Source: Pseudobdellovibrionaceae bacterium (lineage in GTDB: Bacteria > Bdellovibrionota > Bdellovibrionia > Bdellovibrionales > UBA1609). From it: a stretch of DNA of 64,000 nucleotides. This document shows positions 1 through 64,000 of this stretch, piece by piece. Under the pieces are notes generated by a model. The model was not told the DNA's origin. It searched no databases and saw nothing but the letters and a program-made list of their open reading frames with translations. Where the stretch lies: positions 1 to 64,000 of the forward strand of contig JABJQG010000041.1 in NCBI GenBank assembly GCA_018663505.1, read 5' to 3'. Each line of letters begins with the position of its first letter. Within the stretch, counting starts at the first letter, position 1. The position numbers and the translations under genes are program-made.

Positions 1-252
1 ACAGGTTCTTGCTCCTCAACTTCAGGTTTTTCATCAGCAACCACAGGTTCTTGCTCCTCAACTTCAGGTTTTTCATCAGCAACCACAGGTTCTTGCTCCT
101 CAACTTCAGGTTTTTCATCAGCAACCACAGGTTCTTGCTCCTCAACTTCAGGTTTTTCTTCAGCGATCACAGGTTCTTGCGCTTCAACATCAGGTTTTTC
201 TTCAGCGATCACAGGTTCTTGCGTCTCAACTTCGGGTTGTTCTTCAGCAAGA
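1..252 (-). repeat. 42-bp tandem repeat (14-residue unit), at least six copies
   Basis: Six consecutive 42-bp units begin at 1, 43, 85, 127, 169 and 211. A degenerate seventh unit follows from about 253. Units 1-3 are identical or nearly so; units 4-6 drift progressively towards the protein's N-terminal side. Each unit encodes 14 residues of the type EPVVADEKPEVEEQ. The array runs off the left edge, so its full copy number is unknown. The identical units imply recent slippage or unequal recombination, and all changes keep the frame. Confidence 0.9.
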
Positions 253-941
253 ATAGGTTGTGGCTCCTCAGGTGCAGGTTGTGATTCGTTTTCATTTTTA
301 AATTCCTGTTCTAGATCAATGGGTAACCCATCATGACTAAGTCTAATAAATCTAATACAGTCGTTCCCGTTTAATCTAGTAAAATCACCTGCGATTAATA
401 GTTGATTTTTAAAACTTGAAATACTAAGTACTGGTCCATCAAAACCTGATCCTATGTTTTTTGAAAATTTCGTATTTACACTGCCATCGGCATTAAGTTT
501 TATTAAACTACCAATGCTCTCGTTGTTGAAGTTATTAAAATCACCACCCACTAAAATACTATTGTCTTTAAGTTTATGTAGTGTTGTTACGGAGCCATTA
601 ACTCTAAAAGAAAAGTTTTTGTTAATGCGCCCATCTGATCCTATAACAGCAATATGTTCAACTTTATCACTTTTTGAATGGCCTGTGAAAATTCCTCCAA
701 CCAATAAGTGGTCATTGGATAGGGGTAAAACTTTTAATACGGCATTATTAAATGCATTTTCCATGGGGAGAATCTCATCTAAGTGGTCCTCTTCATTGTC
801 ACCAGGAAATCCATTGTCACCGTCGTCTTTTATATTATCAATTTCAGATTCAAGATCTGCCATTGATTCGAGATCCATATTTTCACAACCGAGGTTTATA
901 GTTAATGCTAAACTTAAAACTATTAGGATATTTATTTTCAC
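1..941 (-). CDS. Lipoprotein with beta-propeller-like repeats and a 14-residue tandem-repeat tail (3' end cut by window edge)
   Basis: Read on the minus strand, this frame stays open to the window edge, so the C-terminus is missing. The start is most likely GTG at 941, because GGAG lies 6 nt upstream; an ATG at 947 touches that GGAG directly. The N-terminus is a lipoprotein signal ending in LTINLGC, so the protein is probably anchored to a membrane by lipid. About 200 residues follow with recurring phrases such as LLVGGIF, ILVGGDFN and LLIAGDFTRLNG, each followed by a D/N-G-x-hydrophobic turn. These resemble delta-60-type beta-propeller repeats. From about residue 215 the chain becomes an acidic, Pro/Glu/Val-rich tail of 14-residue units of the type EPVVADEKPEVEEQ. 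The tail looks like an extended spacer or surface stalk. Function is unknown. Confidence 0.8.
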   Translation of the reverse strand, partial: MKINILIVLSLALTINLGCENMDLESMADLESEIDNIKDDGDNGFPGDNEEDHLDEILPMENAFNNAVLKVLPLSNDHLLVGGIFTGHSKSDKVEHIAVIGSDGRINKNFSFRVNGSVTTLHKLKDNSILVGGDFNNFNNESIGSLIKLNADGSVNTKFSKNIGSGFDGPVLSISSFKNQLLIAGDFTRLNGNDCIRFIRLSHDGLPIDLEQEFKNENESQPAPEEPQPILAEEQPEVETQEPVIAEEKPDVEAQEPVIAEEKPEVEEQEPVVADEKPEVEEQEPVVADEKPEVEEQEPVVADEKPEVEEQEP

Positions 942-1065
942 GTTCATCTCCAGTTTTGTTCCTGTAACTAGAATACTCATCGGATGAAAGTCTATCAATA
1001 ATTACAGAAAATATGAGGGAATATTCATATTACTGTATCTAGATGGAACAAGAATACTCTAAAGG

Positions 1066-2715
1066 CTAATGTAGGCGTGGTAGGGTAATAACAAATTGAG
1101 AATATTTTGACTTTGTATTATAAAATATTTTTCCTTTATGAGACTCAATGAGTTCTTTTGAGACGCTTAAGCCAACTCCTGTACCACCCATGGACTCTTT
1201 TGTAGTATATGATGGTTCAAAAATGATATCTTCCATAAACTCTTCTACACCGTTTCCACTATCTGTAATGCAAAACTTGATTTTGTCAGAGCTCGTATAG
1301 ACTCCCATCTTCACCCAATCTTCTTTTCCATTTTCATTTGCATCCAGAGCATTTTCAAAAAGGCTAAAAAATACCTGTAATATTTCACTTGGTTTACAGT
1401 TTATTTTAATATCCTCTGACACATCATTAATGTATATGGACAAGAGATGATTTTTGCAATGATCTTCCAAAAGAGCCCTTAAGTGCACAATTATATTCTG
1501 TACTTGATAAGCTTGGTAATTCTGATTACCGGTGTCCTGTGTGAAGCAGCTTAAGGCCTGGATAGTCCCATTGAGTTCTAAAGTTTGATTTTCAATAATG
1601 GAGAGGGTAGCTTGAGAACTAAGGTTACTTTCTAGTTCAGATTTTAACTGAGGAAATAGCCCCACTATTTGTGACATTGGTTGCTGAATATCATCAATAA
1701 ATCCGGTCATCATTTCGCCAATATTGGTGAATTTAGATGCCTTGAAGGCTTGGTTCCTTAGTTTTTCCACTTCGTTTTCCCATATCTTTTGTTCAGTTAT
1801 ATCTATTCCTAAGATCACGGCCTCTGAATTATGGTGGTATTTTTGTGCTACGAAAAAGAATGTTCGGCCTTCAATTGGAATTATTTGAGAATCATAACTA
1901 GATTTGTTAGAAAAAAGGTCCACAGATAGTTTATTTAGAAATTCTGCATTTTCTAATTTTGATAACGAGTGATTTTTAATATCACTTCGTTCATGGTGTA
2001 TTAGTTCACCAAGTTTTTTATTTAAGCCCAGAACTTGTCCTTCACTATTTATCCAAGCTAGTGCCCCGGGTAGGGCGTCCACCATAGCACTTATTCGTGA
2101 ATTTCCCTGTTTAGCCTTCCAAAATTGTTCATTTAATGTTTTACCAAGCCACACGAGCATAAACATGTAAGATGTGAAGAATAAACCAATGGCTCCACCC
2201 TGGAGTTTGCCAATAAATATAAAATTACCGATTATGGAAGGTAAAATTAAGGCAAAAGTATATATAACAAAAAATTTAAATTGAGAGGCAAGGTTGGCCA
2301 CTTGACTAGCCGCTAATGCAACAATGATTAATATTATAAAAAATGATGTCCAGCTAAGTTCAAAATTAAAAAGTACATATGAAGAGAACAATCCCCATGT
2401 TATTCCACTGATAACGGTGCCACCTATGAAAAGATAGGACCACAGTTTTTTTCGGTTTTTGATGAGTTCGTCTTGGAAGTGAATGAGTAATAAACGAAAA
2501 CATGAAAGGGCCAATGTGAAAAATAAGAAGGAGTAACTTGCCGTATAGAGCCTTTTCTCAATAGGTGTTGCCCAGATGACAATAAGTAACAACACAAAAC
2601 TCATAACGGTTTCTGGTATACTATTGTTAGCAATTTGAATATAATTCTGAACTCGAATTTCTTCTTGCGCGGCAGAAGGCGATTTAAATTTAAATAAGTT
2701 TAAAAGCTTAATCAT
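1066..2715 (-). CDS. Membrane sensor histidine-kinase-like protein lacking the phospho-accepting His
   Basis: The 549-residue protein has a hydrophobic N-terminal half with about six membrane segments (residues 35-195). A PAS-like sensor follows (about 205-315), then a DHp-like helix pair and a C-terminal HATPase_c domain. The ATP-binding site looks intact: N-box FENALDANENG, G1 box DSGNG and G2 box GGTGVGLS. The DHp motif, normally of the form G-x-A-H-E-I-x-Q-P, reads GFIDDIQQP around residues 338-346, so Asp341 sits where the phosphorylated His belongs. Known relatives autophosphorylate that His and pass phosphate to a response regulator; this one probably cannot. It may bind ATP and act as a partner or regulator of another kinase. 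No response regulator is adjacent. It is transcribed divergently from divIVA. Confidence 0.85.
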   Translation of the reverse strand: MIKLLNLFKFKSPSAAQEEIRVQNYIQIANNSIPETVMSFVLLLIVIWATPIEKRLYTASYSFLFFTLALSCFRLLLIHFQDELIKNRKKLWSYLFIGGTVISGITWGLFSSYVLFNFELSWTSFFIILIIVALAASQVANLASQFKFFVIYTFALILPSIIGNFIFIGKLQGGAIGLFFTSYMFMLVWLGKTLNEQFWKAKQGNSRISAMVDALPGALAWINSEGQVLGLNKKLGELIHHERSDIKNHSLSKLENAEFLNKLSVDLFSNKSSYDSQIIPIEGRTFFFVAQKYHHNSEAVILGIDITEQKIWENEVEKLRNQAFKASKFTNIGEMMTGFIDDIQQPMSQIVGLFPQLKSELESNLSSQATLSIIENQTLELNGTIQALSCFTQDTGNQNYQAYQVQNIIVHLRALLEDHCKNHLLSIYINDVSEDIKINCKPSEILQVFFSLFENALDANENGKEDWVKMGVYTSSDKIKFCITDSGNGVEEFMEDIIFEPSYTTKESMGGTGVGLSVSKELIESHKGKIFYNTKSKYSQFVITLPRLH

Positions 2716-2949
2716 AAGTCCCTGAGTTGTGAATTAAATTACTAATATTACTATCGAAAATTAAATCAAAAATGTTTAGTGTCCATAGACAAAGGTCTGG
2801 GTTTCTTTTATTTAATTCTACTTTTAAGGAAACCTTGCTTTGAATTCACCTAGGCTTTAACCTATATTTGGTATTGAGATGTCTGATAATAGAGGCCGGA
2901 CGGATGTACTGTTCTATAGTCTCGTAGGTTTCAAAAAAGGGGAATAGTT

Positions 2950-3597
2950 ATGAAAATTGCACCTATTGATATTGCACATAAAAGTTTTTCACGCAAAATG
3001 ATGGGTTTTGACCCTGAAGAAGTTATGGATTTCTTGAGAATGATTTCTGATGAAATGGAGTCACTTATTAAAGAGCGAAACCAACTTAAAGATCAGTTAC
3101 GTGATAAAGAGATGAGTATTAATGAATATAGAGAGCGTGATGAATTATTAAAACACACCATCACTACAGCCACAAAAATGTCTGAAAAAATTCGCAAAGA
3201 CACTGAGCGTGAATCTAAAATAATCATCAGTGATGCTAATCACCAAGCAGAAGTCATTGTTTGTGATGCAAAAGAATCATTAAAAAAGATTTATGCTGAA
3301 GTTTCGGATCTAAAAAGAATTCGTATGCAGTTTGAGAATAACTTAAAAGCTCTCATTAATTCACATATGACAATGCTTGACCAAGGCCATACAGTAATGC
3401 CAAGCCCACAAATTGATAACTTATCTATTTTAGATGAAAATGCCAGGACTAATATTCCTCAACAAATGGCGGATGAAGTTCTGAGTCAATCAAGAGGCGG
3501 ACAGCAAACATCAAATAATAGCTTTAATGCAGACGATGCATTTAAAAAAGAAATAACTGATGCTGTTCAAAGAGCTCATGGAAATGTAACTCTTTAG
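2950..3597 (+). CDS. divIVA: DivIVA-domain coiled-coil protein
   Basis: The 215-residue protein begins with the DivIVA N-terminal lipid-binding domain: MKIAPIDIAHKSFSRK, then GFDPEEVMDFL. A long charged coiled coil covers about residues 30-140 and a polar, Gln/Asn-rich tail ends the protein. DivIVA proteins bind negatively curved membrane at poles and septa and recruit partners for growth, chromosome or division positioning. The ATG has a purine-rich GGGGAAT sequence upstream. A strong hairpin terminator follows, so the gene looks monocistronic. DivIVA homologues are common in Gram-positives but also occur in Bdellovibrio and other deltaproteobacteria-like lineages, which fits the rest of the window. 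The family call is firm; the exact cellular role is inferred. Confidence 0.9.
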   Translation: MKIAPIDIAHKSFSRKMMGFDPEEVMDFLRMISDEMESLIKERNQLKDQLRDKEMSINEYRERDELLKHTITTATKMSEKIRKDTERESKIIISDANHQAEVIVCDAKESLKKIYAEVSDLKRIRMQFENNLKALINSHMTMLDQGHTVMPSPQIDNLSILDENARTNIPQQMADEVLSQSRGGQQTSNNSFNADDAFKKEITDAVQRAHGNVTL

Positions 3598-3615
3598 AGT
3601 ATAAATTATCATATA

Positions 3616-3649
3616 GAAAAAGCCATGCATTATGTGTATGGCTTTTTTT
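3616..3649. terminator. Bidirectional intrinsic terminator between convergent genes
   Basis: AAAAAGCCAT and ATGGCTTTTTTT form an inverted repeat around an 11-nt loop just 3' of divIVA. The T-run on the plus strand (TTTTTTT) and the A-run at its other side give a U-tract in either direction, so it can end both divIVA and the convergent gene at 3662-4636. Confidence 0.85.
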
Positions 3650-3661
3650 CATTATTGCAGC

Positions 3662-4636
3662 TTATATATCCTCTGAACTTTTAATATCATCACCTAAGTC
3701 ATCAAGTTCCTCTTGAAATTCTTTAAGTATTTTACTGCGCTTCATTTTTTTAATTTTCTTTTTAGAAAATCGTTGGCCACGAAAGCTATACGTCAGGAAA
3801 TATGTGTCGGAAAATGGGGCGTTTTTTCCATCAATGCTTGTTTTGTATTTGAACCCGAGTTGGTGTTTTTTGTTGAATTTATAACCTAGACCTAATCCAA
3901 CTTCAATTAAACTTGGGTTAATTGAATAAAAGGCTAAGCTTGTTCCGTTTACACCATCAGTAACTTGAGTTCTGTTCTCAGGTGTATTTATGTTCTCGTC
4001 ATCGATAACTGTGGTGTATGTCTCAAGAGCTGTATTTATAAAAAAGTTCCCTAAGTGTGCTGTTGCTCCAGTATCAAAGTAAATCAAAGTAGAGAGCCCT
4101 TCTCCTCGGTATTTTATGCCAGTATCAAAGTATGGTACAAAGTGACTTGATGATAAGACTGCTTTAAAACCACCAGACACAAAAAATGCACCATCAGATA
4201 ATAAAGATTTATCAGTATTTGTATCAATAGTATAGAGGGGGATATTTAGTTTTGCAGTAGGGTAAATTTTGAAGCCCCACAAACTTTTTTTGCTAATTAC
4301 CCCAAAGCTTACCTCTGGGACACCAGAGTTTGTTCTGGAAAAGTTACTATCACTACTTTCTGAGTTAACCACGGGAAGTTCTGTTGTTAAGGCGAGTTTA
4401 TTAGAGTAATCGTAACGCCCCTTAAGTGAGAACTTTGAATACTTAAATGAGTTGTTATTATTTAGTTTAACAAAACTGCCAAATTCATCTTCAAAATTTC
4501 CAAGAGTTTTAAAGTAAGAGAGTTCATTATTTAAAAACCACTGTCCTTTCTTGATTTTAATGAATTGGGCATAGCTAGTAAGAGAGTACAGAGTAAGAAT
4601 AATGAGAAGAGAAAGTTGTTTCATATATAAAATCAT
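3662..4636 (-). CDS. Putative outer-membrane beta-barrel protein
   Basis: A signal peptide is present (MKQLSLLIILTLYSLTSYAQ if translation begins at the in-frame ATG at 4624; the upstream ATG at 4636 adds four residues, and neither has a clear ribosome site). The roughly 300-residue mature region is rich in alternating hydrophobic and polar stretches with aromatic ends (for example GRYDYSNKLALTTELP and HQLGFKYKTSIDG). This is typical of an outer-membrane barrel and resembles the MetA/phenol-degradation 'transporter' type of porin-like protein. An unusual basic then acidic tail follows the barrel (KKKIKKMKRSKILKEFQ, then EELDDLGDD), so the C-terminus lacks the classical terminal aromatic residue. 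Substrate is unknown. Confidence 0.7.
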   Translation of the reverse strand: MILYMKQLSLLIILTLYSLTSYAQFIKIKKGQWFLNNELSYFKTLGNFEDEFGSFVKLNNNNSFKYSKFSLKGRYDYSNKLALTTELPVVNSESSDSNFSRTNSGVPEVSFGVISKKSLWGFKIYPTAKLNIPLYTIDTNTDKSLLSDGAFFVSGGFKAVLSSSHFVPYFDTGIKYRGEGLSTLIYFDTGATAHLGNFFINTALETYTTVIDDENINTPENRTQVTDGVNGTSLAFYSINPSLIEVGLGLGYKFNKKHQLGFKYKTSIDGKNAPFSDTYFLTYSFRGQRFSKKKIKKMKRSKILKEFQEELDDLGDDIKSSEDI

Positions 4637-4724
4637 TATATATATTCACTGAATTTTGAAGTCATTTTTGCTGATATCCTTAAAACAGCCACTTTTTTGG
4701 ATTTAAGCCTACCTAGGAGCTCAT

Positions 4725-5948
4725 GTGGAAAGTAGCCAGCGAAAAAAAGCGCTATTTATTATTTTTATCACTGTGTTTATTGACCTTGTTGGATTTGGCA
4801 TAATAATCCCCCTCTCTCCTTACCTTTCTCGTGAATTTGGGGCGTCGGCACTGCAAATAGGTTTGTTAATGGCCATATATTCATTGATGCAGTTTGTATT
4901 CTCACCTTTTTGGGGCCAACTCAGTGATAGATTCGGTCGTAGACCAATTATTTTGATGAGTGTGTTTGTTGCCGGAGTTTCACATCTTGCCTTTGCTTTT
5001 AGCACTGAGTTTTGGATGTTATTTGTAGCAAGAACCTTTGCTGGAATTGGAGGGGCAAATATCTCTACGGCCATGGCATATATGGCTGACATTAGCTCCA
5101 AAAAGGATCGGTCTAAAACTATGGGGCTCATTGGTGCTGCATTTGGATTAGGTTTTGTGTTCGGTCCCTTTATTGGTGGAATATTTGGTGAGGTTGGGTC
5201 GTCACTGGGCTCAGCGGCTCCCTTTGGTAAGAGCTTTTCTGCGGTAATAGCATCTTCAATTTGTCTATTAAATTTTATTTTTGCTTTTTTCTATTTAAAG
5301 GAATCTAGACAAGTAAATGCTGAGGTCACAGCCATAAAACTGTCAAAACGCATTAAAGTTATGTTTTTTCATCTTAAAAAAGAGACGGTGGGGTCTCTTA
5401 TGTTTTTACTATTTATGACGACCTTTGCCATGGCGCATATGGAGGCCACACTTTTTTTATATGTGAGTGATGTCTTTCATCTTGGCATGAAAGAAGCCAG
5501 TTTTGGTTTTGCATATGTGGGGGTGGTCATGGCATTTACTCAAGGTTATTTAATAAGAAAATGGCTACCAAAATTTGGAGAACGCAGTTTGTTAGTGTGG
5601 GGGGCCCTAATGGCTGGCATTGGATTTTTAATGATAGCTATGGCTCCAAATGTACTGAGCCTTGGGGTGGCAGTTACATTCTTAGCTATAGGAATTGGTT
5701 TGGTAAACCCCTCTTTGCATGGAGGAGTCAGCTTATTGAGCTCATCTGATCTTCAAGGGGAAGTTATGGGGGTTAATCAGAGCCTTTCAGCATTAGCCAG
5801 AATAATTGGCCCTGCCACTGGAGGGTTTATTTATGATCAAGTTAGCTTGAGGTCGCCCTTTTTCATTGCCGCGGGATTTATGGGTTTGGTGTTTTTTTTG
5901 TCCATGAAAATCTACTCCAAAATACCTAACTCGGCAAAAACAGAGTAG
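4725..5948 (+). CDS. MFS drug:H+ antiporter-like exporter (TetA/DHA1 type)
   Basis: The 407-residue inner-membrane protein has about 12 membrane helices. Motif A of the major facilitator superfamily is clear between TM2 and TM3 (GQLSDRFGRRPI). The N-terminal DLVGFGIIIPLSPYLSREFG matches the start of TetA-like DHA1 antiporters, and TM4-TM5 carry GLGFVFGPFIGG, the antiporter motif C. The start is GTG at 4725, 5 nt after AGGAG; an overlapping ATG at 4723 is in another frame. DHA1 members export drugs or metabolites in exchange for protons; the substrate cannot be read from the sequence. No adjacent regulator is seen. Confidence 0.85.
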   Translation: MESSQRKKALFIIFITVFIDLVGFGIIIPLSPYLSREFGASALQIGLLMAIYSLMQFVFSPFWGQLSDRFGRRPIILMSVFVAGVSHLAFAFSTEFWMLFVARTFAGIGGANISTAMAYMADISSKKDRSKTMGLIGAAFGLGFVFGPFIGGIFGEVGSSLGSAAPFGKSFSAVIASSICLLNFIFAFFYLKESRQVNAEVTAIKLSKRIKVMFFHLKKETVGSLMFLLFMTTFAMAHMEATLFLYVSDVFHLGMKEASFGFAYVGVVMAFTQGYLIRKWLPKFGERSLLVWGALMAGIGFLMIAMAPNVLSLGVAVTFLAIGIGLVNPSLHGGVSLLSSSDLQGEVMGVNQSLSALARIIGPATGGFIYDQVSLRSPFFIAAGFMGLVFFLSMKIYSKIPNSAKTE

Positions 5949-6073
5949 AATCTACAAATTTACTTTCCAGAATTTACAAATCGGGGTATTGTTGGTATTC
6001 AAAATTTCACTGCAACTATATCTTGAAAACAAAGTAATTATAGTATGTTATGAGTTATTCACAAAGGATAAGT

Positions 6074-8764
6074 ATGAGCCAAGATTCTACATTTTCAGAC
6101 CGTTATGCCCCCCAGGACATTGAAACAAAGCATTATAAAAACTGGGAAGAAAGTGGCTACTTTAAGGCTGAAGATCAGTCTACAAAACCACCATACTGTA
6201 TTATTTTACCACCGCCAAATGTTACGGGTGTACTGCATTTGGGGCATGCACTTGATTTTACTTTGCAAGATGTACTTATTCGCTGGAAAAGAATGTCAGG
6301 CTTTAATGCTCTTTGGATGCCAGGGGCGGATCATGCTGGTATTGCCACACAAAGTGTTGTGGAGAAAGAGCTACGAAAGGAAGGCGTAACTCGTCATGAA
6401 CTTGGTCGGGAAAAATTTGTAGAAAAAATATGGGACTGGAAACACGCACATGGAGAAAGAATTTTAGAGCAGATGAAATGCATGGGATTCTCCTGCGATT
6501 GGGATAGACAAACCTTTACTTTGGATGAGGGTGTTTCTAAAGCTGTTCGAAAAGTGTTTACTTCACTGTACAAGAAGGGCGCAATTTATAGAGGGAACAG
6601 ATTGATTAACTGGAGCCCTAAATTAGAGTCAGCTCTTTCTGATCTTGAAGTTAATCATATTGAAACCAAGGGTAACCTTTGGCACATAAAATATCCATTA
6701 GCTGATGGTAGTGACTTCTTAATTGTGGCCACCACCAGACCAGAAACACTGCTAGGAGATACGGCTGTTTGTGTACATCCAAATGATGAAAGATATGAAT
6801 CCTATATTGGAAAAGAAGTTTCCTTACCATTAACTGATCGTAAAATTAAAATAATTGCAGATGAATATGTAGACAAAGATTTTGGATCCGGTGTGGTCAA
6901 AATTACGCCGGCTCATGACTTTAACGATTATGAAATTGGAAAGCGTCATGAGTTAGAGTTTATTAATTTACTAAATAAAAATGGTACATTGAATGAAAAC
7001 GCTGGAGAAAACTATAAAGATCTTTCGGCTATTGACGCGCGAAAAAAAGTTGTAGCTGATCTGGAAGAGCTTGGTCTTTTAGAAAAAGTAGAGCCTCATG
7101 CCCATTCTGTTGGGCATTGTGAGCGATCAGGCTGTGTTGTAGAACCATTATTGTCTGACCAGTGGTTTGTGGATGTATCTAATATTTCTGTGCCAGCAAA
7201 AAGAGTTGTGGAAAGTGGAACAATATCCTTTGAACCGGAGAGTTGGACCAAAACTTACTTACATTGGATGAATAACCTTCAAGATTGGTGCATATCTAGA
7301 CAACTGTGGTGGGGGCACAGGATCCCAGCATGGTATTGCAAGGACTGCTCCCACGTAACGGTGATAGAAGAGAGTCCATCTAAATGTGAGGGCTGTAAAA
7401 GCGAAAATATTTATCAAGAAGAAGATGTATTAGATACTTGGTTTAGTTCAGCCCTCTGGCCTTTTAGTACGTTGGGCTGGCCTGAAGAAACTGAAAGTTT
7501 AAAAACTTTTTATCCGACAAATGTGTTGATTACTGGTCATGATATAATATTTTTCTGGGTTGCTCGTATGATAATGATGGGCTTAGAGTTTCAAGAAGAT
7601 GTTCCATTTAGAAAAGTATACCTGCATGGCTTGCTGCGAGATGATCAAGGTAGAAAACTTTCTAAATCCCTAAAAAATGCTCCTGATCCACTAGAAATTG
7701 TAAAGGAGTATGGAGCAGATGCCTTGAGAGCGACTTTAATGTCGCAAGTTTCTTCTGGGAGAGATTTGAAATTCTCTATGCAGAAATTAGAGACAAATAG
7801 AAATTTTTTAAATAAAATTTGGAATGCCACTCGATTTGCATTAGGTGCACTTACTGACTTTGATGCTCCTGTTGAGGGTGATCAAGCACTACCTCAAAAA
7901 TCGGACTTATCCGATGCAGATCAATGGATAATTCATAAATTAAAGGTTTGCGAAAAACAGGTTGATGAAAACTTACGTAATTATAAATTTTCTGAGGCGT
8001 TTGGTGCCATTTATGCTTTCGTTTGGCACGAACTCTGTGATTGGTATTTAGAACTATCTAAACCTATTTTATACGGCGAGCCTTCATCCGAGCGAACAGC
8101 TACACAGCTGGTATTAACTCAAGTTCTTAATAGAGCTCTTCGCCTATTGCATCCATTTGCCCCTTTTATTACTGAGGAGCTTTATCAAAAGTTACCCATT
8201 AAAAATGAATCCATAGTTGTTGATTCGTATCCAAATATTAAATCTGATAAAGTATGGTTGGAAGTAGGGTCGGAAGAGATTGCTTTAGAAATGGATTTAG
8301 TTATTTCTGTGATTTCTGCCATAAGGAATATTCGTGGTGAAAACAGAATAAAGCCTTCTGAAAAAATTAAAGTGATGCTTTCTCCAGGTGACGACAAGGC
8401 ACAAAAAATATTAGGTGTTAACAAGGTTTCTATAATGACAATTGCTGGGCTTAGCGAATGTATTATTAGTGAAGTTGAAGATATGTCCAAGTGTGCTGTG
8501 ACTCCAGTGAGGTTTGAGTCTTTGGAAGTGGATGTGGTTATTCCCTTAGAGGGGCTTGTGGATTTTGAAATCGAAATTACCAGGATAAATAAAAATATCG
8601 AAAAATTAGAAAAAGAAGAACTCAGTTTAAGCAAAAGGATGAATAATGAAAATTTTCTGAAAAATGCCCCAGAAGAAGTGGTTGATGATGGAAAACTGCA
8701 GCTGGTAAAGTTTAAATCATTAATTGAAAGCTTAAGAGCTAGTTTAAAACGGCTTCAAAGCTAG
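6074..8764 (+). CDS. valS: Valine--tRNA ligase
   Basis: This class I aminoacyl-tRNA synthetase charges tRNA-Val. The HIGH motif appears as HLGH within PPNVTGVLHLGHAL and the KMSKS motif as KLSKS. The CP1 editing domain is present (TTRPETLLGDTAV), as is the Val-type anticodon-binding region and a C-terminal coiled coil rich in Glu and Lys. The full length of about 896 residues is normal. I chose ATG 6074 because AAGGA ends 5 nt before it. The upstream ATG at 6050 has no ribosome site and would add eight residues (MSYSQRIS). A weak promoter (TTGAAA 6023, TATGTT 6044) would start transcription after 6050, which also favours 6074. A two-hairpin repeat follows the stop. Confidence 0.96.
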   Translation: MSQDSTFSDRYAPQDIETKHYKNWEESGYFKAEDQSTKPPYCIILPPPNVTGVLHLGHALDFTLQDVLIRWKRMSGFNALWMPGADHAGIATQSVVEKELRKEGVTRHELGREKFVEKIWDWKHAHGERILEQMKCMGFSCDWDRQTFTLDEGVSKAVRKVFTSLYKKGAIYRGNRLINWSPKLESALSDLEVNHIETKGNLWHIKYPLADGSDFLIVATTRPETLLGDTAVCVHPNDERYESYIGKEVSLPLTDRKIKIIADEYVDKDFGSGVVKITPAHDFNDYEIGKRHELEFINLLNKNGTLNENAGENYKDLSAIDARKKVVADLEELGLLEKVEPHAHSVGHCERSGCVVEPLLSDQWFVDVSNISVPAKRVVESGTISFEPESWTKTYLHWMNNLQDWCISRQLWWGHRIPAWYCKDCSHVTVIEESPSKCEGCKSENIYQEEDVLDTWFSSALWPFSTLGWPEETESLKTFYPTNVLITGHDIIFFWVARMIMMGLEFQEDVPFRKVYLHGLLRDDQGRKLSKSLKNAPDPLEIVKEYGADALRATLMSQVSSGRDLKFSMQKLETNRNFLNKIWNATRFALGALTDFDAPVEGDQALPQKSDLSDADQWIIHKLKVCEKQVDENLRNYKFSEAFGAIYAFVWHELCDWYLELSKPILYGEPSSERTATQLVLTQVLNRALRLLHPFAPFITEELYQKLPIKNESIVVDSYPNIKSDKVWLEVGSEEIALEMDLVISVISAIRNIRGENRIKPSEKIKVMLSPGDDKAQKILGVNKVSIMTIAGLSECIISEVEDMSKCAVTPVRFESLEVDVVIPLEGLVDFEIEITRINKNIEKLEKEELSLSKRMNNENFLKNAPEEVVDDGKLQLVKFKSLIESLRASLKRLQS

Positions 8765-8818
8765 TAAAGGTTGTTGGTGGTTTTGACTCAGGGCATTGGT
8801 GCTCGATTGTAATTTGAG

Positions 8819-8885
8819 CATCCTGACAATCGAGGCTTGCCGCCTCGAGCTCCGCAATCTAATGGCATCGTGCCATTAGATCTAT
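8819..8885 (+). repeat. Two-hairpin repeat, copy 1 (3' of valS)
   Basis: The element runs from CATCC to ATCTAT. Hairpin A has stem CGAGGC/GCCTCG with loop TTGCC (8831-8847). A linker containing CCGCAA follows, then hairpin B, an 11-bp perfect stem ATCTAATGGCA/TGCCATTAGAT around TCG (8857-8881). It is nearly identical to the copy at 16125-16192 and structurally homologous to the inverted copy at 8928-8995. It lies 3' of valS in the sense orientation. Confidence 0.85.
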
Positions 8886-8927
8886 AAATAGACTGACATC
8901 CATGATGACTTGATTTCTTTTCTTTCA

Positions 8928-8995
8928 ATAGATTCCCCCACACGACGTGGGGGAATTGCGGGTTTCAGGGCGGCAGCCCTGATCTCCCATGGATG
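8928..8995 (-). repeat. Two-hairpin repeat, diverged copy 3 (3' of the GDPD gene)
   Basis: Read on the minus strand it starts CATCC and ends ATCTAT like the other copies and has the same length (68 bp). Hairpin A is CAGGGC/GCCCTG with loop TGCC, the linker again contains CCGCAA, and hairpin B is TTCCCCCAC/GTGGGGGAA around GTCGT. Stem sequences differ almost completely from copy 1, yet pairing is kept, while loops and linker are conserved. It follows the minus-strand GDPD gene in sense orientation. Confidence 0.8.
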
Positions 8996-9086
8996 GAAAG
9001 CTATCAACTTCGCACTAAAAGTTCCTACTCATAAACCCATAGAATTAAAATAGAGAGTTAGATTATTTTCCATAACTTGGTAGTTA

Positions 9087-9887
9087 TTAAAACTGATCTA
9101 TAATTTTTTTTAACCTTAGAGGGTGGTTGGTGAATACCCAGTCACAGCCCTCATTAATTTCTCTAATGAGGCTATTCTTAGATTTGATGAAGCCTACACC
9201 GACTTTTTTATTATTACTTTTTAACTTTGATCTCATATCTTTATTAATGAGTAAATAATGTCCTGTAAAACCACCAAGAGAGCTCTTAATAGTTTTTTGG
9301 AAAATCTCCTTTGCATTCAATAGAGAGATGGATAGGAACCCGCTAGAGTTTAAATTCTGAAAGTATTGAAATATATCCGAGTTTAAAGAAATAAGGTGGT
9401 AATCTTCTATGATTTCTAATCTAGACAAAGAGTGGCTAATGATTTTCGCTTTTTCTGTATTAGAGCGATTTGAACCAGGGTTTAAAAAATGTTCATCCTT
9501 CACCTCAATCATTAGGTGAATTTTTTTACCGTAAAGCTCTATGAGTTCATCGAGAGTTAATATTTCAGGAATTTCTTTTCGCAATTCATTAAAATTAAAT
9601 TGTGAAATGATAACCTCAGGTCGATTGAAGACTCTCCCGCAGTTTAGGTCGTGGTGAATCACCGGTACAAGGTTTTTTGTCCATTGAATATCTAGTTCGA
9701 TGCCCCAGATACCGTTTTTTAGGCAGATATCAAAAGCCTCTTTAGTATTTTCTTTAATATTGTTTTGATGATACCCTCGGTGGGCAACAAGTTGAATTAA
9801 TCTATTATTATCAAATTTTTTAGTTTGAGGTATTAGCGAAAAACTAAGGTCTATAATTGACTCTAAAGTATCTTGAATGATGGACAT
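9087..9887 (-). CDS. Glycerophosphodiester phosphodiesterase family protein
   Basis: The 266-residue protein has the GDPD TIM-barrel signatures in order: VAHRGYHQNNIKENT (catalytic His-Arg and Glu), GIELDIQWTKN (metal-binding Glu and Asp), VPVIHHDLN (second catalytic His), MIEVK, and the closing VFTNHPLRLKKII. Family members hydrolyse glycerophosphodiesters to glycerol-3-phosphate and an alcohol. There is no signal peptide, so it is probably cytoplasmic. The length is normal for the family. The gene appears monocistronic and is followed by a two-hairpin repeat in its own orientation. The exact substrate is uncertain. Confidence 0.88.
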   Translation of the reverse strand: MSIIQDTLESIIDLSFSLIPQTKKFDNNRLIQLVAHRGYHQNNIKENTKEAFDICLKNGIWGIELDIQWTKNLVPVIHHDLNCGRVFNRPEVIISQFNFNELRKEIPEILTLDELIELYGKKIHLMIEVKDEHFLNPGSNRSNTEKAKIISHSLSRLEIIEDYHLISLNSDIFQYFQNLNSSGFLSISLLNAKEIFQKTIKSSLGGFTGHYLLINKDMRSKLKSNNKKVGVGFIKSKNSLIREINEGCDWVFTNHPLRLKKIIDQF

Positions 9888-10070
9888 ATTACCTTACAAT
9901 GGTCTTGTTCTTGTTAAATATTCAGCACTATTAAGGACTGGTTTAATCATAATTATTGGCATTGTCTAGAGTATTTATTGTTTGTGAGGGAATTCTTAGT
10001 AAAAATATAGACATAGGAAATAATGATTTCTATATATGTTGAATATATGGAACTAAATTAGGAGAATAAT

Positions 10071-10784
10071 ATGATTGCCCGAACAAAGAGAATACTTGTC
10101 ATTAGCTTATTTTCGCTTTTCAGTGTAAGTGCACTGGCTGCAGGTGGTGGAGGTTCCTCAATAGGTTTCTTTATAGGTACAACAGGCTCTACTCAGACAG
10201 ATATGAATAGCTTGATAGATACACAGAATTCGGGAAGTGATGGTCCTATTTCTGCGGGCAAGTTAACTAGTGCTTATGAATTTTCTGGCCACTGGAGTTA
10301 TCGTTTTTCTAATATAATGGGCTTACATTTTCGTCCCTCATACTTTACGCAAACTACTGATGGAACAGGAACAGCAGGGTCTTATGATTATGGAATTACT
10401 GGTTTTACCCTTTTTCCCATGATGCGGTTATTTTTATTAGAAAATAATTATATTAAATTTTTTACTCAAGTAGGAATAGGTTGGGGATTTGCAAATGGTG
10501 TCATTCAAGAGCCGGGTTTAAAGGTTGAGTTTTCGGGAAATGCATCTGGTTTTATTGGGGGAATTGGGGCTGAGTTTTGTATAGCAACAGTTCACTGCAT
10601 AAATGTAGAAGGAAACTTTAGATACCTACCCATTGAGCGTATGACGGTGGATTCAGCCTCTGGATCTAATGCAGGATCGGGCCTGTCACAATACCTATCA
10701 GGTGAAATTGAGTTAGGCGATCATGATTTAGCGTCCAGTATGTCAGGTATTATGGGTGTTTTAGGTTATACTTATTATTTTTAA
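10071..10784 (+). CDS. Small outer-membrane beta-barrel protein
   Basis: The 237-residue protein has a signal peptide (MIARTKRILVISLFSLFSVSALAA) followed by a Gly/Ser-rich linker. About eight amphipathic strands with aromatic girdle residues follow, and it ends in GYTYYF, the terminal Phe signature recognised by the BAM assembly machinery. TAGGAG lies 7 nt before the ATG. Single Cys residues at the end of the sixth and start of the seventh strand (EFCIATVHCINVE) could form a disulfide. It resembles OmpX/OmpW-sized barrels; the function is unknown. The MBL-fold gene starts 17 bp downstream and may be cotranscribed. Confidence 0.78.
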   Translation: MIARTKRILVISLFSLFSVSALAAGGGGSSIGFFIGTTGSTQTDMNSLIDTQNSGSDGPISAGKLTSAYEFSGHWSYRFSNIMGLHFRPSYFTQTTDGTGTAGSYDYGITGFTLFPMMRLFLLENNYIKFFTQVGIGWGFANGVIQEPGLKVEFSGNASGFIGGIGAEFCIATVHCINVEGNFRYLPIERMTVDSASGSNAGSGLSQYLSGEIELGDHDLASSMSGIMGVLGYTYYF

Positions 10785-10801
10785 GATCAGGATATCGGCG
10801 T

Positions 10802-11779
10802 ATGAAAATTAAATTATGGGGTGTTCGTGGGTCTTTGCCTACACCAATTTTACCTGCAAAGAGTGAACAAAAAATAAAAAATTTGCTACACAAATTTGTA
10901 GGTTTTCAGAAAGAAAATTCATCCTCCGATGTTGATGAGTTTGTAAATTCTCTTCCTAAATACAAAGTATCTGGATTTGGGGGAAACACTGCATGTGTAC
11001 AGGTGAGTAGTGAAAAACAAAATCTAATAATTGATGGTGGGTCGGGGATTCGAAGACTTGGGGAAATATTGGCCTGTGGTCCATGCGGGGCAGGGCAGGG
11101 TGAAGTCCATATATTAATGACTCATTTTCATTGGGATCATTTAATTGGACTTCCTTTTTTTATACCTATTTTTATCCCGGGAAATAAGATCCATATTTAT
11201 AGTGTGCAAGATGACGCTGAAGAGTCTTTTAAAACTTTATTTAAAAAACCTAACTTCCCGGTGCCTTATGAGTATTTAGGAGCTGATATTATTTATCATC
11301 AACTTGAACCTAGAAAGATGGTTGAATTTGAAGATTTAAAAGTGACCCCTTACGAGCTAGACCATCCAGATCCTTGTTGGGGATATAAAATTGAACATAA
11401 TGGCAAGACGTTTTCATATTGTGTTGACTCGGAGGGGACACGAGTAAGTCGTCAAGATTTAGGCTTGGACCTTCCACTCTATCAGAATGTGGACCTTATG
11501 GTTTTTGACGCCCAATACTCTTTTTTAGAAGCTGCAGAACGTGTTGACTGGGGGCATTCTTCGGCTCCCATTGGTTTGGATATTGCTATGCGTGAAGGCG
11601 TCAAAGAGACTCTATTCGTTCACCACGACCCGGCTGCTTCTGATGAGCATATAGCAGAGGTAGAAGAGCAGACTAGAAGCTACTATGAGGCTCAGTTAAA
11701 ATCTGCTGCCAAACAAAATAAAGAAGTGTTTGAGGTGGATTGGCATTTTGCTCAAGAAGGAGAGGAATACGACCTTTGA
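10802..11779 (+). CDS. MBL-fold metallo-hydrolase (cyclic-phosphodiesterase-like)
   Basis: The 325-residue protein opens with MKIKLWGVRGSLPTP and FGGNTACVQV, both typical of the PhnP/RNase Z-like branch of the metallo-beta-lactamase fold. The metal-binding motif reads THFHWDHLIGLPFF, with further ligands in ELDHPDPCWGYKI, the CVDSEG strand and LFVHHDP near the C-terminus. Such enzymes bind two metal ions and usually cleave phosphodiesters, often cyclic ones. No signal peptide is visible, so it is cytoplasmic. A roughly 45-residue insertion (SEQKIKNLLHKFV to NSLPKYKVSG) lies between the first two conserved strands. The substrate is unknown. Confidence 0.85.
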   Translation: MKIKLWGVRGSLPTPILPAKSEQKIKNLLHKFVGFQKENSSSDVDEFVNSLPKYKVSGFGGNTACVQVSSEKQNLIIDGGSGIRRLGEILACGPCGAGQGEVHILMTHFHWDHLIGLPFFIPIFIPGNKIHIYSVQDDAEESFKTLFKKPNFPVPYEYLGADIIYHQLEPRKMVEFEDLKVTPYELDHPDPCWGYKIEHNGKTFSYCVDSEGTRVSRQDLGLDLPLYQNVDLMVFDAQYSFLEAAERVDWGHSSAPIGLDIAMREGVKETLFVHHDPAASDEHIAEVEEQTRSYYEAQLKSAAKQNKEVFEVDWHFAQEGEEYDL

Positions 11780-11923
11780 GGGACGTATTGGTTATTGAAT
11801 TGTTTGGAACACATCAATTGTTTAAAAGTCGAAGGCCGGTCTCTATGGGCTTGTTATTTAACGCATATTGTCCCGCAAATTGGTTAGGTTTATGTTCAGT
11901 GCAATTGAGAGTAGAATGAAATC

Positions 11924-12406
11924 ATGAATATGAGTGTGGAAAAAATTGATGATAAGCTAGAAATATCCTTTTTTGGAGAAATTAGTGAGGACGTGGCTCT
12001 GGAGCCACTAAGTTTTACCGGAATTAATACTGTAGTTTTTGATTTAGAAGGAATTTCTTTGTTAAACTCATGTGGTTTAAGAACTTGGATACTATGGATC
12101 CGAGAGATACCCAGTGAAACGGTTAAGAAATTTAAAAACTGTCCTAGAATTGTTGTAGAACAAATGAATATATTAGAGGGCTTTCTTCCTAAAAACTCTG
12201 TAATAGAATCCTTTTATATTCCCTATTACTGTGATGACTGTGATAAGGAATATAATAAATTAGCCCTAGAAGGGGAAGACTTTGTAGCAGGCTCCATGGA
12301 CTCAAATATGGGAGTTGCTTTAAGTGAAATTCCTGTATGTAAAGAGTGCGGAGAAGAAATGGAATTAGATGTAGTTCCGTTAAGTTACTTTAAGTTTCTA
12401 AAATAA
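11924..12406 (+). CDS. STAS-like domain protein with C-terminal zinc ribbon
   Basis: The first roughly 95 of 160 residues read like a STAS/anti-anti-sigma fold: a predicted strand ending VVFDLEGISLLNSCGLRTW, with the Asn-Ser pair where anti-anti-sigma factors carry the regulatory Ser, followed by a helix. The C-terminal part carries two Cys pairs, CDDC (about residue 105) and CKEC (about 140), which could form a zinc ribbon. STAS proteins bind kinases or transporters in signalling; phosphorylation control is inference. It lies 10 bp upstream of rnr and probably shares its transcript. An alternative start is the ATG two codons later (MSVEKID). Confidence 0.6.
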   Translation: MNMSVEKIDDKLEISFFGEISEDVALEPLSFTGINTVVFDLEGISLLNSCGLRTWILWIREIPSETVKKFKNCPRIVVEQMNILEGFLPKNSVIESFYIPYYCDDCDKEYNKLALEGEDFVAGSMDSNMGVALSEIPVCKECGEEMELDVVPLSYFKFLK

Positions 12407-12416
12407 AGATGTTAAT

Positions 12417-14540
12417 ATGAAAAAAAAAAAAGTAGATGGAAGACAGAAGCGATCTGGTAGAAGGTCTTCTGAGCGAGCCAATGTACAAGCCGGAATAATT
12501 AAAAGACACCCCGATGGGTTTGGATTTTTTATTCCTGACGATTCATCACAAGTAGACGCCTATGTACCTAGAGAATCTATGGCGGGAGTAATGACTGGTG
12601 ACAGAGTTGACGTGGAAATTAAAAAAGAACGTGGTGGAAGCCGGTTTAGAGGTTTTGTAAAAAAAATCACAGCTAGAAAGTTTAAATCAGTTACGGGAAA
12701 AGTGCATTTTATTAACCCAGATACTGTTGCACTTAAAGATGAGAGCTTTACCTGGGGTGAAGATCTTTTTTTAGATAATTTTTCTGAATACCCTGAAATT
12801 CATGAAGACGATTATTTAATCGCAGAAATCACGTCTTACCCGGATTCTAAACCTGGCTTCCGAGGAAATATTACTCAAATCTTAGGAGATATGAACAAGG
12901 CCGACATGGATAATATTCGAGTGCTAAACATGCACCAGATACCCCATGAGTTTTCTAAGCAGTGTATTCAGGAATCTAAAAAATTTCCTAGTGTGGTGGA
13001 TCCAAAAGATTTTAAAGATAGAAAAGATCTGAGGGAGTATAGCTTTATTACCATTGATGGTCCTACAGCTAAAGATTTTGATGATGCCATTTTTGTTGAA
13101 AAACAAAATAATGGTTACAAGCTGTTTGTGGCCATTGCAGATGTAAGTCATTATGTGAAACCTCAAACAGAGCTTGATAATGAAGCTTTACTTAGAGGAA
13201 ACTCTACATACTTTCCCAATTTTGTAGCTCCAATGTTACCAGAAAATATATCAAATGAACTGTGTTCTTTAAAGCCAAATGTAGATCGATTAGCATTTGT
13301 TGCTGAATTATTTTTAGGTTTAGATGGTGAGATTCAACAATCGCAATTTTATGAGGCTGTGATTAAATCTCATGCCAGAGTGACTTATGGTGAAGCTCAG
13401 GAAATATTTGATGGTGGTAAATTAAAACAATTAAAATTTATTGAACCCATGTTATTTCAGGCAAAGGAATTAGCTGAAAAGTTAATGCAAAATAGGTTTG
13501 AAAATGGCTCATTAGATATGGATGTCCCAGAAGTTGTTATTTCTGTGGACCCTCAGGGTGAACCATTAGAGATTCAAAACTCTATTAGGATTTTTGCTCA
13601 TCGGCTTATTGAAGAGTTTATGTTGTTAGCTAATGTAGCTGTGGCTCGTTTTTTCACAAAAAGAGAAATCAATGCCATTTTTAGGGTGCATGATAATCCA
13701 AGAACAGAAGCACTGGATTTATTGAAGGGTTATTTGCATCAGTTTGGCGAGTCATTAAATAATGGAGATGAACCACTACAGAAAACATTAACCAAAGTAT
13801 TACACAAATATAAAGGCGAGGCTCAGTCCTCAATTTTAAGTATTTTAACATTAAGATCAATGAGCCAAGCAGAGTACAGCTCCAATAATATTGGGCATTT
13901 TGGTTTAGCATTTAAAGACTACACACATTTTACCTCACCTATTCGCCGTTATGCTGATCTTGTTGTACACCGATTATTAAAGTCAGCATTAATGCCACAT
14001 AAAGGCTATATGGGTGTACCTAATGATAAGTTACAACATTATGGTACCTTGCTAAGTGCCAATGAACAGCGATCTGTTAAATCTGAGCGACAGATTAATT
14101 CCATAAAAAAAGCTCGTTTTATGAAGCAGTTTGTGGGGCAAGAATTTTCAGGTATGATTAGCTCAGTAACAAAGTTTGGAGTATTTGTTTTATTAAGAAA
14201 GTACGCTGTGGATGGTTTAGTTAAAATTGAATTTTTGGGAAATGACCTTTTTGAGTTTGATTCAGAAAATTTAATTTTAAGAGGGCAAAAGACTGGAAAA
14301 ACATTTGCTATAGGTGATGAACTGAATATAGTTATAGGGGCTGTGGATAGAGAACAAGGCCAAATAGACTTTGTTTTGGATGAGGAAAGCTTAAACAAAT
14401 CCCCAGGGGGTCGAAACAGTGAAACATCAAAGCGGAAGAGTGCTGCCACTGGGGGGGACCCTAAAAAACGCAAGTCGAATAAAAAAGATAGTGGGAGTGT
14501 TCGCAAAAAACGGGTTCGAAAATCTCGCGGAAAGGGCTAA
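12417..14540 (+). CDS. rnr: Ribonuclease R
   Basis: This 707-residue 3'-5' exoribonuclease degrades structured RNA processively. Cold-shock/OB domains come first (KRHPDGFGFFIPDD, about residues 20-150). The RNB catalytic domain follows, with the Asp cluster in DGPTAKDFDDAIFV and conserved HFTSPIRRYADLVVHR. An S1 domain (FSGMISSVTKFGVFV) and a strongly basic tail (KKRKSNKKDSGSVRKKR) complete it; S1 plus basic tail distinguishes RNase R from RNase II. The start codon is followed directly by twelve A residues (12420-12431) encoding four Lys, a slippage-prone tract. The 3' end overlaps ubiB by 122 nt in another frame. Confidence 0.93.
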   Translation: MKKKKVDGRQKRSGRRSSERANVQAGIIKRHPDGFGFFIPDDSSQVDAYVPRESMAGVMTGDRVDVEIKKERGGSRFRGFVKKITARKFKSVTGKVHFINPDTVALKDESFTWGEDLFLDNFSEYPEIHEDDYLIAEITSYPDSKPGFRGNITQILGDMNKADMDNIRVLNMHQIPHEFSKQCIQESKKFPSVVDPKDFKDRKDLREYSFITIDGPTAKDFDDAIFVEKQNNGYKLFVAIADVSHYVKPQTELDNEALLRGNSTYFPNFVAPMLPENISNELCSLKPNVDRLAFVAELFLGLDGEIQQSQFYEAVIKSHARVTYGEAQEIFDGGKLKQLKFIEPMLFQAKELAEKLMQNRFENGSLDMDVPEVVISVDPQGEPLEIQNSIRIFAHRLIEEFMLLANVAVARFFTKREINAIFRVHDNPRTEALDLLKGYLHQFGESLNNGDEPLQKTLTKVLHKYKGEAQSSILSILTLRSMSQAEYSSNNIGHFGLAFKDYTHFTSPIRRYADLVVHRLLKSALMPHKGYMGVPNDKLQHYGTLLSANEQRSVKSERQINSIKKARFMKQFVGQEFSGMISSVTKFGVFVLLRKYAVDGLVKIEFLGNDLFEFDSENLILRGQKTGKTFAIGDELNIVIGAVDREQGQIDFVLDEESLNKSPGGRNSETSKRKSAATGGDPKKRKSNKKDSGSVRKKRVRKSRGKG

Positions 14541-16095
14541 GCTCGGTCGTTATGTTCTAGATAAGTTTACAAGCTCCGGAGTTCAAGACCTTTCAGTTGG
14601 AGAGCGTTTAAGAATTAGCTTTGAAGAGCTTGGTCCCACATTTATTAAATTAGGACAACTGTTAGCAACAAGACCGGATCTGGTTCCACTGAGTGTGGCC
14701 AAAGAATTTCAAAAACTTCATGATCAAGTAAAATCAGTGGATTTTGATAAAGTGGCTCCAGTGATTGAAGCTCATTTTGGATCCAGTTTTGATCAAATTT
14801 TTTTAGATTTTAATAAAGAACCTATTGGGGCAGCAAGTATAGCTCAAGTATATCAAGCTAAGCTGCATACTGGTGAGGACGTTGTAGTTAAGGTTTTACG
14901 TCCGGGAATCGTTGATATTATTTATGATGACTTAAATGTGTTATATGCCCTGGCCGAGCTTATTGAGAAATATATTCCAGAAGCTAGAGTTTTTAACCCA
15001 AGTGGAATTGTTGATGAGTTTTTTAAAACACTAGAACTTGAAACTAACTTTATTGTGGAAGCCAACAACATAAGGCGATTTGAAAAAAACTTTGCAGATA
15101 GAGACAATATTGCCATTCCCAAAGTATATACACAATTTTCAGGCAAAAAAGTTTTAGTCATGGAGAAGCTCAATGGTATTTTAATGAGTCAAGAGAATGC
15201 CTTAGATCAAGAAAACATTGATCCTTCAAAGCTCATTCGCGCAGGTATTGATTGTTACTTTCAAATGGTTTTTAAAGATGGTTTTTTTCATGGAGACATG
15301 CACCCAGGAAATATGTTTGTGCTCCCAGATAACAAACTAGGCTTAATTGATTTTGGTGTTGTTGGCAGATTAAATTCTAAAACTCAATCAGCAATTGCAA
15401 ATATGTTTATGGCACTAGCAACTGAAGACTATGATCGTTTTGCCTACGAGTATGTAGATCTAGCCCCTTATTCAGATAAGGTGGATGTGGATCGACTTTC
15501 CAGGCAAATTAGAGATACTCTGTCGCCCTACCATGGATTGACCCTAGAAAATGTAAATAGCGGAAAGCTATTACTGAACACAACTAATTTAGCAGCACAA
15601 AATGGTCTAAAATTGCCATCAGAGCTTATACTATTTTTTAAGTCCATCATTACGATTGAGGGGATGGGCAGAAGAGTAAAAAAAGACTTTGATGTTTTAG
15701 AGTATGCTATGGAATTCTCCCTTGAGCTTGTACAAAATAAATATGATGGGAAAAAAGTTTTAAAAGATCTTACCATGGTAACAAGAGACGTGCATGGGCT
15801 TGTGTCCGCCGTACCAAGACACTTAAAGCATCTTCTAAGACGATGGAGCTCCCCCAACTATATTGCAAAAATTAAAATTGATGAGCTTTCTGAATTTAAA
15901 AGAGTATTATCAAAATCTGCCAACCTCATTTTTTTAGGAATGATCATTAGTATTATGATTCTCAGTTCCACTATCATCTTCACTTTTACTGAACACACAG
16001 GTTTTGATTTCACAGTTCCAGTAATGGCAGCTTTTGGTTACGGAGCAGCCTTTGTATTAGGAATAGTAGCCTTTATTAACTATATACGTAGATAA
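14419..16095 (+). CDS. ubiB: UbiB/ABC1-family atypical kinase
   Basis: The protein has the ABC1/ADCK signature motifs: FIKLGQLLATRPDLVP (the KxGQ motif), PIGAASIAQVYQAKL (the Ala-rich nucleotide loop), VVVKVLRPG (Lys for ATP), then HGDMHPGNMFV and LIDFGVVG for catalysis and metal binding. Two C-terminal membrane helices anchor it. Family members support ubiquinone or other isoprenoid-lipid pathways as ATPases. The earliest start is GTG 14419; other GTG codons (such as the one encoding V within KKIVGVFAK) lack a ribosome site. The conserved VFAKNGFENLAERAKLGRY stretch already lies inside the end of rnr, so the overlap is a true dual-coding segment unless there is a sequencing error. Confidence 0.87.
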   Translation: MKHQSGRVLPLGGTLKNASRIKKIVGVFAKNGFENLAERAKLGRYVLDKFTSSGVQDLSVGERLRISFEELGPTFIKLGQLLATRPDLVPLSVAKEFQKLHDQVKSVDFDKVAPVIEAHFGSSFDQIFLDFNKEPIGAASIAQVYQAKLHTGEDVVVKVLRPGIVDIIYDDLNVLYALAELIEKYIPEARVFNPSGIVDEFFKTLELETNFIVEANNIRRFEKNFADRDNIAIPKVYTQFSGKKVLVMEKLNGILMSQENALDQENIDPSKLIRAGIDCYFQMVFKDGFFHGDMHPGNMFVLPDNKLGLIDFGVVGRLNSKTQSAIANMFMALATEDYDRFAYEYVDLAPYSDKVDVDRLSRQIRDTLSPYHGLTLENVNSGKLLLNTTNLAAQNGLKLPSELILFFKSIITIEGMGRRVKKDFDVLEYAMEFSLELVQNKYDGKKVLKDLTMVTRDVHGLVSAVPRHLKHLLRRWSSPNYIAKIKIDELSEFKRVLSKSANLIFLGMIISIMILSSTIIFTFTEHTGFDFTVPVMAAFGYGAAFVLGIVAFINYIRR

Positions 16096-16124
16096 AAGGG
16101 GCGGCTTTTCAATTGAAGCGTTTC

Positions 16125-16192
16125 CATCCTGAGAGATCGAGGCTTGCAGCCTCGAGCACCGCAATCTAATGGCATCGTGCCATTAGATCTAT
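16125..16192 (+). repeat. Two-hairpin repeat, copy 2 (3' of ubiB)
   Basis: This copy starts CATCC and ends ATCTAT, with hairpin A CGAGGC/GCCTCG around TTGCA, linker CACCGCAA and hairpin B identical to that of copy 1 (ATCTAATGGCA/TGCCATTAGAT). It lies about 30 bp after ubiB in sense orientation. It differs from copy 1 only at a few loop and linker positions and one indel before hairpin A. Confidence 0.85.
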
Positions 16193-16304
16193 AAAAACTA
16201 AGTGTTATTGTGGGATTGAATTTGATTTTTTCTTTAAATTATTTTGCTACTGCACTAGCAAATATGAAGTCTGTTTGTCAAAACTCAAATTCAAAAGAGA
16301 AAGG

Positions 16305-16826
16305 CTACCTGTCCTTAAGCTCATTCATAGTAAACAATTCTAATTGAGCAAGATTAATTTCCTGTAGTTTTGACGAGGGACCATTGGCACGGTTAATTAC
16401 ACAAAGAACCTGAGAAATAAGAGCCCCTTCGTTACGAAGAGCATTGGTACTTTCCACAACTTGTCCACCAGTGGTAATCACATCTTCAACAACTAATACT
16501 TTTTTACCTTTTATCTCAGTGCCTTCAGAAAACTGACACGTGCCATAGCTTTTTGCTTCTTTACGGATAAAAGCCACTGGTAGACCAGTTTCAAATGAAA
16601 GGGCTGTGGCAATGGGGATACCTCCCATTTCAAGGCCAGCAAGAACTTCCACATCTGCCGGAACAAGTGGCTTTAACTGTTTGGCAATTTCTTGAAGTAA
16701 TTTAGGTTGAGCTTCAAATCGGTATTTATCAAAGTATTCATTGCTGGTAAGGCCGGACCTTAGTTTAAACTCTCCGGTAAGGTGGGCGATGTCATAAACA
16801 GCTTTACAGAGTTCTTTACGGTTCAT
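16305..16826 (-). CDS. pyrE: Orotate phosphoribosyltransferase
   Basis: The enzyme converts orotate and PRPP to orotidine-5'-phosphate in pyrimidine synthesis. The PRPP-binding motif is VLVVEDVITTGGQV, and the preceding RKEAKSYGTCQF loop matches the flexible catalytic loop of PyrE (usually RKxxKxHG). FKLRSGLTSNEYFDK near residue 20 is the orotate-side FxLxSGxxSxxYxD motif. At 173 residues it is of the compact type. AAGGAG precedes the ATG. It sits 21 bp after cutA and is probably cotranscribed with it. The main alternative, another PRTase, is unlikely given the N-terminal motif. Confidence 0.9.
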   Translation of the reverse strand: MNRKELCKAVYDIAHLTGEFKLRSGLTSNEYFDKYRFEAQPKLLQEIAKQLKPLVPADVEVLAGLEMGGIPIATALSFETGLPVAFIRKEAKSYGTCQFSEGTEIKGKKVLVVEDVITTGGQVVESTNALRNEGALISQVLCVINRANGPSSKLQEINLAQLELFTMNELKDR

Positions 16827-16847
16827 AGGTACTCCTTTTCAATTGAG

Positions 16848-17162
16848 TTAAGTAATCTTTGTTTGTTCTTTCACCCAATGAGTGAAAGGCAAGTGTGTGT
16901 TATCCACATTGATTTCAACGATTGCGGGGCAGTCATAGGGGTGAATCTTTAATATCTCTTCCTTAACTTGCTTAAATAATTTTTTATTCGTTTTTAAGAT
17001 AAAATATATTTCACTCTCTTTTTTAATTTTACCTTCCCATTTGTAGATAGAAGTTCCCGCAGGGAAAATGTTTGCACAGGCAATGAGCTTAATTTCTAGC
17101 AGGTGAGAAGCTATGCTTTCTGCGGTTTCCATATTGGGTGCTGTGGAGTAGATAAGAGTCAT
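16848..17162 (-). CDS. cutA: CutA1-type divalent-cation tolerance protein
   Basis: The 104-residue protein has the CutA signatures: LIACANIFPAGTSIYKWEGKI, then ESEIYFILKTNK, then IHPYDCPAIVEINV, ending in a conserved Trp region (FTHWVKEQT). CutA1 forms very stable cytoplasmic trimers of ferredoxin-like fold; a role in copper tolerance is reported for some bacteria but the molecular function is not settled. It follows fusA on the same strand but a terminator lies between them, so it likely starts a cutA-pyrE unit. Confidence 0.92.
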   Translation of the reverse strand: MTLIYSTAPNMETAESIASHLLEIKLIACANIFPAGTSIYKWEGKIKKESEIYFILKTNKKLFKQVKEEILKIHPYDCPAIVEINVDNTHLPFTHWVKEQTKIT

Positions 17163-17182
17163 TGTGTAGTTGCCATTGAGCC

Positions 17183-17211
17183 AAAAAAAAGAGGTCCAAG
17201 GACCCCTTTTC
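17183..17211 (-). terminator. Intrinsic terminator after fusA
   Basis: On the minus strand AAAAGGGGTCC and GGACCTCTTTT pair with one mismatch around a TT loop and run into eight U residues. It lies about 20 bp after the fusA stop and separates fusA from cutA. Confidence 0.75.
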
Positions 17212-17231
17212 TTGTGAATTAATTTTAGAGA

Positions 17232-19343
17232 CTATTTGTTCTCTTTTTCTCTTTTTTCTTGGTATTCTTTCATTAATTTTTCTTGAACATTTTTAGGAGC
17301 CGCCGAGTATCTTGCAAATTCCATTGTGAATTCACCTTTCCCCTGAGTGGCTGAACGTAGTTCTGTTGAGTAGCCAAACATTTCAGATAAAGGAACATCC
17401 GCATCAACAGTTACAAAGCCCTCAATAGTTGTGGTTCCACTGATGATACCACGACGTTGATTGATTTGACCCATTACGCTACCTTGAAACTCTTCAGGAG
17501 CAGAAACTTGTAACTTCATAAGAGGCTCAAGAACTGTAGGTTTCGCTTTTTCATAAGCTTGTCTGAAAGCAGCCATAGCGCATATTCGGAAAGCCATCTC
17601 ACTGGAATCCACATCATGATAAGACCCATCATTAAGCTCTACTTTTACGCCAATCACTTGTGCGCCAATAAGAGTTCCTTTGGCCATTTGTTCTTTGAAA
17701 CCTTTATCACAAGCAGGAATATATTCGCGAGGAATACGTCCACCTACAACGTTGTCTGAAAACTCGTAAGATTTTTCTTCTGAAGAATCCTCAATAGCGG
17801 TGATCTTCCCAACAACTTTAGCGAATTGACCAGCACCACCTGTTTGTTTTTTGTGAGTGTAATCAAAGTCGGCGTCGCCACCAATAGTTTCTCTATAGGC
17901 AACTTGTGGAGCACCAGAAACCACTTCGCACTGAAATTCACGATTCATACGCTCAATATAAACTTCTAGATGCAGTTCGCCCATTCCAGAGATAATAGTT
18001 TCATTGGATTCTTCGTCACGATGTACGCGGAAAGTAGGATCTTCTTTTCTAAATTTTTGTAGAGCTTTTGTAAAGTTTGCGGAACCAGCCTTATCCTTAG
18101 GTCGCACAGCAAGAGAGATTACTGCGTCTGGAACAAACATAGAAGTCATAGAGTAGTTAACAGCACCAGATGTAAATGTATCACCAGAGGCGCAATCCAC
18201 TCCAAAAAGAGCTACGATATCACCTGCTTCTGCCGTATCAATATCCGCCATATCGTTGGAATGCATTTTTACTAGGCGAGGTATTTTTACTTTTCTCCCG
18301 TTACTAGAGTTGATGATAAAATCACCTTTTTTTAGTACGCCCTGATAAATTCTCATATAAGTTAACTGTCCAAAACGCCCATCTTCAAGTTTAAAGGCAA
18401 GAGCAACTAATGGCTTATCATTACTTACAACCATTTCAATTTTTTTCTCGTTATCATCTAAATCAAGAGCGTAGTTTCTTACTTCATTGGGGGTAGGTAA
18501 GTAGTCCTTAACGCCGTCAAGAAGGGGCTGAACACCTTTGTTTTTGTAAGCAGATCCACAAAATACAGGAGTTAGATCTAAAGAAAGGCAACCCTTTCGG
18601 ATTCCTCTTTTGATTTCTTCTTCAGTGGGCTCTTCTTCCATTAGGAACTTTTCAGCAACATCATCATCATAATCAGCAGCTTTGCCAATGAGCTCTAGGC
18701 GGTATTTTTTAGCATCTTCCATCATTTCAGCAGGAATATCTAGTTCTTCAATTTCTTCACCTTGATCGCCACGGTTGTAAAGGGCTTTCATTCTCACAAG
18801 GTCAACCACACCTTCAAGGTGTTCTTCCAGACCAATTGGAAGCTGCATCATAACAGTGTTGTGTCTTAATTTTTCACGTAAAGCAGTAGACACACGAATG
18901 GGATCAGCACCCTGTCTATCTAATTTGTTAATAAAGGCAATTCTTGGAACATCATAACGTCTCATTTGACGATCAACAGTAATGGACTGAGATTGAACAC
19001 CAGCTACACCGCAAAGCACTAAAACAGCACCATCAAGTACGCGTAGAGCTCTTTCCACCTCAATTGTGAAATCAACGTGACCCGGGGTGTCGATAATGTT
19101 TACGTTTAAGTCTCTCCACTCAACCGCTGTGGCAGCTGATTGAATTGTAATACCACGCTCTTTTTCTAGCTCCATGGAATCCATCTTGGCACCCACACCA
19201 TCTTTACCGCGAACATCATGAATGGCATGAATTCGTCCTGTGTAAAACAGCATTCTTTCTGTTAATGTGGTTTTCCCTGAGTCAATATGGGCTGAAATCC
19301 CAATATTTCTAACTTTTTCTAAGTTCCACTCTTTAGTAGCCAT
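17232..19343 (-). CDS. fusA: Translation elongation factor G
   Basis: EF-G is the 703-residue GTPase that drives ribosomal translocation. The G1 motif [15 protein letters not shown], the switch-[11 protein letters not shown] and the NKLDRQGAD specificity motif are intact, followed by domains II-V in normal order. GKTTLTER and the RGITIQSAA switch-I region are typical. The gene is not within a str operon (no rpsL, rpsG or tuf nearby), so this could be a stand-alone or second EF-G copy. The ATG is preceded by AAGGAAAGG at a rather long distance (about 11 nt). Confidence 0.96.
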
Positions 19344-19476
19344 GGTCTATGTTACCTTTCCTTATTCTATAAATAGAGTTTATGTATACAATTGAAGCTC
19401 AAATATCTATCATGAAGTTTTTTGAAGTGCAATTTTTTTGAAGTGATTATTGGATTTAAAAGTGTATGAAAATCAG

Positions 19477-19482
19477 TATAAT
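19477..19482 (+). promoter_or_regulatory. Candidate -10 box for aat
   Basis: A perfect TATAAT lies 30 bp upstream of the aat ATG. The -35 position holds only a weak TTTAAA at 16-bp spacing. It sits in the 168-bp divergent gap between fusA and aat. Confidence 0.4.
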
Positions 19483-19511
19483 AGCCTTACACTTCGGGGA
19501 GGCCGGAAAAT

Positions 19512-20198
19512 ATGCAACAGTTAGGGGAAACCCCATTATTTAAGAATCAACGTGAAATGTTTCCTGACCCCAAGGCAGCTTATGACCAGGGGTTATTAGC
19601 AGTGAGTCGTGAAATTAATACAGAAATGCTTTTTGAGTCCTATAGTTTTGGTATTTTTCCATGGCCACACGAAGGTTATGAAAACTTGTGGTTCTGTCCT
19701 GATGAAAGAGGGGTATTGCTTTTTAAGGAGTTGAAATTCTCAAAAACTCTAAAGAAGCTTTTAAGGCAAAATACTTTTCGAATCACATTTAATGAGAGTT
19801 TTAATCAAGTTATAGATGAGTGTGCAGTGGCAAAAAGAAAAGAACAGGATGGTACTTGGATCACTGATGACATTTTGACCACCTACAAAATATTCCACAA
19901 AATGGGCTACGCTCATTCTGTAGAATGTTGGCAAAATGAAGAACTTGTTGGTGGTATGTATGGTGTGTACGTTGCAGGTGTTTTTAGTGGGGAAAGTATG
20001 TTTTTTAAAACCACCGGAGCATCAAAAGTTGCTTTATTATCAATGATTGAGTTGTTGCAAAAGAATGGCCAAACCTGGATGGACATACAAATGGTAACAC
20101 CTTTTGTGGAGAGTATTGGGGGGAAATATGTGGAAAAAAGTGAGTATTTAGAAATGTTAGCTGAACAAAAAAAACAAGCTAAGAAATTATTTTTTTAG
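19512..20198 (+). CDS. aat: Leucyl/phenylalanyl-tRNA--protein transferase
   Basis: Aat adds Leu or Phe from charged tRNA to N-terminal Arg or Lys of proteins, marking them for ClpS/ClpAP (N-degron pathway). The 228-residue protein shows the family motifs GIFPWPHEG, WFCPDERGVL and the core GTWITDDILTTYKIFHKMGYAHSVE (quoted in two parts: GTWITDDI and GYAHSVECW), then GGMYGVYVAGVFSGESMF. Length is typical. The GGGGAGG before the ATG is a strong ribosome site. The 3' end overlaps the convergent PilZ gene by 12 bp. Confidence 0.95.
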   Translation: MQQLGETPLFKNQREMFPDPKAAYDQGLLAVSREINTEMLFESYSFGIFPWPHEGYENLWFCPDERGVLLFKELKFSKTLKKLLRQNTFRITFNESFNQVIDECAVAKRKEQDGTWITDDILTTYKIFHKMGYAHSVECWQNEELVGGMYGVYVAGVFSGESMFFKTTGASKVALLSMIELLQKNGQTWMDIQMVTPFVESIGGKYVEKSEYLEMLAEQKKQAKKLFF

Positions 20199-20795
20199 TC
20201 GGAACATATCAAAGCGCTGACCCCATGGTGACCCTCTTTTTGGATCATAATTAGCAGATGGCTGAGATAGAAAATATAAAACTCCAACAGACAACATTAA
20301 TAAACTCATAAAAGCTAACAACTTCCATTTATTTTCATTTATAAATTCTAAAATTTGCTTGAGCTTTCTTTGGCGTCGAAGTTTCTGTAATTCTAAAAAT
20401 TTTTCATGCAAAGCTGTTCTAATGGAATTTTTATGGCCGGAAGGAAGGTCTTTGAAATTTAAAGCCACAAAAGCATATTTTGCAATAAACTGATCATCTT
20501 CAGATTTTTTCATCCACCACTTTTTATTTTCAATCTCTGATACGCGTACAACTCGCGCCCACCAGGCCATTTTCTGCATGCCTGGCACAGTGAATTCTAC
20601 CTTTAACATTTCACCAAATTGTGGTGCTTCATCTAAGGCCACAATAAGGCCCGCTCCAGAAGCTGAGATATCAATAAGCTCGGTAGGAGTGAGGTTTACA
20701 TTATCTTTTTCTCTAGCAAAAAATAAAGTTTTCTCGTCACCATCACTAAATGTATAGCGGGGGGCTCTTTTAATAATTTTCTTTGCGGCGTTCAT
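20187..20795 (-). CDS. PilZ-domain protein with C-terminal membrane helix
   Basis: The N-terminal roughly 120 residues form a PilZ-like domain: a basic KRAPRY stretch where PilZ proteins carry the RxxxR switch, then LIDISASGAGLIV, matching the D/N-x-S-x-x-G motif that contacts cyclic di-GMP. The first motif is compressed to RxxR, so ligand binding is likely but not assured. A basic helix (LRRQRKLKQ) leads to one membrane segment (LLAFMSLLMLSVGVLYFLS) and a short tail. It is probably an inner-membrane c-di-GMP effector. Its end overlaps aat tail to tail by 12 bp. Confidence 0.8.
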   Translation of the reverse strand: MNAAKKIIKRAPRYTFSDGDEKTLFFAREKDNVNLTPTELIDISASGAGLIVALDEAPQFGEMLKVEFTVPGMQKMAWWARVVRVSEIENKKWWMKKSEDDQFIAKYAFVALNFKDLPSGHKNSIRTALHEKFLELQKLRRQRKLKQILEFINENKWKLLAFMSLLMLSVGVLYFLSQPSANYDPKRGSPWGQRFDMFRLKK

Positions 20796-20992
20796 ACTGT
20801 ATTATCGACAGATTTCGTCTCAGCCTTAAATTGCTGGACTTAGGGGCAGGATTAGCTGAAAAGTGAGGTTGTAAAAGTATATTATGATCCTAAATTTTGA
20901 TGATTAAGAGGCGAATAGGTCTGTCATTGTGTAGATACGAAACTGTCTGTACGTTACATTAAGGATAACAAGGGCTATTGAAATAAGCTTAT

Positions 20993-21211
20993 TTGAAAGG
21001 AGTTAAAATACTTTGGGACGCACATATTTGTATGCCTTTAAAACGAGATGGAGATTTAAGTAGTTTAGAGCTTTTTAAAAAAGTTGGGTTTAAATTCCTC
21101 TCTGTAAATGCAGACATGGATTATACTCCCATAGAAGATGTTGTTTCCACACCCGAGGATCTTGAGCAAATTGAGGGCGGTAACTTTTTTCGTGTGGATG
21201 AAGCTAATTAG
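20993..21211 (+). pseudogene. Probable remnant of an M19 (renal-type) dipeptidase
   Basis: The 72-residue frame begins KGVKILWDAHICMPL and continues LELFKKVGFKFLSVNADMDYTP, which resembles the N-terminus of M19 dipeptidases (xWDAHxCxPL and xGxxFxSxNxGMDxxP). Its end, PEDLEQIEGGNFFRV, resembles the extreme C-terminus of the same family (IxGGNxLRV). The roughly 250 residues expected between, including most zinc ligands, are absent, which suggests an in-frame internal deletion. The start is poor: TTG at 20993, or an ATA at 21008 placed 5 nt after GGAG where an ATG would be expected. Family recognition is from memory of motifs, so moderate confidence. Confidence 0.5.
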
Positions 21212-21502
21212 TGTAAATAAAAACTAGAGTATACTTAGATTTAGAAATCAGTTTTTTATAATATTTGATCGTGAGACTTCTCTTCTATAAACAAGTGAGA
21301 TTTAAGTGTCAATTTTTACATTAATTAACTTTGAACTATCCCAAAAAAACTATTAAAAAATTTCATTTTGTTTTTCGTAATGAATTATAATTAATTCAAA
21401 CTAGGTGAAATATTTCAATAGAGTGAATCTTCCTTTAATTTTAAAGATTCTTATTATAGGTAATAAAGATAAATTTATAAAATTAACCAAACGAGGTATT
21501 CA

Positions 21503-21955
21503 GTGAAGAAAATATTTATATCAATAGTAGTGTTAGCAAGTGCAGCTGTTTTTGCAGATGGGCAGGTTACACCAAAAGAAGGAAAATATGAAGGCGCATA
21601 CAAACAAAACAATATGAAGTGTATTATTACATTAGAGTCTATGGGTACAGCGAATGAATCCGTTTATCAGACCAGTCCTCGAAATGGCAAAACTTTTCCA
21701 TATTATGGTATAAACACTGAAAAGGGCTTACGTTATGTTAAGCTAAAAAATGATGCTTCAGAGATCTGCGATTCCGTAGGTGTTTGTAATGTTGATTTTG
21801 AAGATTTCACTAAAAGTGATGTAGTTGCTGCAATTAACCTAAATGTAGATTCAAATGGTAATCTTGTTTCATTTAATAAAAAGAAATGGAAAGGAAGACC
21901 TGGCGTTGAAGTAGTTGGGGAATTAGATTGTGAAAATTTAGTAAAAGTAAATTAG
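21503..21955 (+). CDS. Small secreted protein of unknown function
   Basis: A GTG start with GAGG 7 nt upstream gives a 150-residue protein with a cleavable signal peptide (MKKIFISIVVLASAAVFADG). The mature part is mixed strand and turn with four Cys (NNMKCIITL, SEICDSV, GVCNVDF, ELDCENL) that could pair as disulfides. I recognise no domain. It sits with another small secreted protein (22021) in an AT-rich stretch. The 291 bp upstream hold no gene and are strongly AT-rich; a TATAAT at 21386 could be its -10 element but no good -35 matches. Confidence 0.65.
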   Translation: MKKIFISIVVLASAAVFADGQVTPKEGKYEGAYKQNNMKCIITLESMGTANESVYQTSPRNGKTFPYYGINTEKGLRYVKLKNDASEICDSVGVCNVDFEDFTKSDVVAAINLNVDSNGNLVSFNKKKWKGRPGVEVVGELDCENLVKVN

Positions 21956-22020
21956 AATTATTGCTATTGGTAGGTGTTTTTGGGCATGTGTTTATATTAT
22001 ATTTTTGTTAAACTAAATAA

Positions 22021-22386
22021 TTGGAGTTAGTTATTAAGGTTTTTGTTTTAAGTATTTTTCTATTTGTTTCCACGTTAGTCTTTTCTAGTGATTTTGTATT
22101 ATTCGAATATAAGAAAGGCGTGGTTGCAAGTGATTTTGTCCAACTTCCTAAGTGCACAGACAACGGAGAAAACGTTACATGTACCTCATCTGGGAACTCC
22201 TATTATTTTTGTGTAAGTTTAGATGACTCAATTAACTTAGTTTACGGAAATACAGAAAAAGCTGAAAAAGCCGGATATAGTTTTAATAATCATGTTTTGC
22301 AAAAGTGTCTGCAATTGGCTAATAAATGGAATTTAAAAGGTGTCACACCTGACACGGATACTGATGGAGTTCCGTATAAGAATTAA
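22021..22386 (+). CDS. Small secreted Cys-containing protein of unknown function
   Basis: The 121-residue frame starts at TTG 22021; a GGAG lies just inside it and would better serve an ATT codon at 22033 (6-nt spacing), so the true start is uncertain. Either start leaves a signal peptide (VFVLSIFLFVSTLVFSS). The mature region has four Cys (PKCTDNG, VTCTSSG, YYFCVSL, LQKCLQL) and ends DTDTDGVPYKN, an acidic stretch like a calcium-binding repeat. No domain recognised. It follows the previous secreted gene by 65 bp. Confidence 0.5.
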   Translation: MELVIKVFVLSIFLFVSTLVFSSDFVLFEYKKGVVASDFVQLPKCTDNGENVTCTSSGNSYYFCVSLDDSINLVYGNTEKAEKAGYSFNNHVLQKCLQLANKWNLKGVTPDTDTDGVPYKN

Positions 22387-22435
22387 AATTTATTCAGCTA
22401 TTTTTTTTGGAAGATTAATCAAGTAAAAGGTATAT

Positions 22436-22861
22436 TTATATACTTGAATTAAACGAAGTTAAGGCAAATTGTAGATGTTTTTGAGCTTGTGGTGAAAGGC
22501 CTAAGTTCATACTAAAGTGATCTGCCTTAATGGAAAGTAATTGGCATTTGGGCTCTTTGTTATAAATTTCTTTACATAGATGTACTAAGGTCTCAGCGTT
22601 TAGACCATGAGTCGAGAATGTTACATTGGCCTTAGCGGTTATTAGGTTTAATTCAAAGACCTCTGTCATATTTTTACCTGCATCCACAAAGATCACTTCT
22701 TTGTATCTAGAAATCAGCTCGGCATCTTCGATATTTAATTGGTAGTTATGGTGTTTATGGTAGTTGTCACTCTCATCCAGTGCGCAAACAAACTCATAAC
22801 CTAAACCATCATCTTGTCTGCCAGGGTTACCTATGCCGTAGATTAATAAATCTTTTTTCAT
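22436..22861 (-). CDS. hoxW: [NiFe]-hydrogenase maturation protease (HoxW type)
   Basis: The 141-residue protein begins IYGIGNPGRQDDGLG, the nickel-sensing motif of HycI/HoxW endopeptidases with its metal-binding Asp. The second motif is VIFVDAGKN and the third STHGLNAETLV, supplying the His ligand. The enzyme removes the C-terminal tail of the hydrogenase large subunit once nickel is inserted. Its ATG overlaps the hoxH stop by 4 nt (ATGA), so translation is coupled to its substrate. It ends the hox operon and is convergent with the secreted-protein gene at 22021. Confidence 0.9.
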   Translation of the reverse strand: MKKDLLIYGIGNPGRQDDGLGYEFVCALDESDNYHKHHNYQLNIEDAELISRYKEVIFVDAGKNMTEVFELNLITAKANVTFSTHGLNAETLVHLCKEIYNKEPKCQLLSIKADHFSMNLGLSPQAQKHLQFALTSFNSSI

Positions 22862-24309
22862 GTTTTGGTGATTTCCTGTAGCACTTTTCCTTTATGGTCT
22901 AGCAGGGAAACCTTAAGAGGCATGTCGCCAACAGCATGAGTGGCACAGCTCAAACAGGGGTCATAAGCTCTGATAGCCACCTCGATTTCATTAAGCATAG
23001 CTTCGGTGACTTGTGAGTTATTATTTAAGGTTCTTTTAGCCACAATATTTACCGCACGGTTCATGGCTTCGTTATTATGAGTAGTGGAAACAATAAGGTT
23101 ACATCGGGTTATTTCGTCCATATCACTGACTTCATAGTGGTGGAGTAGGGTGCCGCGGGGGGCCTCGATGACTCCCACCCCTTCGGGACGTCGTGTTCCT
23201 TTAATAATTAAGTCTTTATTTTGTAAATCATCATCTTCTAATAAGTCTTGCATATACTCGGCACAGTGGAGCATTTCAATAAGGCGTGCCCAATGATAAT
23301 AGAGACCCATATTGTTTATACGTTGGCCTGTAAAGCGTCTGTATTCCTCAAGTCGTTTTTGAGCTCTAGGTGTAGGTAGAGCTTCACAAACATTTAAACG
23401 AGATAAGGGGCCTACACGGTTCCAGCCTTTTTGCGGACCTAGTTGTTTTAGATAGGGAAATTTTAAATAAGTCCAAGCCTTAACATCTTCGGAAAAATAA
23501 TTTAAGTAATCATTATAATCTATATTATCTAATATAACTTTACCATGTGTATCTACGGCTCTTAATTTTCCGTGATAGAGGTCCATGCAATTATCCTCGC
23601 CCACAAGGCTGAGGTGGTTCGAAGGAAAATCAGAAAAACCATGAATCCAGCTTTTATTTTTAACATGATAATCTTTCATAAAATCTAGAATTTCTTCCAT
23701 CCATTGAATACATGTGGAAACCGAAGGTACATTTATGTCATTTAAAAAGTATTCAATTTCTGCTTTGGATAAATTTTTATGAATCCCACCAGGAACTGCG
23801 GAAATACCATGAATTTTTTTACCTGCAGTAGCTCGGATAATTTCTTGACCAAATTTTCTTAATTGGATGCCTTTTTTGGCAAGCTCCTTATGTTCTTGGA
23901 TGACGCTTATAATATTTCTTTTTTTGGGGTCAGCATCAATACCAAATAATAAATCTGGGGCAGCTAAGTAAAAAAAATGCAGAGCATGGGATTGAAAGAT
24001 TTGTCCATAGTGCATTAAGCGTCGCATTTTTTCACCCACAGCTGTGAGTCCATTGGCATCCACTCCTACAACCTGATCAATGGCTTTTGCTGCAGCGAGA
24101 TGATGACTCACAGGGCAAATACCACATAACCGTTGTACCACAACAGGGGCTTCCCAGTAGGGCCGGCCTTGAATGAATTTTTCAAAACCGCGAAATTCAA
24201 CAATGTGAAAACGTGACTCTGTGACCTGATTGTTATCATCAAGGTGGATAGTTACTTTTCCGTGACCCTCAATGCGTGTGACGGGCTCTATGGTGATTTT
24301 TTTAGTCAT
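22858..24309 (-). CDS. hoxH: NAD-linked [NiFe]-hydrogenase large subunit
   Basis: HoxH carries the Ni-Fe site. The four cysteine ligands are in RLCGICPVSHH near the N-terminus and DPCLSCATH near the C-terminus. Cleavage after the final His by HoxW would remove 25 residues (AVGDMPLKVSLL onwards). MTKKITIEPVTRIEGHG is the standard beginning, so I place the start at ATG 24309, overlapping hoxY by 8 nt. An ATG at 24324 would add five residues. The sequence type matches group 3d bidirectional or NAD-reducing enzymes. It works with HoxY in the hydrogenase half of the complex. Confidence 0.94.
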   Translation of the reverse strand: MTKKITIEPVTRIEGHGKVTIHLDDNNQVTESRFHIVEFRGFEKFIQGRPYWEAPVVVQRLCGICPVSHHLAAAKAIDQVVGVDANGLTAVGEKMRRLMHYGQIFQSHALHFFYLAAPDLLFGIDADPKKRNIISVIQEHKELAKKGIQLRKFGQEIIRATAGKKIHGISAVPGGIHKNLSKAEIEYFLNDINVPSVSTCIQWMEEILDFMKDYHVKNKSWIHGFSDFPSNHLSLVGEDNCMDLYHGKLRAVDTHGKVILDNIDYNDYLNYFSEDVKAWTYLKFPYLKQLGPQKGWNRVGPLSRLNVCEALPTPRAQKRLEEYRRFTGQRINNMGLYYHWARLIEMLHCAEYMQDLLEDDDLQNKDLIIKGTRRPEGVGVIEAPRGTLLHHYEVSDMDEITRCNLIVSTTHNNEAMNRAVNIVAKRTLNNNSQVTEAMLNEIEVAIRAYDPCLSCATHAVGDMPLKVSLLDHKGKVLQEITKT

Positions 24310-24856
24310 ATTTAATTTGTCCATAATTCAGTTGAGGTTCTTTACCATGAATAAGATCCGTTAATATTTGCCAAATGGCATCAGCCGATGGAGGACAGCC
24401 TGGTAAAAAATAATCAATTTTTACAACTTCATGGCAGGGGTAAACTTTGTCTAAAATTTTAGGAATATCTTCATGGTGAGGGATAATACCTTTTTGCGTA
24501 TCTGTAGTTGGGGTATTGACATAAGCTTCTTCTAAACAGTCTTTAAGCGGAATATTATTTCTTAAGGCGGGGAGTCCACCCATGATGGCACATTCCCCCA
24601 AGGAAATAAGTATTTTACAGTTTTTTCGAAAACTACGCAGTCTTTCAACATTTTCGTCATTGCAAACACCACCTTCAATGAGACCCACATCCACTTTTTG
24701 GGTAAAATCTTTTAAATCATTAAAAGGGGACGTATGAAGGTCAACCAAATCAACGAGGTCCACCACTTTCATATCCATATCTAAAAAGGACATATGGCAG
24801 CCAAAACACCCAGCTAGGGAGATGGTAGCGAGGGATACTTTTTTATTTTTTGTCAT
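24302..24856 (-). CDS. hoxY: NAD-linked [NiFe]-hydrogenase small subunit
   Basis: The 184-residue small subunit begins with SLAGCFGCHMSFLDMD, the first two ligands of the proximal [4Fe-4S] cluster. LISLGECAIMGG and FLPGCPPSAD give the remaining ligands. There is no twin-arginine signal, consistent with a cytoplasmic soluble hydrogenase. It passes electrons from HoxH to the HoxFU diaphorase. The start overlaps the hoxU stop by 4 nt. Confidence 0.93.
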   Translation of the reverse strand: MTKNKKVSLATISLAGCFGCHMSFLDMDMKVVDLVDLVDLHTSPFNDLKDFTQKVDVGLIEGGVCNDENVERLRSFRKNCKILISLGECAIMGGLPALRNNIPLKDCLEEAYVNTPTTDTQKGIIPHHEDIPKILDKVYPCHEVVKIDYFLPGCPPSADAIWQILTDLIHGKEPQLNYGQIKYD

Positions 24857-25590
24857 AAAAGTCCCTTATGTTTTTTAGTGCTGGGTTTTGGGTGAGTTTC
24901 TGTGGTTTGCCCCACGGGAGTTTTATCATACTTTCTTTCTCCATAGGGGCGATCAAAACCTTTGCCTTTTTTAAGCAAGGCTCCCACGGGGCATAACTCC
25001 ACTAAATGATCCACTTGTTCCTCGTTCAATTGATCCACAAGTTCTGTGACCATCTCCACTTCTAAATGACAGCCTTTACCCTTAAAAAAGAAAACTCTAC
25101 GACCTTTGCTGTCTTTAAACTTATGAGTACAGCGTTTACATAAAATACAGCGGTTATGTTCAAATAATATTTTTTTAGAATTGTATTCTATGATTCGATT
25201 ATTAAACCGATAATGAAATCGAGGTACGGTCATTTGTAGCTCATACCCTAGAGCCTGCAGCTTACAGTCTCCACTTTTTTCACAACCCGGGCAAAAGTGA
25301 TTGCCTTCCACAAAAAGAAGTTCCACTAATGCTTTTCGTAAATCCTTAAGCTCATCAGATTGGACGGTGAGTTCCATGCCTTCTTCTACCTTGAGTGTGC
25401 AGGCAGCCACATGATGGCGTTTCCATTTAACGGTACACACTCGACAAGTCCCCAAGCATTTACCCATATCAGGGTAAAAACAAAGGGTGGGGATATAAAC
25501 GCCATTAGCTTTTGCCACCTCTACAATATTGTCGTCAGGGGTAGCACTAATAGATTTACCATCTATGGTGATATTAACTTTCTTTTTCAT
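24853..25590 (-). CDS. hoxU: Diaphorase iron-sulfur subunit of NAD-linked hydrogenase
   Basis: HoxU resembles the N-terminal part of NuoG. A [2Fe-2S] domain (TLCFYPDMGKCLGTCRVCTV) is followed by the His-Cys3 cluster region (GNHFCPGCEKSGDCKLQ) and one [4Fe-4S] motif (CILCKRCTHKF with CPVGALL). The protein connects HoxY to the flavin subunit. I use ATG 25590, coding MKKKVNITIDG; longer frames add 23 residues with no family match. The start lies inside the end of hoxF, with a 17-nt overlap. The C-terminus has a Lys/Thr-rich tail. Confidence 0.92.
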   Translation of the reverse strand: MKKKVNITIDGKSISATPDDNIVEVAKANGVYIPTLCFYPDMGKCLGTCRVCTVKWKRHHVAACTLKVEEGMELTVQSDELKDLRKALVELLFVEGNHFCPGCEKSGDCKLQALGYELQMTVPRFHYRFNNRIIEYNSKKILFEHNRCILCKRCTHKFKDSKGRRVFFFKGKGCHLEVEMVTELVDQLNEEQVDHLVELCPVGALLKKGKGFDRPYGERKYDKTPVGQTTETHPKPSTKKHKGLL

Positions 25591-27319
25591 GTAACTGAAC
25601 CACCTGTTCGTATGCCACGGTTTTATTCTCCACATCAAAAGGGCGATATAAAGACTCATGAGCTTTTACATTTTTTTTATAAATTTCAGGAAATGCCTGC
25701 ATGCTTGAAATCATAGGGTTTGTGCAGCTTTGTCCGAGCCCACAACGGGAGCTTGCTGAAATAATTTTTGACCAATTTTGAATACGTTGTAGATCCACCT
25801 CTGCAGCTTCACTTGAGAGAATGGCATGCATTTGTTCATTTAAAACAATATTTCCTGCGCGGCAGGGCAGGCAACAACCGCAGGACTCATCTTGAAAAAA
25901 TTGAACAAAATTTTTAATTATATTTAATAAATTTCTTTTTTTGCTAAATACCATCATAGACCCACCAGTGGGTAAGTCATCAAAAGATAGCCTCCTATTT
26001 TTTTCTTTTAAACTTATGCATTGACCGGAAGGTCCGCCCACTTGAACAGCCAGTGTATTCGTTGCCCCCACTAGTTTTAGAAATTGTCTGATAGAAAGAC
26101 CCCATTCAACTTCGTATATCCCAGGGTGTGCACAATCACCAGAAACGCTGAGTAACTTAGTGCCAGGAGAAGATGATGTACCAAATTTTTTATACCAATG
26201 AGCACCATTTTTTATAATTTTACTTACAGAGGCAAAGGTTTCCACATTATTAATAATAGTAGGTTTAGATAAATAACCTTGTTCCACAGGGAATGGGGGG
26301 CGCATGCGAGGTTCTCCTCGTCGGCCCTCAAGAGATTCCAAGAGAGCTGTTTCTTCTCCAACAACGTAGGATCCTGCTCCTAGTTGTATTCTAATGTGAA
26401 AATCAAAGTTAGGAATATCTAAAATTTGATTGCCTAGAAGGTTTTGTAGTTGCATTTGATCTAAAATACTTTGCAAGTGACCTTTTAGGTATTTGTACTC
26501 CGCTCTTAAATAGATAAGCCCTTGGTTTGCACCTATGGCACGTGCAGCTAGGATCATACCTTCAAAAACCAGGGTGGGATTTTTCGTAAGTAAATAACGG
26601 TCCTTAAAGGTCCCGGGCTCTCCCTCATCGGCATTACAAACAATATAACGTTGTTTTTCTTTTTGCTCAGCGCAGAATCTCCACTTTTTACCTGTTGAAA
26701 ACCCTGCGCCACCACGGCCTCGAATACCAGAGTCTTCCACTTCTTGAATTATTTGATCTGGAGTTAGTGCATATAGCAGATCAAGGCTTTCCCCCACATT
26801 ATGTTTTTCAAATAATACGGGGCCCCTTAGTTGTACTTTATTTTTAATTTGTACTTTTGGCAGGATATTTTTTCTTAAATCAGCTACAATTTTTTTTATC
26901 TTAGCAGTAGTTAATTTTCCTACAGGAATTCCATGAATTAATGCTGCGGGGGCCTGATCGCTCATGCCTATGCAGGGAGTTTTAAACAGTCCAAATTGAC
27001 CTGTGGGGTCAACTTCACCCATTTTGCAGTTAAGCTCCTGTTCAAAACTGCTAATTATTTTATTAAGTCCAAAAATTTCAGAAATTGCTGAGCTATCCAC
27101 ATATATTATAATTTTACCAGAGGGTTTTTGATGAAAAAAATGATAAAAAGTGAGAGTATCTTTTAACTCTGGAATGGAAAGCTTAAGTTTGTGTGATAAA
27201 AGGTCTAATGTTTTTTGAGGAACATATGAGTATTTTTCTTGAATGGCCCAAAAAATATCTAAAAGGCGAGTTTTATCACAATTAAATGTTTTGCAAATAG
27301 ATTCTATAAATCTTTTCAT
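25574..27319 (-). CDS. hoxF: HoxE-HoxF fusion: NAD/FMN diaphorase subunit of NAD-linked hydrogenase
   Basis: The first roughly 150 of 581 residues are NuoE/HoxE-like and the rest NuoF-like. The NuoF part has the FMN loop GRGGAGFSTGKKWRF, the NAD region GAGSYVVGEETALLESLEG and the [4Fe-4S] ligands ESCGCCLPCRAGN with RCGLGQSC. This subunit exchanges electrons with NAD(H). In the NuoE part three of four [2Fe-2S] cysteines are replaced (Val74, Ile79, Ser120; only Cys116 remains), so that cluster is probably absent. Fusion of E and F is the arrangement known from Cupriavidus-type soluble hydrogenases. It starts only 17 bp from the divergent hypF. Confidence 0.92.
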   Translation of the reverse strand: MKRFIESICKTFNCDKTRLLDIFWAIQEKYSYVPQKTLDLLSHKLKLSIPELKDTLTFYHFFHQKPSGKIIIYVDSSAISEIFGLNKIISSFEQELNCKMGEVDPTGQFGLFKTPCIGMSDQAPAALIHGIPVGKLTTAKIKKIVADLRKNILPKVQIKNKVQLRGPVLFEKHNVGESLDLLYALTPDQIIQEVEDSGIRGRGGAGFSTGKKWRFCAEQKEKQRYIVCNADEGEPGTFKDRYLLTKNPTLVFEGMILAARAIGANQGLIYLRAEYKYLKGHLQSILDQMQLQNLLGNQILDIPNFDFHIRIQLGAGSYVVGEETALLESLEGRRGEPRMRPPFPVEQGYLSKPTIINNVETFASVSKIIKNGAHWYKKFGTSSSPGTKLLSVSGDCAHPGIYEVEWGLSIRQFLKLVGATNTLAVQVGGPSGQCISLKEKNRRLSFDDLPTGGSMMVFSKKRNLLNIIKNFVQFFQDESCGCCLPCRAGNIVLNEQMHAILSSEAAEVDLQRIQNWSKIISASSRCGLGQSCTNPMISSMQAFPEIYKKNVKAHESLYRPFDVENKTVAYEQVVQLHEKES

Positions 27320-27336
27320 ATTTTTATACTGGAGTA

Positions 27337-29886
27337 ATGAGGGGAAAATTGAAAGTGAAAAATAGTGACACTTACAAGAGATTAAATATAAAGGTGTCTG
27401 GCATTGTTCAGGGCGTTGGATTTCGCCCAGCTATTTATCAATTAGCCTCTCAATTACAGTTAAAGGGCAGAATAAAGAATTTGGGCCATTGTGTTTCCAT
27501 TAGCCTGGAGGGTCCTAAATCTCGATTAGAAGAGTTTCAACAGAGTTTTTATGAGAACTTGCCTCAAGAGAGTGAAGTGGAAGAGTTGGAACTGCATTGG
27601 GCGGAACCCCAGGGGCTGACTCAGCTTCTGGTGGAAAAAAGCAAATTGGAAAGTATTGAAAATATCTCCATACCAGCAGATCTAGTAACCTGTGAGTCTT
27701 GTTTAGAGGAGTTTTACGACCCCAAAGATAGACGCTTTTTATATCCCTTTATCGCCTGTACGCATTGTGGGCCAAGATACTCCATTGTTAATAGTTTGCC
27801 TTATGACAGGGAAAACACGAGCATGAAGGACTTTGTTTTTTGTAAGTCTTGTAATCTCGAGTACACATCCCCTAGTAATAAACGTTTTCACGCACAAAAT
27901 TTTGCCTGTGCACACTGTGGACCAAAACTTACAATTACAGATAGTCTGGGAAAGAGCATGGAGCTTACTACCCCACAACAACAGTTAAGTTTTATCGATG
28001 AAAAATTAAAACAAGGTAATATTTTAGCTTTAAAGGGTATAGGTGGGTACCAGTTAATCTGTGACGCCACCTCTGAGCTAGCTATTCAAAAATTACGTTT
28101 AAGAAAAGGCAGGCCTCACCAGGCCTTAGCAATGATGGTGAGAGATGAAAGTTTACTCAATGAAAATATTAATGTCTTAGAATTTTTAAAAAGTAAAGCC
28201 GGTCCTATAGTCATTGTAAAAAACAGTTATGGCTTACCATTGGAACAATTAGCTCCAGACACAAATGATTTAGGAATATTTTTGCCAACAAGCCCGTTGC
28301 ATCTCTATTTATTTGGTGCAAGACAAGTTGAGGCTCCTTTAAACTTTCTCGTGGTCACTAGTGGGAATATTCATGGGGCCCCTATGGCCATAACTGAACA
28401 ACAAGCTTTATTTCAACTTAAAGATGTGGCCGATTTCTTCATAACTCATAATAGACCAATTTTGCGCAGTGTTGATGATTCTCTTGTAAAGCCTATCTCA
28501 TTATCTCCTTCTTTACTTTCGGGAGAAACTTTATTGGCAACACCCAAAGGCTCAAACATGCGGTTCTCGCCCTTTGGGCTGCGATCCGAACTCGCTTTGT
28601 GCGCTGCCAATAAAGTTTCTCCCGAAAGTAAAGAAGGAGATAATGAGATAGGCGACCAGCATCCGTTAAGAAAATTTAAATTTTTAAGAAGAGGACGGGG
28701 GTTTGCCCCTACAACAATAAAAATGAAAAAAACGCTTTTTCCAATAATTGCATTTGGAGGCGACTTAAAAAACACTTTCTGTGTTACGCAGAATCAAAAA
28801 CTACATGTGTCTCCACATATGGGAGATTTATATAATGCTCAATCTTATAAGCACTTTATTCAGAGCATCGGCGATTTTTTAGATTTTACTCAGATAAAGC
28901 CAAAAGCTGTTGTTGTGGATATGCATCCTGGCTATGCCTCTACTCAGCAAGGTAAAAGCTTTGCTCAGGAAAATAATTTACCTTTGATCGAGGTACAACA
29001 TCATCTGGCCCACGCGGTGAGTGTGATGAGTGAAAATAATTTGTCAAAGTCCATTGCCTTAACTTTTGATGGTACAGGTTACGGCACTGACAATAGCCTT
29101 TGGGGCGGGGAGTGCCTGTATGTTGATTTATCAAAACCACAATGGACACGTGTTGCATCTTTAGAGCTGATGTATTTATTGGGTGGAGAGAAGGCTGTTT
29201 TAGAGCCAAAGCGTTTGAGTTATGAGCGGTTGCAAAATAGTAATATCAAAGGAACGGTGATCCTTGAAGGTGATGAAGATTATAAGCAATGGCATCAGCT
29301 TTATGAGAATAAAAAAATGTTTCCAACCACCAGTTCTATGGGACGCTTATTTGATGCTGTAAGTGCTTTACTATTGCCTCAGTATTCTAAAATTTCATAC
29401 GAGGGGCAAGCGGCCATTGCTTTGGAAAGTTTAGCTAAAGCGGCCACTAGGGGGCGTGAATACTCCATTCAATGGCTAGAAGAGAAAAATAAGTCAGTAA
29501 GTGATGGTAGAAAATTTAATCTAAGTTCCCGTGTTAACACATCTCACCTTTTTGCACAGATTTATGAAGATCAACAACATGGTGTAGCTATTAGTGAAAT
29601 TGCTTTTGGTTTTCATTTGGCTGTGGCCCAAATAGGATTAGAGATGGCTCAAAAAGCACAATTTCAACATGATGAGAATCATATTTGTTTATCTGGAGGG
29701 GTGTTCTTAAATTCCCTCTTTTGTGATTTAATAACTGAAAAACTTCATGTTAATGGATTTGAGGTTTTTGAGCCTGTTGATTTACCAATTGGCGACGGCG
29801 GTTTATGTTTAGGGCAAGCTATGTATGCCTCGCTACTTATGGAAAAGGGATTTAAACAAAGCATAGCGGAGATGACATATGCATGA
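27337..29886 (+). CDS. hypF: Carbamoyltransferase HypF with an in-frame palindromic insertion
   Basis: HypF uses carbamoyl phosphate and ATP to make the thiocarboxamide on HypE that becomes the cyanide ligands. Domains in order: acylphosphatase-like (IVQGVGFRPAIYQLA), two zinc fingers (CESCLEEF, CTHCGP, CKSCNLEY, CAHCGP), a YrdC-like domain ending RPILRSVDDSLVK, and a Kae1-like domain (VQHHLAHAVSVM and LSGGVFLNSLF). Residues about 386-439 are extra relative to the family and are encoded by a 163-bp inverted-repeat element in the linker before LRRGRGFAP. Start is ATG 27337, two nt after GGAG; TTG 27349 after GAGGGG is possible. hypA overlaps the 3' end by 8 nt. Confidence 0.93.
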   Translation: MRGKLKVKNSDTYKRLNIKVSGIVQGVGFRPAIYQLASQLQLKGRIKNLGHCVSISLEGPKSRLEEFQQSFYENLPQESEVEELELHWAEPQGLTQLLVEKSKLESIENISIPADLVTCESCLEEFYDPKDRRFLYPFIACTHCGPRYSIVNSLPYDRENTSMKDFVFCKSCNLEYTSPSNKRFHAQNFACAHCGPKLTITDSLGKSMELTTPQQQLSFIDEKLKQGNILALKGIGGYQLICDATSELAIQKLRLRKGRPHQALAMMVRDESLLNENINVLEFLKSKAGPIVIVKNSYGLPLEQLAPDTNDLGIFLPTSPLHLYLFGARQVEAPLNFLVVTSGNIHGAPMAITEQQALFQLKDVADFFITHNRPILRSVDDSLVKPISLSPSLLSGETLLATPKGSNMRFSPFGLRSELALCAANKVSPESKEGDNEIGDQHPLRKFKFLRRGRGFAPTTIKMKKTLFPIIAFGGDLKNTFCVTQNQKLHVSPHMGDLYNAQSYKHFIQSIGDFLDFTQIKPKAVVVDMHPGYASTQQGKSFAQENNLPLIEVQHHLAHAVSVMSENNLSKSIALTFDGTGYGTDNSLWGGECLYVDLSKPQWTRVASLELMYLLGGEKAVLEPKRLSYERLQNSNIKGTVILEGDEDYKQWHQLYENKKMFPTTSSMGRLFDAVSALLLPQYSKISYEGQAAIALESLAKAATRGREYSIQWLEEKNKSVSDGRKFNLSSRVNTSHLFAQIYEDQQHGVAISEIAFGFHLAVAQIGLEMAQKAQFQHDENHICLSGGVFLNSLFCDLITEKLHVNGFEVFEPVDLPIGDGGLCLGQAMYASLLMEKGFKQSIAEMTYA
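28491..28653. repeat. 163-bp palindromic element inside hypF (49-bp perfect inverted arms)
   Basis: Arms 28491-28539 and 28605-28653 are perfect reverse complements over 49 bp. The 65-bp spacer contains a nested stem CCCAAAGG/CCTTTGGG. The whole element is translated in frame within hypF, giving residues of the type LSPSLLSGETLLA (left arm) and ANKVSPESKEGDNEIG (right arm). It encodes no transposase and looks like a MITE-like or Rickettsia-palindromic-element-like insertion. Pairing breaks sharply at both ends. Confidence 0.92.
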
Positions 29887-30220
29887 GCTTTCCATTGCAG
29901 AAAATATTGTTGATATTTCTTTAGAGCATATGCAAGCACATGCTTGCCATAAAGTTCTAAGTGTACATCTTGAGGTGGGAGCCTTGAGTGGAGTGGTAAA
30001 AGAATGTTTAGAGTTTGTTTTTCCAGAAGCTTGTGAAGGCTCAGCTTTAGAGGGCTGTGAATTAACAATTGATACAATTCCTGTTGGTTTGTTGTGTGCG
30101 AGCTGTAATAAGGAATCACTGGTAGAGGAATTTAAATTAACATGCCCTCTTTGTGAGTCCGCAAAAGTAAAATTAACCCAGGGTAAAGAATTACTCATTA
30201 AAACAATGGAGATAGAATAA
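29879..30220 (+). CDS. hypA: Hydrogenase nickel-incorporation protein HypA
   Basis: HypA is a nickel metallochaperone working with HypB. MHELSIAENI gives the N-terminal Met-His-Glu nickel site. Two Cys pairs, CASC and CPLC, form the zinc domain near residues 75-95. Length (113 residues) is normal. Its start overlaps hypF by 8 nt, and its stop shares a base with the hypB start. Confidence 0.95.
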   Translation: MHELSIAENIVDISLEHMQAHACHKVLSVHLEVGALSGVVKECLEFVFPEACEGSALEGCELTIDTIPVGLLCASCNKESLVEEFKLTCPLCESAKVKLTQGKELLIKTMEIE

Positions 30221-30927
30221 TGTGTGGAGACTGTGGATGTGAAGTGGCTAATGCCAGTCATTTTAAAAAATCAGAGACTAAAAAAATTCATTTAGCAGAA
30301 AATATTTTACAAAAAAATAAAAATATTGCTCATAAGAATTCTCATTGGTTTGAAGATCACCATATTAAAGCCATAAACATAATGAGTTCACCTGGTGCTG
30401 GTAAAACCGCATTGTTGGAAAAGACAATTTCAGATTTATCTGAACAAATTAATATTTGTACTTTGGTGGGAGACCAACAAACAGATAATGATGCTCAGAG
30501 GCTTAAAAAATCTGGAGGGATGGCCCAACAAATTAGCACCCATAGTTCCTGTCATTTGGATGCTCAAATGGTAGCTGATGAGCTTGGAGTATTTGTAAAA
30601 CCTGAGGTCGACCTTTTGTTTATTGAAAATGTAGGGAACTTAGTTTGTCCGTCAGCCTTTGATTTGGGTGAGCAAATAAAAGTGGCATTGCTTTCCACCA
30701 CAGAAGGAGAGGATAAACCTATTAAGTACCCTGTGTTGTTTAATAAAGCCTCTTTGATTCTGATAACTAAAACAGATTTAATGCCTTATCTAAAATGGGA
30801 TAAAGATAAGTGTGTGAACTATATTCGTCAGGTGAACTCGGAGGCAAAAATTATTTTTCTTTCCAGTGAAACAGGAGAAGGATTAGATGAGTGGTATGAT
30901 TACCTAAAGGGAGAATTATGTGTTTAG
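30220..30927 (+). CDS. hypB: Hydrogenase nickel-incorporation GTPase HypB
   Basis: HypB is a SIMIBI-class GTPase for nickel delivery. The P-loop is MSSPGAGKTALLE, and later GTPase motifs include LLFIENVGNLVCP and ITKTDLMPY. The N-terminus MCGDCGCE matches the CxxCGC high-affinity nickel site known from E. coli HypB. No His-rich storage stretch is present. It overlaps hypC by 10 nt. Confidence 0.95.
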   Translation: MCGDCGCEVANASHFKKSETKKIHLAENILQKNKNIAHKNSHWFEDHHIKAINIMSSPGAGKTALLEKTISDLSEQINICTLVGDQQTDNDAQRLKKSGGMAQQISTHSSCHLDAQMVADELGVFVKPEVDLLFIENVGNLVCPSAFDLGEQIKVALLSTTEGEDKPIKYPVLFNKASLILITKTDLMPYLKWDKDKCVNYIRQVNSEAKIIFLSSETGEGLDEWYDYLKGELCV

Positions 30928-31139
30928 CTGTTCCGGCAAAAATTTATGAACTCCATGAAAGCGAGATGGCTACCATTGAGCTTTCTGGGTTGAAAAAAAA
31001 GATTTCTATAGCATTAGTTCCAGAAGTTAAGATTGGTGACTATGTGGTGGTTCACGTGGGTTACGCCTTATCTGTGATGGATGAAGAAGAAGCAAATCTA
31101 ACTTTGAAGTCTTTGGAGAAAATGAATGAAATATATTGA
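30918..31139 (+). CDS. hypC: Hydrogenase assembly chaperone HypC
   Basis: The 73-residue protein begins MCLAVPAKI; the second-position Cys is the ligand for the Fe(CN)2CO unit shuttled between HypD and the large subunit. The HVGYALSVMDEEEA stretch is typical of the family. It overlaps hypD by 14 nt. Confidence 0.95.
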   Translation: MCLAVPAKIYELHESEMATIELSGLKKKISIALVPEVKIGDYVVVHVGYALSVMDEEEANLTLKSLEKMNEIY

Positions 31140-32256
31140 AGAGTTTCAAAGTCCAGCTGCTGTTTTGCCTGCTTTGGAATTATTAAAATCAAAAATTTAT
31201 AAAAATAGAACTTATAAGATTATGGAGTTTTGTGGAGGACACACCCATACTTTTTTTAAATCAGGTTTAATTGATTTATTGCCTCCACAAATTCAATTGG
31301 TGCATGGACCAGGTTGTCCAGTGTGTGTACTGCCCTCACATCCCATTGAAAATGTTATAGAATTATTAGAAAAAAATCCAGATATCATCCTTGCAACCTA
31401 CGCTGACCTTATGTCTGTGCCCACAAAGGATAAAGAAAGTTTACTTAAAGCCAAGGGACGAGGACTCAATATTAAATCCATATATTCCCCTATAGAGGCT
31501 TTAACTTTAGCTAGAGAGAATCCACATAAGATCATAGTGTTTTTAGCCATTGGTTTTGAAACAACAATTCCTCCCACTCTAATGGCTCTAGAACAGGCTA
31601 TTAAAGAAAAATTAACTAATTTTAGAGTTTACTGTAATCACTTGAACACAACTATGGCTTTGACGCAAATTTTAAAAAATGAAAAAGGCGGGGGAGTTCA
31701 AATAGATGGCTTGATTGGGCCAGGACATGTGAGTGCCATTACGGGTTCAGATTTTTTTATGCCATTTAGTGAAAAATATAAAAAGCCTATTGTGATTGCT
31801 GGCTTTACGGCCTATGACCTAGTTCAGTCGTTAGTAATGTTAGTAGAACAAATAAATACTCATGAATATCAAGTGGGAGTGGAATATCGTCGAGTGGTGA
31901 ATGCCAAGGGCAGTTTGCTAGCTCAAGATTTAATGAATAAGTATTTAGAAAACAGAAAAAGTTTTGAATGGCGAGGCTTAGGTGAAATGCCAGAAAGCGC
32001 ATTTAAATTAAAACCAGAATTTCACCAGTGGGATGCAGAAGTTGAATTTGATTTGAAAGTTAAAAAATCCCAGGATCATCCGCACTGTTTATGTCCCAAA
32101 GTATTAATGGGAGCAAAAAATCCCATGCAGTGTAAGCTTTTTGCTAAAGCTTGCACCCCAGAAAGTCCCTTTGGCCCCTGTATGGTGTCCTCAGAAGGAG
32201 CTTGTTCAGCTTATTATCTTGCAGGACGACATTTAAAAACTAAGGAAATATTATGA
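31126..32256 (+). CDS. hypD: Hydrogenase iron-cofactor scaffold protein HypD
   Basis: HypD is the scaffold on which the Fe(CN)2CO unit is built with HypC and HypE. Conserved motifs are MEFCGGHTHTFFKSG, HGPGCPVCVLP and the C-terminal cysteine set for a [4Fe-4S] cluster (CLCPKVLMG, CKLFAKACTP, PFGPCMVSSEGACSAYY). Length is 376 residues, normal. It overlaps hypC by 14 nt and hypE by 4 nt. Confidence 0.95.
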   Translation: MKYIEEFQSPAAVLPALELLKSKIYKNRTYKIMEFCGGHTHTFFKSGLIDLLPPQIQLVHGPGCPVCVLPSHPIENVIELLEKNPDIILATYADLMSVPTKDKESLLKAKGRGLNIKSIYSPIEALTLARENPHKIIVFLAIGFETTIPPTLMALEQAIKEKLTNFRVYCNHLNTTMALTQILKNEKGGGVQIDGLIGPGHVSAITGSDFFMPFSEKYKKPIVIAGFTAYDLVQSLVMLVEQINTHEYQVGVEYRRVVNAKGSLLAQDLMNKYLENRKSFEWRGLGEMPESAFKLKPEFHQWDAEVEFDLKVKKSQDHPHCLCPKVLMGAKNPMQCKLFAKACTPESPFGPCMVSSEGACSAYYLAGRHLKTKEIL

Positions 32257-33263
32257 GTCAGCACATTCATATGAATCATGGCTCTGGTGGGCACCCCTTC
32301 GAAGCACTATTAAAAAAAATTATACTACCAGCATTTGATAACCCTTATTTAAATCAGCTAACTGATGGCGCATTATTGGAGTCCGTGGAAGGACGACTAG
32401 TGATGACCACCGATGCTCATGTAGTAAGTCCAAGAATTTTTCCAGGTGGAAGTTTAGGTAAGCTAGCTTTTTGTGGCACCGTCAACGACCTAGCAGTAAT
32501 GGGTGCTAAGCCACTTTACTTAAGTTTATCTTTAATTATTGAAGAGGGCTTTTCACTAGAAGAATTAAAACTGCATATTGGTCATATGGCAAAACTATCA
32601 AAACAATGCTCAATTCCCATAGTAGCAGGGGATACTAAAGTTGTGGAGCGCGGAAAAGGTGATGGTCTATTTATGACAACTTCAGGAGTGGGAGTGATTG
32701 AAAACCCGGAGTTGTATCCTCAGCCTAAAAATATTTCTCCCGGAGATATGATTCTTATTAATGGTCCAATAGGAAATCATGGGATTTCTGTTTTAGCCGC
32801 TCGAGAAAATTTAGATTTTCAATCAGAGGTAGTTAGTGACTGCGCCCCGTTACAGGATTTAATATTACCCTTGTGGAAACGCTTCCCGGAAATTCGATGT
32901 ATGCGAGATCCCACACGTGGTGGCGTAGCAGCTGTAGCTAATGAATTAGCCAGTCAATGTGAATTAGAAATGGAGCTTTTTGAACAAAAAATCCCCGTGG
33001 AAAAGTCAGTGCGATCGGCCTGTGAGCTCATGGGTTTTGATCCCTTACTTCTTGCAAATGAGGGCAAAGTTATTATTTTTGCTCCAGAAAAAAGTGTACA
33101 TGCCATATTGGATGCAATGCGCTCTCATGAATTAGGAACTGAATCTGAAATCATAGGGCAAGTCCACAAAGGCCCACGGCCTTTAGTGCGATCCACCACA
33201 GCTCTTGGGGGTAGCCGTCTCATCCCTTGGCCTTCCGGAGAACAGTTACCTAGGATTTGTTAG
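32253..33263 (+). CDS. hypE: Carbamoyl-dehydrating hydrogenase maturation protein HypE
   Basis: HypE dehydrates the carbamoyl group from HypF on its C-terminal Cys to a thiocyanate. It belongs to the PurM/ThiL ATPase family, with NHGSGGHPFEALL at the N-terminus, MTTDAHVVSPRIFPGG and FCGTVNDLAVMGAKP. It ends in PRIC, preserving the essential terminal Cys. It is the last hyp gene; the next gene is convergent. Confidence 0.95.
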   Translation: MSQHIHMNHGSGGHPFEALLKKIILPAFDNPYLNQLTDGALLESVEGRLVMTTDAHVVSPRIFPGGSLGKLAFCGTVNDLAVMGAKPLYLSLSLIIEEGFSLEELKLHIGHMAKLSKQCSIPIVAGDTKVVERGKGDGLFMTTSGVGVIENPELYPQPKNISPGDMILINGPIGNHGISVLAARENLDFQSEVVSDCAPLQDLILPLWKRFPEIRCMRDPTRGGVAAVANELASQCELEMELFEQKIPVEKSVRSACELMGFDPLLLANEGKVIIFAPEKSVHAILDAMRSHELGTESEIIGQVHKGPRPLVRSTTALGGSRLIPWPSGEQLPRIC

Positions 33264-33318
33264 TGTAGAATTTTGTTCGACTCTGTAATTCGGTGAGAGA
33301 AGAAACAGGGCCTGGCAC

Positions 33319-36300
33319 CTAATCTCTTAAGCGCCTAATGTCATCTGAAATTCGGATGAGGGCTGGGAAAAACAAACCTGTCATTATAGAGCCAAAGGCT
33401 ATGCCCCAACCTAGCGCTAAGGCAATAGGAATAATGAAAGGGTCTGAGCCACCTAAGCCAGTGAGCTTTTGTACTGTTTCTCCATATGCTGTGGGGAGCA
33501 GTCCACAAATGGTTGTGGTTGTTGTTAATAAAATGGGTCTGAGGCGAACACCTGCGGCTTCTACAATGGACTCATTTAATTTTTTCCCCTTAGATCTTAG
33601 TACGTTTACAAAGTCAGTAAGAACGATGGCGTTATTTACAATAATCCCAGCTAGTGCAATGACACCAAGGATGGCCATAAAACTAAAAGGTCTGTTATGC
33701 AAAATCATGGCATAGACTACGCCCATGAATCCCATTGGGATAGAGCCAAGAATGACAAAGGGTTGTACTAAACTTCTAAATGTGACAACTAAGAGAAAGA
33801 AGATAAATATGGCTGCAAATAAAAAGGCTACACCAAGGGACTTCATTGAGTCATCGGTGTCTTCTTTTTCCCCACCCATTTCATATTTATAAGATTTTTG
33901 TCCTTGTATATTGATCTTATCAATCATCTCTTTAACAAAAGGCTCAGCCAGGGCATTTACTTCGGCACCAGTAATAAGATTGAGGTCCACATCCGCTGAA
34001 ACATTAATTACCCTTTTAAAGTTCTTATGAGTGATGGCATTTACTGTTTTTTGTTTTTTAAAAGTGGCTATTTGATCTAACGGTATAAGGTTGCCTAGTG
34101 GATTTTCGATTTTTATATTTTTTAATTTGTTTAATATTTTACTAGGTTGGTCTACCATTTTTACACGAATATTGATCTCGTCATCTAAGTCACGAATGCT
34201 GGAGGCAATAAGACCTTCAAAAGCAGCTCTCACAGAAGATGAAACCATGGCTGCATTGATATTCAACATAGCCATTTCTTTTGAGTCAGGTTTAATCAAC
34301 CACTCGTCTTTGCCAAAAGCATAAGAATGCTTGATATCAATAACACCATCAATGCTTTTTAATTTATCCACAAGTAAATGGCTTTTACTATTGAGTACCT
34401 TAAAATCATCACCCATCAGGTTAATGGAAATAGTTCTTCCTTGGGGGGGGCCTGGTTTAATTAGCTCAGTTTTTACACTAATAATTCCCTTTGGAACAGT
34501 AAGTTTATCTCTAAGCTCTTTTGCAATTTCATCAGCTCCACGGGCCCTTTTAGTGTTTGGTGTTAGGGTCACCTGAATGTTGGCGTAGTGAGAACCTCTA
34601 CGAGTCTGCGGATCATTGGGATCTTGTTGAATAATACCTATAGTTGAAATTTGACTCTCGAGCTCCAAAGGGTCCATTTGAGCAATTGAGTCTTCAATGG
34701 GTTGAATGAGGTTTGCCATTTCTTCAATAGACGTTTCTTTATGGGCTTCAATATGAACAAAGAAAAATTCAATTCCATCTGGTGGGAATAAAACAAATCT
34801 TCCACCTACTTTTAATAATGCTCCAGTTCCAATGGCTAGAGCAACAATGAAAGTTAAGATTTTATAACGATTATTGATGCTCCAAAAAACATACTTTTGA
34901 TAAGTGTGAATGAGTTTGTCTATAAATCCTTTTTTCTTTTCTTTTTTTGCTTTTATTTTTTTTAAAATATCTTGAGCAAAGGGTCCTACCCAAGAAACAA
35001 AATGTGAAGGCATAATGATGAAGGCTTCAAACAGTGAAAAGAATAACGCAAGAATTACGATTAAAGGTATTTCATGAATGAATGAGCCAAAGATACCCGA
35101 CATAAACAACATTGGAGCAAAGGCGGAGACAGTGGTGAGAACAGAAGCTATAACGGGGCCAAATACCTCAGAGGTTCCATTAACAACAGCTTCATGCATA
35201 TTGTCGCCGCTTTCAATATGACGCCAAATATTTTCAGACACAACAATGGCGTCATCTACCAGCATTCCTAGAACTAGGATTAATCCAATTAGGCTAATGA
35301 GGTTTATGGTGAAACCGCCCATATAGATAGCGCCAATAGCTGAGAGTAGGGCGATGGGAATACCCACCGCAACAATAATTGTGACCTGCCAAGGCAAGAA
35401 TATAGAGAGAACAATAAGGACAAGCAAAAGCCCTAAAAGTAAATTGGAAGTTAAAACTCCAATTCTATTTTTTACGAATTTTGAATGATCTTTAGCGAAA
35501 CCTAATTGAAAAGTGGTACCCAGTTTAGATTGAAGTTCTTCTGCTTTCGCTCTAACATTTTCCACAAGTGTGAGTACATCGGAATTTTCTTTTTTAAAAA
35601 TTACCAAATGAATGGCATTCTTACCTCCAGCTTTATAGGCCCGCACAGGTTTTTGCAGTTTATAAGCTACAGTGGCCACATCATTAATGGTGGTTGCAAA
35701 GCCAGCATCATTGGCCTTAAGTACGGTATCTTTAATCTGTTTTAATAAAACCTCACTATTACTTGGATCGTTGTAGTATTCAGAATCGGTTTTAATGAGA
35801 AGTTCTTGTCGATCTTGATTTAAAGTGGTTCCCGAAGGTAAGGATACATTTTGCAGGTTTATGCTTTTGACAATATCGTTGAGCCCAACATTTCTATTTG
35901 ACATTTTTTGCGGATCAGTTTCAATCCAGATTTCTTGATCTCTATACCCATTTTTATTTACTTTAGAGACTTCTTTCAAATCTATAAGCTCGTCATATAC
36001 ATATTTTGCTGCAGCACGGAGTCGGTCTTCATCAGCATCACCAGCCACAGTAAGGGTGATAATTGGCATTTGACTAGCTTCGATTTCTTTAACTAAAGGA
36101 TCTTCAGCATCATCAGGAAGAGTGTTCATGGATTCAATAGCTTGTTTAATATCATCATTGGTTTTATCAGAGGCTCTGCCGTCAATATCCAGTTGGATGA
36201 TAGTAACTCCAACCCCTTCTGTGGCCGTGGAGAATATTTTTTTTATACCCTCAACACCTCTAAGAGCCTCTTCCACTGGGTTTACAATGAGTTTTTCGAT

Positions 36301-36477
36301 TTGTGCAGGAGACCCACCAGGTAAGGCAGTGACCACAGAAGTCATTTCGAAATTTACTTCAGGGTAAAGGTCACGGTTAATGGTGTAAATAGAAAATGTA
36401 CCAAACAAAAGTAAAAGAATGGTTAACAAATTACCCAGTAAATGTTCGCGTGCAAAAAAATTAATAATGGCTTTCAT
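33319..36477 (-). CDS. RND-superfamily efflux permease (AcrB/HAE1-like)
   Basis: The 1052-residue inner-membrane protein has a single N-terminal membrane helix, two large periplasmic loops and two sets of about five membrane helices. RND motifs are clear: PGGSPAQIEKLIVNPVEEAL, LVDDAIVVSENI in TM4 with the proton-relay Asp pair, and IVNNAIVLTDF in the second half. Residues 500-540 form a Lys-rich cytoplasmic stretch. These pumps export hydrophobic or cationic compounds by proton antiport. No membrane-fusion protein or outer-membrane channel gene is adjacent, so its partners must lie elsewhere. Metal versus drug specificity cannot be decided. Confidence 0.9.
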   Translation of the reverse strand: MKAIINFFAREHLLGNLLTILLLLFGTFSIYTINRDLYPEVNFEMTSVVTALPGGSPAQIEKLIVNPVEEALRGVEGIKKIFSTATEGVGVTIIQLDIDGRASDKTNDDIKQAIESMNTLPDDAEDPLVKEIEASQMPIITLTVAGDADEDRLRAAAKYVYDELIDLKEVSKVNKNGYRDQEIWIETDPQKMSNRNVGLNDIVKSINLQNVSLPSGTTLNQDRQELLIKTDSEYYNDPSNSEVLLKQIKDTVLKANDAGFATTINDVATVAYKLQKPVRAYKAGGKNAIHLVIFKKENSDVLTLVENVRAKAEELQSKLGTTFQLGFAKDHSKFVKNRIGVLTSNLLLGLLLVLIVLSIFLPWQVTIIVAVGIPIALLSAIGAIYMGGFTINLISLIGLILVLGMLVDDAIVVSENIWRHIESGDNMHEAVVNGTSEVFGPVIASVLTTVSAFAPMLFMSGIFGSFIHEIPLIVILALFFSLFEAFIIMPSHFVSWVGPFAQDILKKIKAKKEKKKGFIDKLIHTYQKYVFWSINNRYKILTFIVALAIGTGALLKVGGRFVLFPPDGIEFFFVHIEAHKETSIEEMANLIQPIEDSIAQMDPLELESQISTIGIIQQDPNDPQTRRGSHYANIQVTLTPNTKRARGADEIAKELRDKLTVPKGIISVKTELIKPGPPQGRTISINLMGDDFKVLNSKSHLLVDKLKSIDGVIDIKHSYAFGKDEWLIKPDSKEMAMLNINAAMVSSSVRAAFEGLIASSIRDLDDEINIRVKMVDQPSKILNKLKNIKIENPLGNLIPLDQIATFKKQKTVNAITHKNFKRVINVSADVDLNLITGAEVNALAEPFVKEMIDKINIQGQKSYKYEMGGEKEDTDDSMKSLGVAFLFAAIFIFFLLVVTFRSLVQPFVILGSIPMGFMGVVYAMILHNRPFSFMAILGVIALAGIIVNNAIVLTDFVNVLRSKGKKLNESIVEAAGVRLRPILLTTTTTICGLLPTAYGETVQKLTGLGGSDPFIIPIALALGWGIAFGSIMTGLFFPALIRISDDIRRLRD

Positions 36478-36583
36478 GAGTATCCTTTCCCAGGTCCAAC
36501 ATTTTATATTAGCTTAAACTATTGTAATTGATTCGTCATGTTTTGAATTGAAGCTAGAGGTTTATACCTATAAATTGTTAAAT

Positions 36584-37426
36584 ATGGAAAATACTCAATA
36601 TTGGAAAGAAACCACCTTTGTAGCCTTTGATCTAGAAACCTCAGGCGCCTATCCTATTGGCGATCATATTTGTGAAATTGGTGCAGTAAAATGGCAAAAT
36701 GGCAAAATTATTGATGAGTTTCAGACCTTAATCAAACCACCGGTCATCATGTCTGACTTTATTATAGGCATACATAATATTACCAATGAAATGGTAGCAA
36801 ACGCCCCTAGTATTTCTGATAAAATTAAAGATTTTCATAGTTTTATCCAGGGAGCCTATTTAGTGGCTCACCATTCGCCATTTGATTTGGGTTTTTTAGC
36901 TTTAGAATTTGAGCGTCACAAGCTCCCGTTTCCCAGAGAAAAAGTATTTTGCAGTAGTGTTATGTCCATTAAAGCTATTAAGGGTGTGGAAAACCATAAG
37001 TTACAAACATTAATTCAGTTTTTAAAAATAGATGGAGGACAAGCTCATCGAGGGATGGATGATGCAAAAGCCTGCCTTGAGGTTTTACTCCATTGTTTTA
37101 GAAGCTTTGACCCAGAAAAGAATATTCAACAACTTTTAGATTATCAAAAAATAAACATACAATGGTCCAACTTCTCTATAGATACCCTTATTAAAAAACA
37201 TAGCTACGGTGCAGATATTGTTACTGCTATAGAAGAAAGAAAGGACTTAGAGTTAATTTATTCTGGAGGCTCTAAGCCCGGAAAGCCGAGAGTCCTTTGC
37301 CCTATTGGTTTGGTGAGGAACCCCAACGGGGATTTCCTAGTGGCCTTTGAAAAAAATGACGGCGTAAAAAGTGAAAAAACAAAACGATATTATTTAAATA
37401 GGGTAAAAGACGCAGCTTTGATCTAA
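36584..37426 (+). CDS. DEDDh 3'-5' exonuclease (DnaQ-like) with C-terminal WYL-like domain
   Basis: Residues 1-180 form a DnaQ-type exonuclease: VAFDLETSG (Asp, Glu), LVAHHSPFDLGFL (Asp) and AHRGMDDAKACLE (His, Asp) are the DEDDh catalytic residues. The remaining roughly 75 residues read like a WYL domain: ERKDLELIYSGG, RVLCPIGLVRN and FLVAFEKND, ending in YYLNRVKDA. WYL domains bind ligands or nucleic acid and usually occur in regulators. I use ATG 36584; an upstream TTG at 36548 would add 12 non-conserved residues. Substrate and role in repair or RNA turnover are unknown. Confidence 0.82.
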   Translation: MENTQYWKETTFVAFDLETSGAYPIGDHICEIGAVKWQNGKIIDEFQTLIKPPVIMSDFIIGIHNITNEMVANAPSISDKIKDFHSFIQGAYLVAHHSPFDLGFLALEFERHKLPFPREKVFCSSVMSIKAIKGVENHKLQTLIQFLKIDGGQAHRGMDDAKACLEVLLHCFRSFDPEKNIQQLLDYQKINIQWSNFSIDTLIKKHSYGADIVTAIEERKDLELIYSGGSKPGKPRVLCPIGLVRNPNGDFLVAFEKNDGVKSEKTKRYYLNRVKDAALI

Positions 37427-37469
37427 ACTGCAAGTGCGTTTCCAATATTTCTCTTTATTCTGAATATAA

Positions 37470-38723
37470 TTAGGGGAATTTTAATTTGTCTGTCCAAAAA
37501 AATGGACCGTATTTGAACCTAATTTTTAAGGGTAATGAAGTATGAAATAAATCTACCTGTGCAGAGGGAGGTTTGAAATCCATGCTCCATGGCACATATG
37601 GTAAATTAGCTCGTATAAAAGACCTCTTAGTGTCATCGCCTGAAAATGAAACTTTTGCTGGAGGAAATATTAGCTTATCTTTATCGAAACCTTTATAATT
37701 AATTAGTAGCTTGGTATTATTGTAAAAAATAATTTTTTCAAAATAATCTGTCTTTGGGTCCTCGGTCACAGAGTCTAATAACTTAGAATAAGTAGGTTTT
37801 GAGGAAAGTAAAGATATCATATCTTCTAATGTAAGCTCAATAGCCTGGCCATCAACAGTTGTGAATATAACTTCCAGTTCTGAGATTTCAGGTTTATTTG
37901 TTAAACTGATTTCCTCAATATTTGAAATTAAATCTAAAAGTAATACCTTGGGTATATCGTCTTCCAACTGCACCAAATTAAAAATATCGAGTAACAAATC
38001 TCGGCTAATTGTTTGAACACCTATTCTTTCGAATATTACTAAAGTATATATGGGTAATGCCAGGGAATTAATATCAGTATAATAAAACAACAACTTAACT
38101 AGCTCAATATATTCTGACATGAATTCTTCAGATAAATCTACATCCAAATTATTTTCGGATAAGACTCTTTCCACATAATATTTAGTGTCCATGTAGTTGG
38201 GTAAGTTGTAGTGAGTAAAGACACCCTTAAAATCTAAAAGTTCATATTCCTGTAAATTTCTTTTCCGCCCAGGTGAAATGTAAATATTTTTTTGAAGCTC
38301 ATGGTCTTCCATCTTGTCACTATCTTTAACGTATACAACGGGAACAGAAAATAAATATATTTGGGTTTTATTATTTTTGTTACAGTAGTAATCACTTGTT
38401 ATATTTATATGATAGTAGTTGTGGTGATTATTACTGTCCAAAAAAAAATTGAGAACCTCCTCAGAGGTTTTATCACTATCTAGTTTAAGACTGATTTTCT
38501 GATCTATATTAAAAAAATGCACATCTACAATTCTTTTGTTTTTTACATTTTTAATTGTATCACTTAGCTTGTTTTTATGGGCTGAGTTTTTTTGAGTTCT
38601 TTCAGAGACATTAGTGATCTGGAAGTGCTTATATTGACATCTCACTTGCTCGGCATAGCTCATAAGAGATGAGGAGCATATATACAAAAATATCAATATT
38701 AAAAATATTTTTTTTAATACCAT
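37470..38723 (-). CDS. Secreted protein of unknown function
   Basis: The 417-residue protein has a signal peptide (FLILIFLYICSSSLMSYAEQ). The mature part is acidic and rich in Asp, Asn, Lys and Tyr, with no internal repeats or membrane segments. Two Cys lie early (QVRCQ, YYCNKN). A C-terminal strand-rich section (KLLINYKGFDKDKLIFPP, then FKPPSAQVDLF) may be a beta-domain. I recognise no family. It is transcribed away from the porin across a 310-bp gap. Confidence 0.7.
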   Translation of the reverse strand: MVLKKIFLILIFLYICSSSLMSYAEQVRCQYKHFQITNVSERTQKNSAHKNKLSDTIKNVKNKRIVDVHFFNIDQKISLKLDSDKTSEEVLNFFLDSNNHHNYYHINITSDYYCNKNNKTQIYLFSVPVVYVKDSDKMEDHELQKNIYISPGRKRNLQEYELLDFKGVFTHYNLPNYMDTKYYVERVLSENNLDVDLSEEFMSEYIELVKLLFYYTDINSLALPIYTLVIFERIGVQTISRDLLLDIFNLVQLEDDIPKVLLLDLISNIEEISLTNKPEISELEVIFTTVDGQAIELTLEDMISLLSSKPTYSKLLDSVTEDPKTDYFEKIIFYNNTKLLINYKGFDKDKLIFPPAKVSFSGDDTKRSFIRANLPYVPWSMDFKPPSAQVDLFHTSLPLKIRFKYGPFFWTDKLKFP

Positions 38724-39033
38724 ATTTTAAAACTCCATCCTGGTTAAGGTATATGTGATATTCAGCACTATATCATGATTTTTTAAATTCTATTGTGAGT
38801 AGTTTATAAATATATAATTTCTAAATTAATTACAATTTACAATTGGAGACCCTCCTGTATTACTCAGTCATTTTGCTTATGAATTGGCAAAAAACAAGGT
38901 ATTTCTTACAATATAGATATAGATTCAAAGCGACGTTAATGATTATTAGATTTGTGTGAGGAATAGATTAAGGCTTCACAATAATACTAGGATGTGAAAC
39001 TATTTGTGAAAATCAACTACCAATGGGGGGAAT
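38724..39033. other. AT-rich divergent intergenic region
   Basis: This 310-bp gap separates the secreted-protein gene (-) from the porin gene (+). I see no reading frame or inverted repeat of note. It contains the well-formed porin promoter candidate at 38884-38912 and a GGGGGG-type ribosome site at its right end. Confidence 0.6.
38884..38912 (+). promoter_or_regulatory. Sigma-70-like promoter for the porin gene
   Basis: TTGGCA (38884-38889) and TACAAT (38907-38912) are spaced by exactly 17 bp. Transcription would begin near 38919, leaving a 5' leader of about 115 nt before the ATG at 39034. This is the best promoter match I found in the window. Confidence 0.6.
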
Positions 39034-40137
39034 ATGAAGTTAAATATTTTATTAACAGCAATTTTTTTAGTGGGAACTGCCGGAGTAGCAGTTGCAGAGA
39101 GCAGCCATTCGGCCAAACTTGGACTTGTGAGTTCTTATGATATTAATGGAGAAGATGTAACTCCTGAAGATCAAACAGGGGAAGAGCAAGATAGTATTTT
39201 TAAAGTTCATTACGCACGCTTAAATTTTAAAGGAAATCTTAATAATAGCTTGGCTTATAGACTGCGTTTTAGACTTAATAAAGATGGTTTAGCTGTTAAG
39301 GATGATGGATTAGATGGCAGTGTGGATTATGCTTGGATAGAGCATGCAGTGGGCAGTGGCAAGATTAGATTGGGTAAGCAAGCGAATGAAGTTTGTGCTT
39401 ATGAGCAAAAGTGGGGTAGCTATAGAAGGTATCATATGTCGGCAGCTTGTGCAGCTGGTGACAGATTTAAGTACAACGTAGGCGTTTCATACTCTCACAA
39501 AATTGGTGCAGCTAAGTTAGGCTTGGGTATTGGTAATCGCACAAATAGCTTTGATACAAAAGAAACAGGAATGGCAACTAGTCTGTGGTATGAAGGGAAA
39601 TATTTTGACGGACTTTTACAACCACGTTTGACTTACTCCACATTTTCACATAGCGAGCAAGTAGATGCCGCTGGAGATGTTATTGCTGATGAGGCATCAG
39701 GTTCTGACACTAATATAGGCTTTGGTTTACGTATGGAATCTAATAATATTTTAGGGGAACTTGAATATGTGAGCTTTACGGACGCTAATCTTACTGTGGC
39801 AGGTGGTGATGATAGTACAACTAGCTCTATAAATTTAAATTTAAGATATACTGCGGGTGCATTTACACCATTTTTTAAATTTGAGACTAGCCAAGCAGCC
39901 ACAGACACGGACTCTGTTTACATAAATGATGCTTCCGGTGCAGGTGCCGCGGCTCATGATGCAAAATCTGGCATGTCTTTGGGCTTTGAATATAAGCCAT
40001 GGAGTGATTCTGATTTTGAATATTTTGTTTATCATCAACAAGACACTTACTCTGATTCAACAACAGGTTCTGCAGTGGTAGATGTTAAAGATACAGTTAC
40101 TCGTTTAGGTTTTCGTACTAATATTTCATTATTGTAA
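39034..40137 (+). CDS. Outer-membrane porin (phosphate-selective O/P-like)
   Basis: The 367-residue protein has a signal peptide (LTAIFLVGTAGVAVAES). FKVHYARLNFKGNLNNSLAYRLRFRL and the following IEHAVGSGKIRLGKQ match the N-terminal barrel region of OprO/P-like porins (quoted motif KVHYARLNFKGNL). Alternating amphipathic strands continue to the end, which closes with RLGFRTNISLL. Two Cys (VCAYEQKW and SAACAAG) lie in the same surface or plug region and could form a disulfide. It probably admits small solutes across the outer membrane; selectivity is not evident. A strong ribosome site (GGGGGG) and a good promoter suggest high expression. Confidence 0.8.
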   Translation: MKLNILLTAIFLVGTAGVAVAESSHSAKLGLVSSYDINGEDVTPEDQTGEEQDSIFKVHYARLNFKGNLNNSLAYRLRFRLNKDGLAVKDDGLDGSVDYAWIEHAVGSGKIRLGKQANEVCAYEQKWGSYRRYHMSAACAAGDRFKYNVGVSYSHKIGAAKLGLGIGNRTNSFDTKETGMATSLWYEGKYFDGLLQPRLTYSTFSHSEQVDAAGDVIADEASGSDTNIGFGLRMESNNILGELEYVSFTDANLTVAGGDDSTTSSINLNLRYTAGAFTPFFKFETSQAATDTDSVYINDASGAGAAAHDAKSGMSLGFEYKPWSDSDFEYFVYHQQDTYSDSTTGSAVVDVKDTVTRLGFRTNISLL

Positions 40138-40227
40138 GTCGTAGATGAGTCTCGCCGGTAAAGTTATTTGGAGCATTATACTTTGCCAGATGAGAGAGCT
40201 ATTCCATTGAGAGTAATTTTAATTCTA

Positions 40228-41229
40228 TTATAAGGGGTCTGAGCCTGGTGCAACAGGGCCAACAAAAGTATCGCTTTCGATGACTTGGTCCTCTGTAACC
40301 ATAATCTCCCCCTCGATCTCTGGAGAAATTGTTCCTTGCTCGATAAAGTGATTTCTCATTCTTTCGGCAATCTCCTGTAAATGATGGAATTCATCGCCAG
40401 TTCTCAATCTTAGGACCTTGTCTTCTCCTCTTAATAATGAATCTAAGAAAAGCTCAAATGCATAAAGAGGGCCGGCAGTACGGTGTGAAAGTACTCGTCC
40501 AATTAAGAACAGAAAAAGGATAAAACCACCACAAAGGCTAAAAAATGTAAAAATAAAAGGAGTTAAAAATTTTCGTTCCACTAGTGTTGTGGAGCCGATA
40601 ACTAACTCATCGATCATGACTTGTAAATAGGTATATGAAAATACGCCCGCAATAATAGAGAAGCCAAATCCGATAACCATTAAAATGAAGCAGTATTTTA
40701 ATTGGAACTTAGGATTAATCCATATTTTTTTTCTGGTGTTTTCTGTGGGCCATAATTGTTGGCCATCGCGAATTAAGGCGTACACCACCATGATGTAACC
40801 TACCCATTGAATGGCATCGGCCACATTAAATGCTGGAGTTGAAAATTTTCTTGAACCAATTAGTAAGAAATCAACAACTGAACCCCAGAGAATTCTGTCA
40901 GTTACATTGCCTAATATTCCACCAAGAAGTAAGGACATTCCTACTCTTAACATTAGTGATTTCATAGGGAGTAAGTACTGAATGGTTGTATATGCAAAAA
41001 CTAAAAAAGCGCCACCAGTGGAAAGTGAAACAATTCTTAATATTGGAGGGAGGTCAGAGAACATGCCAAGCATGGCGCCAGGATTTCTATGTAGAACCAA
41101 TCCAAATGGGCCATAAAATTTAACCCCTTGGATGAAATTAAGAGCCCACTGTTTAGTGGAAGCATCAAGTGCCCAGGTAATAAATACCGCTGCAATAACA
41201 AATAACCATTCTCTTTTTCTCAATAACAT
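40228..41229 (-). CDS. lspA: Lipoprotein signal peptidase fused to a two-helix HAMP module
   Basis: Residues 1-160 are signal peptidase II, the enzyme cleaving prolipoproteins: HRNPGAMLG (47-55), GNVTDRI with catalytic Asp111 and FNVADA with catalytic Asp138, in four membrane helices. The remaining roughly 170 residues are not part of LspA: a helix at about 177-202, a short periplasmic loop, a second helix at about 211-245 and a HAMP domain (246-295) with its conserved Pro-Leu (254-255) and Asp-Glu (279-280). An acidic tail ends the protein. HAMP domains pass signals from membrane to cytoplasm, yet no output domain follows. The peptidase is probably active; regulation by HAMP is inference. 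Confidence 0.88.
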   Translation of the reverse strand: MLLRKREWLFVIAAVFITWALDASTKQWALNFIQGVKFYGPFGLVLHRNPGAMLGMFSDLPPILRIVSLSTGGAFLVFAYTTIQYLLPMKSLMLRVGMSLLLGGILGNVTDRILWGSVVDFLLIGSRKFSTPAFNVADAIQWVGYIMVVYALIRDGQQLWPTENTRKKIWINPKFQLKYCFILMVIGFGFSIIAGVFSYTYLQVMIDELVIGSTTLVERKFLTPFIFTFFSLCGGFILFLFLIGRVLSHRTAGPLYAFELFLDSLLRGEDKVLRLRTGDEFHHLQEIAERMRNHFIEQGTISPEIEGEIMVTEDQVIESDTFVGPVAPGSDPL

Positions 41230-41352
41230 AGCTTGTTATTATATCAATGAGATTTTAGATGGGTATTAGATAATAACATACCAGACCTTTAGGTAATATA
41301 TTTGTCTTAGACTTTAATCGTGCTAACCTAAATAAGTTTTCATGGAGAGAAG

Positions 41353-42807
41353 ATGAGATTTAAGATTCAGTATATTATACTTGTTTTAGCGGTTACCGTG
41401 AGTTTAGCTATGGAGGCTAAAGATTCGTTAAATACGCTAAGCCATCAAATAAAAAGTAAAGTTTTAAAAAGTTCTATTTCAAGCTCAAATCTAGGAATTC
41501 TTATTCGGTATGATCTTGGTCCTGATTCAAAAGTATTATACCAGCTCAATGAAAAGAAAAAATTTATCCCAGCCTCTGTGAGTAAAATAATTCCTGCAAC
41601 GGTAGCTTTAGAAGCCTTCCCCAGGGGACATCAGTTTGTCACAAAAATATTGGCTAATAAAGATGTTTCAATCACAAAGACGCTTAATGGCTCTATATAT
41701 ATAAAAGGGGATGGTGATCCAAAATTTACCTCTGAATCTATGTGGGAACTTGTAAATCGTTTTTCTCGAACTGGAATCACAAAAATAACTGGCGATATTA
41801 TTGTTGATGATAGTAAGTTTGATCAGCTAAGATTTGATCCCAGCAGAGAAGCTTCACGTATTGATCGTGCATACGATGCACCCGTTGGAGCTCTTTCATT
41901 TAACTGGAATAGTGTGAATATGTTTGTTCGACCAGGTAAGGGTGTAGGTACAGCTGCCATTGTTACTGCTGATCCAATTAATGAATATGTGAAAGTTATC
42001 AACCAAGCAAAAACAGTTAAAGCGCATAAAAAGACAAGGTTAAGAGTCACTCGTAAGAATAATACAAAGTTTAAAAAAGACACAATTGTAGTTACCGGAA
42101 CCATTGCTTTAGGCCATTCGGAAATTGTGAAATATAAAAATATTTCCTATCCAGATTATTGGAGTGGATATCAGTTAAAAGCTTTTTTGAAACAAAGAGG
42201 AATTAAAGTAAGTGGACATGTGACAAAAGGAAAAGCTCCTAAGGCAACTATTCTATTAGCTCAGTTACCAAGTGCTAATATATCTTTAATTGTTAGTGAT
42301 ATGATGAAGTATTCGAATAACTATATAGCAGAAATGTTAACTAAAAACCTAGCAGCCTTGGGACAGAAAACAAATGTGTCTTTAAAACAAGGTGTTTCGA
42401 AAATGAGTTTGTACTTACGCAATAGAATTGGTTTGGAAAATAGTCCTTTTGTTTTCAAAAACCCATCAGGACTTACGAGAGAAAATCGATTTAGCCCAGA
42501 AGATATAGATTTGATTCATTCTAGTGTACAAAAAAACTTTCAAATTTTTCCCGAGTATTTAAACTCGTTGCCGATTTCCGGTATAGATGGATCATTGAAA
42601 AATAGAATGAAAAACTTCAATATAAAAGGTTGGGTCAGAGCTAAGACAGGTACGCTTACGGGGGTCACTGCATTAGCTGGATTTGCTGGTCAGTCAGGTG
42701 GCACTATGTTTCAATTTGTTTACTTTTTCAATGGGCCAGAGCGAAAGAAACAAAAAGCCATGAAGTTATTTGATGAATTATCTAAAACTCTTGTTCAGGG
42801 GCATTAA
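41353..42807 (+). CDS. dacB: PBP4-type D-Ala-D-Ala carboxypeptidase/endopeptidase
   Basis: This 484-residue periplasmic enzyme of the S13 family trims peptidoglycan peptides. The catalytic triad motifs are SVSK in PASVSKIIPAT, SNN in YSNNYIAEM and KTG in VRAKTGTLTG. A signal peptide (YIILVLAVTVSLAMEA) directs export. GDIIVDDSKFD and YDAPVGALSFNWNS are typical of DacB. It lies 2 bp upstream of the transglycosylase gene, so the two form a peptidoglycan-remodelling operon. Confidence 0.9.
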   Translation: MRFKIQYIILVLAVTVSLAMEAKDSLNTLSHQIKSKVLKSSISSSNLGILIRYDLGPDSKVLYQLNEKKKFIPASVSKIIPATVALEAFPRGHQFVTKILANKDVSITKTLNGSIYIKGDGDPKFTSESMWELVNRFSRTGITKITGDIIVDDSKFDQLRFDPSREASRIDRAYDAPVGALSFNWNSVNMFVRPGKGVGTAAIVTADPINEYVKVINQAKTVKAHKKTRLRVTRKNNTKFKKDTIVVTGTIALGHSEIVKYKNISYPDYWSGYQLKAFLKQRGIKVSGHVTKGKAPKATILLAQLPSANISLIVSDMMKYSNNYIAEMLTKNLAALGQKTNVSLKQGVSKMSLYLRNRIGLENSPFVFKNPSGLTRENRFSPEDIDLIHSSVQKNFQIFPEYLNSLPISGIDGSLKNRMKNFNIKGWVRAKTGTLTGVTALAGFAGQSGGTMFQFVYFFNGPERKKQKAMKLFDELSKTLVQGH

Positions 42808-42809
42808 TA

Positions 42810-44249
42810 ATGACCGTTATTAAATCATTTACCATAATTCTAGTTTCCTTTTTATCAATGCAGCTTGTACAGGCAGGCTCAACAACGGTTTCTTTTCCAG
42901 ACGTTCTAGAGGAAATCGATTTAGAAAAAGCTAGAAAATGGCATCCACCTAATTTTAAGAATCAAGAGGATGCTTTAGGTTATGACATTAGTACTTTCTC
43001 TGTACCTCCTGGAATGGAAGAACGGGTCTCTTTTTGGATCGATATCTACACAAAGTTTAATACTAACCAAGGGCTGTTGCATGATAGTCGCTATGTCAAT
43101 TTAGTTTATGAGGTGGTGGACTTCACTTCGATTATGACTAATGAAAATTACTCTAAACGAGAGAAACAAAAGCTAAGACGAAAAATGGTAAAAGAGGCTA
43201 AAAATAAAATAAAGCAGCGCCTTACGAATTTACAAAAATATTCTAGCCCGGCAGGGTTGGATGATGAAGATCTAAGATACTGGTACTTATTTAAAAATAT
43301 CAAGGAACACAACCGATTTAAAAAAGCCACTCATAGATCTAGGCTGAGGTTTCAGCTAGGTCAGAGTAATCGCTTTTATAAAGGTATTTATCTTTCAGGA
43401 TTATATTTGGAAAAGATGGAAAAAATATTTAAAGATTCAGGACTTCCTGTGGAGCTGACCAGGTTGCCATTTGTTGAGAGCTCCTTTAATTATAAGGCGA
43501 GATCAAAAGTAGGCGCTAGTGGTATCTGGCAGTTTATGCGTTATACGGGAAAGCGTTTTTTAAAAATGAATGTTTCTGTGGATGAACGTAACGACCCCAT
43601 AAGAGCAACAGAAGCCGCTGCACGCATGTTAAAGGCAAATTATAAAAGGTTAGATTCTTGGCCTTTAGCAGTGACCGGTTATAATCATGGGCCAAGTGGA
43701 GTAAGACGACTAGTTAATAAATTCAAAACCAGAAGTATTGCTGAGCTGGTAAATGCCAGGCGTGGTAGCTTCGGATTTGCTTCTGCAAATTTTTATGCCA
43801 GTTTCTTGGCTGCAATTACAGTAGAAAAGAACGCTAAAAACTTTTATGAAAAAATTTATTGGAAAAAGCCCCAACTCAGCAAAGAAATTAAGCTGACTAA
43901 AAATATTTCAAAAAAAGAAATATTAAAATGGTTTAATAATGACCATGATCTGGCTAAAACTTTTAATCCACATATCAAACGAGTGGTGTGGCGAGATCAA
44001 GTACGCCTGGGGAAAAAAAACTTTTTAAGAGTTCCCGAAGACATTCACCAGCAAGTTTTAGCGGATCTTTCAAAATTGAAGAAGATGAATTTATTCCAGG
44101 GCAAAAGTTATAAAGTATCTAATGGAGATACTTTAAGTTCTATAGCGTATAATTTTGGTGTTTCACTGCGCCGACTTAGAAGTGCTAATGCGAACTTAAA
44201 TCCACGTCGACTAAGAATAGGTCAAAAAATATTTATTCCAAGAAAATAG
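42810..44249 (+). CDS. mltD: MltD-like lytic transglycosylase with LysM domain
   Basis: The 479-residue protein has a signal peptide (FLSMQLVQAG), a long helical N-terminal region, and an SLT catalytic domain: LPFVESSFNYKARSK holds the catalytic Glu, followed by GASGIWQFM and TGYNHGPSGV. One LysM domain ends the protein (YKVSNGDTLSSIAYNFGVS to IGQKIFIP), binding glycan. It cleaves peptidoglycan between MurNAc and GlcNAc. It follows dacB directly. There is no lipobox, unlike E. coli MltD, so it is probably soluble in the periplasm. Confidence 0.9.
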   Translation: MTVIKSFTIILVSFLSMQLVQAGSTTVSFPDVLEEIDLEKARKWHPPNFKNQEDALGYDISTFSVPPGMEERVSFWIDIYTKFNTNQGLLHDSRYVNLVYEVVDFTSIMTNENYSKREKQKLRRKMVKEAKNKIKQRLTNLQKYSSPAGLDDEDLRYWYLFKNIKEHNRFKKATHRSRLRFQLGQSNRFYKGIYLSGLYLEKMEKIFKDSGLPVELTRLPFVESSFNYKARSKVGASGIWQFMRYTGKRFLKMNVSVDERNDPIRATEAAARMLKANYKRLDSWPLAVTGYNHGPSGVRRLVNKFKTRSIAELVNARRGSFGFASANFYASFLAAITVEKNAKNFYEKIYWKKPQLSKEIKLTKNISKKEILKWFNNDHDLAKTFNPHIKRVVWRDQVRLGKKNFLRVPEDIHQQVLADLSKLKKMNLFQGKSYKVSNGDTLSSIAYNFGVSLRRLRSANANLNPRRLRIGQKIFIPRK

Positions 44250-44333
44250 TGAACACCTCTCTAGAGCATAAAATTAATTTAACTATGGAGTTGCTCAAAT
44301 GACGCTTAGCTAAACCAAAAGGTACGGCGTACT

Positions 44334-47300
44334 TTATGGGGAAGCAATACTCGCAGGGATTGTTAATTGGCCGTTTGCTGAGTCGTTGGAATTTTCTTCC
44401 CAACATGTAACTTTGCCGCTACTTAGAAGGGCACAGGCATGAAATGCTCCTGTACCCACATCAATTACTTTACCTGTAATCGACGCTATTGGGTTATCAG
44501 TATTAATATAACCCCAGCATTTTGCTTTTCCATCTGTGGTGACGCCACAGGCGCTATCATGCTCTGCAGAAACTTTGCGAGCAGTTGTTAAGTTAATATT
44601 TGTTGGGTTTAGGTTGCCAGTACCTAAAGCATAATCGAACCCCCAGCAATGAACTTTATTTGTCAGGGAATCTATGGCGCAGGTGAAGTCAAAGCCGGCA
44701 CTTGCGGTTAAAGCTTCTCCGGGCCCATCTACATTGGCCGGAATATTGGACAATTGTCCCTTGTCATCAGGCCCCCAGTTTATAATTTTTCCGTCGGCTG
44801 ATAGCGCGGCTCCATGATAGTACCCTGCATAAAGTTCACGGGTAGAGCCAGCTAAAGTTAAGTTATAAGTATTTAATACCCCAGCAGTGGCTAAATCACT
44901 AAGTTGAGTAAAAGCATTATTTCCTCGGCAACCGATGTCTCCTGTAACTCCTAGGCTACACATAAAACTTAAACCTCCGTCTCCGGTTTTTGTGTAATTG
45001 GCGTCAGAATATGGAACTGAAAGGGTGGTTTGACTATTAACAGGATCTCCCCAGCATTCCTGGATTCCGGAGCTTCTGATGGCACAGGTTGCATTGGCTC
45101 CAATATATAGGTCAACGGTAGAGCCGGCAAGATTCAGACCTGTAGGAATAGTAGTTTTTCCATTGGCGGCGTCCCCCCAGCAGTTAATGGAGCCGTTAGC
45201 AAGTAATGTACAACTATGGTAAGCGCCAACAACCAATTTTATCACTGCATTTACAGAGCCACCCAAACTAATATAGGGCATGTCTTTTGGAAACTCATTA
45301 TCTCCAATAGATAAGTGGGGACCTAACCCCATTTCACCAAACAGTCCGTCTCCCCCCCAGCACTTTACATGTCCATTAACAAGAATGGCGCAGCTTTGGT
45401 TGCCTCCAGCATAAATACTTCGTACTCTCTCTCCTCCGAGATCTACATCAGCTGTTGGTGATGCTGTATCTCCTACAGTGGTGGTGTGTCCTAAACCAAG
45501 TTGTCCCACATTATTGAGCCCCCAACACCTTGCATTGCCAGTGGCAAGTAATGCACAACTATGAAAACGACCGGTTGCAATCTGTACCGCGGGTTCTCCA
45601 GAAAGCACATAGCCTTTAGTTTCTGGGTCTAAAACGTCGGAAGTATCTCCGTAACCAAGACGACCAGCGGTGCCTACACCCCAACAGCTGATATTCCCAT
45701 CAGTTAAAAGAGCACAGGTGTGATTAAAGTTTGCTGATATTTGCTTAATTGGGTTAGTTAGAGTGACCAGAGGAGCGGACGCGGTATTATGAATACCTGC
45801 GCTGGCTCCGTAGGTGTTGTTGAGTGCATTTCCTAATTGACCAGAAAATCCGTAGCCCCAACACTTTGCTTTTCCGGAGGAGAGCAGAACGCAAGTATGT
45901 GAGTCACCTGCTTCAATTTGAATGGGAACACCTGTAACTGCTCCAAGGGGAATGGGGCCATTAAAGCTAGGTGTTTCGCCAGCACCGTCACCAAGATTTG
46001 TAACGTTGTTATAACCAAGACGACCATTGCTCCCGTTACCCCAACAGCGAGAGTCTCCTCCCACTAAAATGGCACAAGTATGATTTTGCCCAGCAGTAAT
46101 GGAGAGGGCTTTTTGCCCTAGGTTAATCATACCTGCACCAAGGGGGTCCTCATTGTCCCCTATGGGTAATATGTTCCCGTGTCCGAGTTCTCCGTCAGAA
46201 TTTCCTCCCCAACAAAAAACATCACCGCTAGCCATTAAGGCACAGGTGTGATCTCTTCCAGCAACAATCTCAGTGGCAAAACCAGAAGGTCCTAAGTTAA
46301 CAATGACACCTTCATCAGGATAGGAAGTGAGTCCCTGATCGTCTACATTTCCTTGCCCCAGTCGACCACCGAGGCCACTGCCCCAGCAAAGAACTTTACC
46401 TTCAGCATTTAAAGCACAAATATGCTCATCTCCCACGGCCATTGATTTAGTTGAGCCGATGGGTGCTGAAGGAGGATGTATAGTGGTTATGGACCATGAG
46501 GAGGAGTAGGTGTTTCCTACATCAAGTATAACGGCAGAGCTTTGAGAATAGCTAGTTGCTGTAGTAAAGCGAATTTGCACATAATCATTGTTGTCCACAA
46601 CATCTATAGCTAAAGCATTTGTCCAGCCATGCTTTACAGAGGATTCGCAGCTACTTTCACTGGTACCATCTGTACAAATACGATACTCAGGTGATGAGCC
46701 TGTTCCCGCTGAAATGATGATGCTAATTTCCACCGCAGTATTTATTCCTGTAATTTGTAGTGGGTAGGAAGTAACAACAGAGTTTCTTCGGTACACACTG
46801 TGGAGTGGAGCAGGAAAGGCAATATTGTCTGGAGTGATATCCAATACATTTACGGCAAATTCATCGCCTATAATGCCGCTGTTGCCATCATCAAATCTCA
46901 CATTAATATTACAGAGCCCTGCAAACCCTGCGGCGGGCTGGAATGACACGGCACCATTAGTTGCATTAATACTAAAGCCACCAGGTTCTGCATGAGCTGA
47001 ACAGTCTAAACTAGAGGCTGCACCGAAGCTATAAGTACCAAAACCTTCTTCATCTGTTTGGACATCAGCGTCAGTTTTAATTATAGCAAAATTAGCGTCT
47101 TGGTAAATATCTATATTAACAAGGGAACTTGAAAGTACTGGAGCAACGTTAACAATAGTTACGGTTAGAGTACTACTAGTAGAGATAATTCCATCACTAG
47201 CATCCATTGCTAATATACAATCGCCAACATTGTCATCGTTAGGAGTTGCGAAAAATGCTCCAGTGGCGGAGTCTATTGTATTAATCCATGCACAAGTATT

Positions 47301-49430
47301 TGCAGCAGCAATGGACCATGTGTGGGTATCACCGGAATCAGGATCTACAAGGATTGGAGAGCATACAAACGAAACGTCTTGATGGTTTGGTGAGGCGGCA
47401 CAATTAAGGCTGAGAATTACTGGAGCATCGTTAACAGGATTTACTGTAATTGCAAACTCACTAGCGATTGTGTTTGATGTTGCATTGCCATCATCAAACA
47501 CCACTTTGATATTACAGGTACCGGAATAGTTGGTAGCTGGTTGGAAAGTCACAGCTCCTGAAGAGCTGTCTATAGTTAGCCCCAAAGTATGATCAGAGCA
47601 TTTGGGCGCTGTTGTGGAAGCATGATCAAAACTATAAACTCCAAATCCTTCTTCGCTGGCCTGTACCATTGCATCGGTTCTTATAATTGAAGAGGCGGCA
47701 TCTTCCAGAATAGATGCAGCATCAGCAATAATTAAGCTAGGAGTTACATTGCTGACGGTTATATTTAATGATGTCACTAAAGAATCATTTGTTCCGTCAT
47801 TCACTTTATAAGCTAAAATACATGAACCCACGTCATCATCATTAGGCACCCCACTCAAAACTCCACTTGTTGCATTTATATTAGCCCAGGCACATGTATT
47901 ATTTGTTACATCCAGGCCCCAAACATAAGGGCCTGGGCCATCAGCATCGGTGAAGGTCGGAGAGCATGTATAAGCGGCATCTTGATTTAAAGAAATTGCG
48001 CAGGTCTGTGAAATAACAGGAGCAATATTCGTGGCAACATTTACAGTAATGGCAAACTCACTAGCCACTGTATTTGACGAAGCATTGCCATCATTAAATA
48101 CCACTTTAATATTACAGGTTCCAGTATAATTGGCAGCTGGTTGATAAGTAACTGCCCCGGTGGTGTTGTCTAGTGTTAAATCCAAAGTATTATCAGAACA
48201 CTTAGGTGCCGTGGTGGTTGCATGATCAAAACTATAAATCCCAAAGCCCTCTTCGTCGGCTTCTACATCAGCATCAACTCTTATAATTGAAGCAGCGGCT
48301 CCTTGTAATATCGCTGCAGCATCGGTAATAGTTAAGGTTGGAGCAATATTATTAATTGTAAGGGTTGTGGAACTTATAATGGAGTTATTAGGGAATGTGT
48401 CAGTAACCAAAAAAGCTAAGATGCAATCTCCCACGTCATCATCCCCAGGGCTTCCTGAAATGTTTCCAGTATTAGGATCAATGGAAAGCCAGTTACAAGT
48501 ATTGGTAGTACTGTCAAAACTCCAACTTAGAGTTTCACTTTCAGCATCAGTAGCTGTGTTTACACAAGAGTAGACCGTGTTTTGTACTCCAGAAGTTGAA
48601 CAAGCAGCAGAGGTAATGGTTGGAGCTGCATTTGTTGAAGTTGTCACCGTCCATGATCCCCCTGCTGTGGCACCCACGGTTAACGTAGCGCTAAAGGGAC
48701 TGGCGTTGGAAGCCGAACTGGTTAATTGTATTTGCACATAGTTATTATTTATAACATTCCCAGATCCTGTCATGGAGGTCCAATTGTGTAGTACATTAGA
48801 GCAAGAACTATCGTTGCAGACTCGATATTCGGGGGCCCCATCACCAGAAATGCTAATGTCAGAAGCTATATCTATTCCCGTGATTTGTATAATGTCAGAT
48901 TCTACAAGGGTGGATGTAGAGGCTATGGAGTTATTTGTAAAATTAAAGGCATCTGGCATGTTATCAATACCAGGCTGAACTCTTTGGATACTCAAAATAA
49001 CAGGAGAGGAAGGGTCATTTTTTATATAAGAATATATTTTAACTTCTACACTATTACCGTGGATATCCTGAAGCCCAAGCTCAGGATAACTTGAGCTTGT
49101 GTAACGAAAATTAAAAGAGAAAGAGCCTTCACTTTCACAACTAAGATTAGCGGAACTATCTATTTGTTTAAGATCAACTGGACTGGAGTTGGCCACTGAT
49201 ACTTTAATACTATCAGTTTTTTTATTACAAGTTCCAGAAATGAGAATATCACTTCCCCAAAGTGTATTATCAATTTCCATTTGTGTTTGACTAAGAGAAG
49301 GGGGCTGCGATGAAAATAAAGATGTAATATCAGGGATTTGATCAGTACACCCTAAATTAGATAACATAAAGAGCAAGGTGAATACTTTGCTCATGTCATT
49401 GATATTAAATACATTTTTAACGTTCCACAT
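44334..49430 (-). CDS. Giant RCC1-repeat lipoprotein with cadherin/Ig-like repeats
   Basis: The 1698-residue protein has a lipoprotein signal (FTLLFMLSNLGC; an in-frame ATG at 49394 gives the more usual length). Residues about 260-905 hold alternating Ig/cadherin-like modules: short He_PIG-type units (ITSAACSTSG, then SGSPGDDDVGDCILAF) and three roughly 105-residue units each containing DEEGFG or SEEGFG and DDGN or NDGN. Paired modules with PEYRVCND and PEYRICTD flank that region. From about residue 990 to the end come 14 RCC1-type repeats, most with H-x-C-A-L...G...C-W-G, enough for two seven-bladed propellers. Regularly spaced Cys may give disulfides. It is likely a surface adhesion or recognition protein; function unknown. 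Confidence 0.85.
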   Translation of the reverse strand: MWNVKNVFNINDMSKVFTLLFMLSNLGCTDQIPDITSLFSSQPPSLSQTQMEIDNTLWGSDILISGTCNKKTDSIKVSVANSSPVDLKQIDSSANLSCESEGSFSFNFRYTSSSYPELGLQDIHGNSVEVKIYSYIKNDPSSPVILSIQRVQPGIDNMPDAFNFTNNSIASTSTLVESDIIQITGIDIASDISISGDGAPEYRVCNDSSCSNVLHNWTSMTGSGNVINNNYVQIQLTSSASNASPFSATLTVGATAGGSWTVTTSTNAAPTITSAACSTSGVQNTVYSCVNTATDAESETLSWSFDSTTNTCNWLSIDPNTGNISGSPGDDDVGDCILAFLVTDTFPNNSIISSTTLTINNIAPTLTITDAAAILQGAAASIIRVDADVEADEEGFGIYSFDHATTTAPKCSDNTLDLTLDNTTGAVTYQPAANYTGTCNIKVVFNDGNASSNTVASEFAITVNVATNIAPVISQTCAISLNQDAAYTCSPTFTDADGPGPYVWGLDVTNNTCAWANINATSGVLSGVPNDDDVGSCILAYKVNDGTNDSLVTSLNITVSNVTPSLIIADAASILEDAASSIIRTDAMVQASEEGFGVYSFDHASTTAPKCSDHTLGLTIDSSSGAVTFQPATNYSGTCNIKVVFDDGNATSNTIASEFAITVNPVNDAPVILSLNCAASPNHQDVSFVCSPILVDPDSGDTHTWSIAAANTCAWINTIDSATGAFFATPNDDNVGDCILAMDASDGIISTSSTLTVTIVNVAPVLSSSLVNIDIYQDANFAIIKTDADVQTDEEGFGTYSFGAASSLDCSAHAEPGGFSINATNGAVSFQPAAGFAGLCNINVRFDDGNSGIIGDEFAVNVLDITPDNIAFPAPLHSVYRRNSVVTSYPLQITGINTAVEISIIISAGTGSSPEYRICTDGTSESSCESSVKHGWTNALAIDVVDNNDYVQIRFTTATSYSQSSAVILDVGNTYSSSWSITTIHPPSAPIGSTKSMAVGDEHICALNAEGKVLCWGSGLGGRLGQGNVDDQGLTSYPDEGVIVNLGPSGFATEIVAGRDHTCALMASGDVFCWGGNSDGELGHGNILPIGDNEDPLGAGMINLGQKALSITAGQNHTCAILVGGDSRCWGNGSNGRLGYNNVTNLGDGAGETPSFNGPIPLGAVTGVPIQIEAGDSHTCVLLSSGKAKCWGYGFSGQLGNALNNTYGASAGIHNTASAPLVTLTNPIKQISANFNHTCALLTDGNISCWGVGTAGRLGYGDTSDVLDPETKGYVLSGEPAVQIATGRFHSCALLATGNARCWGLNNVGQLGLGHTTTVGDTASPTADVDLGGERVRSIYAGGNQSCAILVNGHVKCWGGDGLFGEMGLGPHLSIGDNEFPKDMPYISLGGSVNAVIKLVVGAYHSCTLLANGSINCWGDAANGKTTIPTGLNLAGSTVDLYIGANATCAIRSSGIQECWGDPVNSQTTLSVPYSDANYTKTGDGGLSFMCSLGVTGDIGCRGNNAFTQLSDLATAGVLNTYNLTLAGSTRELYAGYYHGAALSADGKIINWGPDDKGQLSNIPANVDGPGEALTASAGFDFTCAIDSLTNKVHCWGFDYALGTGNLNPTNINLTTARKVSAEHDSACGVTTDGKAKCWGYINTDNPIASITGKVIDVGTGAFHACALLSSGKVTCWEENSNDSANGQLTIPASIASP

Positions 49431-49570
49431 ATAAAGGAATTATCGGTATGCCAGACTATGGACTTAAGTCTTATATGCAGAATAGATTTTTATTAACTCG
49501 TGATGGTTTATTTTGAGATTTTCTCAAGAAATATGTCTTAGATAGTGACTATATGAGCTGTAAAAAACTA

Positions 49571-50104
49571 TTAATTTAAGCTAGCGACTTGACCAATAAA
49601 AGGCAAATTGCGGTATTGCTCCCCATAGTCTAATCCATATCCAACCACAAAGTCGTTTGGGATATCAAAGCCCACATGGTCAATTTGACATTCCTCTTTG
49701 ATGGCATCAGGTTTTCTTAACAGAGTCACTGTGGTGATGTTTTTAGGGCGACGAGCCTCTAACATTCTGAGCAGATAATTCATTGTTAAACCTGTATCAA
49801 CGATGTCTTCCACCACCACAACTTCTTTGCCTTCTACATTTGTGGAAAGATCTAGTGTTAGTTTCACTTCACCAGAAGATGTTCCTGTGTTTTTGTAACT
49901 TGATAAACCTAGAAAATCACATTTTACATCTAGTTCAATTTCACGAATGAGGTCTGAATAAAAAATTAAAGAACCTTTTAATACGCAAATAAAGACCACA
50001 TCATCTTGGTTTTTAAATTTATCGCTTAAAGTAGCACCAAGCTCGGCTACTTTTTTTTGAATTTCTGTTTCAGTGATTAAAGGTGAAATTTCAAAATTTT
50101 CCAA
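49571..50104 (-). CDS. hpt: Hypoxanthine phosphoribosyltransferase
   Basis: The 177-residue enzyme salvages hypoxanthine or guanine with PRPP. The PRPP motif is VVVVEDIVDTGLTM; the catalytic flexible loop contains LGLSSYKNTGTSSG, and the C-terminal part VGYGLDYGEQYRNLPFIG is a strong family signature. Length is normal. A ribosome site (GGAGGA on the minus strand) precedes the ATG. Confidence 0.94.
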   Translation of the reverse strand: MENFEISPLITETEIQKKVAELGATLSDKFKNQDDVVFICVLKGSLIFYSDLIREIELDVKCDFLGLSSYKNTGTSSGEVKLTLDLSTNVEGKEVVVVEDIVDTGLTMNYLLRMLEARRPKNITTVTLLRKPDAIKEECQIDHVGFDIPNDFVVGYGLDYGEQYRNLPFIGQVASLN

Positions 50105-50181
50105 AAGGTCCTCCTGTTTGTGTTCAAATAATATAGTGAATTTATTTTAAATTTACAATAGAGGATAAAGCTTGTGTCTAT

Positions 50182-51117
50182 TTAAGGCAGGGTATCAATA
50201 ACCATAATTAGGGTTGTGACTTGAGTATTAAAGTCATCAGATTTTAATATACTTAAGGGGCTTTGGCTTATTTTTTGTAAAGTGGCCTCTGAAATTTGAT
50301 TAGTGGAGATGTCTATTTGGCCAAAGAGGTCCTTTATAATCAGGGAGTTCCCGCTGTTGATCTGAAATTCTTCAGTGAACTCCAGGGTGATTGGAGGTTC
50401 AGGAGCATTTAGTGGGATATGTAGCTGTGCTTTAATCTGAAATTCAGATCCTTCACTTTCAATAAGGTTGGGTGTAATTTCAACACTCATACCTGACTCC
50501 TCATTTTCTCCAGAAATAAAGCCATGATTTAGAAATACAGGTGCGTTGACTTGGTAGTCATCAGTGGTGGCGCCAGGCGAGAGAGAAATCATTCCTCCCT
50601 GCGCTATTTTACTAGATATTTGAGTAGCGAAGCCTTTTATTTGCACACCGCTGAGCTCATTGCCTTGAATCTCACCAAGGTCAAAAATTTCAGAAACCTC
50701 ATCGTTGGAGATCTCATAAAATTGGATTTTTATTTTAGTTGCAGGAACTTGTGCAGGAGCCTCTTTTTCTAATAAAGCCTTAGAAGGCGTTTCTTTTTTT
50801 GCAACTTTGGAATGGGAAATCACTTTTATGGGCTTAGGCTCTTGAATGGCTTTTTTAACCTTTTCTACTGGCTTAGGGGGAGCTTCAGAAATACCCAGAA
50901 TTTGTGATTGGATAAGCTCTTTATTTTTTACATATAAAATTGAGATGGTGGAGATTAATAAAACAAAAAATAGAAAAACCTGTAGGCGGGAATCCTTCCA
51001 AACCCTTTCTGTAATAGGCTTAGGTATAGGCTGAAAGCTATCTATATCAAGGCCGCAGTTTGCACAATACCTGTCTTTAGGTTGTGAAAACCCACACCTC
51101 GGGCAGTCGATCATCAT
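50182..51117 (-). CDS. Zinc-ribbon membrane-anchored protein of unknown function
   Basis: The first 25 of 311 residues form a zinc ribbon (CPRCGFSQPKDRYCANCG). One membrane helix follows at about 48-66 (VFLFFVLLISTISILYV), a Lys/Pro-rich linker (residues 75-120), then a strand-rich domain of about 190 residues (for example MISLSPGATTDDYQVNAPV). This places the ribbon in the cytoplasm and the C-terminal domain in the periplasm. I do not recognise the C-terminal domain. It lies just upstream of the mraZ cluster on the opposite strand. Confidence 0.7.
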   Translation of the reverse strand: MMIDCPRCGFSQPKDRYCANCGLDIDSFQPIPKPITERVWKDSRLQVFLFFVLLISTISILYVKNKELIQSQILGISEAPPKPVEKVKKAIQEPKPIKVISHSKVAKKETPSKALLEKEAPAQVPATKIKIQFYEISNDEVSEIFDLGEIQGNELSGVQIKGFATQISSKIAQGGMISLSPGATTDDYQVNAPVFLNHGFISGENEESGMSVEITPNLIESEGSEFQIKAQLHIPLNAPEPPITLEFTEEFQINSGNSLIIKDLFGQIDISTNQISEATLQKISQSPLSILKSDDFNTQVTTLIMVIDTLP

Positions 51118-51160
51118 TTATGCTTTCTCCATTAGCCAAGATTCTATGTTTAAGGTTAAC

Positions 51161-51216
51161 TATAATGCGTCATGGCGTTGAGTCATGTTGCGTCAAAATT
51201 GAGCAGCAGGGATAAA
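51161..51216 (+). promoter_or_regulatory. Candidate promoters of the mraZ cluster
   Basis: Two candidates exist. One is a consensus TATAAT at 51161-51166 without a good -35. The other is TTGCGT (51188-51193) and GATAAA (51211-51216) at 17-bp spacing, which would begin transcription inside the MraZ box array at 51219. The second fits repression by MraZ better. Confidence 0.35.
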
Positions 51217-51218
51217 AG

Positions 51219-51244
51219 TGGAAATAAATGGAAAAAAGTGGGAA
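51219..51244 (+). promoter_or_regulatory. MraZ operator: three TGG(A/G)A boxes at 10-bp period
   Basis: TGGAA, TGGAA and TGGGA begin at 51219, 51229 and 51239, exactly 10 bp apart. Known MraZ regulators bind arrays of TGGGA-type boxes separated by 5 nt upstream of their own gene, so this is the expected autoregulatory site. The array ends about 90 bp before the mraZ ATG. Confidence 0.65.
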
Positions 51245-51250
51245 AATATT

Positions 51251-51285
51251 CATGGGAGCCCATGGATGGGCTTTTCGTTTATTTT
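51251..51285 (+). terminator. Possible attenuator in the mraZ leader
   Basis: CCCAT at 51259-51263 can pair backward in CATGG-GAGC-CCATG or forward in AGCCCA-TGGA-TGGGCT. The forward hairpin is followed by TTTTCGTTTATTTTT and would act as a terminator. The two structures exclude each other. Short stems make this tentative. Confidence 0.3.
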
Positions 51286-51334
51286 TAATTAAATAAACAA
51301 GCAACCCAAAAAGTTGCAACAGGTTAGGAGGACC

Positions 51335-51799
51335 ATGAATTTTCGTGGGCGCTTTTTTTGTAAGCTCGATGCAAAGGGACGGTTAAGTCTTCCCTCCGCC
51401 TATGGATTTAAGAAAAACCTTAAACAGACCCTTGTTATCACAAATGCACGCAGCGCCAATCAAAAATTTTTAGATGTATACCCATTAAAAGAATGGGAAA
51501 AGCTAGAAAAGAAGATTCTAAAAATGCCCTCATTAAATAAAAATGTTCAGGCCTTTCAGCGCTTTTACGTTTCTAGTGGACAAGTTGTGGAGTCAGATAG
51601 CCAAGGTCGGCTATTGGTTCCATTATCGCTAAGAGATTACTCTCAATTGGATGCGGAATCAGAAGTGGTGATTGTAGGTATGGGGCATAAGTTAGAAATC
51701 TGGAATTCCAAGGAGTGGGATAAATTATTTTCAAAAATTGAAGCCTCTTATGAAGAAGTGGTGGAATTTATCTCCAATAAGGAAGAAGGAAACAAATAA
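51335..51799 (+). CDS. mraZ: Transcriptional regulator MraZ
   Basis: MraZ represses the division and cell-wall cluster by binding TGGGA-type boxes as a ring of AbrB-like subunits. The first AbrB/SpoVT-like half has the DxKGRLSLP signature (CKLDAKGRLSLPS) and the second SDSQGRLLVPLSL. The start is ATG 51335 just after AGGAGG; a TTG at 51314 lies upstream without support. The stop overlaps the rsmH start (TAATG). It is the first gene of the cluster. Confidence 0.94.
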   Translation: MNFRGRFFCKLDAKGRLSLPSAYGFKKNLKQTLVITNARSANQKFLDVYPLKEWEKLEKKILKMPSLNKNVQAFQRFYVSSGQVVESDSQGRLLVPLSLRDYSQLDAESEVVIVGMGHKLEIWNSKEWDKLFSKIEASYEEVVEFISNKEEGNK

Positions 51800-52686
51800 T
51801 GCTACATATCCCTGTTTTATTAAAAGATGTATTAAACCAGTTGCCACAAAAAATGGAAGTTGGAGTGGATGGTACTTTTGGCAGAGGTGGCCACTGTAAA
51901 GCCATCATGGATGAATATGGTGATTGCAAAATGATAGGCTTAGACAGAGACATTGATGCTATTTCCTTTGGCCAGGAACAGTTTAAAGAAGATATTGAAA
52001 ACAATAGATTAAAACTGTTTCACAGTAACTATATTGAAATAGATGAAACACAAAAGAACAACCCCGCAGATTTCCCAGAAGAAGTGGATTTTATTTTAGT
52101 GGATTTGGGAGTGAGTTCTCCGCAATTAGATGAGGCCGAAAGAGGTTTTAGTTTTTACTCCAAAGGTCCTTTGGATATGCGTATGGATCAAAGAGAAAAA
52201 TTGACTGCCGCTGAAATCGTCAATGAGTGGAGTGAAGAGGATTTATATACAGTTTTTCAAAAATATGGAGAAGTAAGGAATCCAAACCGAATTGTTAAGG
52301 CCATAGTCATGGATAGGCAAACCAAGGATTTTGAAACAACAGATGACCTTTCGCGAATGATTGAGAGAGTGCTAGGTTGGTCTCAAAAAGGAAAACACCC
52401 AGCAACTCAATACTTTTTAGCTTTGAGATTAATAGTGAATCAGGAATTGCAGCAAGTTGAGGACGCCCTGGAGATGTTTATTAATAGGTTGTCACATAAG
52501 GGCCGATTGCTGGTGATTACATTTCATTCCTTAGAAGACAGGATTGTTAAGTATAAATTTAAAGCATTAAAAGACTTAGGAAATATCATTACCAAAAAAG
52601 TGATTCAAGCAACTTGGGACGAAAAAAAGACTAACCCTAGGTCCAGGAGCGCTAAGTTAAGAGTGTTTGAAAGAATAAAACAGTGA
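51799..52686 (+). CDS. rsmH: 16S rRNA (cytosine(1402)-N4)-methyltransferase
   Basis: RsmH (MraW) methylates C1402 of 16S rRNA using S-adenosylmethionine. The SAM motif is GVDGTFGRGGHCKAIM. DFILVDLGVSSPQLDEAERGF and PLDMRMDQ are hallmark stretches, as are FHSLEDRIVK and the Arg/Ser-rich end NPRSRSAKLRV. The length of 295 residues is typical. It overlaps the mraZ stop by one base. Confidence 0.95.
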   Translation: MLHIPVLLKDVLNQLPQKMEVGVDGTFGRGGHCKAIMDEYGDCKMIGLDRDIDAISFGQEQFKEDIENNRLKLFHSNYIEIDETQKNNPADFPEEVDFILVDLGVSSPQLDEAERGFSFYSKGPLDMRMDQREKLTAAEIVNEWSEEDLYTVFQKYGEVRNPNRIVKAIVMDRQTKDFETTDDLSRMIERVLGWSQKGKHPATQYFLALRLIVNQELQQVEDALEMFINRLSHKGRLLVITFHSLEDRIVKYKFKALKDLGNIITKKVIQATWDEKKTNPRSRSAKLRVFERIKQ

Positions 52687-52708
52687 AAGAATACCTGGAG
52701 GGGGACAC

Positions 52709-53008
52709 ATGAATTTAAACAAACAAAAAGCTTTACCATTTATTAGTATTCTAGTGGTGATTGTTAGTCTCTTTGTCATTGTTTTTATTAAAATGGAGGT
52801 AAGGAAGCAAGGCTATATGGTTTATAAGCTTTCAAAAAATTTAAAAAAAATAACAGATAAAAATCGTTTAGCTTCTATGAAACTGGCCAAAATTATTAGA
52901 CCAGAAAAGGTAAGGGGAGTGGTTCTTACCCAACTAGATAGTCAGTATGCTCCTTATGGACAAATCATTCAAATGACCGAAAAAGGTGTGGCATTGCCAA
53001 CTCGATAA
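52709..53008 (+). CDS. ftsL: FtsL-like division protein
   Basis: The 99-residue protein has a short cytoplasmic end, one membrane helix (FISILVVIVSLFVIVFIKM) and a periplasmic heptad-like segment (YKLSKNLKKITDKNRLASMKL, quoted here in part: LSKNLKKITDKNR). Size, topology and its place between rsmH and ftsI match FtsL, which bridges the divisome with FtsB and FtsQ. Sequence conservation in this family is low, so position is the main evidence. GGAGGGGG precedes the ATG. Confidence 0.8.
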   Translation: MNLNKQKALPFISILVVIVSLFVIVFIKMEVRKQGYMVYKLSKNLKKITDKNRLASMKLAKIIRPEKVRGVVLTQLDSQYAPYGQIIQMTEKGVALPTR

Positions 53009-53009
53009 T

Positions 53010-54968
53010 ATGAAAGGTCGAATTGTATTTATATTTGTATCAATAGTTTTTTTATGGGGAGGCCTTGTTTTTAGAAGTGCTCAACTTCAAGTTTTTCCAG
53101 ATCAAAAATTTATCAAACTTAAAAAACATCAATATAAAAAAATGATCACAGTAAATCCTCGAAGAGGAGATATCTACGATAGAAATCATAAAGAATTGGC
53201 CACAACTATTCCCGCCTATTCATTATTTGTAGACCCTTATATTTTAAATAATAAAAAAAATAACTATAAAAGAATTGCGCGGAAGTTGGCTCGTATCACT
53301 AGAGTTTCTCAGAGAAAAATTCTAAAAAAACTAAAGGCAAAAAATTCAAAAGGAAAACTGAAGCGGTTTGTTTGGATCAAGAGAAGAATCAGTGAAGACT
53401 TAAAACATAAAATCAATAAATTGAAATTACGCGGTTTAGGTTTTATTGAGGAACCTTTAAGAGTGTACCCAAATGACCACTTGTTGTCTCAAGTCATAGG
53501 TTATGTAGGTAAATCTGGAAAAGGTTTAGAAGGTGTTGAGCTTAAGTTTAATAATCACCTTAGCGGTGACCCCATAAAAGTGGCTTTGCAAAAAGACGCT
53601 AGGGGAAGGCCTTTAGTGCTTGATGGCGCTGTTTTCTCTAAAAGACCAGCGGGGAAAGACTTAGAACTCACTGTGGATTCGGAAATTCAGTTCTACTTAG
53701 AAAAAGAATTAGAAAAATCTGTAATAAAATTTGAAGCAGATTCGGCACAGGGAATAGTCCTTGATGCTCAGACCAGCGAAATTATTGCTATGGCAAATGT
53801 TCCGCGCTTCAATAATAATAAACCAGATCATTATTTACCATCTTACCGTAGGAACCGAGTAGTCACCGATGCTTTAGAACCTGGCAGTACAATGAAATCT
53901 GTGGTTATTGCTTCTGCCCTGCAATCTGGAATTATTAAGCCAAATACAAAGATAAATTGTGAGAATGGGAAGCTTAAGGTTGGGCGTAGAACCATATCAG
54001 AAGCTGATGATACTCATAATTTTAAGCAGCTCACTGTTAATGAGGTTCTTTCTTTATCTTCCAATGTAGGTACTTCAAAAATTGCATTTAAAATGGGACA
54101 GAAATCTCTTTTGAATTCTTTAAAGCGATTTGGTTTTGGCAAAAAAACAGGTGTAGATCTTGTTGGTGAATCCAAAGGTTTGTTATCAGAAAAAAAGTGG
54201 AGCCAGCACCAATTGGCTTCAATTTCCTTTGGTCATGGGGTGAGTGCAACAATGTTGCAAATGGCCAATGCATATGCCGCTATTGCAAACGGAGGTATTC
54301 TCAACCAACCGACTATAATTAAAAAAGACTATGTCGGTTCAAAAAGGCCAGCAGGAAAAAGAATTATTTCAGAATCGGTCTCAAAGACCATGAGAATTAT
54401 GTTAAATTTTGCTACAGCCAAGGGTAGCACAGGTTACAATGCAAGAGTGGCCGGCTACCAAGTGGCAGGAAAAACAGGAACTGCACAAAAAGTCGATTTT
54501 ATAAAAGGTGGTTACGAGCGAGGTAAATATATTGCTGGATTTGCAGGTTTTATACCAGCTCATGATCCGAAATACGTAGTTTATGTCACAGTAGATAATC
54601 CACAAAAATCTTATTATGGATCCACTGTGGCAGCTCCAATTTTTTCTAAAGTTGCTGGTTTTGCCATAAGAAAACAAGGCTTGGCACCTATGCTTTTATC
54701 GGAAAAGCATTTTACTAAAATGCCAAAATTTTTTAATGAATCCCCATTTGGTAAAAGCAAAAATGTGGAGTTAAAAAAGGGTGAGGTTCTAGGGGAAGAC
54801 GAAAGCCTACTTACTCTTAAAGGTTTAAGTTTAAGAGCGGCTATACGTCAGTTGGATGCATATGATTTAAAATATAAAGTCATTGGCCAAGGTAGAGTGA
54901 AAAAAATTATACCTAGCAATCTAGATTTAGCTCGGTCAAAAAAAAGAGTAAAGATATATTTAGAATAA
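53010..54968 (+). CDS. ftsI: Septal peptidoglycan transpeptidase FtsI (PBP3) with C-terminal PASTA domain
   Basis: This class B penicillin-binding protein cross-links septal peptidoglycan. One N-terminal membrane helix (IVFIFVSIVFLWGGLVF) and a PBP-dimer domain with PRRGDIYDRN are followed by the transpeptidase domain: active-site Ser in EPGSTMKSV, SSN in LSSNVGTS and KTG in AGKTGTAQK. A PASTA domain ends the protein (LLTLKGLSLRAAIRQLDAY), as in many non-enterobacterial homologues. I choose ATG 53010, two bases after the ftsL stop; an ATG at 52986 lies inside ftsL. Confidence 0.93.
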   Translation: MKGRIVFIFVSIVFLWGGLVFRSAQLQVFPDQKFIKLKKHQYKKMITVNPRRGDIYDRNHKELATTIPAYSLFVDPYILNNKKNNYKRIARKLARITRVSQRKILKKLKAKNSKGKLKRFVWIKRRISEDLKHKINKLKLRGLGFIEEPLRVYPNDHLLSQVIGYVGKSGKGLEGVELKFNNHLSGDPIKVALQKDARGRPLVLDGAVFSKRPAGKDLELTVDSEIQFYLEKELEKSVIKFEADSAQGIVLDAQTSEIIAMANVPRFNNNKPDHYLPSYRRNRVVTDALEPGSTMKSVVIASALQSGIIKPNTKINCENGKLKVGRRTISEADDTHNFKQLTVNEVLSLSSNVGTSKIAFKMGQKSLLNSLKRFGFGKKTGVDLVGESKGLLSEKKWSQHQLASISFGHGVSATMLQMANAYAAIANGGILNQPTIIKKDYVGSKRPAGKRIISESVSKTMRIMLNFATAKGSTGYNARVAGYQVAGKTGTAQKVDFIKGGYERGKYIAGFAGFIPAHDPKYVVYVTVDNPQKSYYGSTVAAPIFSKVAGFAIRKQGLAPMLLSEKHFTKMPKFFNESPFGKSKNVELKKGEVLGEDESLLTLKGLSLRAAIRQLDAYDLKYKVIGQGRVKKIIPSNLDLARSKKRVKIYLE

Positions 54969-54982
54969 AAGGGGAATAAATT

Positions 54983-56305
54983 ATGGAAAGTACAATAAGC
55001 AGTGCTTTATTTTGGGGAGCACTTAGTGCTGTTTCTTTGCCAATAGGGGCTTTACTTGGGATATGGTTAAAACCAAAACAAAAAATAAATTCTGCTTTTA
55101 TGGCTTTTGGCGCTGGAGCGCTTTTGTTTGCCTTAACTATAGAATTGTTCGGTCATGTTCCGCACCATGTTGAAGGTCATGGGTATACAGCCCTGTATGT
55201 TTCTCTTGGTGGGGCACTGCTTGGTGGACTCATTTTTGATTTCTTAAATACCATCTTAAATGACAAAGGGGCGTTTTTAAGAAAAATTTCCCAAGCTAAA
55301 AATTATGTAGCTGCTCTCAAGTATAATAGAACAAAAGATTTACTGAAAGAGCTCTCAAGCGTTCAAGTGCTCCAGAGATTAAGCCCTAAACACATGGCTG
55401 AGCTTGTCCATACTGTAAAAAAAGAAAGTTTTGAGGCAGGAGAAGTAGTTTTTAAACAGGGGGACGCGGCTCAGGATATGTATTTTGTGATTTCTGGCGA
55501 AGTGGAAATCATAGTACATAATGATGAAAACCAAGAAAAAAAGATAGCTACTTTAGGTAAAAATGAAACCTTTGGTGAACTTGGGATTTTAATGAATGAG
55601 CCCAGGACTGCCGATGCCAAAGCGCTCACCGTCACTCGAGTGTATAAAGTATCAAAAAGTAACTTTATGGATATTGCAAAAAAAGATAAAAATCTTGCTG
55701 CAGACTTAGAGCAACTTGCTAATGACAGAGTAAATGATTTAAATGTTAAAACTAGTAAAAATTCTGATCATTGGCAAAAAGAAGTCTTAGACGAAATAAG
55801 CAGTAGTGAATTTAGTGTTACCGAAGAGGAGATTCATCAAGAAGGAGAGGCTGCCTCTGGAGGATCCGCAGCAATGGCAATTTGGATGGGAATATTTATT
55901 GATGGAATACCAGAGTCACTCATCATAGGTATGATGGCGCTCAGCCCTGGTGGGATGTCCATGGCTTTTATTGCAGGTGTATTTTTGGCGAATTTACCTG
56001 AGGCCATGTCTAGCTCAGTGAGTATGCAAAAAAGTGGAATGTCTGTTAAAAAAATCTTAGTGATGTGGGGCTCTTTAACAGTACTTACAGCTATAGGTGC
56101 AGGGTTAGGGGCGACAATATTCCCTGCCAACCCAGAAGGGAATATTTTTTATTTCATTTTAGGAATTGAGGGCCTGGCCGCAGGAGCGATGTTGACAATG
56201 ATAGCAGAAACCATGTTGCCAGAAGCTTTTGAACAAGGAGGCCGAATTATTGGCTTTGCAACATTAGTTGGTTTTCTAACCGCACTTATAGTAAAAGTTT
56301 TATGA
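54983..56305 (+). CDS. ZIP-like membrane protein with internal cyclic-nucleotide-binding domain
   Basis: Residues 1-95 contain three membrane helices (for example ALLGIWLKP, INSAFMAFGAGALLF). Residues about 125-245 form a cyclic-nucleotide-binding domain with the phosphate-binding cassette FGELGILMNEPRTADA (Glu199, Arg208). From about 293 onward five helices resemble the C-terminal half of ZIP transporters: IDGIPESLIIG (306-316), FLANLPEAMSSS and AETMLPEAFEQGG (408-420). The His ligands of classical ZIP motifs (HNxPEG, HExPHE) are absent, so metal transport is uncertain. It lies between ftsI and murE with gaps of 14 and 1 bp and is probably part of that operon. Direct nucleotide gating of a transporter is inference. 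Confidence 0.8.
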   Translation: MESTISSALFWGALSAVSLPIGALLGIWLKPKQKINSAFMAFGAGALLFALTIELFGHVPHHVEGHGYTALYVSLGGALLGGLIFDFLNTILNDKGAFLRKISQAKNYVAALKYNRTKDLLKELSSVQVLQRLSPKHMAELVHTVKKESFEAGEVVFKQGDAAQDMYFVISGEVEIIVHNDENQEKKIATLGKNETFGELGILMNEPRTADAKALTVTRVYKVSKSNFMDIAKKDKNLAADLEQLANDRVNDLNVKTSKNSDHWQKEVLDEISSSEFSVTEEEIHQEGEAASGGSAAMAIWMGIFIDGIPESLIIGMMALSPGGMSMAFIAGVFLANLPEAMSSSVSMQKSGMSVKKILVMWGSLTVLTAIGAGLGATIFPANPEGNIFYFILGIEGLAAGAMLTMIAETMLPEAFEQGGRIIGFATLVGFLTALIVKVL

Positions 56306-56306
56306 T

Positions 56307-57791
56307 ATGAAATTAGCTCAACTTTTTTCCATGTACTCAGAGCTTCAGTGGGGCGATTCTGCACTTGCTGAAGTCACTGGAGTTACTAGTGACACGCGAC
56401 AAGTGGAGGAAGGCAGTGTGTTTGTTGCAGTTAAAGGGCAAAGCTTTGATGGCCATGATGCTTTAAGTGAAGTTATTAAAAAAGGAGCTGTAGCTCTTGT
56501 TGTCCATAAAGACACACCTCATATTCCAGAATTTAATGGTGTTTTAGTGAAATCATTCAACACAAGAAATGATTTAGTTAAGATTCTTGGTAAATTTTAT
56601 GGTTACCCCACAAGGGATGTATTTTCAGTAGCGGTCACTGGGACTAATGGAAAAACAAGTATTGCGTATATGTTGGAGTGCATACTCCAACACTTTGGTT
56701 GGAGCACAGGAATTTTAGGAACAGTTGATCACCACATCCAAGAACATGTGTGGCAATCCCAACTCACCACACCTTCGCCTGAGGTTTTACAAAAACGTCT
56801 CAGTGAAATGCATGCATTAAAAGCCAGAGCATTTGTTTTTGAAGTCTCTAGTCATGCCATAGATCAGCAAAGAGCTAGGGGTTTAGATTTAGACTGTGCG
56901 GTATTTACAAATTTATCCCGTGATCATTTGGACTATCATGAAAATATGGAAAGTTATTTTCAGGCAAAACAAAAACTTTTTACCGAAATGTTACAGGAGT
57001 CTAACAAATCCACGAAATTTGCTGTGATTAATATAGATGATGAGTACGGAAGAAAAATTGAAGTTTCAAATCAGTCAAAGCGCATCTCGTATGGGCAGGG
57101 GCCAGGTGATTTTCAGTTTGAGGTTACCTACCAAGGCTTTGATGGTTCTACTTTTTTATTAAGAACTAAACGAGGTGAATTTAAGGTCCACATCCCTATT
57201 CCAGGATTATTTTCTGTGTATAATGCTACTGCGGCATTGGCAGTGGCATATGCTGCGGGGATCTCCATGGACCTTTGTATTGAGGCATTAAGTCAATTTA
57301 AGGGCATCCCAGGAAGAGTGCAGCCCGTTGAAAATAATAAAAACGCATATATTTTTGTGGATTACGCTCATACAGATGACGCCTTAAATTCTGTTTTAAA
57401 AACTTTGTCAAAAATTAAAAAAGCGGTGGGAAAAGGGCGATTGATTACCATTTTTGGCTGTGGGGGTGACAGAGACAAGGGAAAGCGTCCACTGATGATG
57501 GCTGCAGCAATGAAGTATTCAGACTATGTCATTGTGACTTCTGATAATCCTAGGTCTGAAGACCCTCATGGAATTATTGATGAAATTCTTAGTCAAACAG
57601 ATGCCTCAGAAAAAGGGAAGAAATATTTTGTGGAGGCCGATCGCAAATCAGCCCTAAGGACAGCTTTGAATTTAATCAAAGAGGGTGATATATTATTGAT
57701 TGCAGGTAAGGGGCATGAGTCCACGCAGACTATTGGCAACAAGGTTTTGGATTTTAATGATGCTCAGATAATTAAGGAGCTTTTGGTTTGA
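56307..57791 (+). CDS. murE: UDP-MurNAc-L-Ala-D-Glu:meso-diaminopimelate ligase
   Basis: The 494-residue Mur ligase adds the third residue to the UDP-MurNAc peptide. The P-loop is VTGTNGKTSIAYML; TTPSPEVLQKRLSEM and SSHAIDQQRARG are MurE signatures. DNPRSEDP in the C-terminal domain marks meso-diaminopimelate specificity (Lys enzymes have a different motif). It starts one base after the ZIP-like gene and overlaps murF by 4 nt. Confidence 0.95.
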   Translation: MKLAQLFSMYSELQWGDSALAEVTGVTSDTRQVEEGSVFVAVKGQSFDGHDALSEVIKKGAVALVVHKDTPHIPEFNGVLVKSFNTRNDLVKILGKFYGYPTRDVFSVAVTGTNGKTSIAYMLECILQHFGWSTGILGTVDHHIQEHVWQSQLTTPSPEVLQKRLSEMHALKARAFVFEVSSHAIDQQRARGLDLDCAVFTNLSRDHLDYHENMESYFQAKQKLFTEMLQESNKSTKFAVINIDDEYGRKIEVSNQSKRISYGQGPGDFQFEVTYQGFDGSTFLLRTKRGEFKVHIPIPGLFSVYNATAALAVAYAAGISMDLCIEALSQFKGIPGRVQPVENNKNAYIFVDYAHTDDALNSVLKTLSKIKKAVGKGRLITIFGCGGDRDKGKRPLMMAAAMKYSDYVIVTSDNPRSEDPHGIIDEILSQTDASEKGKKYFVEADRKSALRTALNLIKEGDILLIAGKGHESTQTIGNKVLDFNDAQIIKELLV

Positions 57792-59206
57792 GTTGGTTGA
57801 TGCAATTAAGTGAAATTGAAGAGGCTTTAAATGTGAAAGCTCTTTCAACAGTTGAAGCTTCATTCCATGGAGTGGGTACAGATACAAGAAAATCTTTAAA
57901 GCAGCAAATATTCTTTGCACTGAGGGGCGACAATTTTGATGCCCATGATTTTTTGGCTGACGCCATTGCGCAAAATGCTGGAGTTTTAATAATAGATAAA
58001 CCGGTGGATGAGCTTGATACCCTGAAGTCGCAAGTCACTATAATTCAGGTGGCCGATACACTAAAGGCATTACAGGACTTAGCTAAATATTGGCGGCGGA
58101 AAATAAATCCAAAAGTGGTTGGTATTTCTGGTTCAGCCGGTAAAACCACAACTAAAGAATTTTGTTATCAAATTTTAAAAAATCATTTTAATACACATTA
58201 TAGTCCAGGCAGCTTTAACAATCATTGGGGTGTACCCATAAGTTTACTTCAGCTAACTCCAGATCATGAGGTGATGATTTTAGAAATGGGAATGAGCAGT
58301 GACGGTGAGCTCACTGAACTTTGTAAAATTGCAGAGCCTGATGTTGTGTTGGTGACTAATGTGGGGTCAGCCCATATTGGTGAACTAGGTTCGCTTAAGG
58401 CTGTGGCTGCCGCCAAAGAAGAATTATATCATTGTTCACCAAAGGCCACTTCTATTTTTAATATTTCAAATGAGTGGACCATGGAGATGTTTGAAAGAGC
58501 CAAGGAGAGTGGACAGAATTACTTTACCTTTTCCAGTTTTTCTAGTGGTGCAAATATTCAGATGCGAGTGGAGAAAACAGGGTTTAACTTTATATTAGTG
58601 AGCGGACAAATTGGAGCTGTTGAGGGACGCTGTGAAGTTCCTGTTTTCGGCAGACATAACGTGCAAAATATTATGGGAGCTTCTGCAATAGCAATGGCTC
58701 TAGGCATGTCAGCTAAAAGTATTTGGGATGAAATCCCACACTGTAAAGGGGTTTGGGGACGTAACGAACTTTATAAGCATGCAAGTGGTGCTCATATAAT
58801 TTTTGATGCCTATAATGCAAACCCAGAAAGTATGACAGCCTTAGTGAAAAATGTTTACGAGATGGATGTAGTAGGTGAAAAAAGAGTGCTGTTCGGTGAA
58901 ATGCTGGAGCTTGGAGAGCTAACAGAAGCAAAACACGAAGAATTAGGTAAGTTAGTTTGCAGTTGTGGCTTTCAGTGGGCTAGCTTTATGGGCGAATCCT
59001 TTCGGGCATTTAAAAAAGGTGTGGAGTCTTGTGGTTTTTATAAGGGCCCGGCGGAATTTTACCCAGAGTACAATGCAAAAACTCTAGAGGCTTTAGATCA
59101 AGAGCTTAAACCTGGGGATGTTGTTGTGATTAAGGGCTCTCGTGGAATGAAGTTGGAACGGGTCCTCAAACACTGGGAAGCTCAAGGGGCTTTAAGCAAG
59201 ATTTAA
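57788..59206 (+). CDS. murF: UDP-MurNAc-tripeptide--D-Ala-D-Ala ligase
   Basis: MurF completes the pentapeptide. The ATP loop is GISGSAGKTTTKEF, followed by SFNNHWGVPISLL and ILEMGMSSDGELTEL, both typical. YNANPESM in the C-terminal half is a strong MurF motif. TTG 57788 overlaps the murE stop (TTGA) and has AAGGAG 8 nt upstream; an ATG at 57800 is the alternative. Length is normal. Confidence 0.93.
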   Translation: MSWLMQLSEIEEALNVKALSTVEASFHGVGTDTRKSLKQQIFFALRGDNFDAHDFLADAIAQNAGVLIIDKPVDELDTLKSQVTIIQVADTLKALQDLAKYWRRKINPKVVGISGSAGKTTTKEFCYQILKNHFNTHYSPGSFNNHWGVPISLLQLTPDHEVMILEMGMSSDGELTELCKIAEPDVVLVTNVGSAHIGELGSLKAVAAAKEELYHCSPKATSIFNISNEWTMEMFERAKESGQNYFTFSSFSSGANIQMRVEKTGFNFILVSGQIGAVEGRCEVPVFGRHNVQNIMGASAIAMALGMSAKSIWDEIPHCKGVWGRNELYKHASGAHIIFDAYNANPESMTALVKNVYEMDVVGEKRVLFGEMLELGELTEAKHEELGKLVCSCGFQWASFMGESFRAFKKGVESCGFYKGPAEFYPEYNAKTLEALDQELKPGDVVVIKGSRGMKLERVLKHWEAQGALSKI

Positions 59207-59311
59207 AACAAAAATCATTAACAATATTAGATAGTTATATCAAAAAGCTTGGTTTTGTATCAGAATTGTGTTATATGTTTCTTCTGTATAATTTATTATT
59301 CAAAGGACATC

Positions 59312-60388
59312 ATGGTTTATCACTGGCTTGTAGAACTTTCGGATTCTGTTTCCGCATTTAACGTTTTTAGGTATATCACATTTAGAACTTTCGCATCTTT
59401 TGTAACTGCATTTTTAGTATGCTGGTTATGGGGACCTCACTTTATACGTCGATTAGTACGTAAACAGGTTGGCCAATTAGTTCGTGACGATGGTCCAGAG
59501 AGTCATCTAAAAAAACAAGGCACTCCTACTATGGGTGGAGGGCTTATTCTTTTAAGTTTATTTTTTCCAGCTGTTCTATGGATGAATTTATTTAATCCTC
59601 TTGTTCTTGGAGCCTCTTTTGTCACTCTTGGCTTTGCTGCCATAGGCTATTGGGATGATAATTTAAAAGTTGTTAAAAAAAATACCAAAGGACTTTCTGG
59701 AAGAATTCGTTTACTAGGCGAATTTTTAGTCTCTGGGGTTGTGGTGTGGTATTTAGTTTATCAGGGAGATTTATCCACAGTTCTGCATGTGCCTTTTTTG
59801 AAAAACGTTACATTTGATTTAGGTTGGTTTTATGTGTTGTTTTCATCCTTTGTTATTGTGGGTTGTGCTAATGCAGTGAACCTTACTGATGGCTTAGACG
59901 GTTTAGCAATAGTCCCTATTATTGTTTGTGTATTTACCCTTTTGCTTTTAGCTTATGTTGCAGGTCATTCAGAATTTGCGGCCTACTTAAATATTCCATT
60001 AATTAAGGGGGCCGGGGAGCTAGCCCCACTTGCTGCCGCAGTGATCGCCGCAGGCCTAGGTTTTCTATGGTATAATTCTCACCCAGCTCAGGTATTCATG
60101 GGGGATGTTGGTAGTTTATCTCTGGGTGGATTTGTGGGAATCATGTCCGTGTTAACAAAAAACGAAATCTTATTAGCTCTTCTTGGTGGAATATTTGTTG
60201 TGGAGGCCCTTTCTGTGATCACGCAGGTGGCTTCTTTTAAGCTCACAGGCAAACGAATATTCAAGATGGCTCCTTTGCATCACCATTTTGAATTAAAGGG
60301 AATAGATGAGCCTAAGATCATTGTTCGGTTTTGGATTGTAGCCATTTTGTTGGCAGTTCTGAGCTTAGCAACATTAAAGCTACGATAA
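59312..60388 (+). CDS. mraY: Phospho-MurNAc-pentapeptide transferase
   Basis: MraY makes lipid I at the inner membrane from UDP-MurNAc-pentapeptide and undecaprenyl phosphate. Ten helices are predictable. [12 protein letters not shown], the DD motif in GYWDDNLKV, the catalytic [10 protein letters not shown] and the [10 protein letters not shown] loop are all intact. I choose ATG 59312 with AAAGGA 6 nt upstream; the frame extends 63 bp further without family match. It is separated from murF by about 105 bp. Confidence 0.95.
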
Positions 60389-60446
60389 AAATTAAAAATA
60401 AGAACTGAAGATTAAGAACTATAAATCATAAATAAAAGGATCAAAT

Positions 60447-62243
60447 ATGTCAGATTACGATAATAAACCAAATGATTCAGAATCCGCTGTAACTACCGAG
60501 GCCAGTGATAATCCATCAACACAAGAAGCAGCCAGCCAGGAGTCTCCAGCTTCCGAAGCTTCACAGAGCTTCAATGCTCAAAATACAGAGGAACAGAGTC
60601 CCGTACAACAGACCGCTCCTGTTCAAGAAGTGGAGTCTCAAAATATGAATGCCACAGAAGCCGTAAGTGAAGTGGCACCTGTACAAGAGGCCCCTGAGGC
60701 TGTTGCACAGTCTACCGAAACTACGCATCAGCCCACTAATGATGTGTCCGCTCAACCAGTTTCTTCAGAGGCAGCTTCTCAAAGCACTGTTTCTGAAGAC
60801 GCATCAGCTAATACAGCGCCAAACCCTGCTCAAGTTGCTACTCCAGTTGTGGAAGTAAAGTCTCGTCGTAAAGAAGTTAAAGGTAAAAAAGTTATGGTTG
60901 TAGGGCTAGGTCGTACAGGTGTAGCCGTTGCTAAATTTTTAGTTACCCAAGAAGCTTTAGTCACAGTGAGTGATCATAAATCCAAGGCGGAACTGGTTAA
61001 CTACTTGGAGCTGATGGAAGATATTGATGTGAGTTTTGATTTAGGTGGTCATACTCCTAAATTATTTCTTCAACAAGATTTATTGATTTTATCGCCAGGT
61101 ATATCGCCTTATTTAAAAATATTTGATTATGCAAGAAGCCGTGGTGTTGAAGTCACCGGCGAATTTGAATTTGCAGCGGGCTATATTGACGAACCTGTGA
61201 TTGCTGTTACCGGTACTAATGGAAAAAGTTCCGTATGTAAAATGATCCACCAAATGTTGAATGTTGCTGGTGTATCTAATTGGTTAGGTGGTAACTATGG
61301 TGCTCCTTTGAGTGAGTACCTTATGTTGGAAAAGAAAACAGATATAGTTATTGCTGAAGTTTCTAGTTTTCAATTAGAGCATGCTGTTAACTTTAACCCA
61401 AAAAACATCATTTTTACAAACTTAGCAGAGAACCATTTAGATCGTTATAAGACTATGGAAGAGTATGTAAATGCCAAAAGAAAAGTTTTCTTAAACACAA
61501 ACCAAAAAACAACAAGTATACTAAATGCCGATGATAACGCTGTTGTGGAATTAGCCAGAGACCCATCAGTACAGCGTGGGCGCATATTCTACTTCTCTAG
61601 AAAGGACGCACTTGAACCACAAATTATGAATATTGGTGGGGTTGTTCATGTTAAGGATCAACTGAAGCTAAGAAGAGGACCCGAAATTGATTATTTCAGT
61701 ACAAAAAATTGTAAGCTAAAGGGAAGTCATGCTTATGAAAACCTTATGGCTGCGTCTTTAGCCGCATTAGAAAATGGAGCGACTAATGAATCTGTACAAA
61801 AAGTTATTGATGGGTACTCAGGATTAGACCATAGATTAGAGTATGTAAGACGAGTGGGCGGAGTAGAATTTTATAATGACTCTAAAGCTACTAACGTTCA
61901 TGCTGTAATGCGAGCTCTTGATGCCTTTGACGAAAATGTAATTCTAATTATGGGTGGAAAAGATACCAGTCTTAATTATGAACCTCTAAAGGATAGAATT
62001 CGTAGAAAAGTAAAGAACCTTATTCTTACTGGTGAATCTAAAGAGCGTATTAACCGTCATATTGGCGATTATAGCGAAACTTTTTTGATTGGAACATTTG
62101 AAGAAGCTGTACATATGGCTTATCAAAAATCAAGAATCGGTGACCTTATATTAATGTCTCCAGGTTGTTCTAGCTTTGATGTTTTTGACTCTTATGCAGA
62201 ACGCGGTAATTACTTTAAAGAAATGGTGAATAAGTTTAACTAA
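60447..62243 (+). CDS. murD: UDP-MurNAc-L-alanine--D-glutamate ligase with long disordered N-terminal extension
   Basis: Residues from about 142 on are MurD: VMVVGLGRTGVAVAKFL, the ATP loop VTGTNGKSSVCKMI, SSFQLEHAVNF and FYNDSKATNVHA. The first roughly 140 residues are unlike MurD: a stretch rich in Gln, Glu, Ala, Ser, Thr and Pro (for example QEAASQESPASEASQ), with no Cys or Trp and almost no Lys before residue 138. The ATG at 60447 has AAAGGA 6-7 nt upstream and no good internal start precedes the MurD core, so the extension appears to be translated. It may tether MurD to partner proteins; that is inference. Confidence 0.92.
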   Translation: MSDYDNKPNDSESAVTTEASDNPSTQEAASQESPASEASQSFNAQNTEEQSPVQQTAPVQEVESQNMNATEAVSEVAPVQEAPEAVAQSTETTHQPTNDVSAQPVSSEAASQSTVSEDASANTAPNPAQVATPVVEVKSRRKEVKGKKVMVVGLGRTGVAVAKFLVTQEALVTVSDHKSKAELVNYLELMEDIDVSFDLGGHTPKLFLQQDLLILSPGISPYLKIFDYARSRGVEVTGEFEFAAGYIDEPVIAVTGTNGKSSVCKMIHQMLNVAGVSNWLGGNYGAPLSEYLMLEKKTDIVIAEVSSFQLEHAVNFNPKNIIFTNLAENHLDRYKTMEEYVNAKRKVFLNTNQKTTSILNADDNAVVELARDPSVQRGRIFYFSRKDALEPQIMNIGGVVHVKDQLKLRRGPEIDYFSTKNCKLKGSHAYENLMAASLAALENGATNESVQKVIDGYSGLDHRLEYVRRVGGVEFYNDSKATNVHAVMRALDAFDENVILIMGGKDTSLNYEPLKDRIRRKVKNLILTGESKERINRHIGDYSETFLIGTFEEAVHMAYQKSRIGDLILMSPGCSSFDVFDSYAERGNYFKEMVNKFN

Positions 62244-62390
62244 AAGAGTCAGGTTCTTTATCCGGGGCACATGTTATTTGCACAGGAAAACTCCGAGCGA
62301 ATGCGAAGCTCTGCGTAAAAGCATAATTTTTTTTGTAATTAATAAATTTTTGTATCACCATTTAACTAATGATTTAGACGGGAGATGTTT

Positions 62391-62684
62391 TTGAAAACTA
62401 TATTAGTTATTTTTTTATTGTCTTTGTTTTCCAATGTTGCTTTAGCCATACCTCTAGAGGAGTGTGAAGACATAGCTTATAGTTCCTATATGAATTGTAT
62501 AAAAACAGCAAGTACCAGCCAATGCCCTAACCCATATTTTAACAACCCTCAGTCTCCATACTGTGGCTACTGTGTGATGAATACATTCCTGCCAGTGCTT
62601 CATTCCTGTAAACCCTCGGGACAGTACAGCGGTGTTTGCTATGATCTATTACTTGAAGAGCATGAGGTTTATTGTAAACATTAA
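62391..62684 (+). CDS. Small secreted Cys-rich protein of unknown function
   Basis: TTG 62391 lies 6 nt after GGAG and is the likely start; an ATG at 62385 touches the GGAG. The protein of about 97 residues has a signal peptide (ILVIFLLSLFSNVALA) and eight Cys in about 80 mature residues (for example EECEDIA, SQCPNPY, YCGYCVM), probably four disulfides. I recognise no family. It follows murD where ftsW or murG would be expected in many genomes. Confidence 0.65.
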   Translation: MKTILVIFLLSLFSNVALAIPLEECEDIAYSSYMNCIKTASTSQCPNPYFNNPQSPYCGYCVMNTFLPVLHSCKPSGQYSGVCYDLLLEEHEVYCKH

Positions 62685-62730
62685 GCAACTGCTGGTAGGT
62701 GTGCATTGAGAATTTAAAAAAGGAGACCAT

Positions 62731-63003
62731 ATGAAAATTTTAATTGCTTCGATAATAATTGTTTCTTCTTCCGCTTTTGCAAGTAATTTACTTGTAACTG
62801 AGTTTGTGGAGCTAGGGAAATTAATGTCAGGTTGGTCAAAAGATTCTGAAATATTAAAATTAGAACAACAAAGCAAATATTATTACTATTTGGTGGCAAA
62901 AGGAGCGGATGGAGTTTGTCATGAAATGAATATTGCCCCCTTATCTGAAAATGGTAATCTTTATATCCAGCCCAGCTCAATTCAAGAAATTTCTTGTAAA
63001 TAA
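62731..63003 (+). CDS. Small secreted protein of unknown function
   Basis: An ATG with AAGGAG 6-7 nt upstream gives a 90-residue protein with a signal peptide (ILIASIIIVSSSAFAS). The mature part holds a Tyr cluster (KYYYYLV) and two Cys (GVCHEMN and ISCK at the end) that could form one disulfide. No domain recognised. It lies 46 bp after the Cys-rich protein gene and may share its transcript. Confidence 0.65.
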   Translation: MKILIASIIIVSSSAFASNLLVTEFVELGKLMSGWSKDSEILKLEQQSKYYYYLVAKGADGVCHEMNIAPLSENGNLYIQPSSIQEISCK

Positions 63004-63056
63004 TTCTCTTGTTTTAAAGCGATTTATACGGCGATAAACTCAGCTAAATTGTCACC

Positions 63057-63407
63057 CTACTTTCCAATCAGAGTTTTTTCCGGTCCTTGACAGTATGGTC
63101 CATCGGCATAAACTATCTTGCCACTTGCACAAATTAGTAATTCTTTTTCCATGGGTCTATATTCTTTTGATTTATCATTACAATTAGTTTCCGTATAATG
63201 AAATGGTTTTCCGACTATTCTTGTACCCTCAAGAATAAACCCAGTTAAATTATCTTGATAGCTAGTTTTGATATTTTCCTTTTCAAACATATACATTCCA
63301 CTTGAAATCTCATTTCCATTATGATCAAGGCAAGTTACTTCGCCATACTCTGAGGCAAATATATACAATGGCATGATAAAACTTAAACTAATTAATACAG
63401 ACTTCAT
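63057..63407 (-). CDS. Small secreted protein of unknown function
   Basis: The 116-residue protein has a signal peptide (MKSVLISLSFIMPLYIFASE). The mature region has four Cys (VTCLDHNG, ETNCNDK, LLICASG, PYCQGP) and a pattern of short strands. An A/G-rich AAAGGGTGAAAAA precedes the ATG. No family recognised. It is convergent with the preceding secreted gene. Confidence 0.62.
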   Translation of the reverse strand: MKSVLISLSFIMPLYIFASEYGEVTCLDHNGNEISSGMYMFEKENIKTSYQDNLTGFILEGTRIVGKPFHYTETNCNDKSKEYRPMEKELLICASGKIVYADGPYCQGPEKTLIGK

Positions 63408-63559
63408 TTTTTCACCCTTTTGTTAAAACATTATTTAAATGGATATAACTCAACCGTTTTTTATAAATCCTTTAGTTAACGAGACAGTTACATACTAAGT
63501 GACGCGGCACCATATAAAGAGTGTCGTTGTGTAGTATTTTCAATTTCCAATGATGGCAT

Positions 63560-63844
63560 ATGACTGAGTACTCAGGGAAGTTCGTATGTTATGTGCAATG
63601 GAGCAATAAAAAAGTAATTTGTCTTTTATTGGTAATGGCTGCTCTACAGTTTGGCATAGTTCCTCAACTAAAAAAAATAATGGGAGTCTTGATTCATTCA
63701 GCATTAAACTTTTGTCTTTTGTTAAACAAAAATGAATTTGAAAAAGTAAAGTTCTATAATATTTTACAGTTTATATTCATGATCAAAAAAAATATTATTT
63801 TTCATAAACGCATTAGAGGTTTATCAATTATATTAAGTAATTAG
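63560..63844 (+). CDS. Doubtful small reading frame
   Basis: This 94-residue frame has no ribosome site. It holds one hydrophobic stretch (VICLLLVMAALQFGIV), but the composition after it (many Lys, Ile, Phe) is what AT-rich noncoding DNA gives. A competing frame over 63617-63733 reads polar Ser/Asn-rich residues without a start. It may be the decayed remains of another small secreted gene. Confidence 0.2.
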   Translation: MTEYSGKFVCYVQWSNKKVICLLLVMAALQFGIVPQLKKIMGVLIHSALNFCLLLNKNEFEKVKFYNILQFIFMIKKNIIFHKRIRGLSIILSN

Positions 63845-63985
63845 TTGGAAGTATCGCAATGACATAGATTCTCTATTTAATTCAATCTGATATTATTTGT
63901 GTAAAATAAGTGTAAAAAATATACATGAATATTTTTGTTAGGACGCAGCACTGAAAAGATGCTAAAGAACTATACAGGACTACAC

Positions 63986-64000
63986 AAAGGATTAATAATG
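63986..64000 (+). promoter_or_regulatory. Ribosome site and probable start of a gene continuing beyond the window
   Basis: AAAGGA (63986-63991) precedes an ATG at 63998-64000 by six bases. The pattern matches the good starts elsewhere in the window, so a gene probably begins here. Its product cannot be seen. The stretch 63845-63985 before it is AT-rich with no feature I recognise. Confidence 0.4.

Follow-up and report, generated by a model that had tools for sequence, protein, structure and literature searches.

A probable REPIN-like mobile element with two-hairpin arms at gene ends of a Bdellovibrio-like bacterium

A repeat that keeps its hairpins while the letters of the stems change may be maintained as RNA, or it may spread as folded DNA. 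Three copies of such a repeat raise this question in a 64,000-nt stretch of DNA from a Pseudobdellovibrionaceae bacterium (contig JABJQG010000041.1), here called the window. The motif CCGCAA-N15..30-ATCTAT has three matches in the window, where chance would give 0.10, and the copies found by an earlier sequence-only reading all lie where it placed them (Table 1). Among the roles considered there, a REP/REPIN-like mobile sequence is now well supported. The copies probably belong to a REPIN-like, non-autonomous mobile DNA element that is mobilised by a Y1 transposase.

Table 1. Coordinates of the element and its neighbours in the window
Feature	Position	Strand	Description	Basis
valS	6050-8764	+	convergent with GDPD gene	
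valS–GDPD convergent gap	8765-9086	.	almost entirely filled by one element	ORFs, GDPD Pfam, ValS relatives, sequence
Left outer arm, window dyad	8775-8818	+	weakly complementary to right outer arm; decayed	
Type A arm unit	8819-8885	+	CATCC, hairpin A, linker, hairpin B, ATCTAT	R1 match; R2 match at E 1.2e-12
Hairpin A of 8819 arm	8830-8848	+	stem TCGAGGC, loop TTGCC	
Linker of 8819 arm	between hairpins A and B	+	CTCCGCAA	
Hairpin B of 8819 arm	8858-8880	+	stem TCTAATGGCA, loop TCG	
Inter-arm spacer, window dyad	8886-8927	.	42 bp	
Inverted partner arm, other stems	8928-8995	-	hairpin A CAGGGC, hairpin B TTCCCCCAC	R1 match
Right outer arm, window dyad	8996-9044	-	reverse complement TATGGGTTTATGAGT..GAAGTTGATAGCTTTC equals family consensus	
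GDPD gene	9087-9887	-		Pfam GDPD
ABC1/UbiB-like gene	14419-16095	+		Pfam
Solo type A arm unit	16125-16192	+	3' of ABC1/UbiB-like gene	R1 match
Spacer-like stretch after 16125 arm	16193-16236	.	second arm absent	by-eye comparison with family spacers

Anatomy and copy number of the element

The first two copies, earlier read as separate repeats, are inverted halves of one dyad. Their stems had been called alike and those of the third copy divergent, which has to be swapped: the arms at 8819 (+) and 16125 (+) share TCGAGGC and TCTAATGGCA, and the arm at 8928 (-) differs. A total length of 67-68 bp also proved too short, as in many copies about 50 nt on each side beyond the arms are mutually paired. 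In the window dyad these outer arms match in 26 of 44 columns, the left one having decayed, and the dyad folded as RNA has a z of -5.4. The adjoining ValS is 59-64% identical to its counterparts in two Bdellovibrionota/Bdellovibrionales metagenome-assembled genomes, which puts the host in this lineage. For the 16125 arm no inverted partner was found; the stretch 16125-16236 is probably, judging from its letters, the remnant of a dyad whose second arm is missing.

Intrinsic terminators combine a G+C-rich hairpin with a U tract. In the window copies and their relatives, ATCTATAAA or a similar sequence without a U tract comes after hairpin B, so the repeat was rejected as a plain terminator, in agreement with the earlier reading. 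No Rfam family matched the window at gathering score.

A strict pattern search finds 24 copies in the 3.78 Mb genome to which the window belongs (G000, 72 contigs), and none in the reversed control. R1, a covariance model built from 27 distinct arms, gives 117 arm matches in the same genome, made up of 54 inverted pairs and nine solo arms. The arms stand in the order (+,-) in all 54 dyads, with hairpins B facing inwards and spacers of mostly 40-47 bp. Many arms that lie at unrelated sites do not differ at all over 70 nt.

Within each of the 54 dyads the two arms differ in type. Identical hairpin-B stem pairs occur in none of the 53 resolved dyads, against 13.1 expected under random arm pairing; the formal p of 3e-7 overstates the case, because copies inherit their dyad.

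The outer arms agree within an element and differ between elements. Pairing with the own partner has a mean of 13.3, compared with 7.6 for arms of other elements (0 of 10000 permutations). As single-stranded DNA, the best-preserved copy is predicted to fold into a stem of about 65 bp bearing four hairpins (-111.6 kcal/mol, z -21). Quite likely, the copies at more than 50 gene ends of this Bdellovibrio-like host result from the spread of a mobile, hairpin-rich, two-arm element of about 285 bases.

The elements can themselves be insertion targets. In at least nine arms, hairpin A is interrupted by an IS481-family insertion sequence with a 384-aa DDE transposase, which in most cases occupies the loop region of the B arm. 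Insertions are found on contigs C3, C26, C34, C38, C56, C64 (both ends), C6 and C31 of G000, and a whole copy is present at L117:1-1270. The contigs often break at the elements, and many contig ends are due to IS481-family copies sitting in arms. Other insertion sequences also target REPs (PMC1525189).

Stem changes and placement at gene ends

The stem changes on both sides of the two hairpins, first seen in three copies, are real over the 27 distinct arms. The covariation score is 0.578 against 0.217 after shuffling; pairing holds in 98.9% of cells, 11 of 17 pairs are double-changed, and slid controls are far lower. Almost every departure is a paired double change, and one-sided intermediates are nearly absent. 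The arms of G072, a genome from another family of the order, show the same on a smaller scale. That a folded nucleic acid has been selected or maintained, as the earlier reading proposed, is well supported.

Whether the fold is kept as RNA or as DNA can be approached through G.U wobble pairs and A.C mismatches. In the outer stem these number 53 and 65 overall, and 32 and 28 on the transcribed strand. In the hairpins the counts are 5 and 12 overall, and 0 and 1 on the transcribed strand. Because G.U is not favoured over A.C despite abundant compensatory changes, palindromy appears to be kept at the DNA level, and the balance argues for a DNA-level cause of the stem changes.

An example of double changes at a single site can be found upstream of fusA. 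An orthologous arm is present there in G081 (L255) and G090 (L257), with flanks that are 86-88% identical, and both hairpins are kept in both genomes. Hairpin A reads GAGAGC/GCTCTC in G081 and GAGGAC/GTCCTC in G090, and hairpin B reads CCGCCC/GGGCGG and CCGGCC/GGCCGG, respectively. The full dyad is present in G090; the second arm has been lost in G081.

Double changes may also arise by mutation. Template switching is reported to create and maintain hairpins in this way (PMC8794818), and the mechanism is also documented in PMC7202029. Covariation alone is therefore no proof of selection on the fold. Template switching at replication (quasipalindrome correction), with no such selection, is a serious if less favoured explanation of the stem changes: it would give the near absence of one-sided departures, the symmetry of G.U and A.C, and outer arms that match within elements and differ between them. 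It leaves unexplained the conserved loops, the CATCC tag, the linker, the dyad order, the heterodimer rule and the spread to 54 sites. The process is compatible with a mobile element, and both can act together. Covarying stems may thus stem from DNA-level processes, with no functional RNA needed, which calls for caution in covariation-based RNA discovery.

Forty-four dyads have both neighbouring genes, called by a simple ORF procedure. They lie in 22 convergent, 18 codirectional and four divergent gaps. Among background gaps from the same genome stretches, 23 of 184 are convergent (p 3e-7). In all 18 codirectional gaps the copy lies closer to the stop codon on its upstream side than to the start of the next gene. 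The earlier reading had every copy 3' of a gene in sense orientation. This holds for each arm because the dyad is symmetric, and it was rejected as a bias, since the A-to-B polarity relative to transcription is nine sense and nine antisense. Searching the genome and its relatives with a covariance model, as had been suggested, brought further copies that covary, in whole elements of random orientation.

The same positions might suit a regulatory or protective RNA at mRNA 3' ends, transcribed in both directions in convergent gaps, that stabilises or ends transcripts and for which mobility is secondary. The elements lie within about 60 bp of stop codons, half of them in convergent gaps, but REPs too are usually placed 3' of genes (PMC3733652). 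Very strong folding and the fusA-site arm, with both hairpins kept through double changes in two species, would fit such an RNA; the transcribed strand without a G.U preference over A.C, the even polarity, the hairpins without a 3' U tract and the patchy distribution among genomes do not. This explanation is improbable, and the roles of mRNA 3'-end structure and small RNA proposed earlier have gained no support (no Rfam match, G.U not favoured, no orientation bias).

Relatives and their Y1 transposase genes

R1 also matches the family in G072, and the R1 load of G000 has no near equal elsewhere in the class. R2, a model built from the G072 arms and one arm of G030, finds 32 copies in G000, 36 scored copies in G072 and eight in G030, and it retrieves the window copies at E about 1e-12. 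Of 143 genomes in the class, 15 contain R2 matches, among them several single ones near E 1e-4 that chance may explain. The phylum search gives matches in eight of 368 genomes at E 1e-4. Dyads in G072 have the same order as those in G000, and their arms are likewise unlike each other.

Some candidates were set aside. A match in G023 is a short hairpin-B-like site and was not taken as a member. The exact pattern had no match in named genomes or viral contigs, a set from which the own genome is possibly excluded. At the one site compared (G090 C60) no clean empty site or excision was seen: the additional DNA includes an ORF as well, and a simple insertion does not account for the gap. The literature searched on Bdellovibrio with REP or RAYT yielded no report of the element.

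A RayT-type Y1 transposase gene, which the sequence-only reading suggested looking for, does not stand beside the repeat in G000 and does so in G072. There, small Y1 genes (IS200-like, RAYT-type) of one subfamily have an arm within about 500 bp at 12 of 16 inspected loci, two of the four armless loci being near contig ends. At L288 and L289 the gene has a full arm on its left and an inverted arm on its right, and at L290-L294, L326, L327, L329 and L330 an arm lies beside it. At several loci hairpin A is missing from the transposase-adjacent arm, whose score is only 14-17 bits. The non-autonomous dyads L223 and L224 have the same right arm as is found beside Y1 genes. Two inspected Y1 genes of another type (L297, L298) had no arm. 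In G030, one of two inspected subfamily genes has an arm about 130 bp upstream.

The Y1 proteins match PF01797 at E 2e-5, just over the cut-off. Profile comparison with the IS608 and ISDra2 TnpA structures is weak (E 0.003-0.011). Against the curated RAYT model NF047646, whose threshold is 80 bits, the 191-aa protein scores 20.8 bits and the 177-aa protein 33.0 bits; the 171-aa protein has no match.

The 191-aa gene (L290-L294) is present in at least six near-identical copies. Their downstream sequences part immediately behind the stop codon, which suggests that the gene moves together with its upstream arm.

None of the nine Y1 loci of G000 has an arm nearby. They are of another type, or in one case an IS200 fragment (L128, C25:53514-53869, a broken transposase gene with an in-frame stop). 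No homologue of the G072 subfamily was found in G000, where the only cross-match is a weak one to an unrelated Y1 gene. The cognate gene has either been lost or is missing from the 97%-complete assembly. Y1 genes of 199-223 aa (L130, L133, L134 and L135 in G000; L297 and L298 in G072) each have private inverted repeats, for example AAAAGGTACG...CGTACCTTTT, which differ from gene to gene yet pair and are TIRYT-like.

The element may instead be moved by another enzyme, such as a different Y1 lineage of this genome, or by none any longer, with the arms in G072 co-opted by a local transposon. No Y1 gene of G000 carries an arm, and several of the nine loci have inverted repeats of their own, one locus being a fragment. 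This alternative is rather unlikely given the genes between full left and inverted right arms at L288 and L289, the right arm that L223 and L224 share with Y1-gene neighbourhoods, and G030, which independently shows the same arm–Y1 neighbourhood.

A Y1-mobilised element could work as follows. Inverted two-hairpin arms, a spacer of 40-47 bp and, in well-preserved copies, outer arms of about 50 nt that pair to give a basal stem of about 65 bp would form a multi-branched fold when the DNA is single-stranded, for instance on the lagging-strand template. This fold would be recognised by a RAYT-type Y1 (HUH) transposase acting in trans, which would cut the element and move it. The autonomous relatives would be those of G072, in which the same arms enclose or adjoin the transposase gene. 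Copies would build up just 3' of stop codons, above all in convergent gaps, probably because insertions elsewhere are counter-selected. Compensatory changes would follow because spreading is limited to copies that can fold, because the two strands of a stem are repaired at once by template switching within the palindrome, or for both reasons.

A bolder version is more speculative. The element may represent a distinct Y1-driven lineage in which each end is a two-hairpin unit, the left arm differs from the right, and the multi-branched strand of about 285 nt, not a simple pair of REP hairpins, is the transposition substrate. If so, the heterodimer rule would reflect end identity or the avoidance of one long palindrome.

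Comparison with known systems

REPINs and RAYT REPtrons are known from Pseudomonas, Stenotrophomonas and E. coli. Their features include doublets, extragenic placement, remnant singlets and a flanking Y1 gene (PMC3116915, PMC2817692). The element is alike in its inverted palindrome doublets with a short spacer (54 of 54 dyads, plus nine solos), in its extragenic position, in its dozens of copies and in singlets that look like decayed doublets. A Y1 gene flanked by units in the same genome was not found in G000; homologous units flank one in G072 and at one G030 locus.

Several traits differ from those of REPINs. Each arm has two hairpins and measures 67-71 nt, the arms of a dyad always differ in their stems, and there is an extra outer stem. 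The transposase subfamily is multicopy in G072 and falls below the curated NCBIfam RAYT cut-off. The conserved arm columns contain CATCC/CGTCC and no GTAG, the tag that the TnpAREP proteins under study require or favour (PMC8266576). Because GTAG is absent and the transposases are below the RAYT cut-off, the element was not classed as a plain GTAG-type REPIN.

CGTC-tagged REPs share head-to-head dimers, often heterodimers and sometimes within longer palindromes, and an outer CATCC/CGTCC; they are reported without a transposase (PMC3733652). They are defined by an unpaired CGTC directly before a stem of 8-9 bp starting with AT, a loop of 4-5 nt and a CCA tail (PMC3733652). In the element, about 6-10 nt separate CATCC/CGTCC from the hairpin A that follows, hairpin B stands between CCGCAA/CCACCAA on its 5' side and CTAT on its 3' side, no CCA tail is in place, and each unit has two hairpins. 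Membership of this superfamily was rejected on tag position, tail and hairpin number. The heterodimer rule has "no obvious explanation" in other REPs (PMC3733652), and the absence of identical hairpin-B pairs in this family is a clear case for asking why REP dimers are heterodimers. TIRYT/TIRtron Y1 genes (PMC3733652) have counterparts with private inverted repeats in G000, and those repeats are unrelated to the element.

Long imperfect palindromes near gene ends that can fold as a whole are also known as ERIC and YPAL-type elements, and the element is similar by description. We know of no four-hairpin dyad with a transposase-bearing relative among them.

The best reading is that the element works like a REPIN without being a plain member of that group: its two-hairpin arm is unusual, its heterodimers are obligate, and it has no GTAG. 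REPIN-like elements with a recognisable transposase would thereby extend to the Bdellovibrionota, with another arm architecture and another tag.

Follow-up and report, generated by a model that had tools for sequence, protein, structure and literature searches.

The hypF gene studied here is interrupted in frame by a palindromic element that belongs to a dispersed family, and the members of this family have a nearly constant core flanked by long arms that are private to each copy and yet match each other within it. Since the core stays the same and the arms differ but match, the two arms of a copy must change together. The family is probably a non-autonomous hairpin element of MITE/REP/RPE-like type whose stems are kept symmetric by template-switch conversion while they drift, with one copy having landed in frame in hypF.

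The window that was analyzed is the whole 64,000-nt stretch of DNA, and the palindrome in hypF is the sole long gapped inverted repeat within it. A sequence-only reading had described two perfect 49-bp inverted arms around a 65-bp spacer, and both a check of the sequence and a repeat search confirmed this arrangement; together with an alignment of HypF proteins they place the whole element at 28491..28653 on the forward strand, as are all of its parts given below. The left arm (28491..28539) has a sequence private to the hypF locus and the right arm (28605..28653) is its exact reverse complement, as determined by the repeat search and by searching the arms back against the genome. The spacer between them (28540..28604) is a core of subfamily 1, and similarity searches of the genome found it to be common to at least 40 copies. 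If three mismatches are allowed, the pairing reaches 59 nt (95%). On the left side, between the outer stem and an AAAG/CTTT stem, lies an asymmetry that is conserved in nearly all copies (28540..28545), with 28540, 28542 and 28544 mismatched against 28604, 28602 and 28600. The internal loop is made up of the conserved motifs CTCARACAWGCRG on its left strand (28551..28563) and CCGAACTCGC on its right strand (28586..28595), and the tip is a hairpin, GCCC-TTT-GGGC (28569..28579), that covaries between subfamilies. An 8-bp nested stem had been noted in the spacer; it is present (CCCAAAGG at 28543-28550 with CCTTTGGG at 28571-28578) but peculiar to the hypF copy, and what the family conserves as its inner stem is the tip hairpin instead. 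The net insertion is probably 28492-28653, that is 162 nt or 54 codons, with G28491 belonging to a native AAG codon.

The reading frame of hypF (carbamoyltransferase HypF, 849 amino acids; 27337..29886, forward strand) is unbroken across the palindrome, which adds residues 386-439 (54 residues) to the protein. HypF scores 665 bits against the NCBIfam model TIGR00143 (hypF), for which the cut-off is 466, and the open reading frame, Pfam and NCBIfam together indicate a domain-complete protein with an in-frame interruption. The insert had been placed between the YrdC-like and Kae1-like domains, and the Pfam matches, Sua5_yciO_yrdC at residues 223-392 and HypF_C at 469-566, agree with that position. 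It had also been proposed that the added residues are foreign to a normal HypF linker. In an alignment of HypF homologues, a short linker joins DDS(V/L) to an R-R/A-x-R-G motif in every one of the 17 further HypF proteins obtained from the phylum, and the absence of the added residues from all of them favours insertion. The structures 3vth and 4g9i align to HypF on either side and skip the insert. Because its domains are complete, HypF is taken to be functional with the added loop; the insert may also be bypassed during translation. The gene is followed by hypA, a gene for a HypB-type GTPase and hypD, and upstream of it, on the opposite strand, are genes for NADH-dehydrogenase-type subunits resembling HoxF and HoxU. 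The sequence-only reading centred on a palindromic insertion like that of a mobile element, in frame and in a permissive linker between two HypF domains, and likened it to the Rickettsia palindromic elements (RPEs); these points are supported.

When the 163-bp sequence was used as a query against its own genome, about 40 places were found and the match was confined to the core. Of the arm and spacer that had been put forward as the repeat, therefore, the spacer is dispersed and the arms occur nowhere else in the assembly. The count of 40 copies comes from similarity searches of the genome and is a lower bound. These copies are spread over many contigs, not in arrays; they are 123-187 bp long, and their inverted arms, which extend ∼28-60 bp outside the core, are different at nearly every locus. 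The cores form three subfamilies of 26, 10 and 4 copies, whose members are 95-97% identical to one another in the 45-nt inner core. A scan of GTDB genomes with the core pattern, in which records of the own genome may be left out, returned assemblies of Bdellovibrionales only. A covariance model of the core, with 12 candidates scored per genome in 369 genomes of the phylum, exceeded 60 bits in G000, G007, G012, G047, G048 and G216 and gave weaker matches in others. The assemblies of four other genomes carry the same core with private arms, and the exact core was not found in the viral contigs of IMG/VR. Related copies also form short arrays in G048 (C229 near 5026-5330 and C117 near 33052-33340; L150 and L144). 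Other repeats were seen as well. One long palindrome (L014:88-270) has 64-bp arms, a 55-nt loop and an unrelated core, CATCACCCTTCGGGTGAGCG, and is possibly a second family with the same architecture. The flanks of G048:C143:8647 and G048:C62:26114 (L143 and L152) hold further long palindromes, whose cores are divergent and whose arms are similar to the TAAATAATTTCCCC consensus, and short repeats of the GTCATTCTGAGCAAAGCGAAGAATCT type flank L148 and L205 (G048), apparently as another dispersed repeat.

Within a copy the two arms are 98.7% identical, and they are perfect in 24 of the 40 copies. They differ from each other at 23 of 1794 positions, and 14 of these differences are transitions that would give a wobble pair on one strand. 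Between copies, the identity of the 35 nt beside the core is 54, 47 and 59% in the three subfamilies, compared with 51, 47 and 53% for shuffled arms. For 36 copies (all except L063, L064, L068 and L069) the arms were used as queries against the genome, and each was found at its own locus only, twice and inverted; being unique to each locus, the arms were rejected as a dispersed repeat. The perfect arms in hypF had been explained either by recent insertion or by correction between arms. As all 40 copies have near-perfect arms, perfection is no sign of a recent insertion; correction between the arms is supported.

Among pairs of copies whose arms are still alignable, 29 differences occur in both arms and 3 in a single arm. 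In the nested copies L002, L003 and L005, ∼25 nt of the stem is variable yet perfectly paired and is enclosed by conserved blocks, which places the variation of the stem within the unit. There is also a diffuse, weak arm consensus, ATTAAATAATTCC...TTTT...ATTTGGAATATTTAACACC, that is common to subfamilies and genera. From the paired differences, the nested copies and the shared consensus it follows that at least many of the arms are homologous and have changed in concert. In the nested palindromes (L002, L003, L005 and L020, in G000:C26, C27, C27 and C54, respectively) an element sits in the tip of the core of another element, and the outer stem of L002, L003 and L020, 59-69 bp, is still perfect over a loop of ∼200 nt. 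Several right arms contain RBS/ATG-like motifs; most of the frames that follow them end after a few codons, and the motifs may just reflect the purine-rich arm.

From the outside in, the element consists of the outer stem, a short asymmetric bubble, the AAAG/CTTT stem and a large internal loop, followed by an inner stem that covaries and by the tip hairpin. The strands of the internal loop (CTCARACAWGCRG/GAACTCGC) are nearly invariant. When 19 cores from several genera were aligned, 93% of the cells paired, compared with 67% in shuffles, and 15 of 20 pairs changed on both sides. The outer pairs mirror the symmetric arms, and the inner and tip stems covary as well. The predicted fold is stable on both strands. 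A search of Rfam 15 gave no match over the gathering score, only sub-threshold matches to miRNA precursors.

Among the 34 copies with a called left neighbour, 27 lie 3′ of a co-oriented gene (p = 0.0008, based on a mechanical ORF call), and the median distance from the stop codon to the copy is 18 nt. The usual place of the family is the 3′ UTR, and insertion into coding sequence is exceptional (hypF, 1 of 40 copies). Of the three forward frames of the hypF copy, the only open one is the one in use. Across the family, 14 of the 120 forward frames are open; read-through of the element is therefore possible but not typical. One copy (L010, G000:C1:214543) is located at the stop codon of a gene of 123 amino acids, which its position suggests is rbfA-like, and has a truB-like gene on its other side.

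Comparison of related genomes shows occupied and empty sites. An element in G047 (C44) lies between two convergent genes whose counterparts in the congener G048 have overlapping stop codons (TTAA), without any arm sequence. The element in G048 C243 is absent from the orthologous place in G047, and that in G047 C187 from the orthologous place in G048; at L138, L139, L145 and L146 the empty-site alignments were too diverged for placement of boundaries. Loss instead of gain is formally possible at the empty sites. In either case, the core and both arms come or go as one unit. No direct repeat longer than 3 nt, as expected of a target-site duplication, was found at the arm ends. In the relatives, C is found immediately to the left of the arms (-1) in 20 of 25 cases (p ∼1e-11) and T immediately to the right in 16 of 25, and from these skewed flanking bases the element seems to have a defined, asymmetric end.

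We believe that these properties are best explained by a mobile hairpin with concerted stem evolution. The conserved core would be what a mobilising or binding protein recognizes. Template switching by DNA polymerase within the hairpin would copy a new mutation from one arm to the other, and with arm-to-arm copying far faster than point mutation the sequence of the stem would drift in concert. Based on the residual difference of ∼1.2%, and assuming mutation-conversion balance and neutrality, we estimate that conversion outpaces mutation per site by a factor of the order of 150. What entered the inter-domain linker of hypF would have been a copy with a single open frame, adding 54 residues to a HypF that presumably still functions. 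Creation and repair of hairpin stems by template switching have been documented (PMC8794818), and this is the same mutational mechanism that we propose for perfect stems; the evidence in that study comes from RNA genes, mostly with short stems, whereas here it is a multicopy natural series with stems of 40-60 bp. Template switching at quasipalindromes is expected to leave differences between homologous stems in both arms, and this was the case (29 paired versus 3 one-arm differences).

Mobility may be of the single-stranded hairpin, REP-like type, possibly brought about by the REP-associated-tyrosine-transposase-like (RAYT-like) proteins of the genome. The genome has 9-10 loci for Y1 transposases, and the two proteins that were checked match REP_Tyr_transpos below the NCBIfam cut-off. 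In the six Y1 loci fetched, no core was found beside a RAYT-like/Y1 gene, and Y1 genes occur also in relatives without a core hit, which makes RAYT presence uninformative as a marker of element presence. For these two reasons, a link between RAYT and the element is a guess.

Against a model of drift, the arms of subfamily 2 are no more alike than shuffled arms though their cores are 97% identical; pure drift would require either arms that evolve far more rapidly than the core or a core under strong selection. In addition, the mismatches beside the core are unrepaired, which calls for selection or a barrier, since unrestricted template switching should repair them. Consequently, part of the probability stays with an alternative in which what is inherited is limited to the loop-side core and a few flanking bases. 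Each insertion would then receive, at once or soon afterwards, a new and private stem that is perfectly self-complementary, made for instance by foldback copying of DNA that was newly added or captured. Such renewal would account for the random arms of subfamily 2, for arms that are found nowhere else in the genome and for the sister copies L018 and L019, which have a core variant peculiar to the two of them and are alike only over the last ∼11 nt before the core. However, homologous arms with paired substitutions exist, an arm consensus is common to different genera, the nested copies vary between two conserved blocks, and in the cleanest empty site (G047 C44 versus G048) the arms are not derived from the target. 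On balance we regard renewal of the stem as rather unlikely.

Selection at the level of RNA is a further explanation, in which the element is a 3′-UTR RNA hairpin whose stems vary by compensatory mutation under selection for pairing. The co-orientation just past stop codons, the covariation of the inner and tip stems and the stable predicted fold on both strands are consistent with it. On the other hand, wobble-type positions make up only 0.8% of the arms (14/1794), helices of 40-60 bp that are perfect in 24 of 40 copies go beyond the expected need of an RNA, Rfam offers no family beyond generic long hairpins, and the hypF copy sits in coding sequence. We therefore consider this explanation improbable.

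It is very improbable that one arm is the original flank, duplicated in inverted orientation around an inserted core. Each locus does have unique arms, and the hypF core plus one arm amounts to 114 nt, which is in frame; however, the stems vary inside nested copies, and native flanks as the source of the arms were rejected by the best empty sites, which have neither arm, and by the HypF alignment, in which no homologue has a longer linker that could be a native arm. Integron attC sites, the folded recombination sites after a stop codon, were rejected as well and have hardly any probability: the copies do lie after stop codons and the ends of the subfamily-2 core (TCTAAC...GCTAGA) resemble R boxes, but the RYYYAAC/GTTRRRY boxes do not fit, as conservation does not extend to the GTT/AAC pair (GCT) and the other subfamilies lack the boxes, the copies are scattered and not arrayed, and no integron integrase exceeds the cut-off, the best match being a recombinase beside an IS91-like gene. 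We know of no attC sites with perfect stems of 40-60 bp outside the R boxes. The locus with this best match to the integron-integrase model (L106, G000:C27:138315-140363) contains an IS91-like transposase ORF beside a tyrosine recombinase frame broken by a stop, at a contig end. Inverted chimeras produced by assembly or amplification are just as remote a prospect, for although the assembly is a draft, the same core with private arms recurs at 40 loci and in the assemblies of four other genomes, the arms end at defined points, and hypF is in frame on both sides.

The favoured reading, a hairpin element with concertedly drifting stems, has likenesses to several known systems. MITEs have terminal inverted repeats common to their copies and target duplications. 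In this strict sense the proposal that the insertion is a MITE fails, since the arms are private, so that conserved terminal inverted repeats are absent, and no target-site duplication exceeds 3 nt. The bacterial MITEs (Correia/NEMIS, RUP, ERIC) are similar in being dispersed long hairpins of 100-200 bp that are present or absent between species, and the element differs from them in the same two features, its variable termini and its lack of a duplication >3 nt. A hairpin with a nearly invariant internal loop, no target-site duplication and an asymmetric end would, by analogy, recall REP elements. As in the REP/RAYT system (PMC3733652), there is an imperfect hairpin with conserved bulges in extragenic positions, without target duplication and with RAYT-like genes in the genome, and a short conserved tag marks one foot, here A-S-Y-C in the relatives. 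In contrast, REPs are 20-40 bp long, with stems mostly of 6-9 bp and a GTAG/CGTC tag, compared with a private stem of 28-60 bp and A-S-Y-C here, and in the loci examined here no RAYT gene lies beside a copy.

RPEs are dispersed palindromic repeats of ∼105-150 bp that are found in frame in genes for conserved proteins, leaving the host domains intact (PMC2229807). The element resembles them, and the protein-coding palindromes of Wolbachia, in being a dispersed palindrome (123-187 bp, at least 40 copies) with an in-frame insertion, in hypF, that leaves the domains intact. The likeness drawn here is one of form and placement, and the element differs in belonging to another phylum and in having a coding insertion in only 1 of 40 copies. 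RPEs are also reported to lose arm identity with time (PMC6649704), whereas here the arms stay identical within a copy and diverge between copies. The same report describes coding palindromes in the mitochondria of Nematomorpha, perfect long inverted repeats that are gained and lost and for which maintenance by conversion between the repeats was suggested (PMC6649704). These too are perfect long inverted repeats in coding genes, but their arms encode conserved protein and have no common core, in contrast to the dispersed element with a conserved core described here. The hypF insertion can thus be described, with partial support, as RPE-like in effect, not a MITE by definition and not simply recent.

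In-frame palindromes were already known; the new part is the private, co-evolving stems around a conserved core. With at least 40 replicate palindromes in one genome that have nearly the same core and different stems, concerted evolution of the arms is directly measurable, and such replicates bear on how long perfect stems arise and persist. The hypF copy extends in-frame protein-coding palindromes to the Bdellovibrionota, in a metal-enzyme maturation gene with an assayable activity.

Follow-up and report, generated by a model that had tools for sequence, protein, structure and literature searches.

Signal peptidase II (LspA; PF01252 Peptidase_A8, MEROPS A8) is usually regarded as an unregulated housekeeping enzyme, and it is an antibiotic target. 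In the P. aeruginosa enzyme, we take D124 and D143 to be the catalytic dyad. The LspA family itself is known; we found no earlier description of an LspA-HAMP fusion, or of an LspA domain followed by two transmembrane helices and HAMP (LspA-2TM-HAMP), in the literature searched, which included work on LspA in Bdellovibrio and from which subscription journals were mostly out of reach.

We analysed a 64,000-nucleotide stretch of DNA from a Pseudobdellovibrionaceae bacterium (contig JABJQG010000041.1; hereafter, the window) that encodes such a fusion. As originally predicted, the fusion is one protein of 333 amino acids, encoded by a single ATG-to-stop frame with no internal stops. Its parts are as follows.

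40228..41229, minus strand: LspA-2TM-HAMP fusion gene, ATG start, 333 amino acids (open reading frame list and full-length homologues)
40756..41217, minus strand: signal peptidase II (Peptidase_A8) domain, residues 5-158, four helices (Pfam and structure)
40870..40872, minus strand: catalytic Asp D120, equivalent to P. aeruginosa D124 (alignment; Asp in 129/130 distinct homologues)
40816..40818, minus strand: catalytic Asp D138, equivalent to P. aeruginosa D143 (alignment; Asp in 129/130 distinct homologues)
40603..40755, minus strand: linker and fifth helix, residues 159-209, where the 2TM-HAMP module begins
40492..40590, minus strand: sixth transmembrane helix, residues 214-246 (model and hydropathy)
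40336..40491, minus strand: predicted HAMP domain, residues 247-298 (conservation, homology and model; cytoplasmic by topology)
40231..40335, minus strand: variable C-terminal tail, residues 299-333, without an output domain (pLDDT about 50)

Architecture of the fusion protein

The LspA part matches the Pfam Peptidase_A8 profile over residues 15-153 with 82.6 bits (cut-off 25), and in the predicted model it superposes on 6ryp (Z 15.9) and 5dir_C (Z 15.8). The box residues D22, K26, N49, N108, D111, R112 and N135 are all present. In an alignment to P. aeruginosa LspA (9emz/5dir), D120 and D138 correspond to D124 and D143. D111 and D138 had been put forward as the catalytic aspartates; D138 is indeed one of them, but D111 aligns with D115 and the dyad partner is D120, all three residues being conserved. 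By every family trait that sequence or structure can test, the domain is a signal peptidase II, save that the fusion scores below the cut-off for the housekeeping lspA equivalog (NCBIfam TIGR00077; 48.7 versus 73.95 bits). Enzymes of this family cleave diacylated prolipoproteins and are inhibited by globomycin.

The two additional membrane helices proposed to follow the LspA domain are apparent both as hydropathy peaks (residues 180-198 and 225-243) and as helices (173-209 and 214-266) in an AlphaFold2 model built from a 57-sequence input (mean pLDDT 88.6). In this model, the helix of residues 214-266 continues from the membrane into a HAMP-like arrangement with a connector at 267-282 and a second helix at 283-297, and P254 and D279 are conserved; the conserved HAMP positions of the fusion are S248, G253, P254, F258, R276 and D279. 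The Pfam HAMP profile gave no matches in the 19 fusion proteins scanned, with E up to 10; hence, by profile the HAMP domain is not as clear as originally described. Two other lines of evidence back the assignment: sequence homology and the predicted structure. When we searched with a profile of the fusion, its C-terminal 130 positions matched twenty standalone 2TM-HAMP proteins of ~150-225 amino acids, with E from 1e-11 to 1e-19, and two of the ten that we scanned score above the Pfam HAMP cut-off of 25 (28.7 and 26.3 bits). Model residues 173-300 superpose on the TM-TM-HAMP region of WalK (9a5d_A, itself an integrative model) with Z 8.3 and an rmsd of 1.9 Å over 125 residues, which we regard as support rather than proof because a Z near 8 can reflect a common arrangement. 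The Foldseek list contained no significant match for the C-terminal half; the WalK likeness came from further structural comparison.

Consistent with the original prediction, we found no output domain after the HAMP domain in the window protein, the tail being variable and of low pLDDT. Elsewhere, one locus (L165:5921-7378) encodes an LspA-HAMP protein followed by an AhpC/TSA redoxin domain, the sole clear cytoplasmic-type domain that we saw after HAMP. In one genus (L239:7463-9421, L240, L241 and L242), the fusion frame lacks a stop and reads on into the CxxCH barrel-like protein encoded downstream, signal peptide included, giving extended frames of 652-659 amino acids.

Distribution and descent

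Strong fusion matches were present in 48 of the 58 genomes of the first search (the window genome included), nearly all of them full length, with identities of 45-68%, and about 125 of 140 genomes of the order Bdellovibrionales carry the fusion. The named matches are almost all Bdellovibrionales MAGs, and include B. bacteriovorus strain kdesi (L125). The fusion also occurs, more patchily, in other classes of the phylum. A search for the architecture in other genomes had been proposed, with loss from close relatives as a ground for doubt; full-length fusions extend across the order and into other classes, with no general loss among close relatives. The proposed search for a second, ordinary lspA likewise found one in the window genome, a separate gene of 169 amino acids (at G000:C16), which means that the fusion is not the sole LspA there. 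An ordinary LspA coexists with the fusion in nearly all genomes tested.

In a maximum-likelihood tree of the LspA domain, for which ordinary LspAs were sampled from this phylum only, all 51 fusion domains were separated from all 21 ordinary LspAs with UFBoot 100. Most likely, therefore, the fusion is old and had a single origin.

Among 130 distinct fusion proteins, N135 is kept as often as D120 and D138 (129 each), D111 is kept in 128, and N49 and N108 are kept in 126. Conservation extends beyond the peptidase: R166 and Q176 of the linker are present in 129 and 130 proteins, respectively, and G253, P254, R276 and D279 of the HAMP domain in 128. Mean identity of homologues to the window protein is 56% for LspA and 54% for HAMP, compared with 42% for the intervening helices and 11% for the tail.

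Gene neighbourhood and lipoprotein linkage

In the window, two genes on the opposite strand lie beyond the 5′ end of the fusion gene.

41353..42807, plus strand: Peptidase_S13 / PBP4-type dacB, divergent neighbour (Pfam; syntenic across the order)
42810..44249, plus strand: SLT transglycosylase with LysM, MltD-like (Pfam; syntenic in many relatives)

In about forty Bdellovibrionales loci, the fusion has a co-oriented gene for an SBP_bac_5 binding protein upstream, frequently no more than 100 bases away. Many loci have a REC-GGDEF gene, either between these two or directly upstream of the fusion. Many genomes, that of the window included, have no REC-GGDEF gene beside the fusion. Where the gene is directly upstream (about 20 genomes, e.g. 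L059, L062, L097, L132 and L150), it encodes a REC-GGDEF diguanylate cyclase.

The co-oriented immediate upstream neighbour is a predicted lipoprotein, according to a simple purpose-written rule, at 34 of 74 distinct loci, compared with 57 of 728 background pairs (odds ratio 10), although the loci share ancestry and are not phylogenetically independent, such that a p-value overstates the association. The upstream lipoproteins belong to unrelated families (SBP_bac_5, a cytochrome-type lipoprotein and a DUF4331 lipoprotein); downstream, there is a DUF7151 lipoprotein, and small lipoproteins occur in L164 and L257. Next to intact fusions, every full-length binding protein with a readable N-terminus has a lipobox-like cysteine, some of these calls being our own inspection of the N-termini. 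Linkage to particular lipoprotein genes is as suggestive of dedicated substrates as it is of regulation.

We found no orthologue of the linked binding protein in the window genome, where the fusion gene stands alone; therefore, no substrate can be named for the window species. All Bdellovibrionaceae likewise keep the fusion without the binding protein, and in Bdellovibrio the gene stands alone. Separately, the window encodes a 1698-amino-acid protein (44334-49430, minus strand) that combines Ig/cadherin-like repeats with RCC1 repeats; its N-terminus, SNLGC, is lipobox-like.

Linkage takes a different form in family f12, which belongs to another class and is presumably Bacteriovoracales-like. 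Here, the operon includes the fusion, a haem-motif (cytochrome-type) lipoprotein, a second lipoprotein, a twin-arginine-type protein and a CxxCH barrel-like protein. Among 129 f12 genomes, the fusion and the haem-motif lipoprotein occur together in 35, the lipoprotein alone in 2 and the fusion alone in 24, and neither occurs in 68 (Fisher p 2e-13; within-genus CMH chi2 26); within one genus, four of five genomes lack both genes and the fifth has both. The two genes are adjacent or within 10 kb of each other in most genomes, and on different contigs in a few. The operon lipoproteins have an atypical lipobox, [FY][NT][HQN]C. Lipoproteins with an atypical lipobox of the form [FY][NTQ][HNQ]C are frequent in the phylum (L166-L174, L192-L196 and L239-L254), and the motif is conserved in the fusion operon. 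We rejected the idea that the atypical lipobox ([FY]x[NHQ]C) depends on the fusion: the genome-wide ratio of the DNA pattern to its reversed control was 1.28 with the fusion and 1.34 without it, a weak comparison made with a noisy pattern.

Degenerate fusions bear on the division of labour within the protein. One clade contains four reduced genomes (L034, L035, L036 and L180) in which the LspA motifs are eroded, and the adjacent binding protein has no lipobox and is apparently membrane anchored. Erosion is milder in a separate genus. There, G014 has lost D22, K26 and D111, and its binding protein, which is not linked to the fusion, lacks an N-terminal cysteine; in the related G131, D22 and K26 are intact, as is the lipobox of the binding protein. 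The HAMP residues survive in all of these fusions, that of G131 included. This pattern, with LspA decaying beside binding proteins without a lipobox and HAMP retained, suggests a peptidase part in the service of the binding lipoprotein and a HAMP part with some function independent of cleavage. Against this, Bdellovibrionaceae and the window genome have the fusion but not the binding protein, and two reduced genomes (G017 and G030) have the binding lipoprotein but not the fusion; therefore, ordinary LspA can probably process this lipoprotein, and we rejected strict dependence on the fusion. G054, G120 and G121 also appeared to be without the fusion, but we left them out because their binding-protein loci break off at contig ends.

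Possible roles and relation to known systems

We give an even chance to the reading that the fusion is an accessory signal peptidase II, probably a dimer, that processes a restricted range of lipoproteins and uses HAMP as a coupling or regulatory device. An LspA paralogue would have been joined once, in an ancestor, to a resident two-helix HAMP membrane protein, giving the phylum an additional signal peptidase II that probably retains catalytic competence. The fusion would act on only some lipoproteins, cleaving their signal peptides; in many genomes these substrates would be encoded next door, and ordinary LspA would handle the bulk of lipoprotein processing. The 2TM-HAMP part would probably make the fusion a homodimer, and may couple the state of the peptidase or of a bound lipoprotein to the cytoplasm, or act in the reverse direction. 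The original suggestion that lipoprotein processing is regulated, or coupled to a partner, by dimerisation through HAMP is compatible with the HAMP residues, which are conserved even where the peptidase motifs have decayed, and with the frequently adjacent REC-GGDEF genes. It is a more tentative and rather doubtful proposition that lipoprotein maturation is itself a signalling step, in which LspA binding or cleavage of a specific lipoprotein would be relayed via HAMP to the cytoplasm, for instance to the REC-GGDEF cyclase encoded alongside, or cleavage would be gated by a signal from the cytoplasm, making the fusion a regulated signal peptidase II.

The fusion might instead be a redundant, broad-specificity second LspA, with the HAMP tail a mere anchor or dimerisation device and the neighbours incidental. 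The coexistence of ordinary LspA in nearly all genomes tested is consistent with redundancy, as are the retention of the fusion by Bdellovibrionaceae without linked lipoproteins and the genome counts of the atypical lipobox DNA pattern, which are independent of the fusion. However, redundancy sits poorly with near-invariant HAMP and linker residues, with repeated linkage to unrelated lipoprotein genes, and with co-occurrence of the fusion and the cytochrome-type lipoprotein in f12, and we consider it somewhat improbable. Alternatively, the protein could be a sensor more than a peptidase, in which the LspA domain would bind lipoproteins as a receptor and HAMP would report its occupancy to a partner, e.g. 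the REC-GGDEF protein. We think this unlikely: a pure receptor would have no need of the catalytic residues that about 125 of 130 proteins keep, no output domain is fused, and the REC-GGDEF gene is not beside the fusion in many genomes, including that of the window. Nonetheless, a REC-GGDEF gene is directly upstream in about 20 loci, the upstream gene often encodes a solute-binding protein, and HAMP and linker residues outlast decaying LspA motifs, all as expected of a sensor. A frameshift or an assembly join of two genes, raised originally as a possible artefact, has a negligible probability, since dozens of independent assemblies, including closed ones, contain the full-length frame with 43-68% identity; the existence of the 2TM-HAMP module as a standalone protein is the one point in its favour that we found.

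If the fusion is an accessory peptidase of the kind that we favour, a second LspA wired to a signalling module would provide control over which lipoproteins mature, and when, in a phylum that includes predatory bacteria. Bdellovibrio bacteriovorus is genetically tractable and carries the fusion gene, which opens the question to direct testing. Annotation that relies solely on an LspA profile masks this distinct paralogue.

Like WalK-type HAMP receptors, the fusion has two helices around an extracytoplasmic segment, followed by a predicted helix-connector-helix HAMP; unlike them, it has neither a sensor domain between these helices nor an output domain of the kinase, methyl-accepting or cyclase kind. 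The same bacteria have standalone 2TM-HAMP proteins (150-225 amino acids) that are homologous to the entire C-terminal module, including the N-P-x-FQ linker motif, but have no LspA domain, form several paralogous groups and occur in other gene contexts. Each genome has several of these groups (L204, L210, L212, L199 and other loci in L199-L218), none with an output domain, and the genes are often beside those for a CtpA-type protease, trigger factor or SmpB/KsgA, names that are our own reading of the sequence. With signal peptidase II, the fusion shares the fold, the four helices, the box motifs and the Asp dyad; it differs from ordinary LspA in being twice as long, in carrying the extra 2TM-HAMP module, and in forming a clade of its own that is distinct from the housekeeping copy.

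Follow-up and report, generated by a model that had tools for sequence, protein, structure and literature searches.

A ZIP-fold protein with an internal cyclic-nucleotide-binding domain encoded between ftsI and murE of a Pseudobdellovibrionaceae bacterium

The fusion gene and its setting in the window

In the window, i.e., the whole stretch of 64,000 nucleotides analyzed in this work, a forward-strand gene (54983..56305; ATG start, 440 aa) encodes a ZIP-fold protein with an internal cNMP-binding domain, as assigned from its open reading frame, Pfam and a structural model. Directly upstream lies ftsI (52986..54968, forward strand; Pfam Transpeptidase, E 1.9e-78), and directly downstream follows murE (56307..57791, forward strand; Pfam Mur_ligase_M, E 3e-49). 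The intergenic gaps amount to 14 nt after the end of ftsI at 54968 and 1 nt before the start of murE at 56307. These gene calls agree with the placement and the gaps that a first-pass annotation of the DNA had given. Pfam assigned the window neighbors of the fusion gene to a transpeptidase PBP and to Mur ligases. A promoter and terminator scan found promoter-like sites at the locus to be no commoner than in shuffled sequences.

The same architecture occurs at 48–58% identity in other genera and phyla. Identity of this level along the whole protein rules out a chance open reading frame or a misjoined frame, and judged by its sequences the fusion protein is a real, rare and coherent family. The genome of the window holds one full-length copy, and five further matches are limited to the cNMP part and its edges. 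The same genome also encodes a 441-aa soluble cNMP-like protein (L004 577-1902) on contig G000:C54, where genes for a membrane-bound class III cyclase (L170 1381-3228) and a chemoreceptor-like protein lie some 2 kb away.

Several other features of the window were recorded. Just upstream of mraZ, TGGA/TGGGA motifs are repeated about 10 nt apart (51215-51250), which we take to resemble MraZ operator repeats; the start codon of mraZ itself is probably ATG 51335 and not TTG 51314. Ahead of the MurD domain, the 598-aa product of the window murD (60447-62243) has an additional N-terminal stretch of some 135 residues in which S, E, A, P and Q abound; the murD products of two other carriers of the fusion gene have 462 aa (G006) and 463 aa (G023). 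On the reverse strand, 44334-49430 encode a probably secreted 1698-aa protein with, by eye, many RCC1-like repeats (CALL..G...CWG) near its C-terminus.

Fold, sensor domain and transport site

The first-pass annotation had described a ZIP-like protein with a cNMP domain in the loop between its N- and C-terminal helix bundles, and had named structure prediction as a check. Pfam Zip (PF02535) matched the window protein in two stretches with 56.5 bits against a cut-off of 35.1 (E 3.5e-15). An AlphaFold2 model was built from nine sequences, the chimeric-looking L013 among them; its mean pLDDT was 74 and its pTM 0.49, so that the position of one domain relative to the other is unreliable. In VIA-align, entries of BbZIP from Bordetella bronchiseptica occupied rows 1–8 with Z 19.4–21.0 and covered both transmembrane halves, so that a ZIP fold rather than a non-ZIP fold came out. 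The best match was 8ght_A (Z 21.0, 3.4 A, 237 residues, model residues 1–437), and the rows after BbZIP were cNMP domains with Z ~17. The ZIP likeness came from VIA-align; ZIP proteins were absent from the best 50 PDB matches of Foldseek. By sequence, a HMMER profile of TM4–8 reached BbZIP with E values of 5.8e-7 to 9e-7; a TM1–3 profile run against PDB sequences retrieved no ZIP and a single unrelated weak match.

By model and profile, the fold of the window protein is thus that of a ZIP, with the cNMP domain placed between TM3 and TM4. TM1–TM3 span residues 1–94 (54983..55264, forward strand), as seen from the model helices and from the VIA match to BbZIP over residues 1–437. The cNMP domain with its C-helix, residues 125–255 (55355..55747, forward strand), occupies the place of the His-bearing IL2 loop of the ZIP family, which is missing; Pfam and the model agree on this position in the TM3–TM4 loop. 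TM4–TM8 follow as residues 293–440 (55859..56302, forward strand). Among eight aligned members, the window's protein included and L014 and L125 left out, mean pairwise identity was 62% for TM1–3 and 70% for TM4–8, versus 39% for the cNMP domain. The TM cores are hence the best-conserved part, which fits a working membrane machine.

The sensor domain matched Pfam cNMP_binding (PF00027) over residues 148–234 with 87.1 bits against a cut-off of 27.5 (E 7.9e-25), and the Z of ~17 was obtained to cGMP- and cAMP-bound domains. The closest PDB sequence matches of the window protein were cNMP domains of PKG and PKA type. Its phosphate-binding cassette, FGE...PRTADA (residues 197–212; 55571..55618, forward strand), had been called intact-looking, and our alignment bears this out: F197, G198, E199, R208, A210 and A212 are invariant in all eight members. 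FGE and R were also found by eye in L014 and L125, the two members outside the alignment. Despite a mean pairwise identity of 39% across the domain, these pocket residues stay fixed. In cNMP domains, the Glu and Arg of the cassette (here E199 and R208) contact the ligand. The residue that follows the cassette Arg is T, S or N among members. According to the available part of PMC6717892, cAMP-specific domains carry Ala at this position, and Bdellovibrio Bd1971, with Ser there, is activated by cAMP and cGMP alike. The ligand of the window protein may hence be cAMP or cGMP. Class III cyclases (PF00211) were present in 15 of 15 genomes tested, with three in the genome of the window; this set comprised the four Bdellovibrionota carriers, six non-carrier relatives and five carriers outside that phylum. 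As all six non-carriers have cyclases too, their presence says little beyond the existence of a messenger source.

The transport site of the window protein departs from that of BbZIP (PDB 5tsa, 8ght), although the 8-TM fold is shared (Z 21.0). Where ZIP proteins have HNxPEG on TM4 (BbZIP H177–G182), the window protein has DGIPES (residues 307–312; 55901..55918, forward strand), and the stretch aligned to BbZIP D208–G212 on TM5 reads NLPEA (residues 337–341; 55991..56005, forward strand). In the HMMER alignment, H177 corresponds to D307, N178 to G308 and E181 to E311 on TM4, while Q207 corresponds to A336, D208 to N337 and E211 to E340 on TM5; further on, E240 is replaced by T369, H275 by E409 and E276 by T410. 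These mapped positions, among them D307, E311, N337 and E340, are invariant in all eight members, except for 308, which is G in five and A in three and, by eye, S in the partial Nitrospinae copy L125 outside the alignment. The bridging metal carboxylates E181 and E211 are therefore kept in all eight, as E311 and E340, but the transport-site imidazoles are lost, and the first-pass annotation was right that the usual ZIP His motifs on TM4 and TM5 are gone. Since only P and E of the HNxPEG-type metal motif remain on TM4 and TM5, we refer to a ZIP-fold or ZIP-like protein and not to a ZIP zinc transporter. Several replacements speak against transport: Q207 to A, E240 to T and N178 to G/A are exchanges for non-chelating or weaker residues, and the exit residue E276 has become T. 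According to the available part of PMC9278863, BbZIP is impaired by E276A and D144A, but tolerates H177A. Loss of the His thus need not abolish transport.

The altered site also occurs outside the fusion. Two order-mates encode ZIP-only proteins (L126 and L127) that have DGIPES and NxPEG as well, so the site does not depend on the fusion. In TM4–8, identity to the window protein is 39% for L126 and 35% for L127, and both carry the same TM4/TM5 motifs, but differ from it in having no sensor domain. We regard L126 3597-4355 and L127 5481-5978 as a sensor-less, His-free ZIP-like subgroup; L126 scored 21.1 bits, below the Pfam Zip cut-off. A phmmer search of PDB sequences with a ZIP-only relative gave unrelated weak matches only. 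A Deinococcus plasmid protein annotated as a ZIP family zinc transporter (WP_249395302.1) matched residues 305–437 of the window protein at 40.6% and likewise has no sensor domain. We know of no tested function for sensor-less ZIP-like proteins with DGIPES/NxPEG.

Distribution, gene neighborhood and history

The ZIP-cNMP architecture was found in ten genomes of five phyla and is patchy throughout. Carriers made up 4 of 58 genomes of relatives, the genome of the window included, and 4 of 339 genomes in a sample of the phylum Bdellovibrionota; among the genomes searched, 22 of the 26 genera of the family lack a full-length copy. At E 1e-20, 9 of 140 genomes of the order gave a match, of which four were full length, two ZIP-only and three limited to the cNMP part. 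A pattern scan of GTDB genomes returned nine loci, four in the known Bdellovibrionota carriers and five elsewhere, namely in two Gammaproteobacteria, a Nitrospinae, a Hydrogenedentota and a Pyrinomonadaceae MAG. Searches around these non-Bdellovibrionota carriers found the gene in 2/77, 1/297, 2/53 and 1/68 genomes, with the seed genome counted in each, and added a second carrier genome of the Nitrospinae group (G388). Eight of the nine carriers besides the genome of the window are metagenome assemblies by their titles. A plasmid search gave no record spanning 80% of the query, and neither a single-protein scan of genome contigs nor a scan of viral contigs provided a useful lead. In the literature searched, largely at the level of titles and abstract openings, no account of a ZIP-cNMP fusion turned up. 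As an architecture, the fusion newly combines two families that are each known, ZIP and cNMP-binding.

In all four Bdellovibrionota carriers, which belong to four genera, the fusion gene directly follows ftsI, with gaps of 14 (window), 9, 10 and 20 nt. In G023 (L011), ftsI, the fusion gene and murE share one contig, with 9 nt to ftsI and 81 nt to murE. G006 (L012) has the same order on one contig, with a gap of 10 nt and then a murE that overlaps the fusion gene by 4 nt. The intact G018 contig L014 carries mraZ, mraW, ftsL and ftsI, named by eye from their likeness to the window's genes, and then, after 20 nt, the fusion gene, inside which the contig ends. The order ftsI–fusion gene–murE on a single contig is therefore documented in three genomes, the window's included. 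Another G018 contig, L013 (G018:C236), shares about 1.9 kb at 100% DNA identity, from position 1 to about 1990, with L012 (G006:C7) from 1560, although the two MAGs belong to different genera, and this identity breaks off sharply close to the 3' end of the fusion gene. From this pattern L013 is probably a chimeric contig. We left it out of the fusion and FtsI trees; in the counts of relatives, order and phylum this contig, also labeled L009, goes under G018, whose carrier status stands on L014.

A one-off insertion in one genome is ruled out by the occurrence after ftsI in four genera, and the comparison of gene order that the first-pass annotation had proposed thus showed the gene in three genera besides that of the window. 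A universal dcw gene is ruled out as well, by its rarity in the 58 relatives and in the phylum sample and by its absence from many intact ftsI–murE junctions. murE was found in 55 of 58 relatives, the genome of the window included. Among 50 order-mates whose upstream stretch was read, none had the fusion gene before murE: ftsI lay within 390 bp of murE in 28 and adjoined it without the gene, lay farther away in 5 and was absent from the stretch in 17, and in the last two groups varied genes precede murE. One further order-mate, with murE at a contig edge, falls outside these 50. In G033, a congener of G023, ftsI and murE are 12 bp apart without the fusion gene.

The six homologues outside the phylum have no adjoining cell-wall genes in the stretches read, and often lie beside other transporters. 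In the gammaproteobacterial loci L104 and L105, the fusion gene adjoins a SulP-STAS-CNBD gene and a GGDEF-EAL gene. At about 5550-7780 of both loci, the gene for the SulP transporter, which has STAS and its own cNMP domain at the C-terminus, points away from the fusion gene; two cNMP-sensing transporters are thus adjoining in both MAGs. In the Nitrospinae locus L106, the fusion gene follows a DUF1538 membrane gene and two P-II-like genes (5456-7958), and is itself directly followed by a single-domain cNMP gene. The L106 setting, together with SulP elsewhere, might hint at anion or inorganic-carbon transport. In L110 the fusion gene comes after DUF4212 and a sodium:solute symporter gene, and in L111 and L125 it lies among other genes. 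Pfam was run on the neighbors of L104, L106 and L110; the GGDEF-EAL and L105 genes were named by eye.

On an RpoB tree of 39 rows, the four Bdellovibrionota carriers were scattered, which takes four changes. Nor are their FtsI proteins monophyletic: a carrier clade was rejected (p 0.02), and G023 grouped with the non-carrier G033 (SH-aLRT 99). A single joint transfer of the ftsI–fusion gene–murE block among carriers is not supported, as the FtsI of carriers follows that of non-carrier relatives and RpoB scatters the carriers. In the fusion tree, the window's copy grouped with the gammaproteobacterial copies (82/88) and the partial G018 copy with Nitrospinae (96/94). Placing the dcw copies in one clade was rejected with the partial G018 row (p 0.0115), but allowed without it (p 0.141). 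As the rejection hangs on this partial row, we refrain from concluding on repeated insertion. Groupings in agreement with the species tree were not rejected (p 0.133 and 0.434). Transfer of the fusion gene between phyla is likely, and an old residence at the ftsI–murE slot, followed by many losses and by export to other phyla, is possible.

Probable cyclic-nucleotide control of a ZIP-fold transporter

Taken together, the two domains, the ZIP fold, the point of insertion, the pocket residues, the carboxylates and the altered site lead us to think that the protein is probably a ZIP-fold elevator transporter of a divalent cation, controlled by cAMP or cGMP binding to the cytosolic domain that replaces IL2. 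According to the available parts of the sources, the static scaffold of BbZIP comprises TM2, 3, 7 and 8 and its moving transport domain TM1, 4, 5 and 6 (PMC9278863), and the His of the TM3–TM4 loop IL2 form a regulatory M3 metal site with D144 and E276, at which metal stabilizes the inward-facing state (PMC11429975). As TM3 belongs to the scaffold and TM4 to the transport domain, a domain suspended between them could exert a pull on TM4. When the cNMP domain binds its ligand, its C-helix and linker would move; this motion could shift TM4, and the shift would favor one side of the alternating cycle. The second messenger might then stand in for the metal-binding His by which the ordinary ZIP loop holds back release. 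Nucleotide control of the elevator is our inference from the TM3/TM4 anatomy. From the residues present, the His-free, carboxylate-rich site (D307, E311 and E340, with N337) would, at a guess, suit Mn2+, Mg2+ or Fe2+ rather than Zn2+.

Sensor domains are joined to membrane transport domains in other systems, too. SthK and HCN, whose cNMP domains match that of the window protein structurally, have the sensor placed after the membrane part. The same holds for the SulP-STAS-CNBD protein of the gammaproteobacterial loci, whereas in the window protein the sensor is inserted between the helices of the scaffold and those of the transport domain. CNNM magnesium transport proteins resemble the window protein as metal transport proteins with a cytosolic cNMP fold, but their membrane domain is unrelated to ZIP. 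A review of transporter control mentions MFS-CNBD fusions, and a term search of its available part did not find the word ZIP (PMC10710835).

With CNNM as precedent, a cNMP fold may persist after ligand binding is lost, since the C-terminal CNBH domain of CNNM binds no nucleotide, as stated in the available part of PMC6429129. The window protein might then be a transporter whose cNMP-like domain serves dimer assembly or partner binding, and a match to CNBH_CNNM2_C was indeed seen, although weak and below the cut-off (E 0.13). We consider this rather improbable, as the pocket residues of the window protein are intact, with FGE, R208 and the flanking Ala invariant in 8/8 members while the rest of the domain drifts, and the model matches ligand-bound domains with Z ~17. 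The converse, in which the ZIP part is no transporter but a membrane anchor or cation sensor and the cNMP domain a second input or output, would account for the loss of His from both metal motifs and for the replacement of several BbZIP ligands. It appears unlikely in view of the strong conservation of E311, E340 and the TM cores, of the tolerance of BbZIP toward H177A, again from the available part of PMC9278863, and of ZIP-only proteins that have the same altered site without any sensor domain.

The first-pass annotation had further suggested a link to peptidoglycan synthesis or division. Of this, the co-location in the gene cluster stands, within one bacterial family; a functional tie, read from gene position, is weak. 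A dedicated cell-wall or division role, with the cyclic nucleotide controlling cation supply to Mur enzymes or to the divisome, draws on the post-ftsI slot shared by four genera with short gaps (14, 9, 10 and 20 nt), a slot occupied although carriers scatter on the RpoB tree and their FtsI form no clade. Such a role is nevertheless quite improbable, given that 22 of 26 family genera lack a full-length copy in the genomes searched, that ftsI adjoins murE without the gene in 28 of 50 order-mates and that the six homologues outside the phylum do not lie beside cell-wall genes in the stretches read.

Returning to the nucleotide-controlled cation transporter, the fusion gene of the four Bdellovibrionota carriers probably shares a transcript with cell-wall genes, and its product would thus be made when walls are built. 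We may speculate, with considerable doubt, that a cyclic-nucleotide sensor took the place of the metal-sensing ZIP loop and that, in one lineage, the cation supply gated in this way became part of the wall-synthesis operon, with the cations for MraY and the Mur enzymes tracking the level of the messenger. For the ZIP family, the natural swap of a regulatory metal-binding loop for a nucleotide sensor offers a handle on how this loop controls the elevator, and the His-free transport site is a test of what determines ion choice in ZIP folds. If the proposed control is true, cAMP or cGMP would act directly on a bacterial metal transporter and not via transcription.
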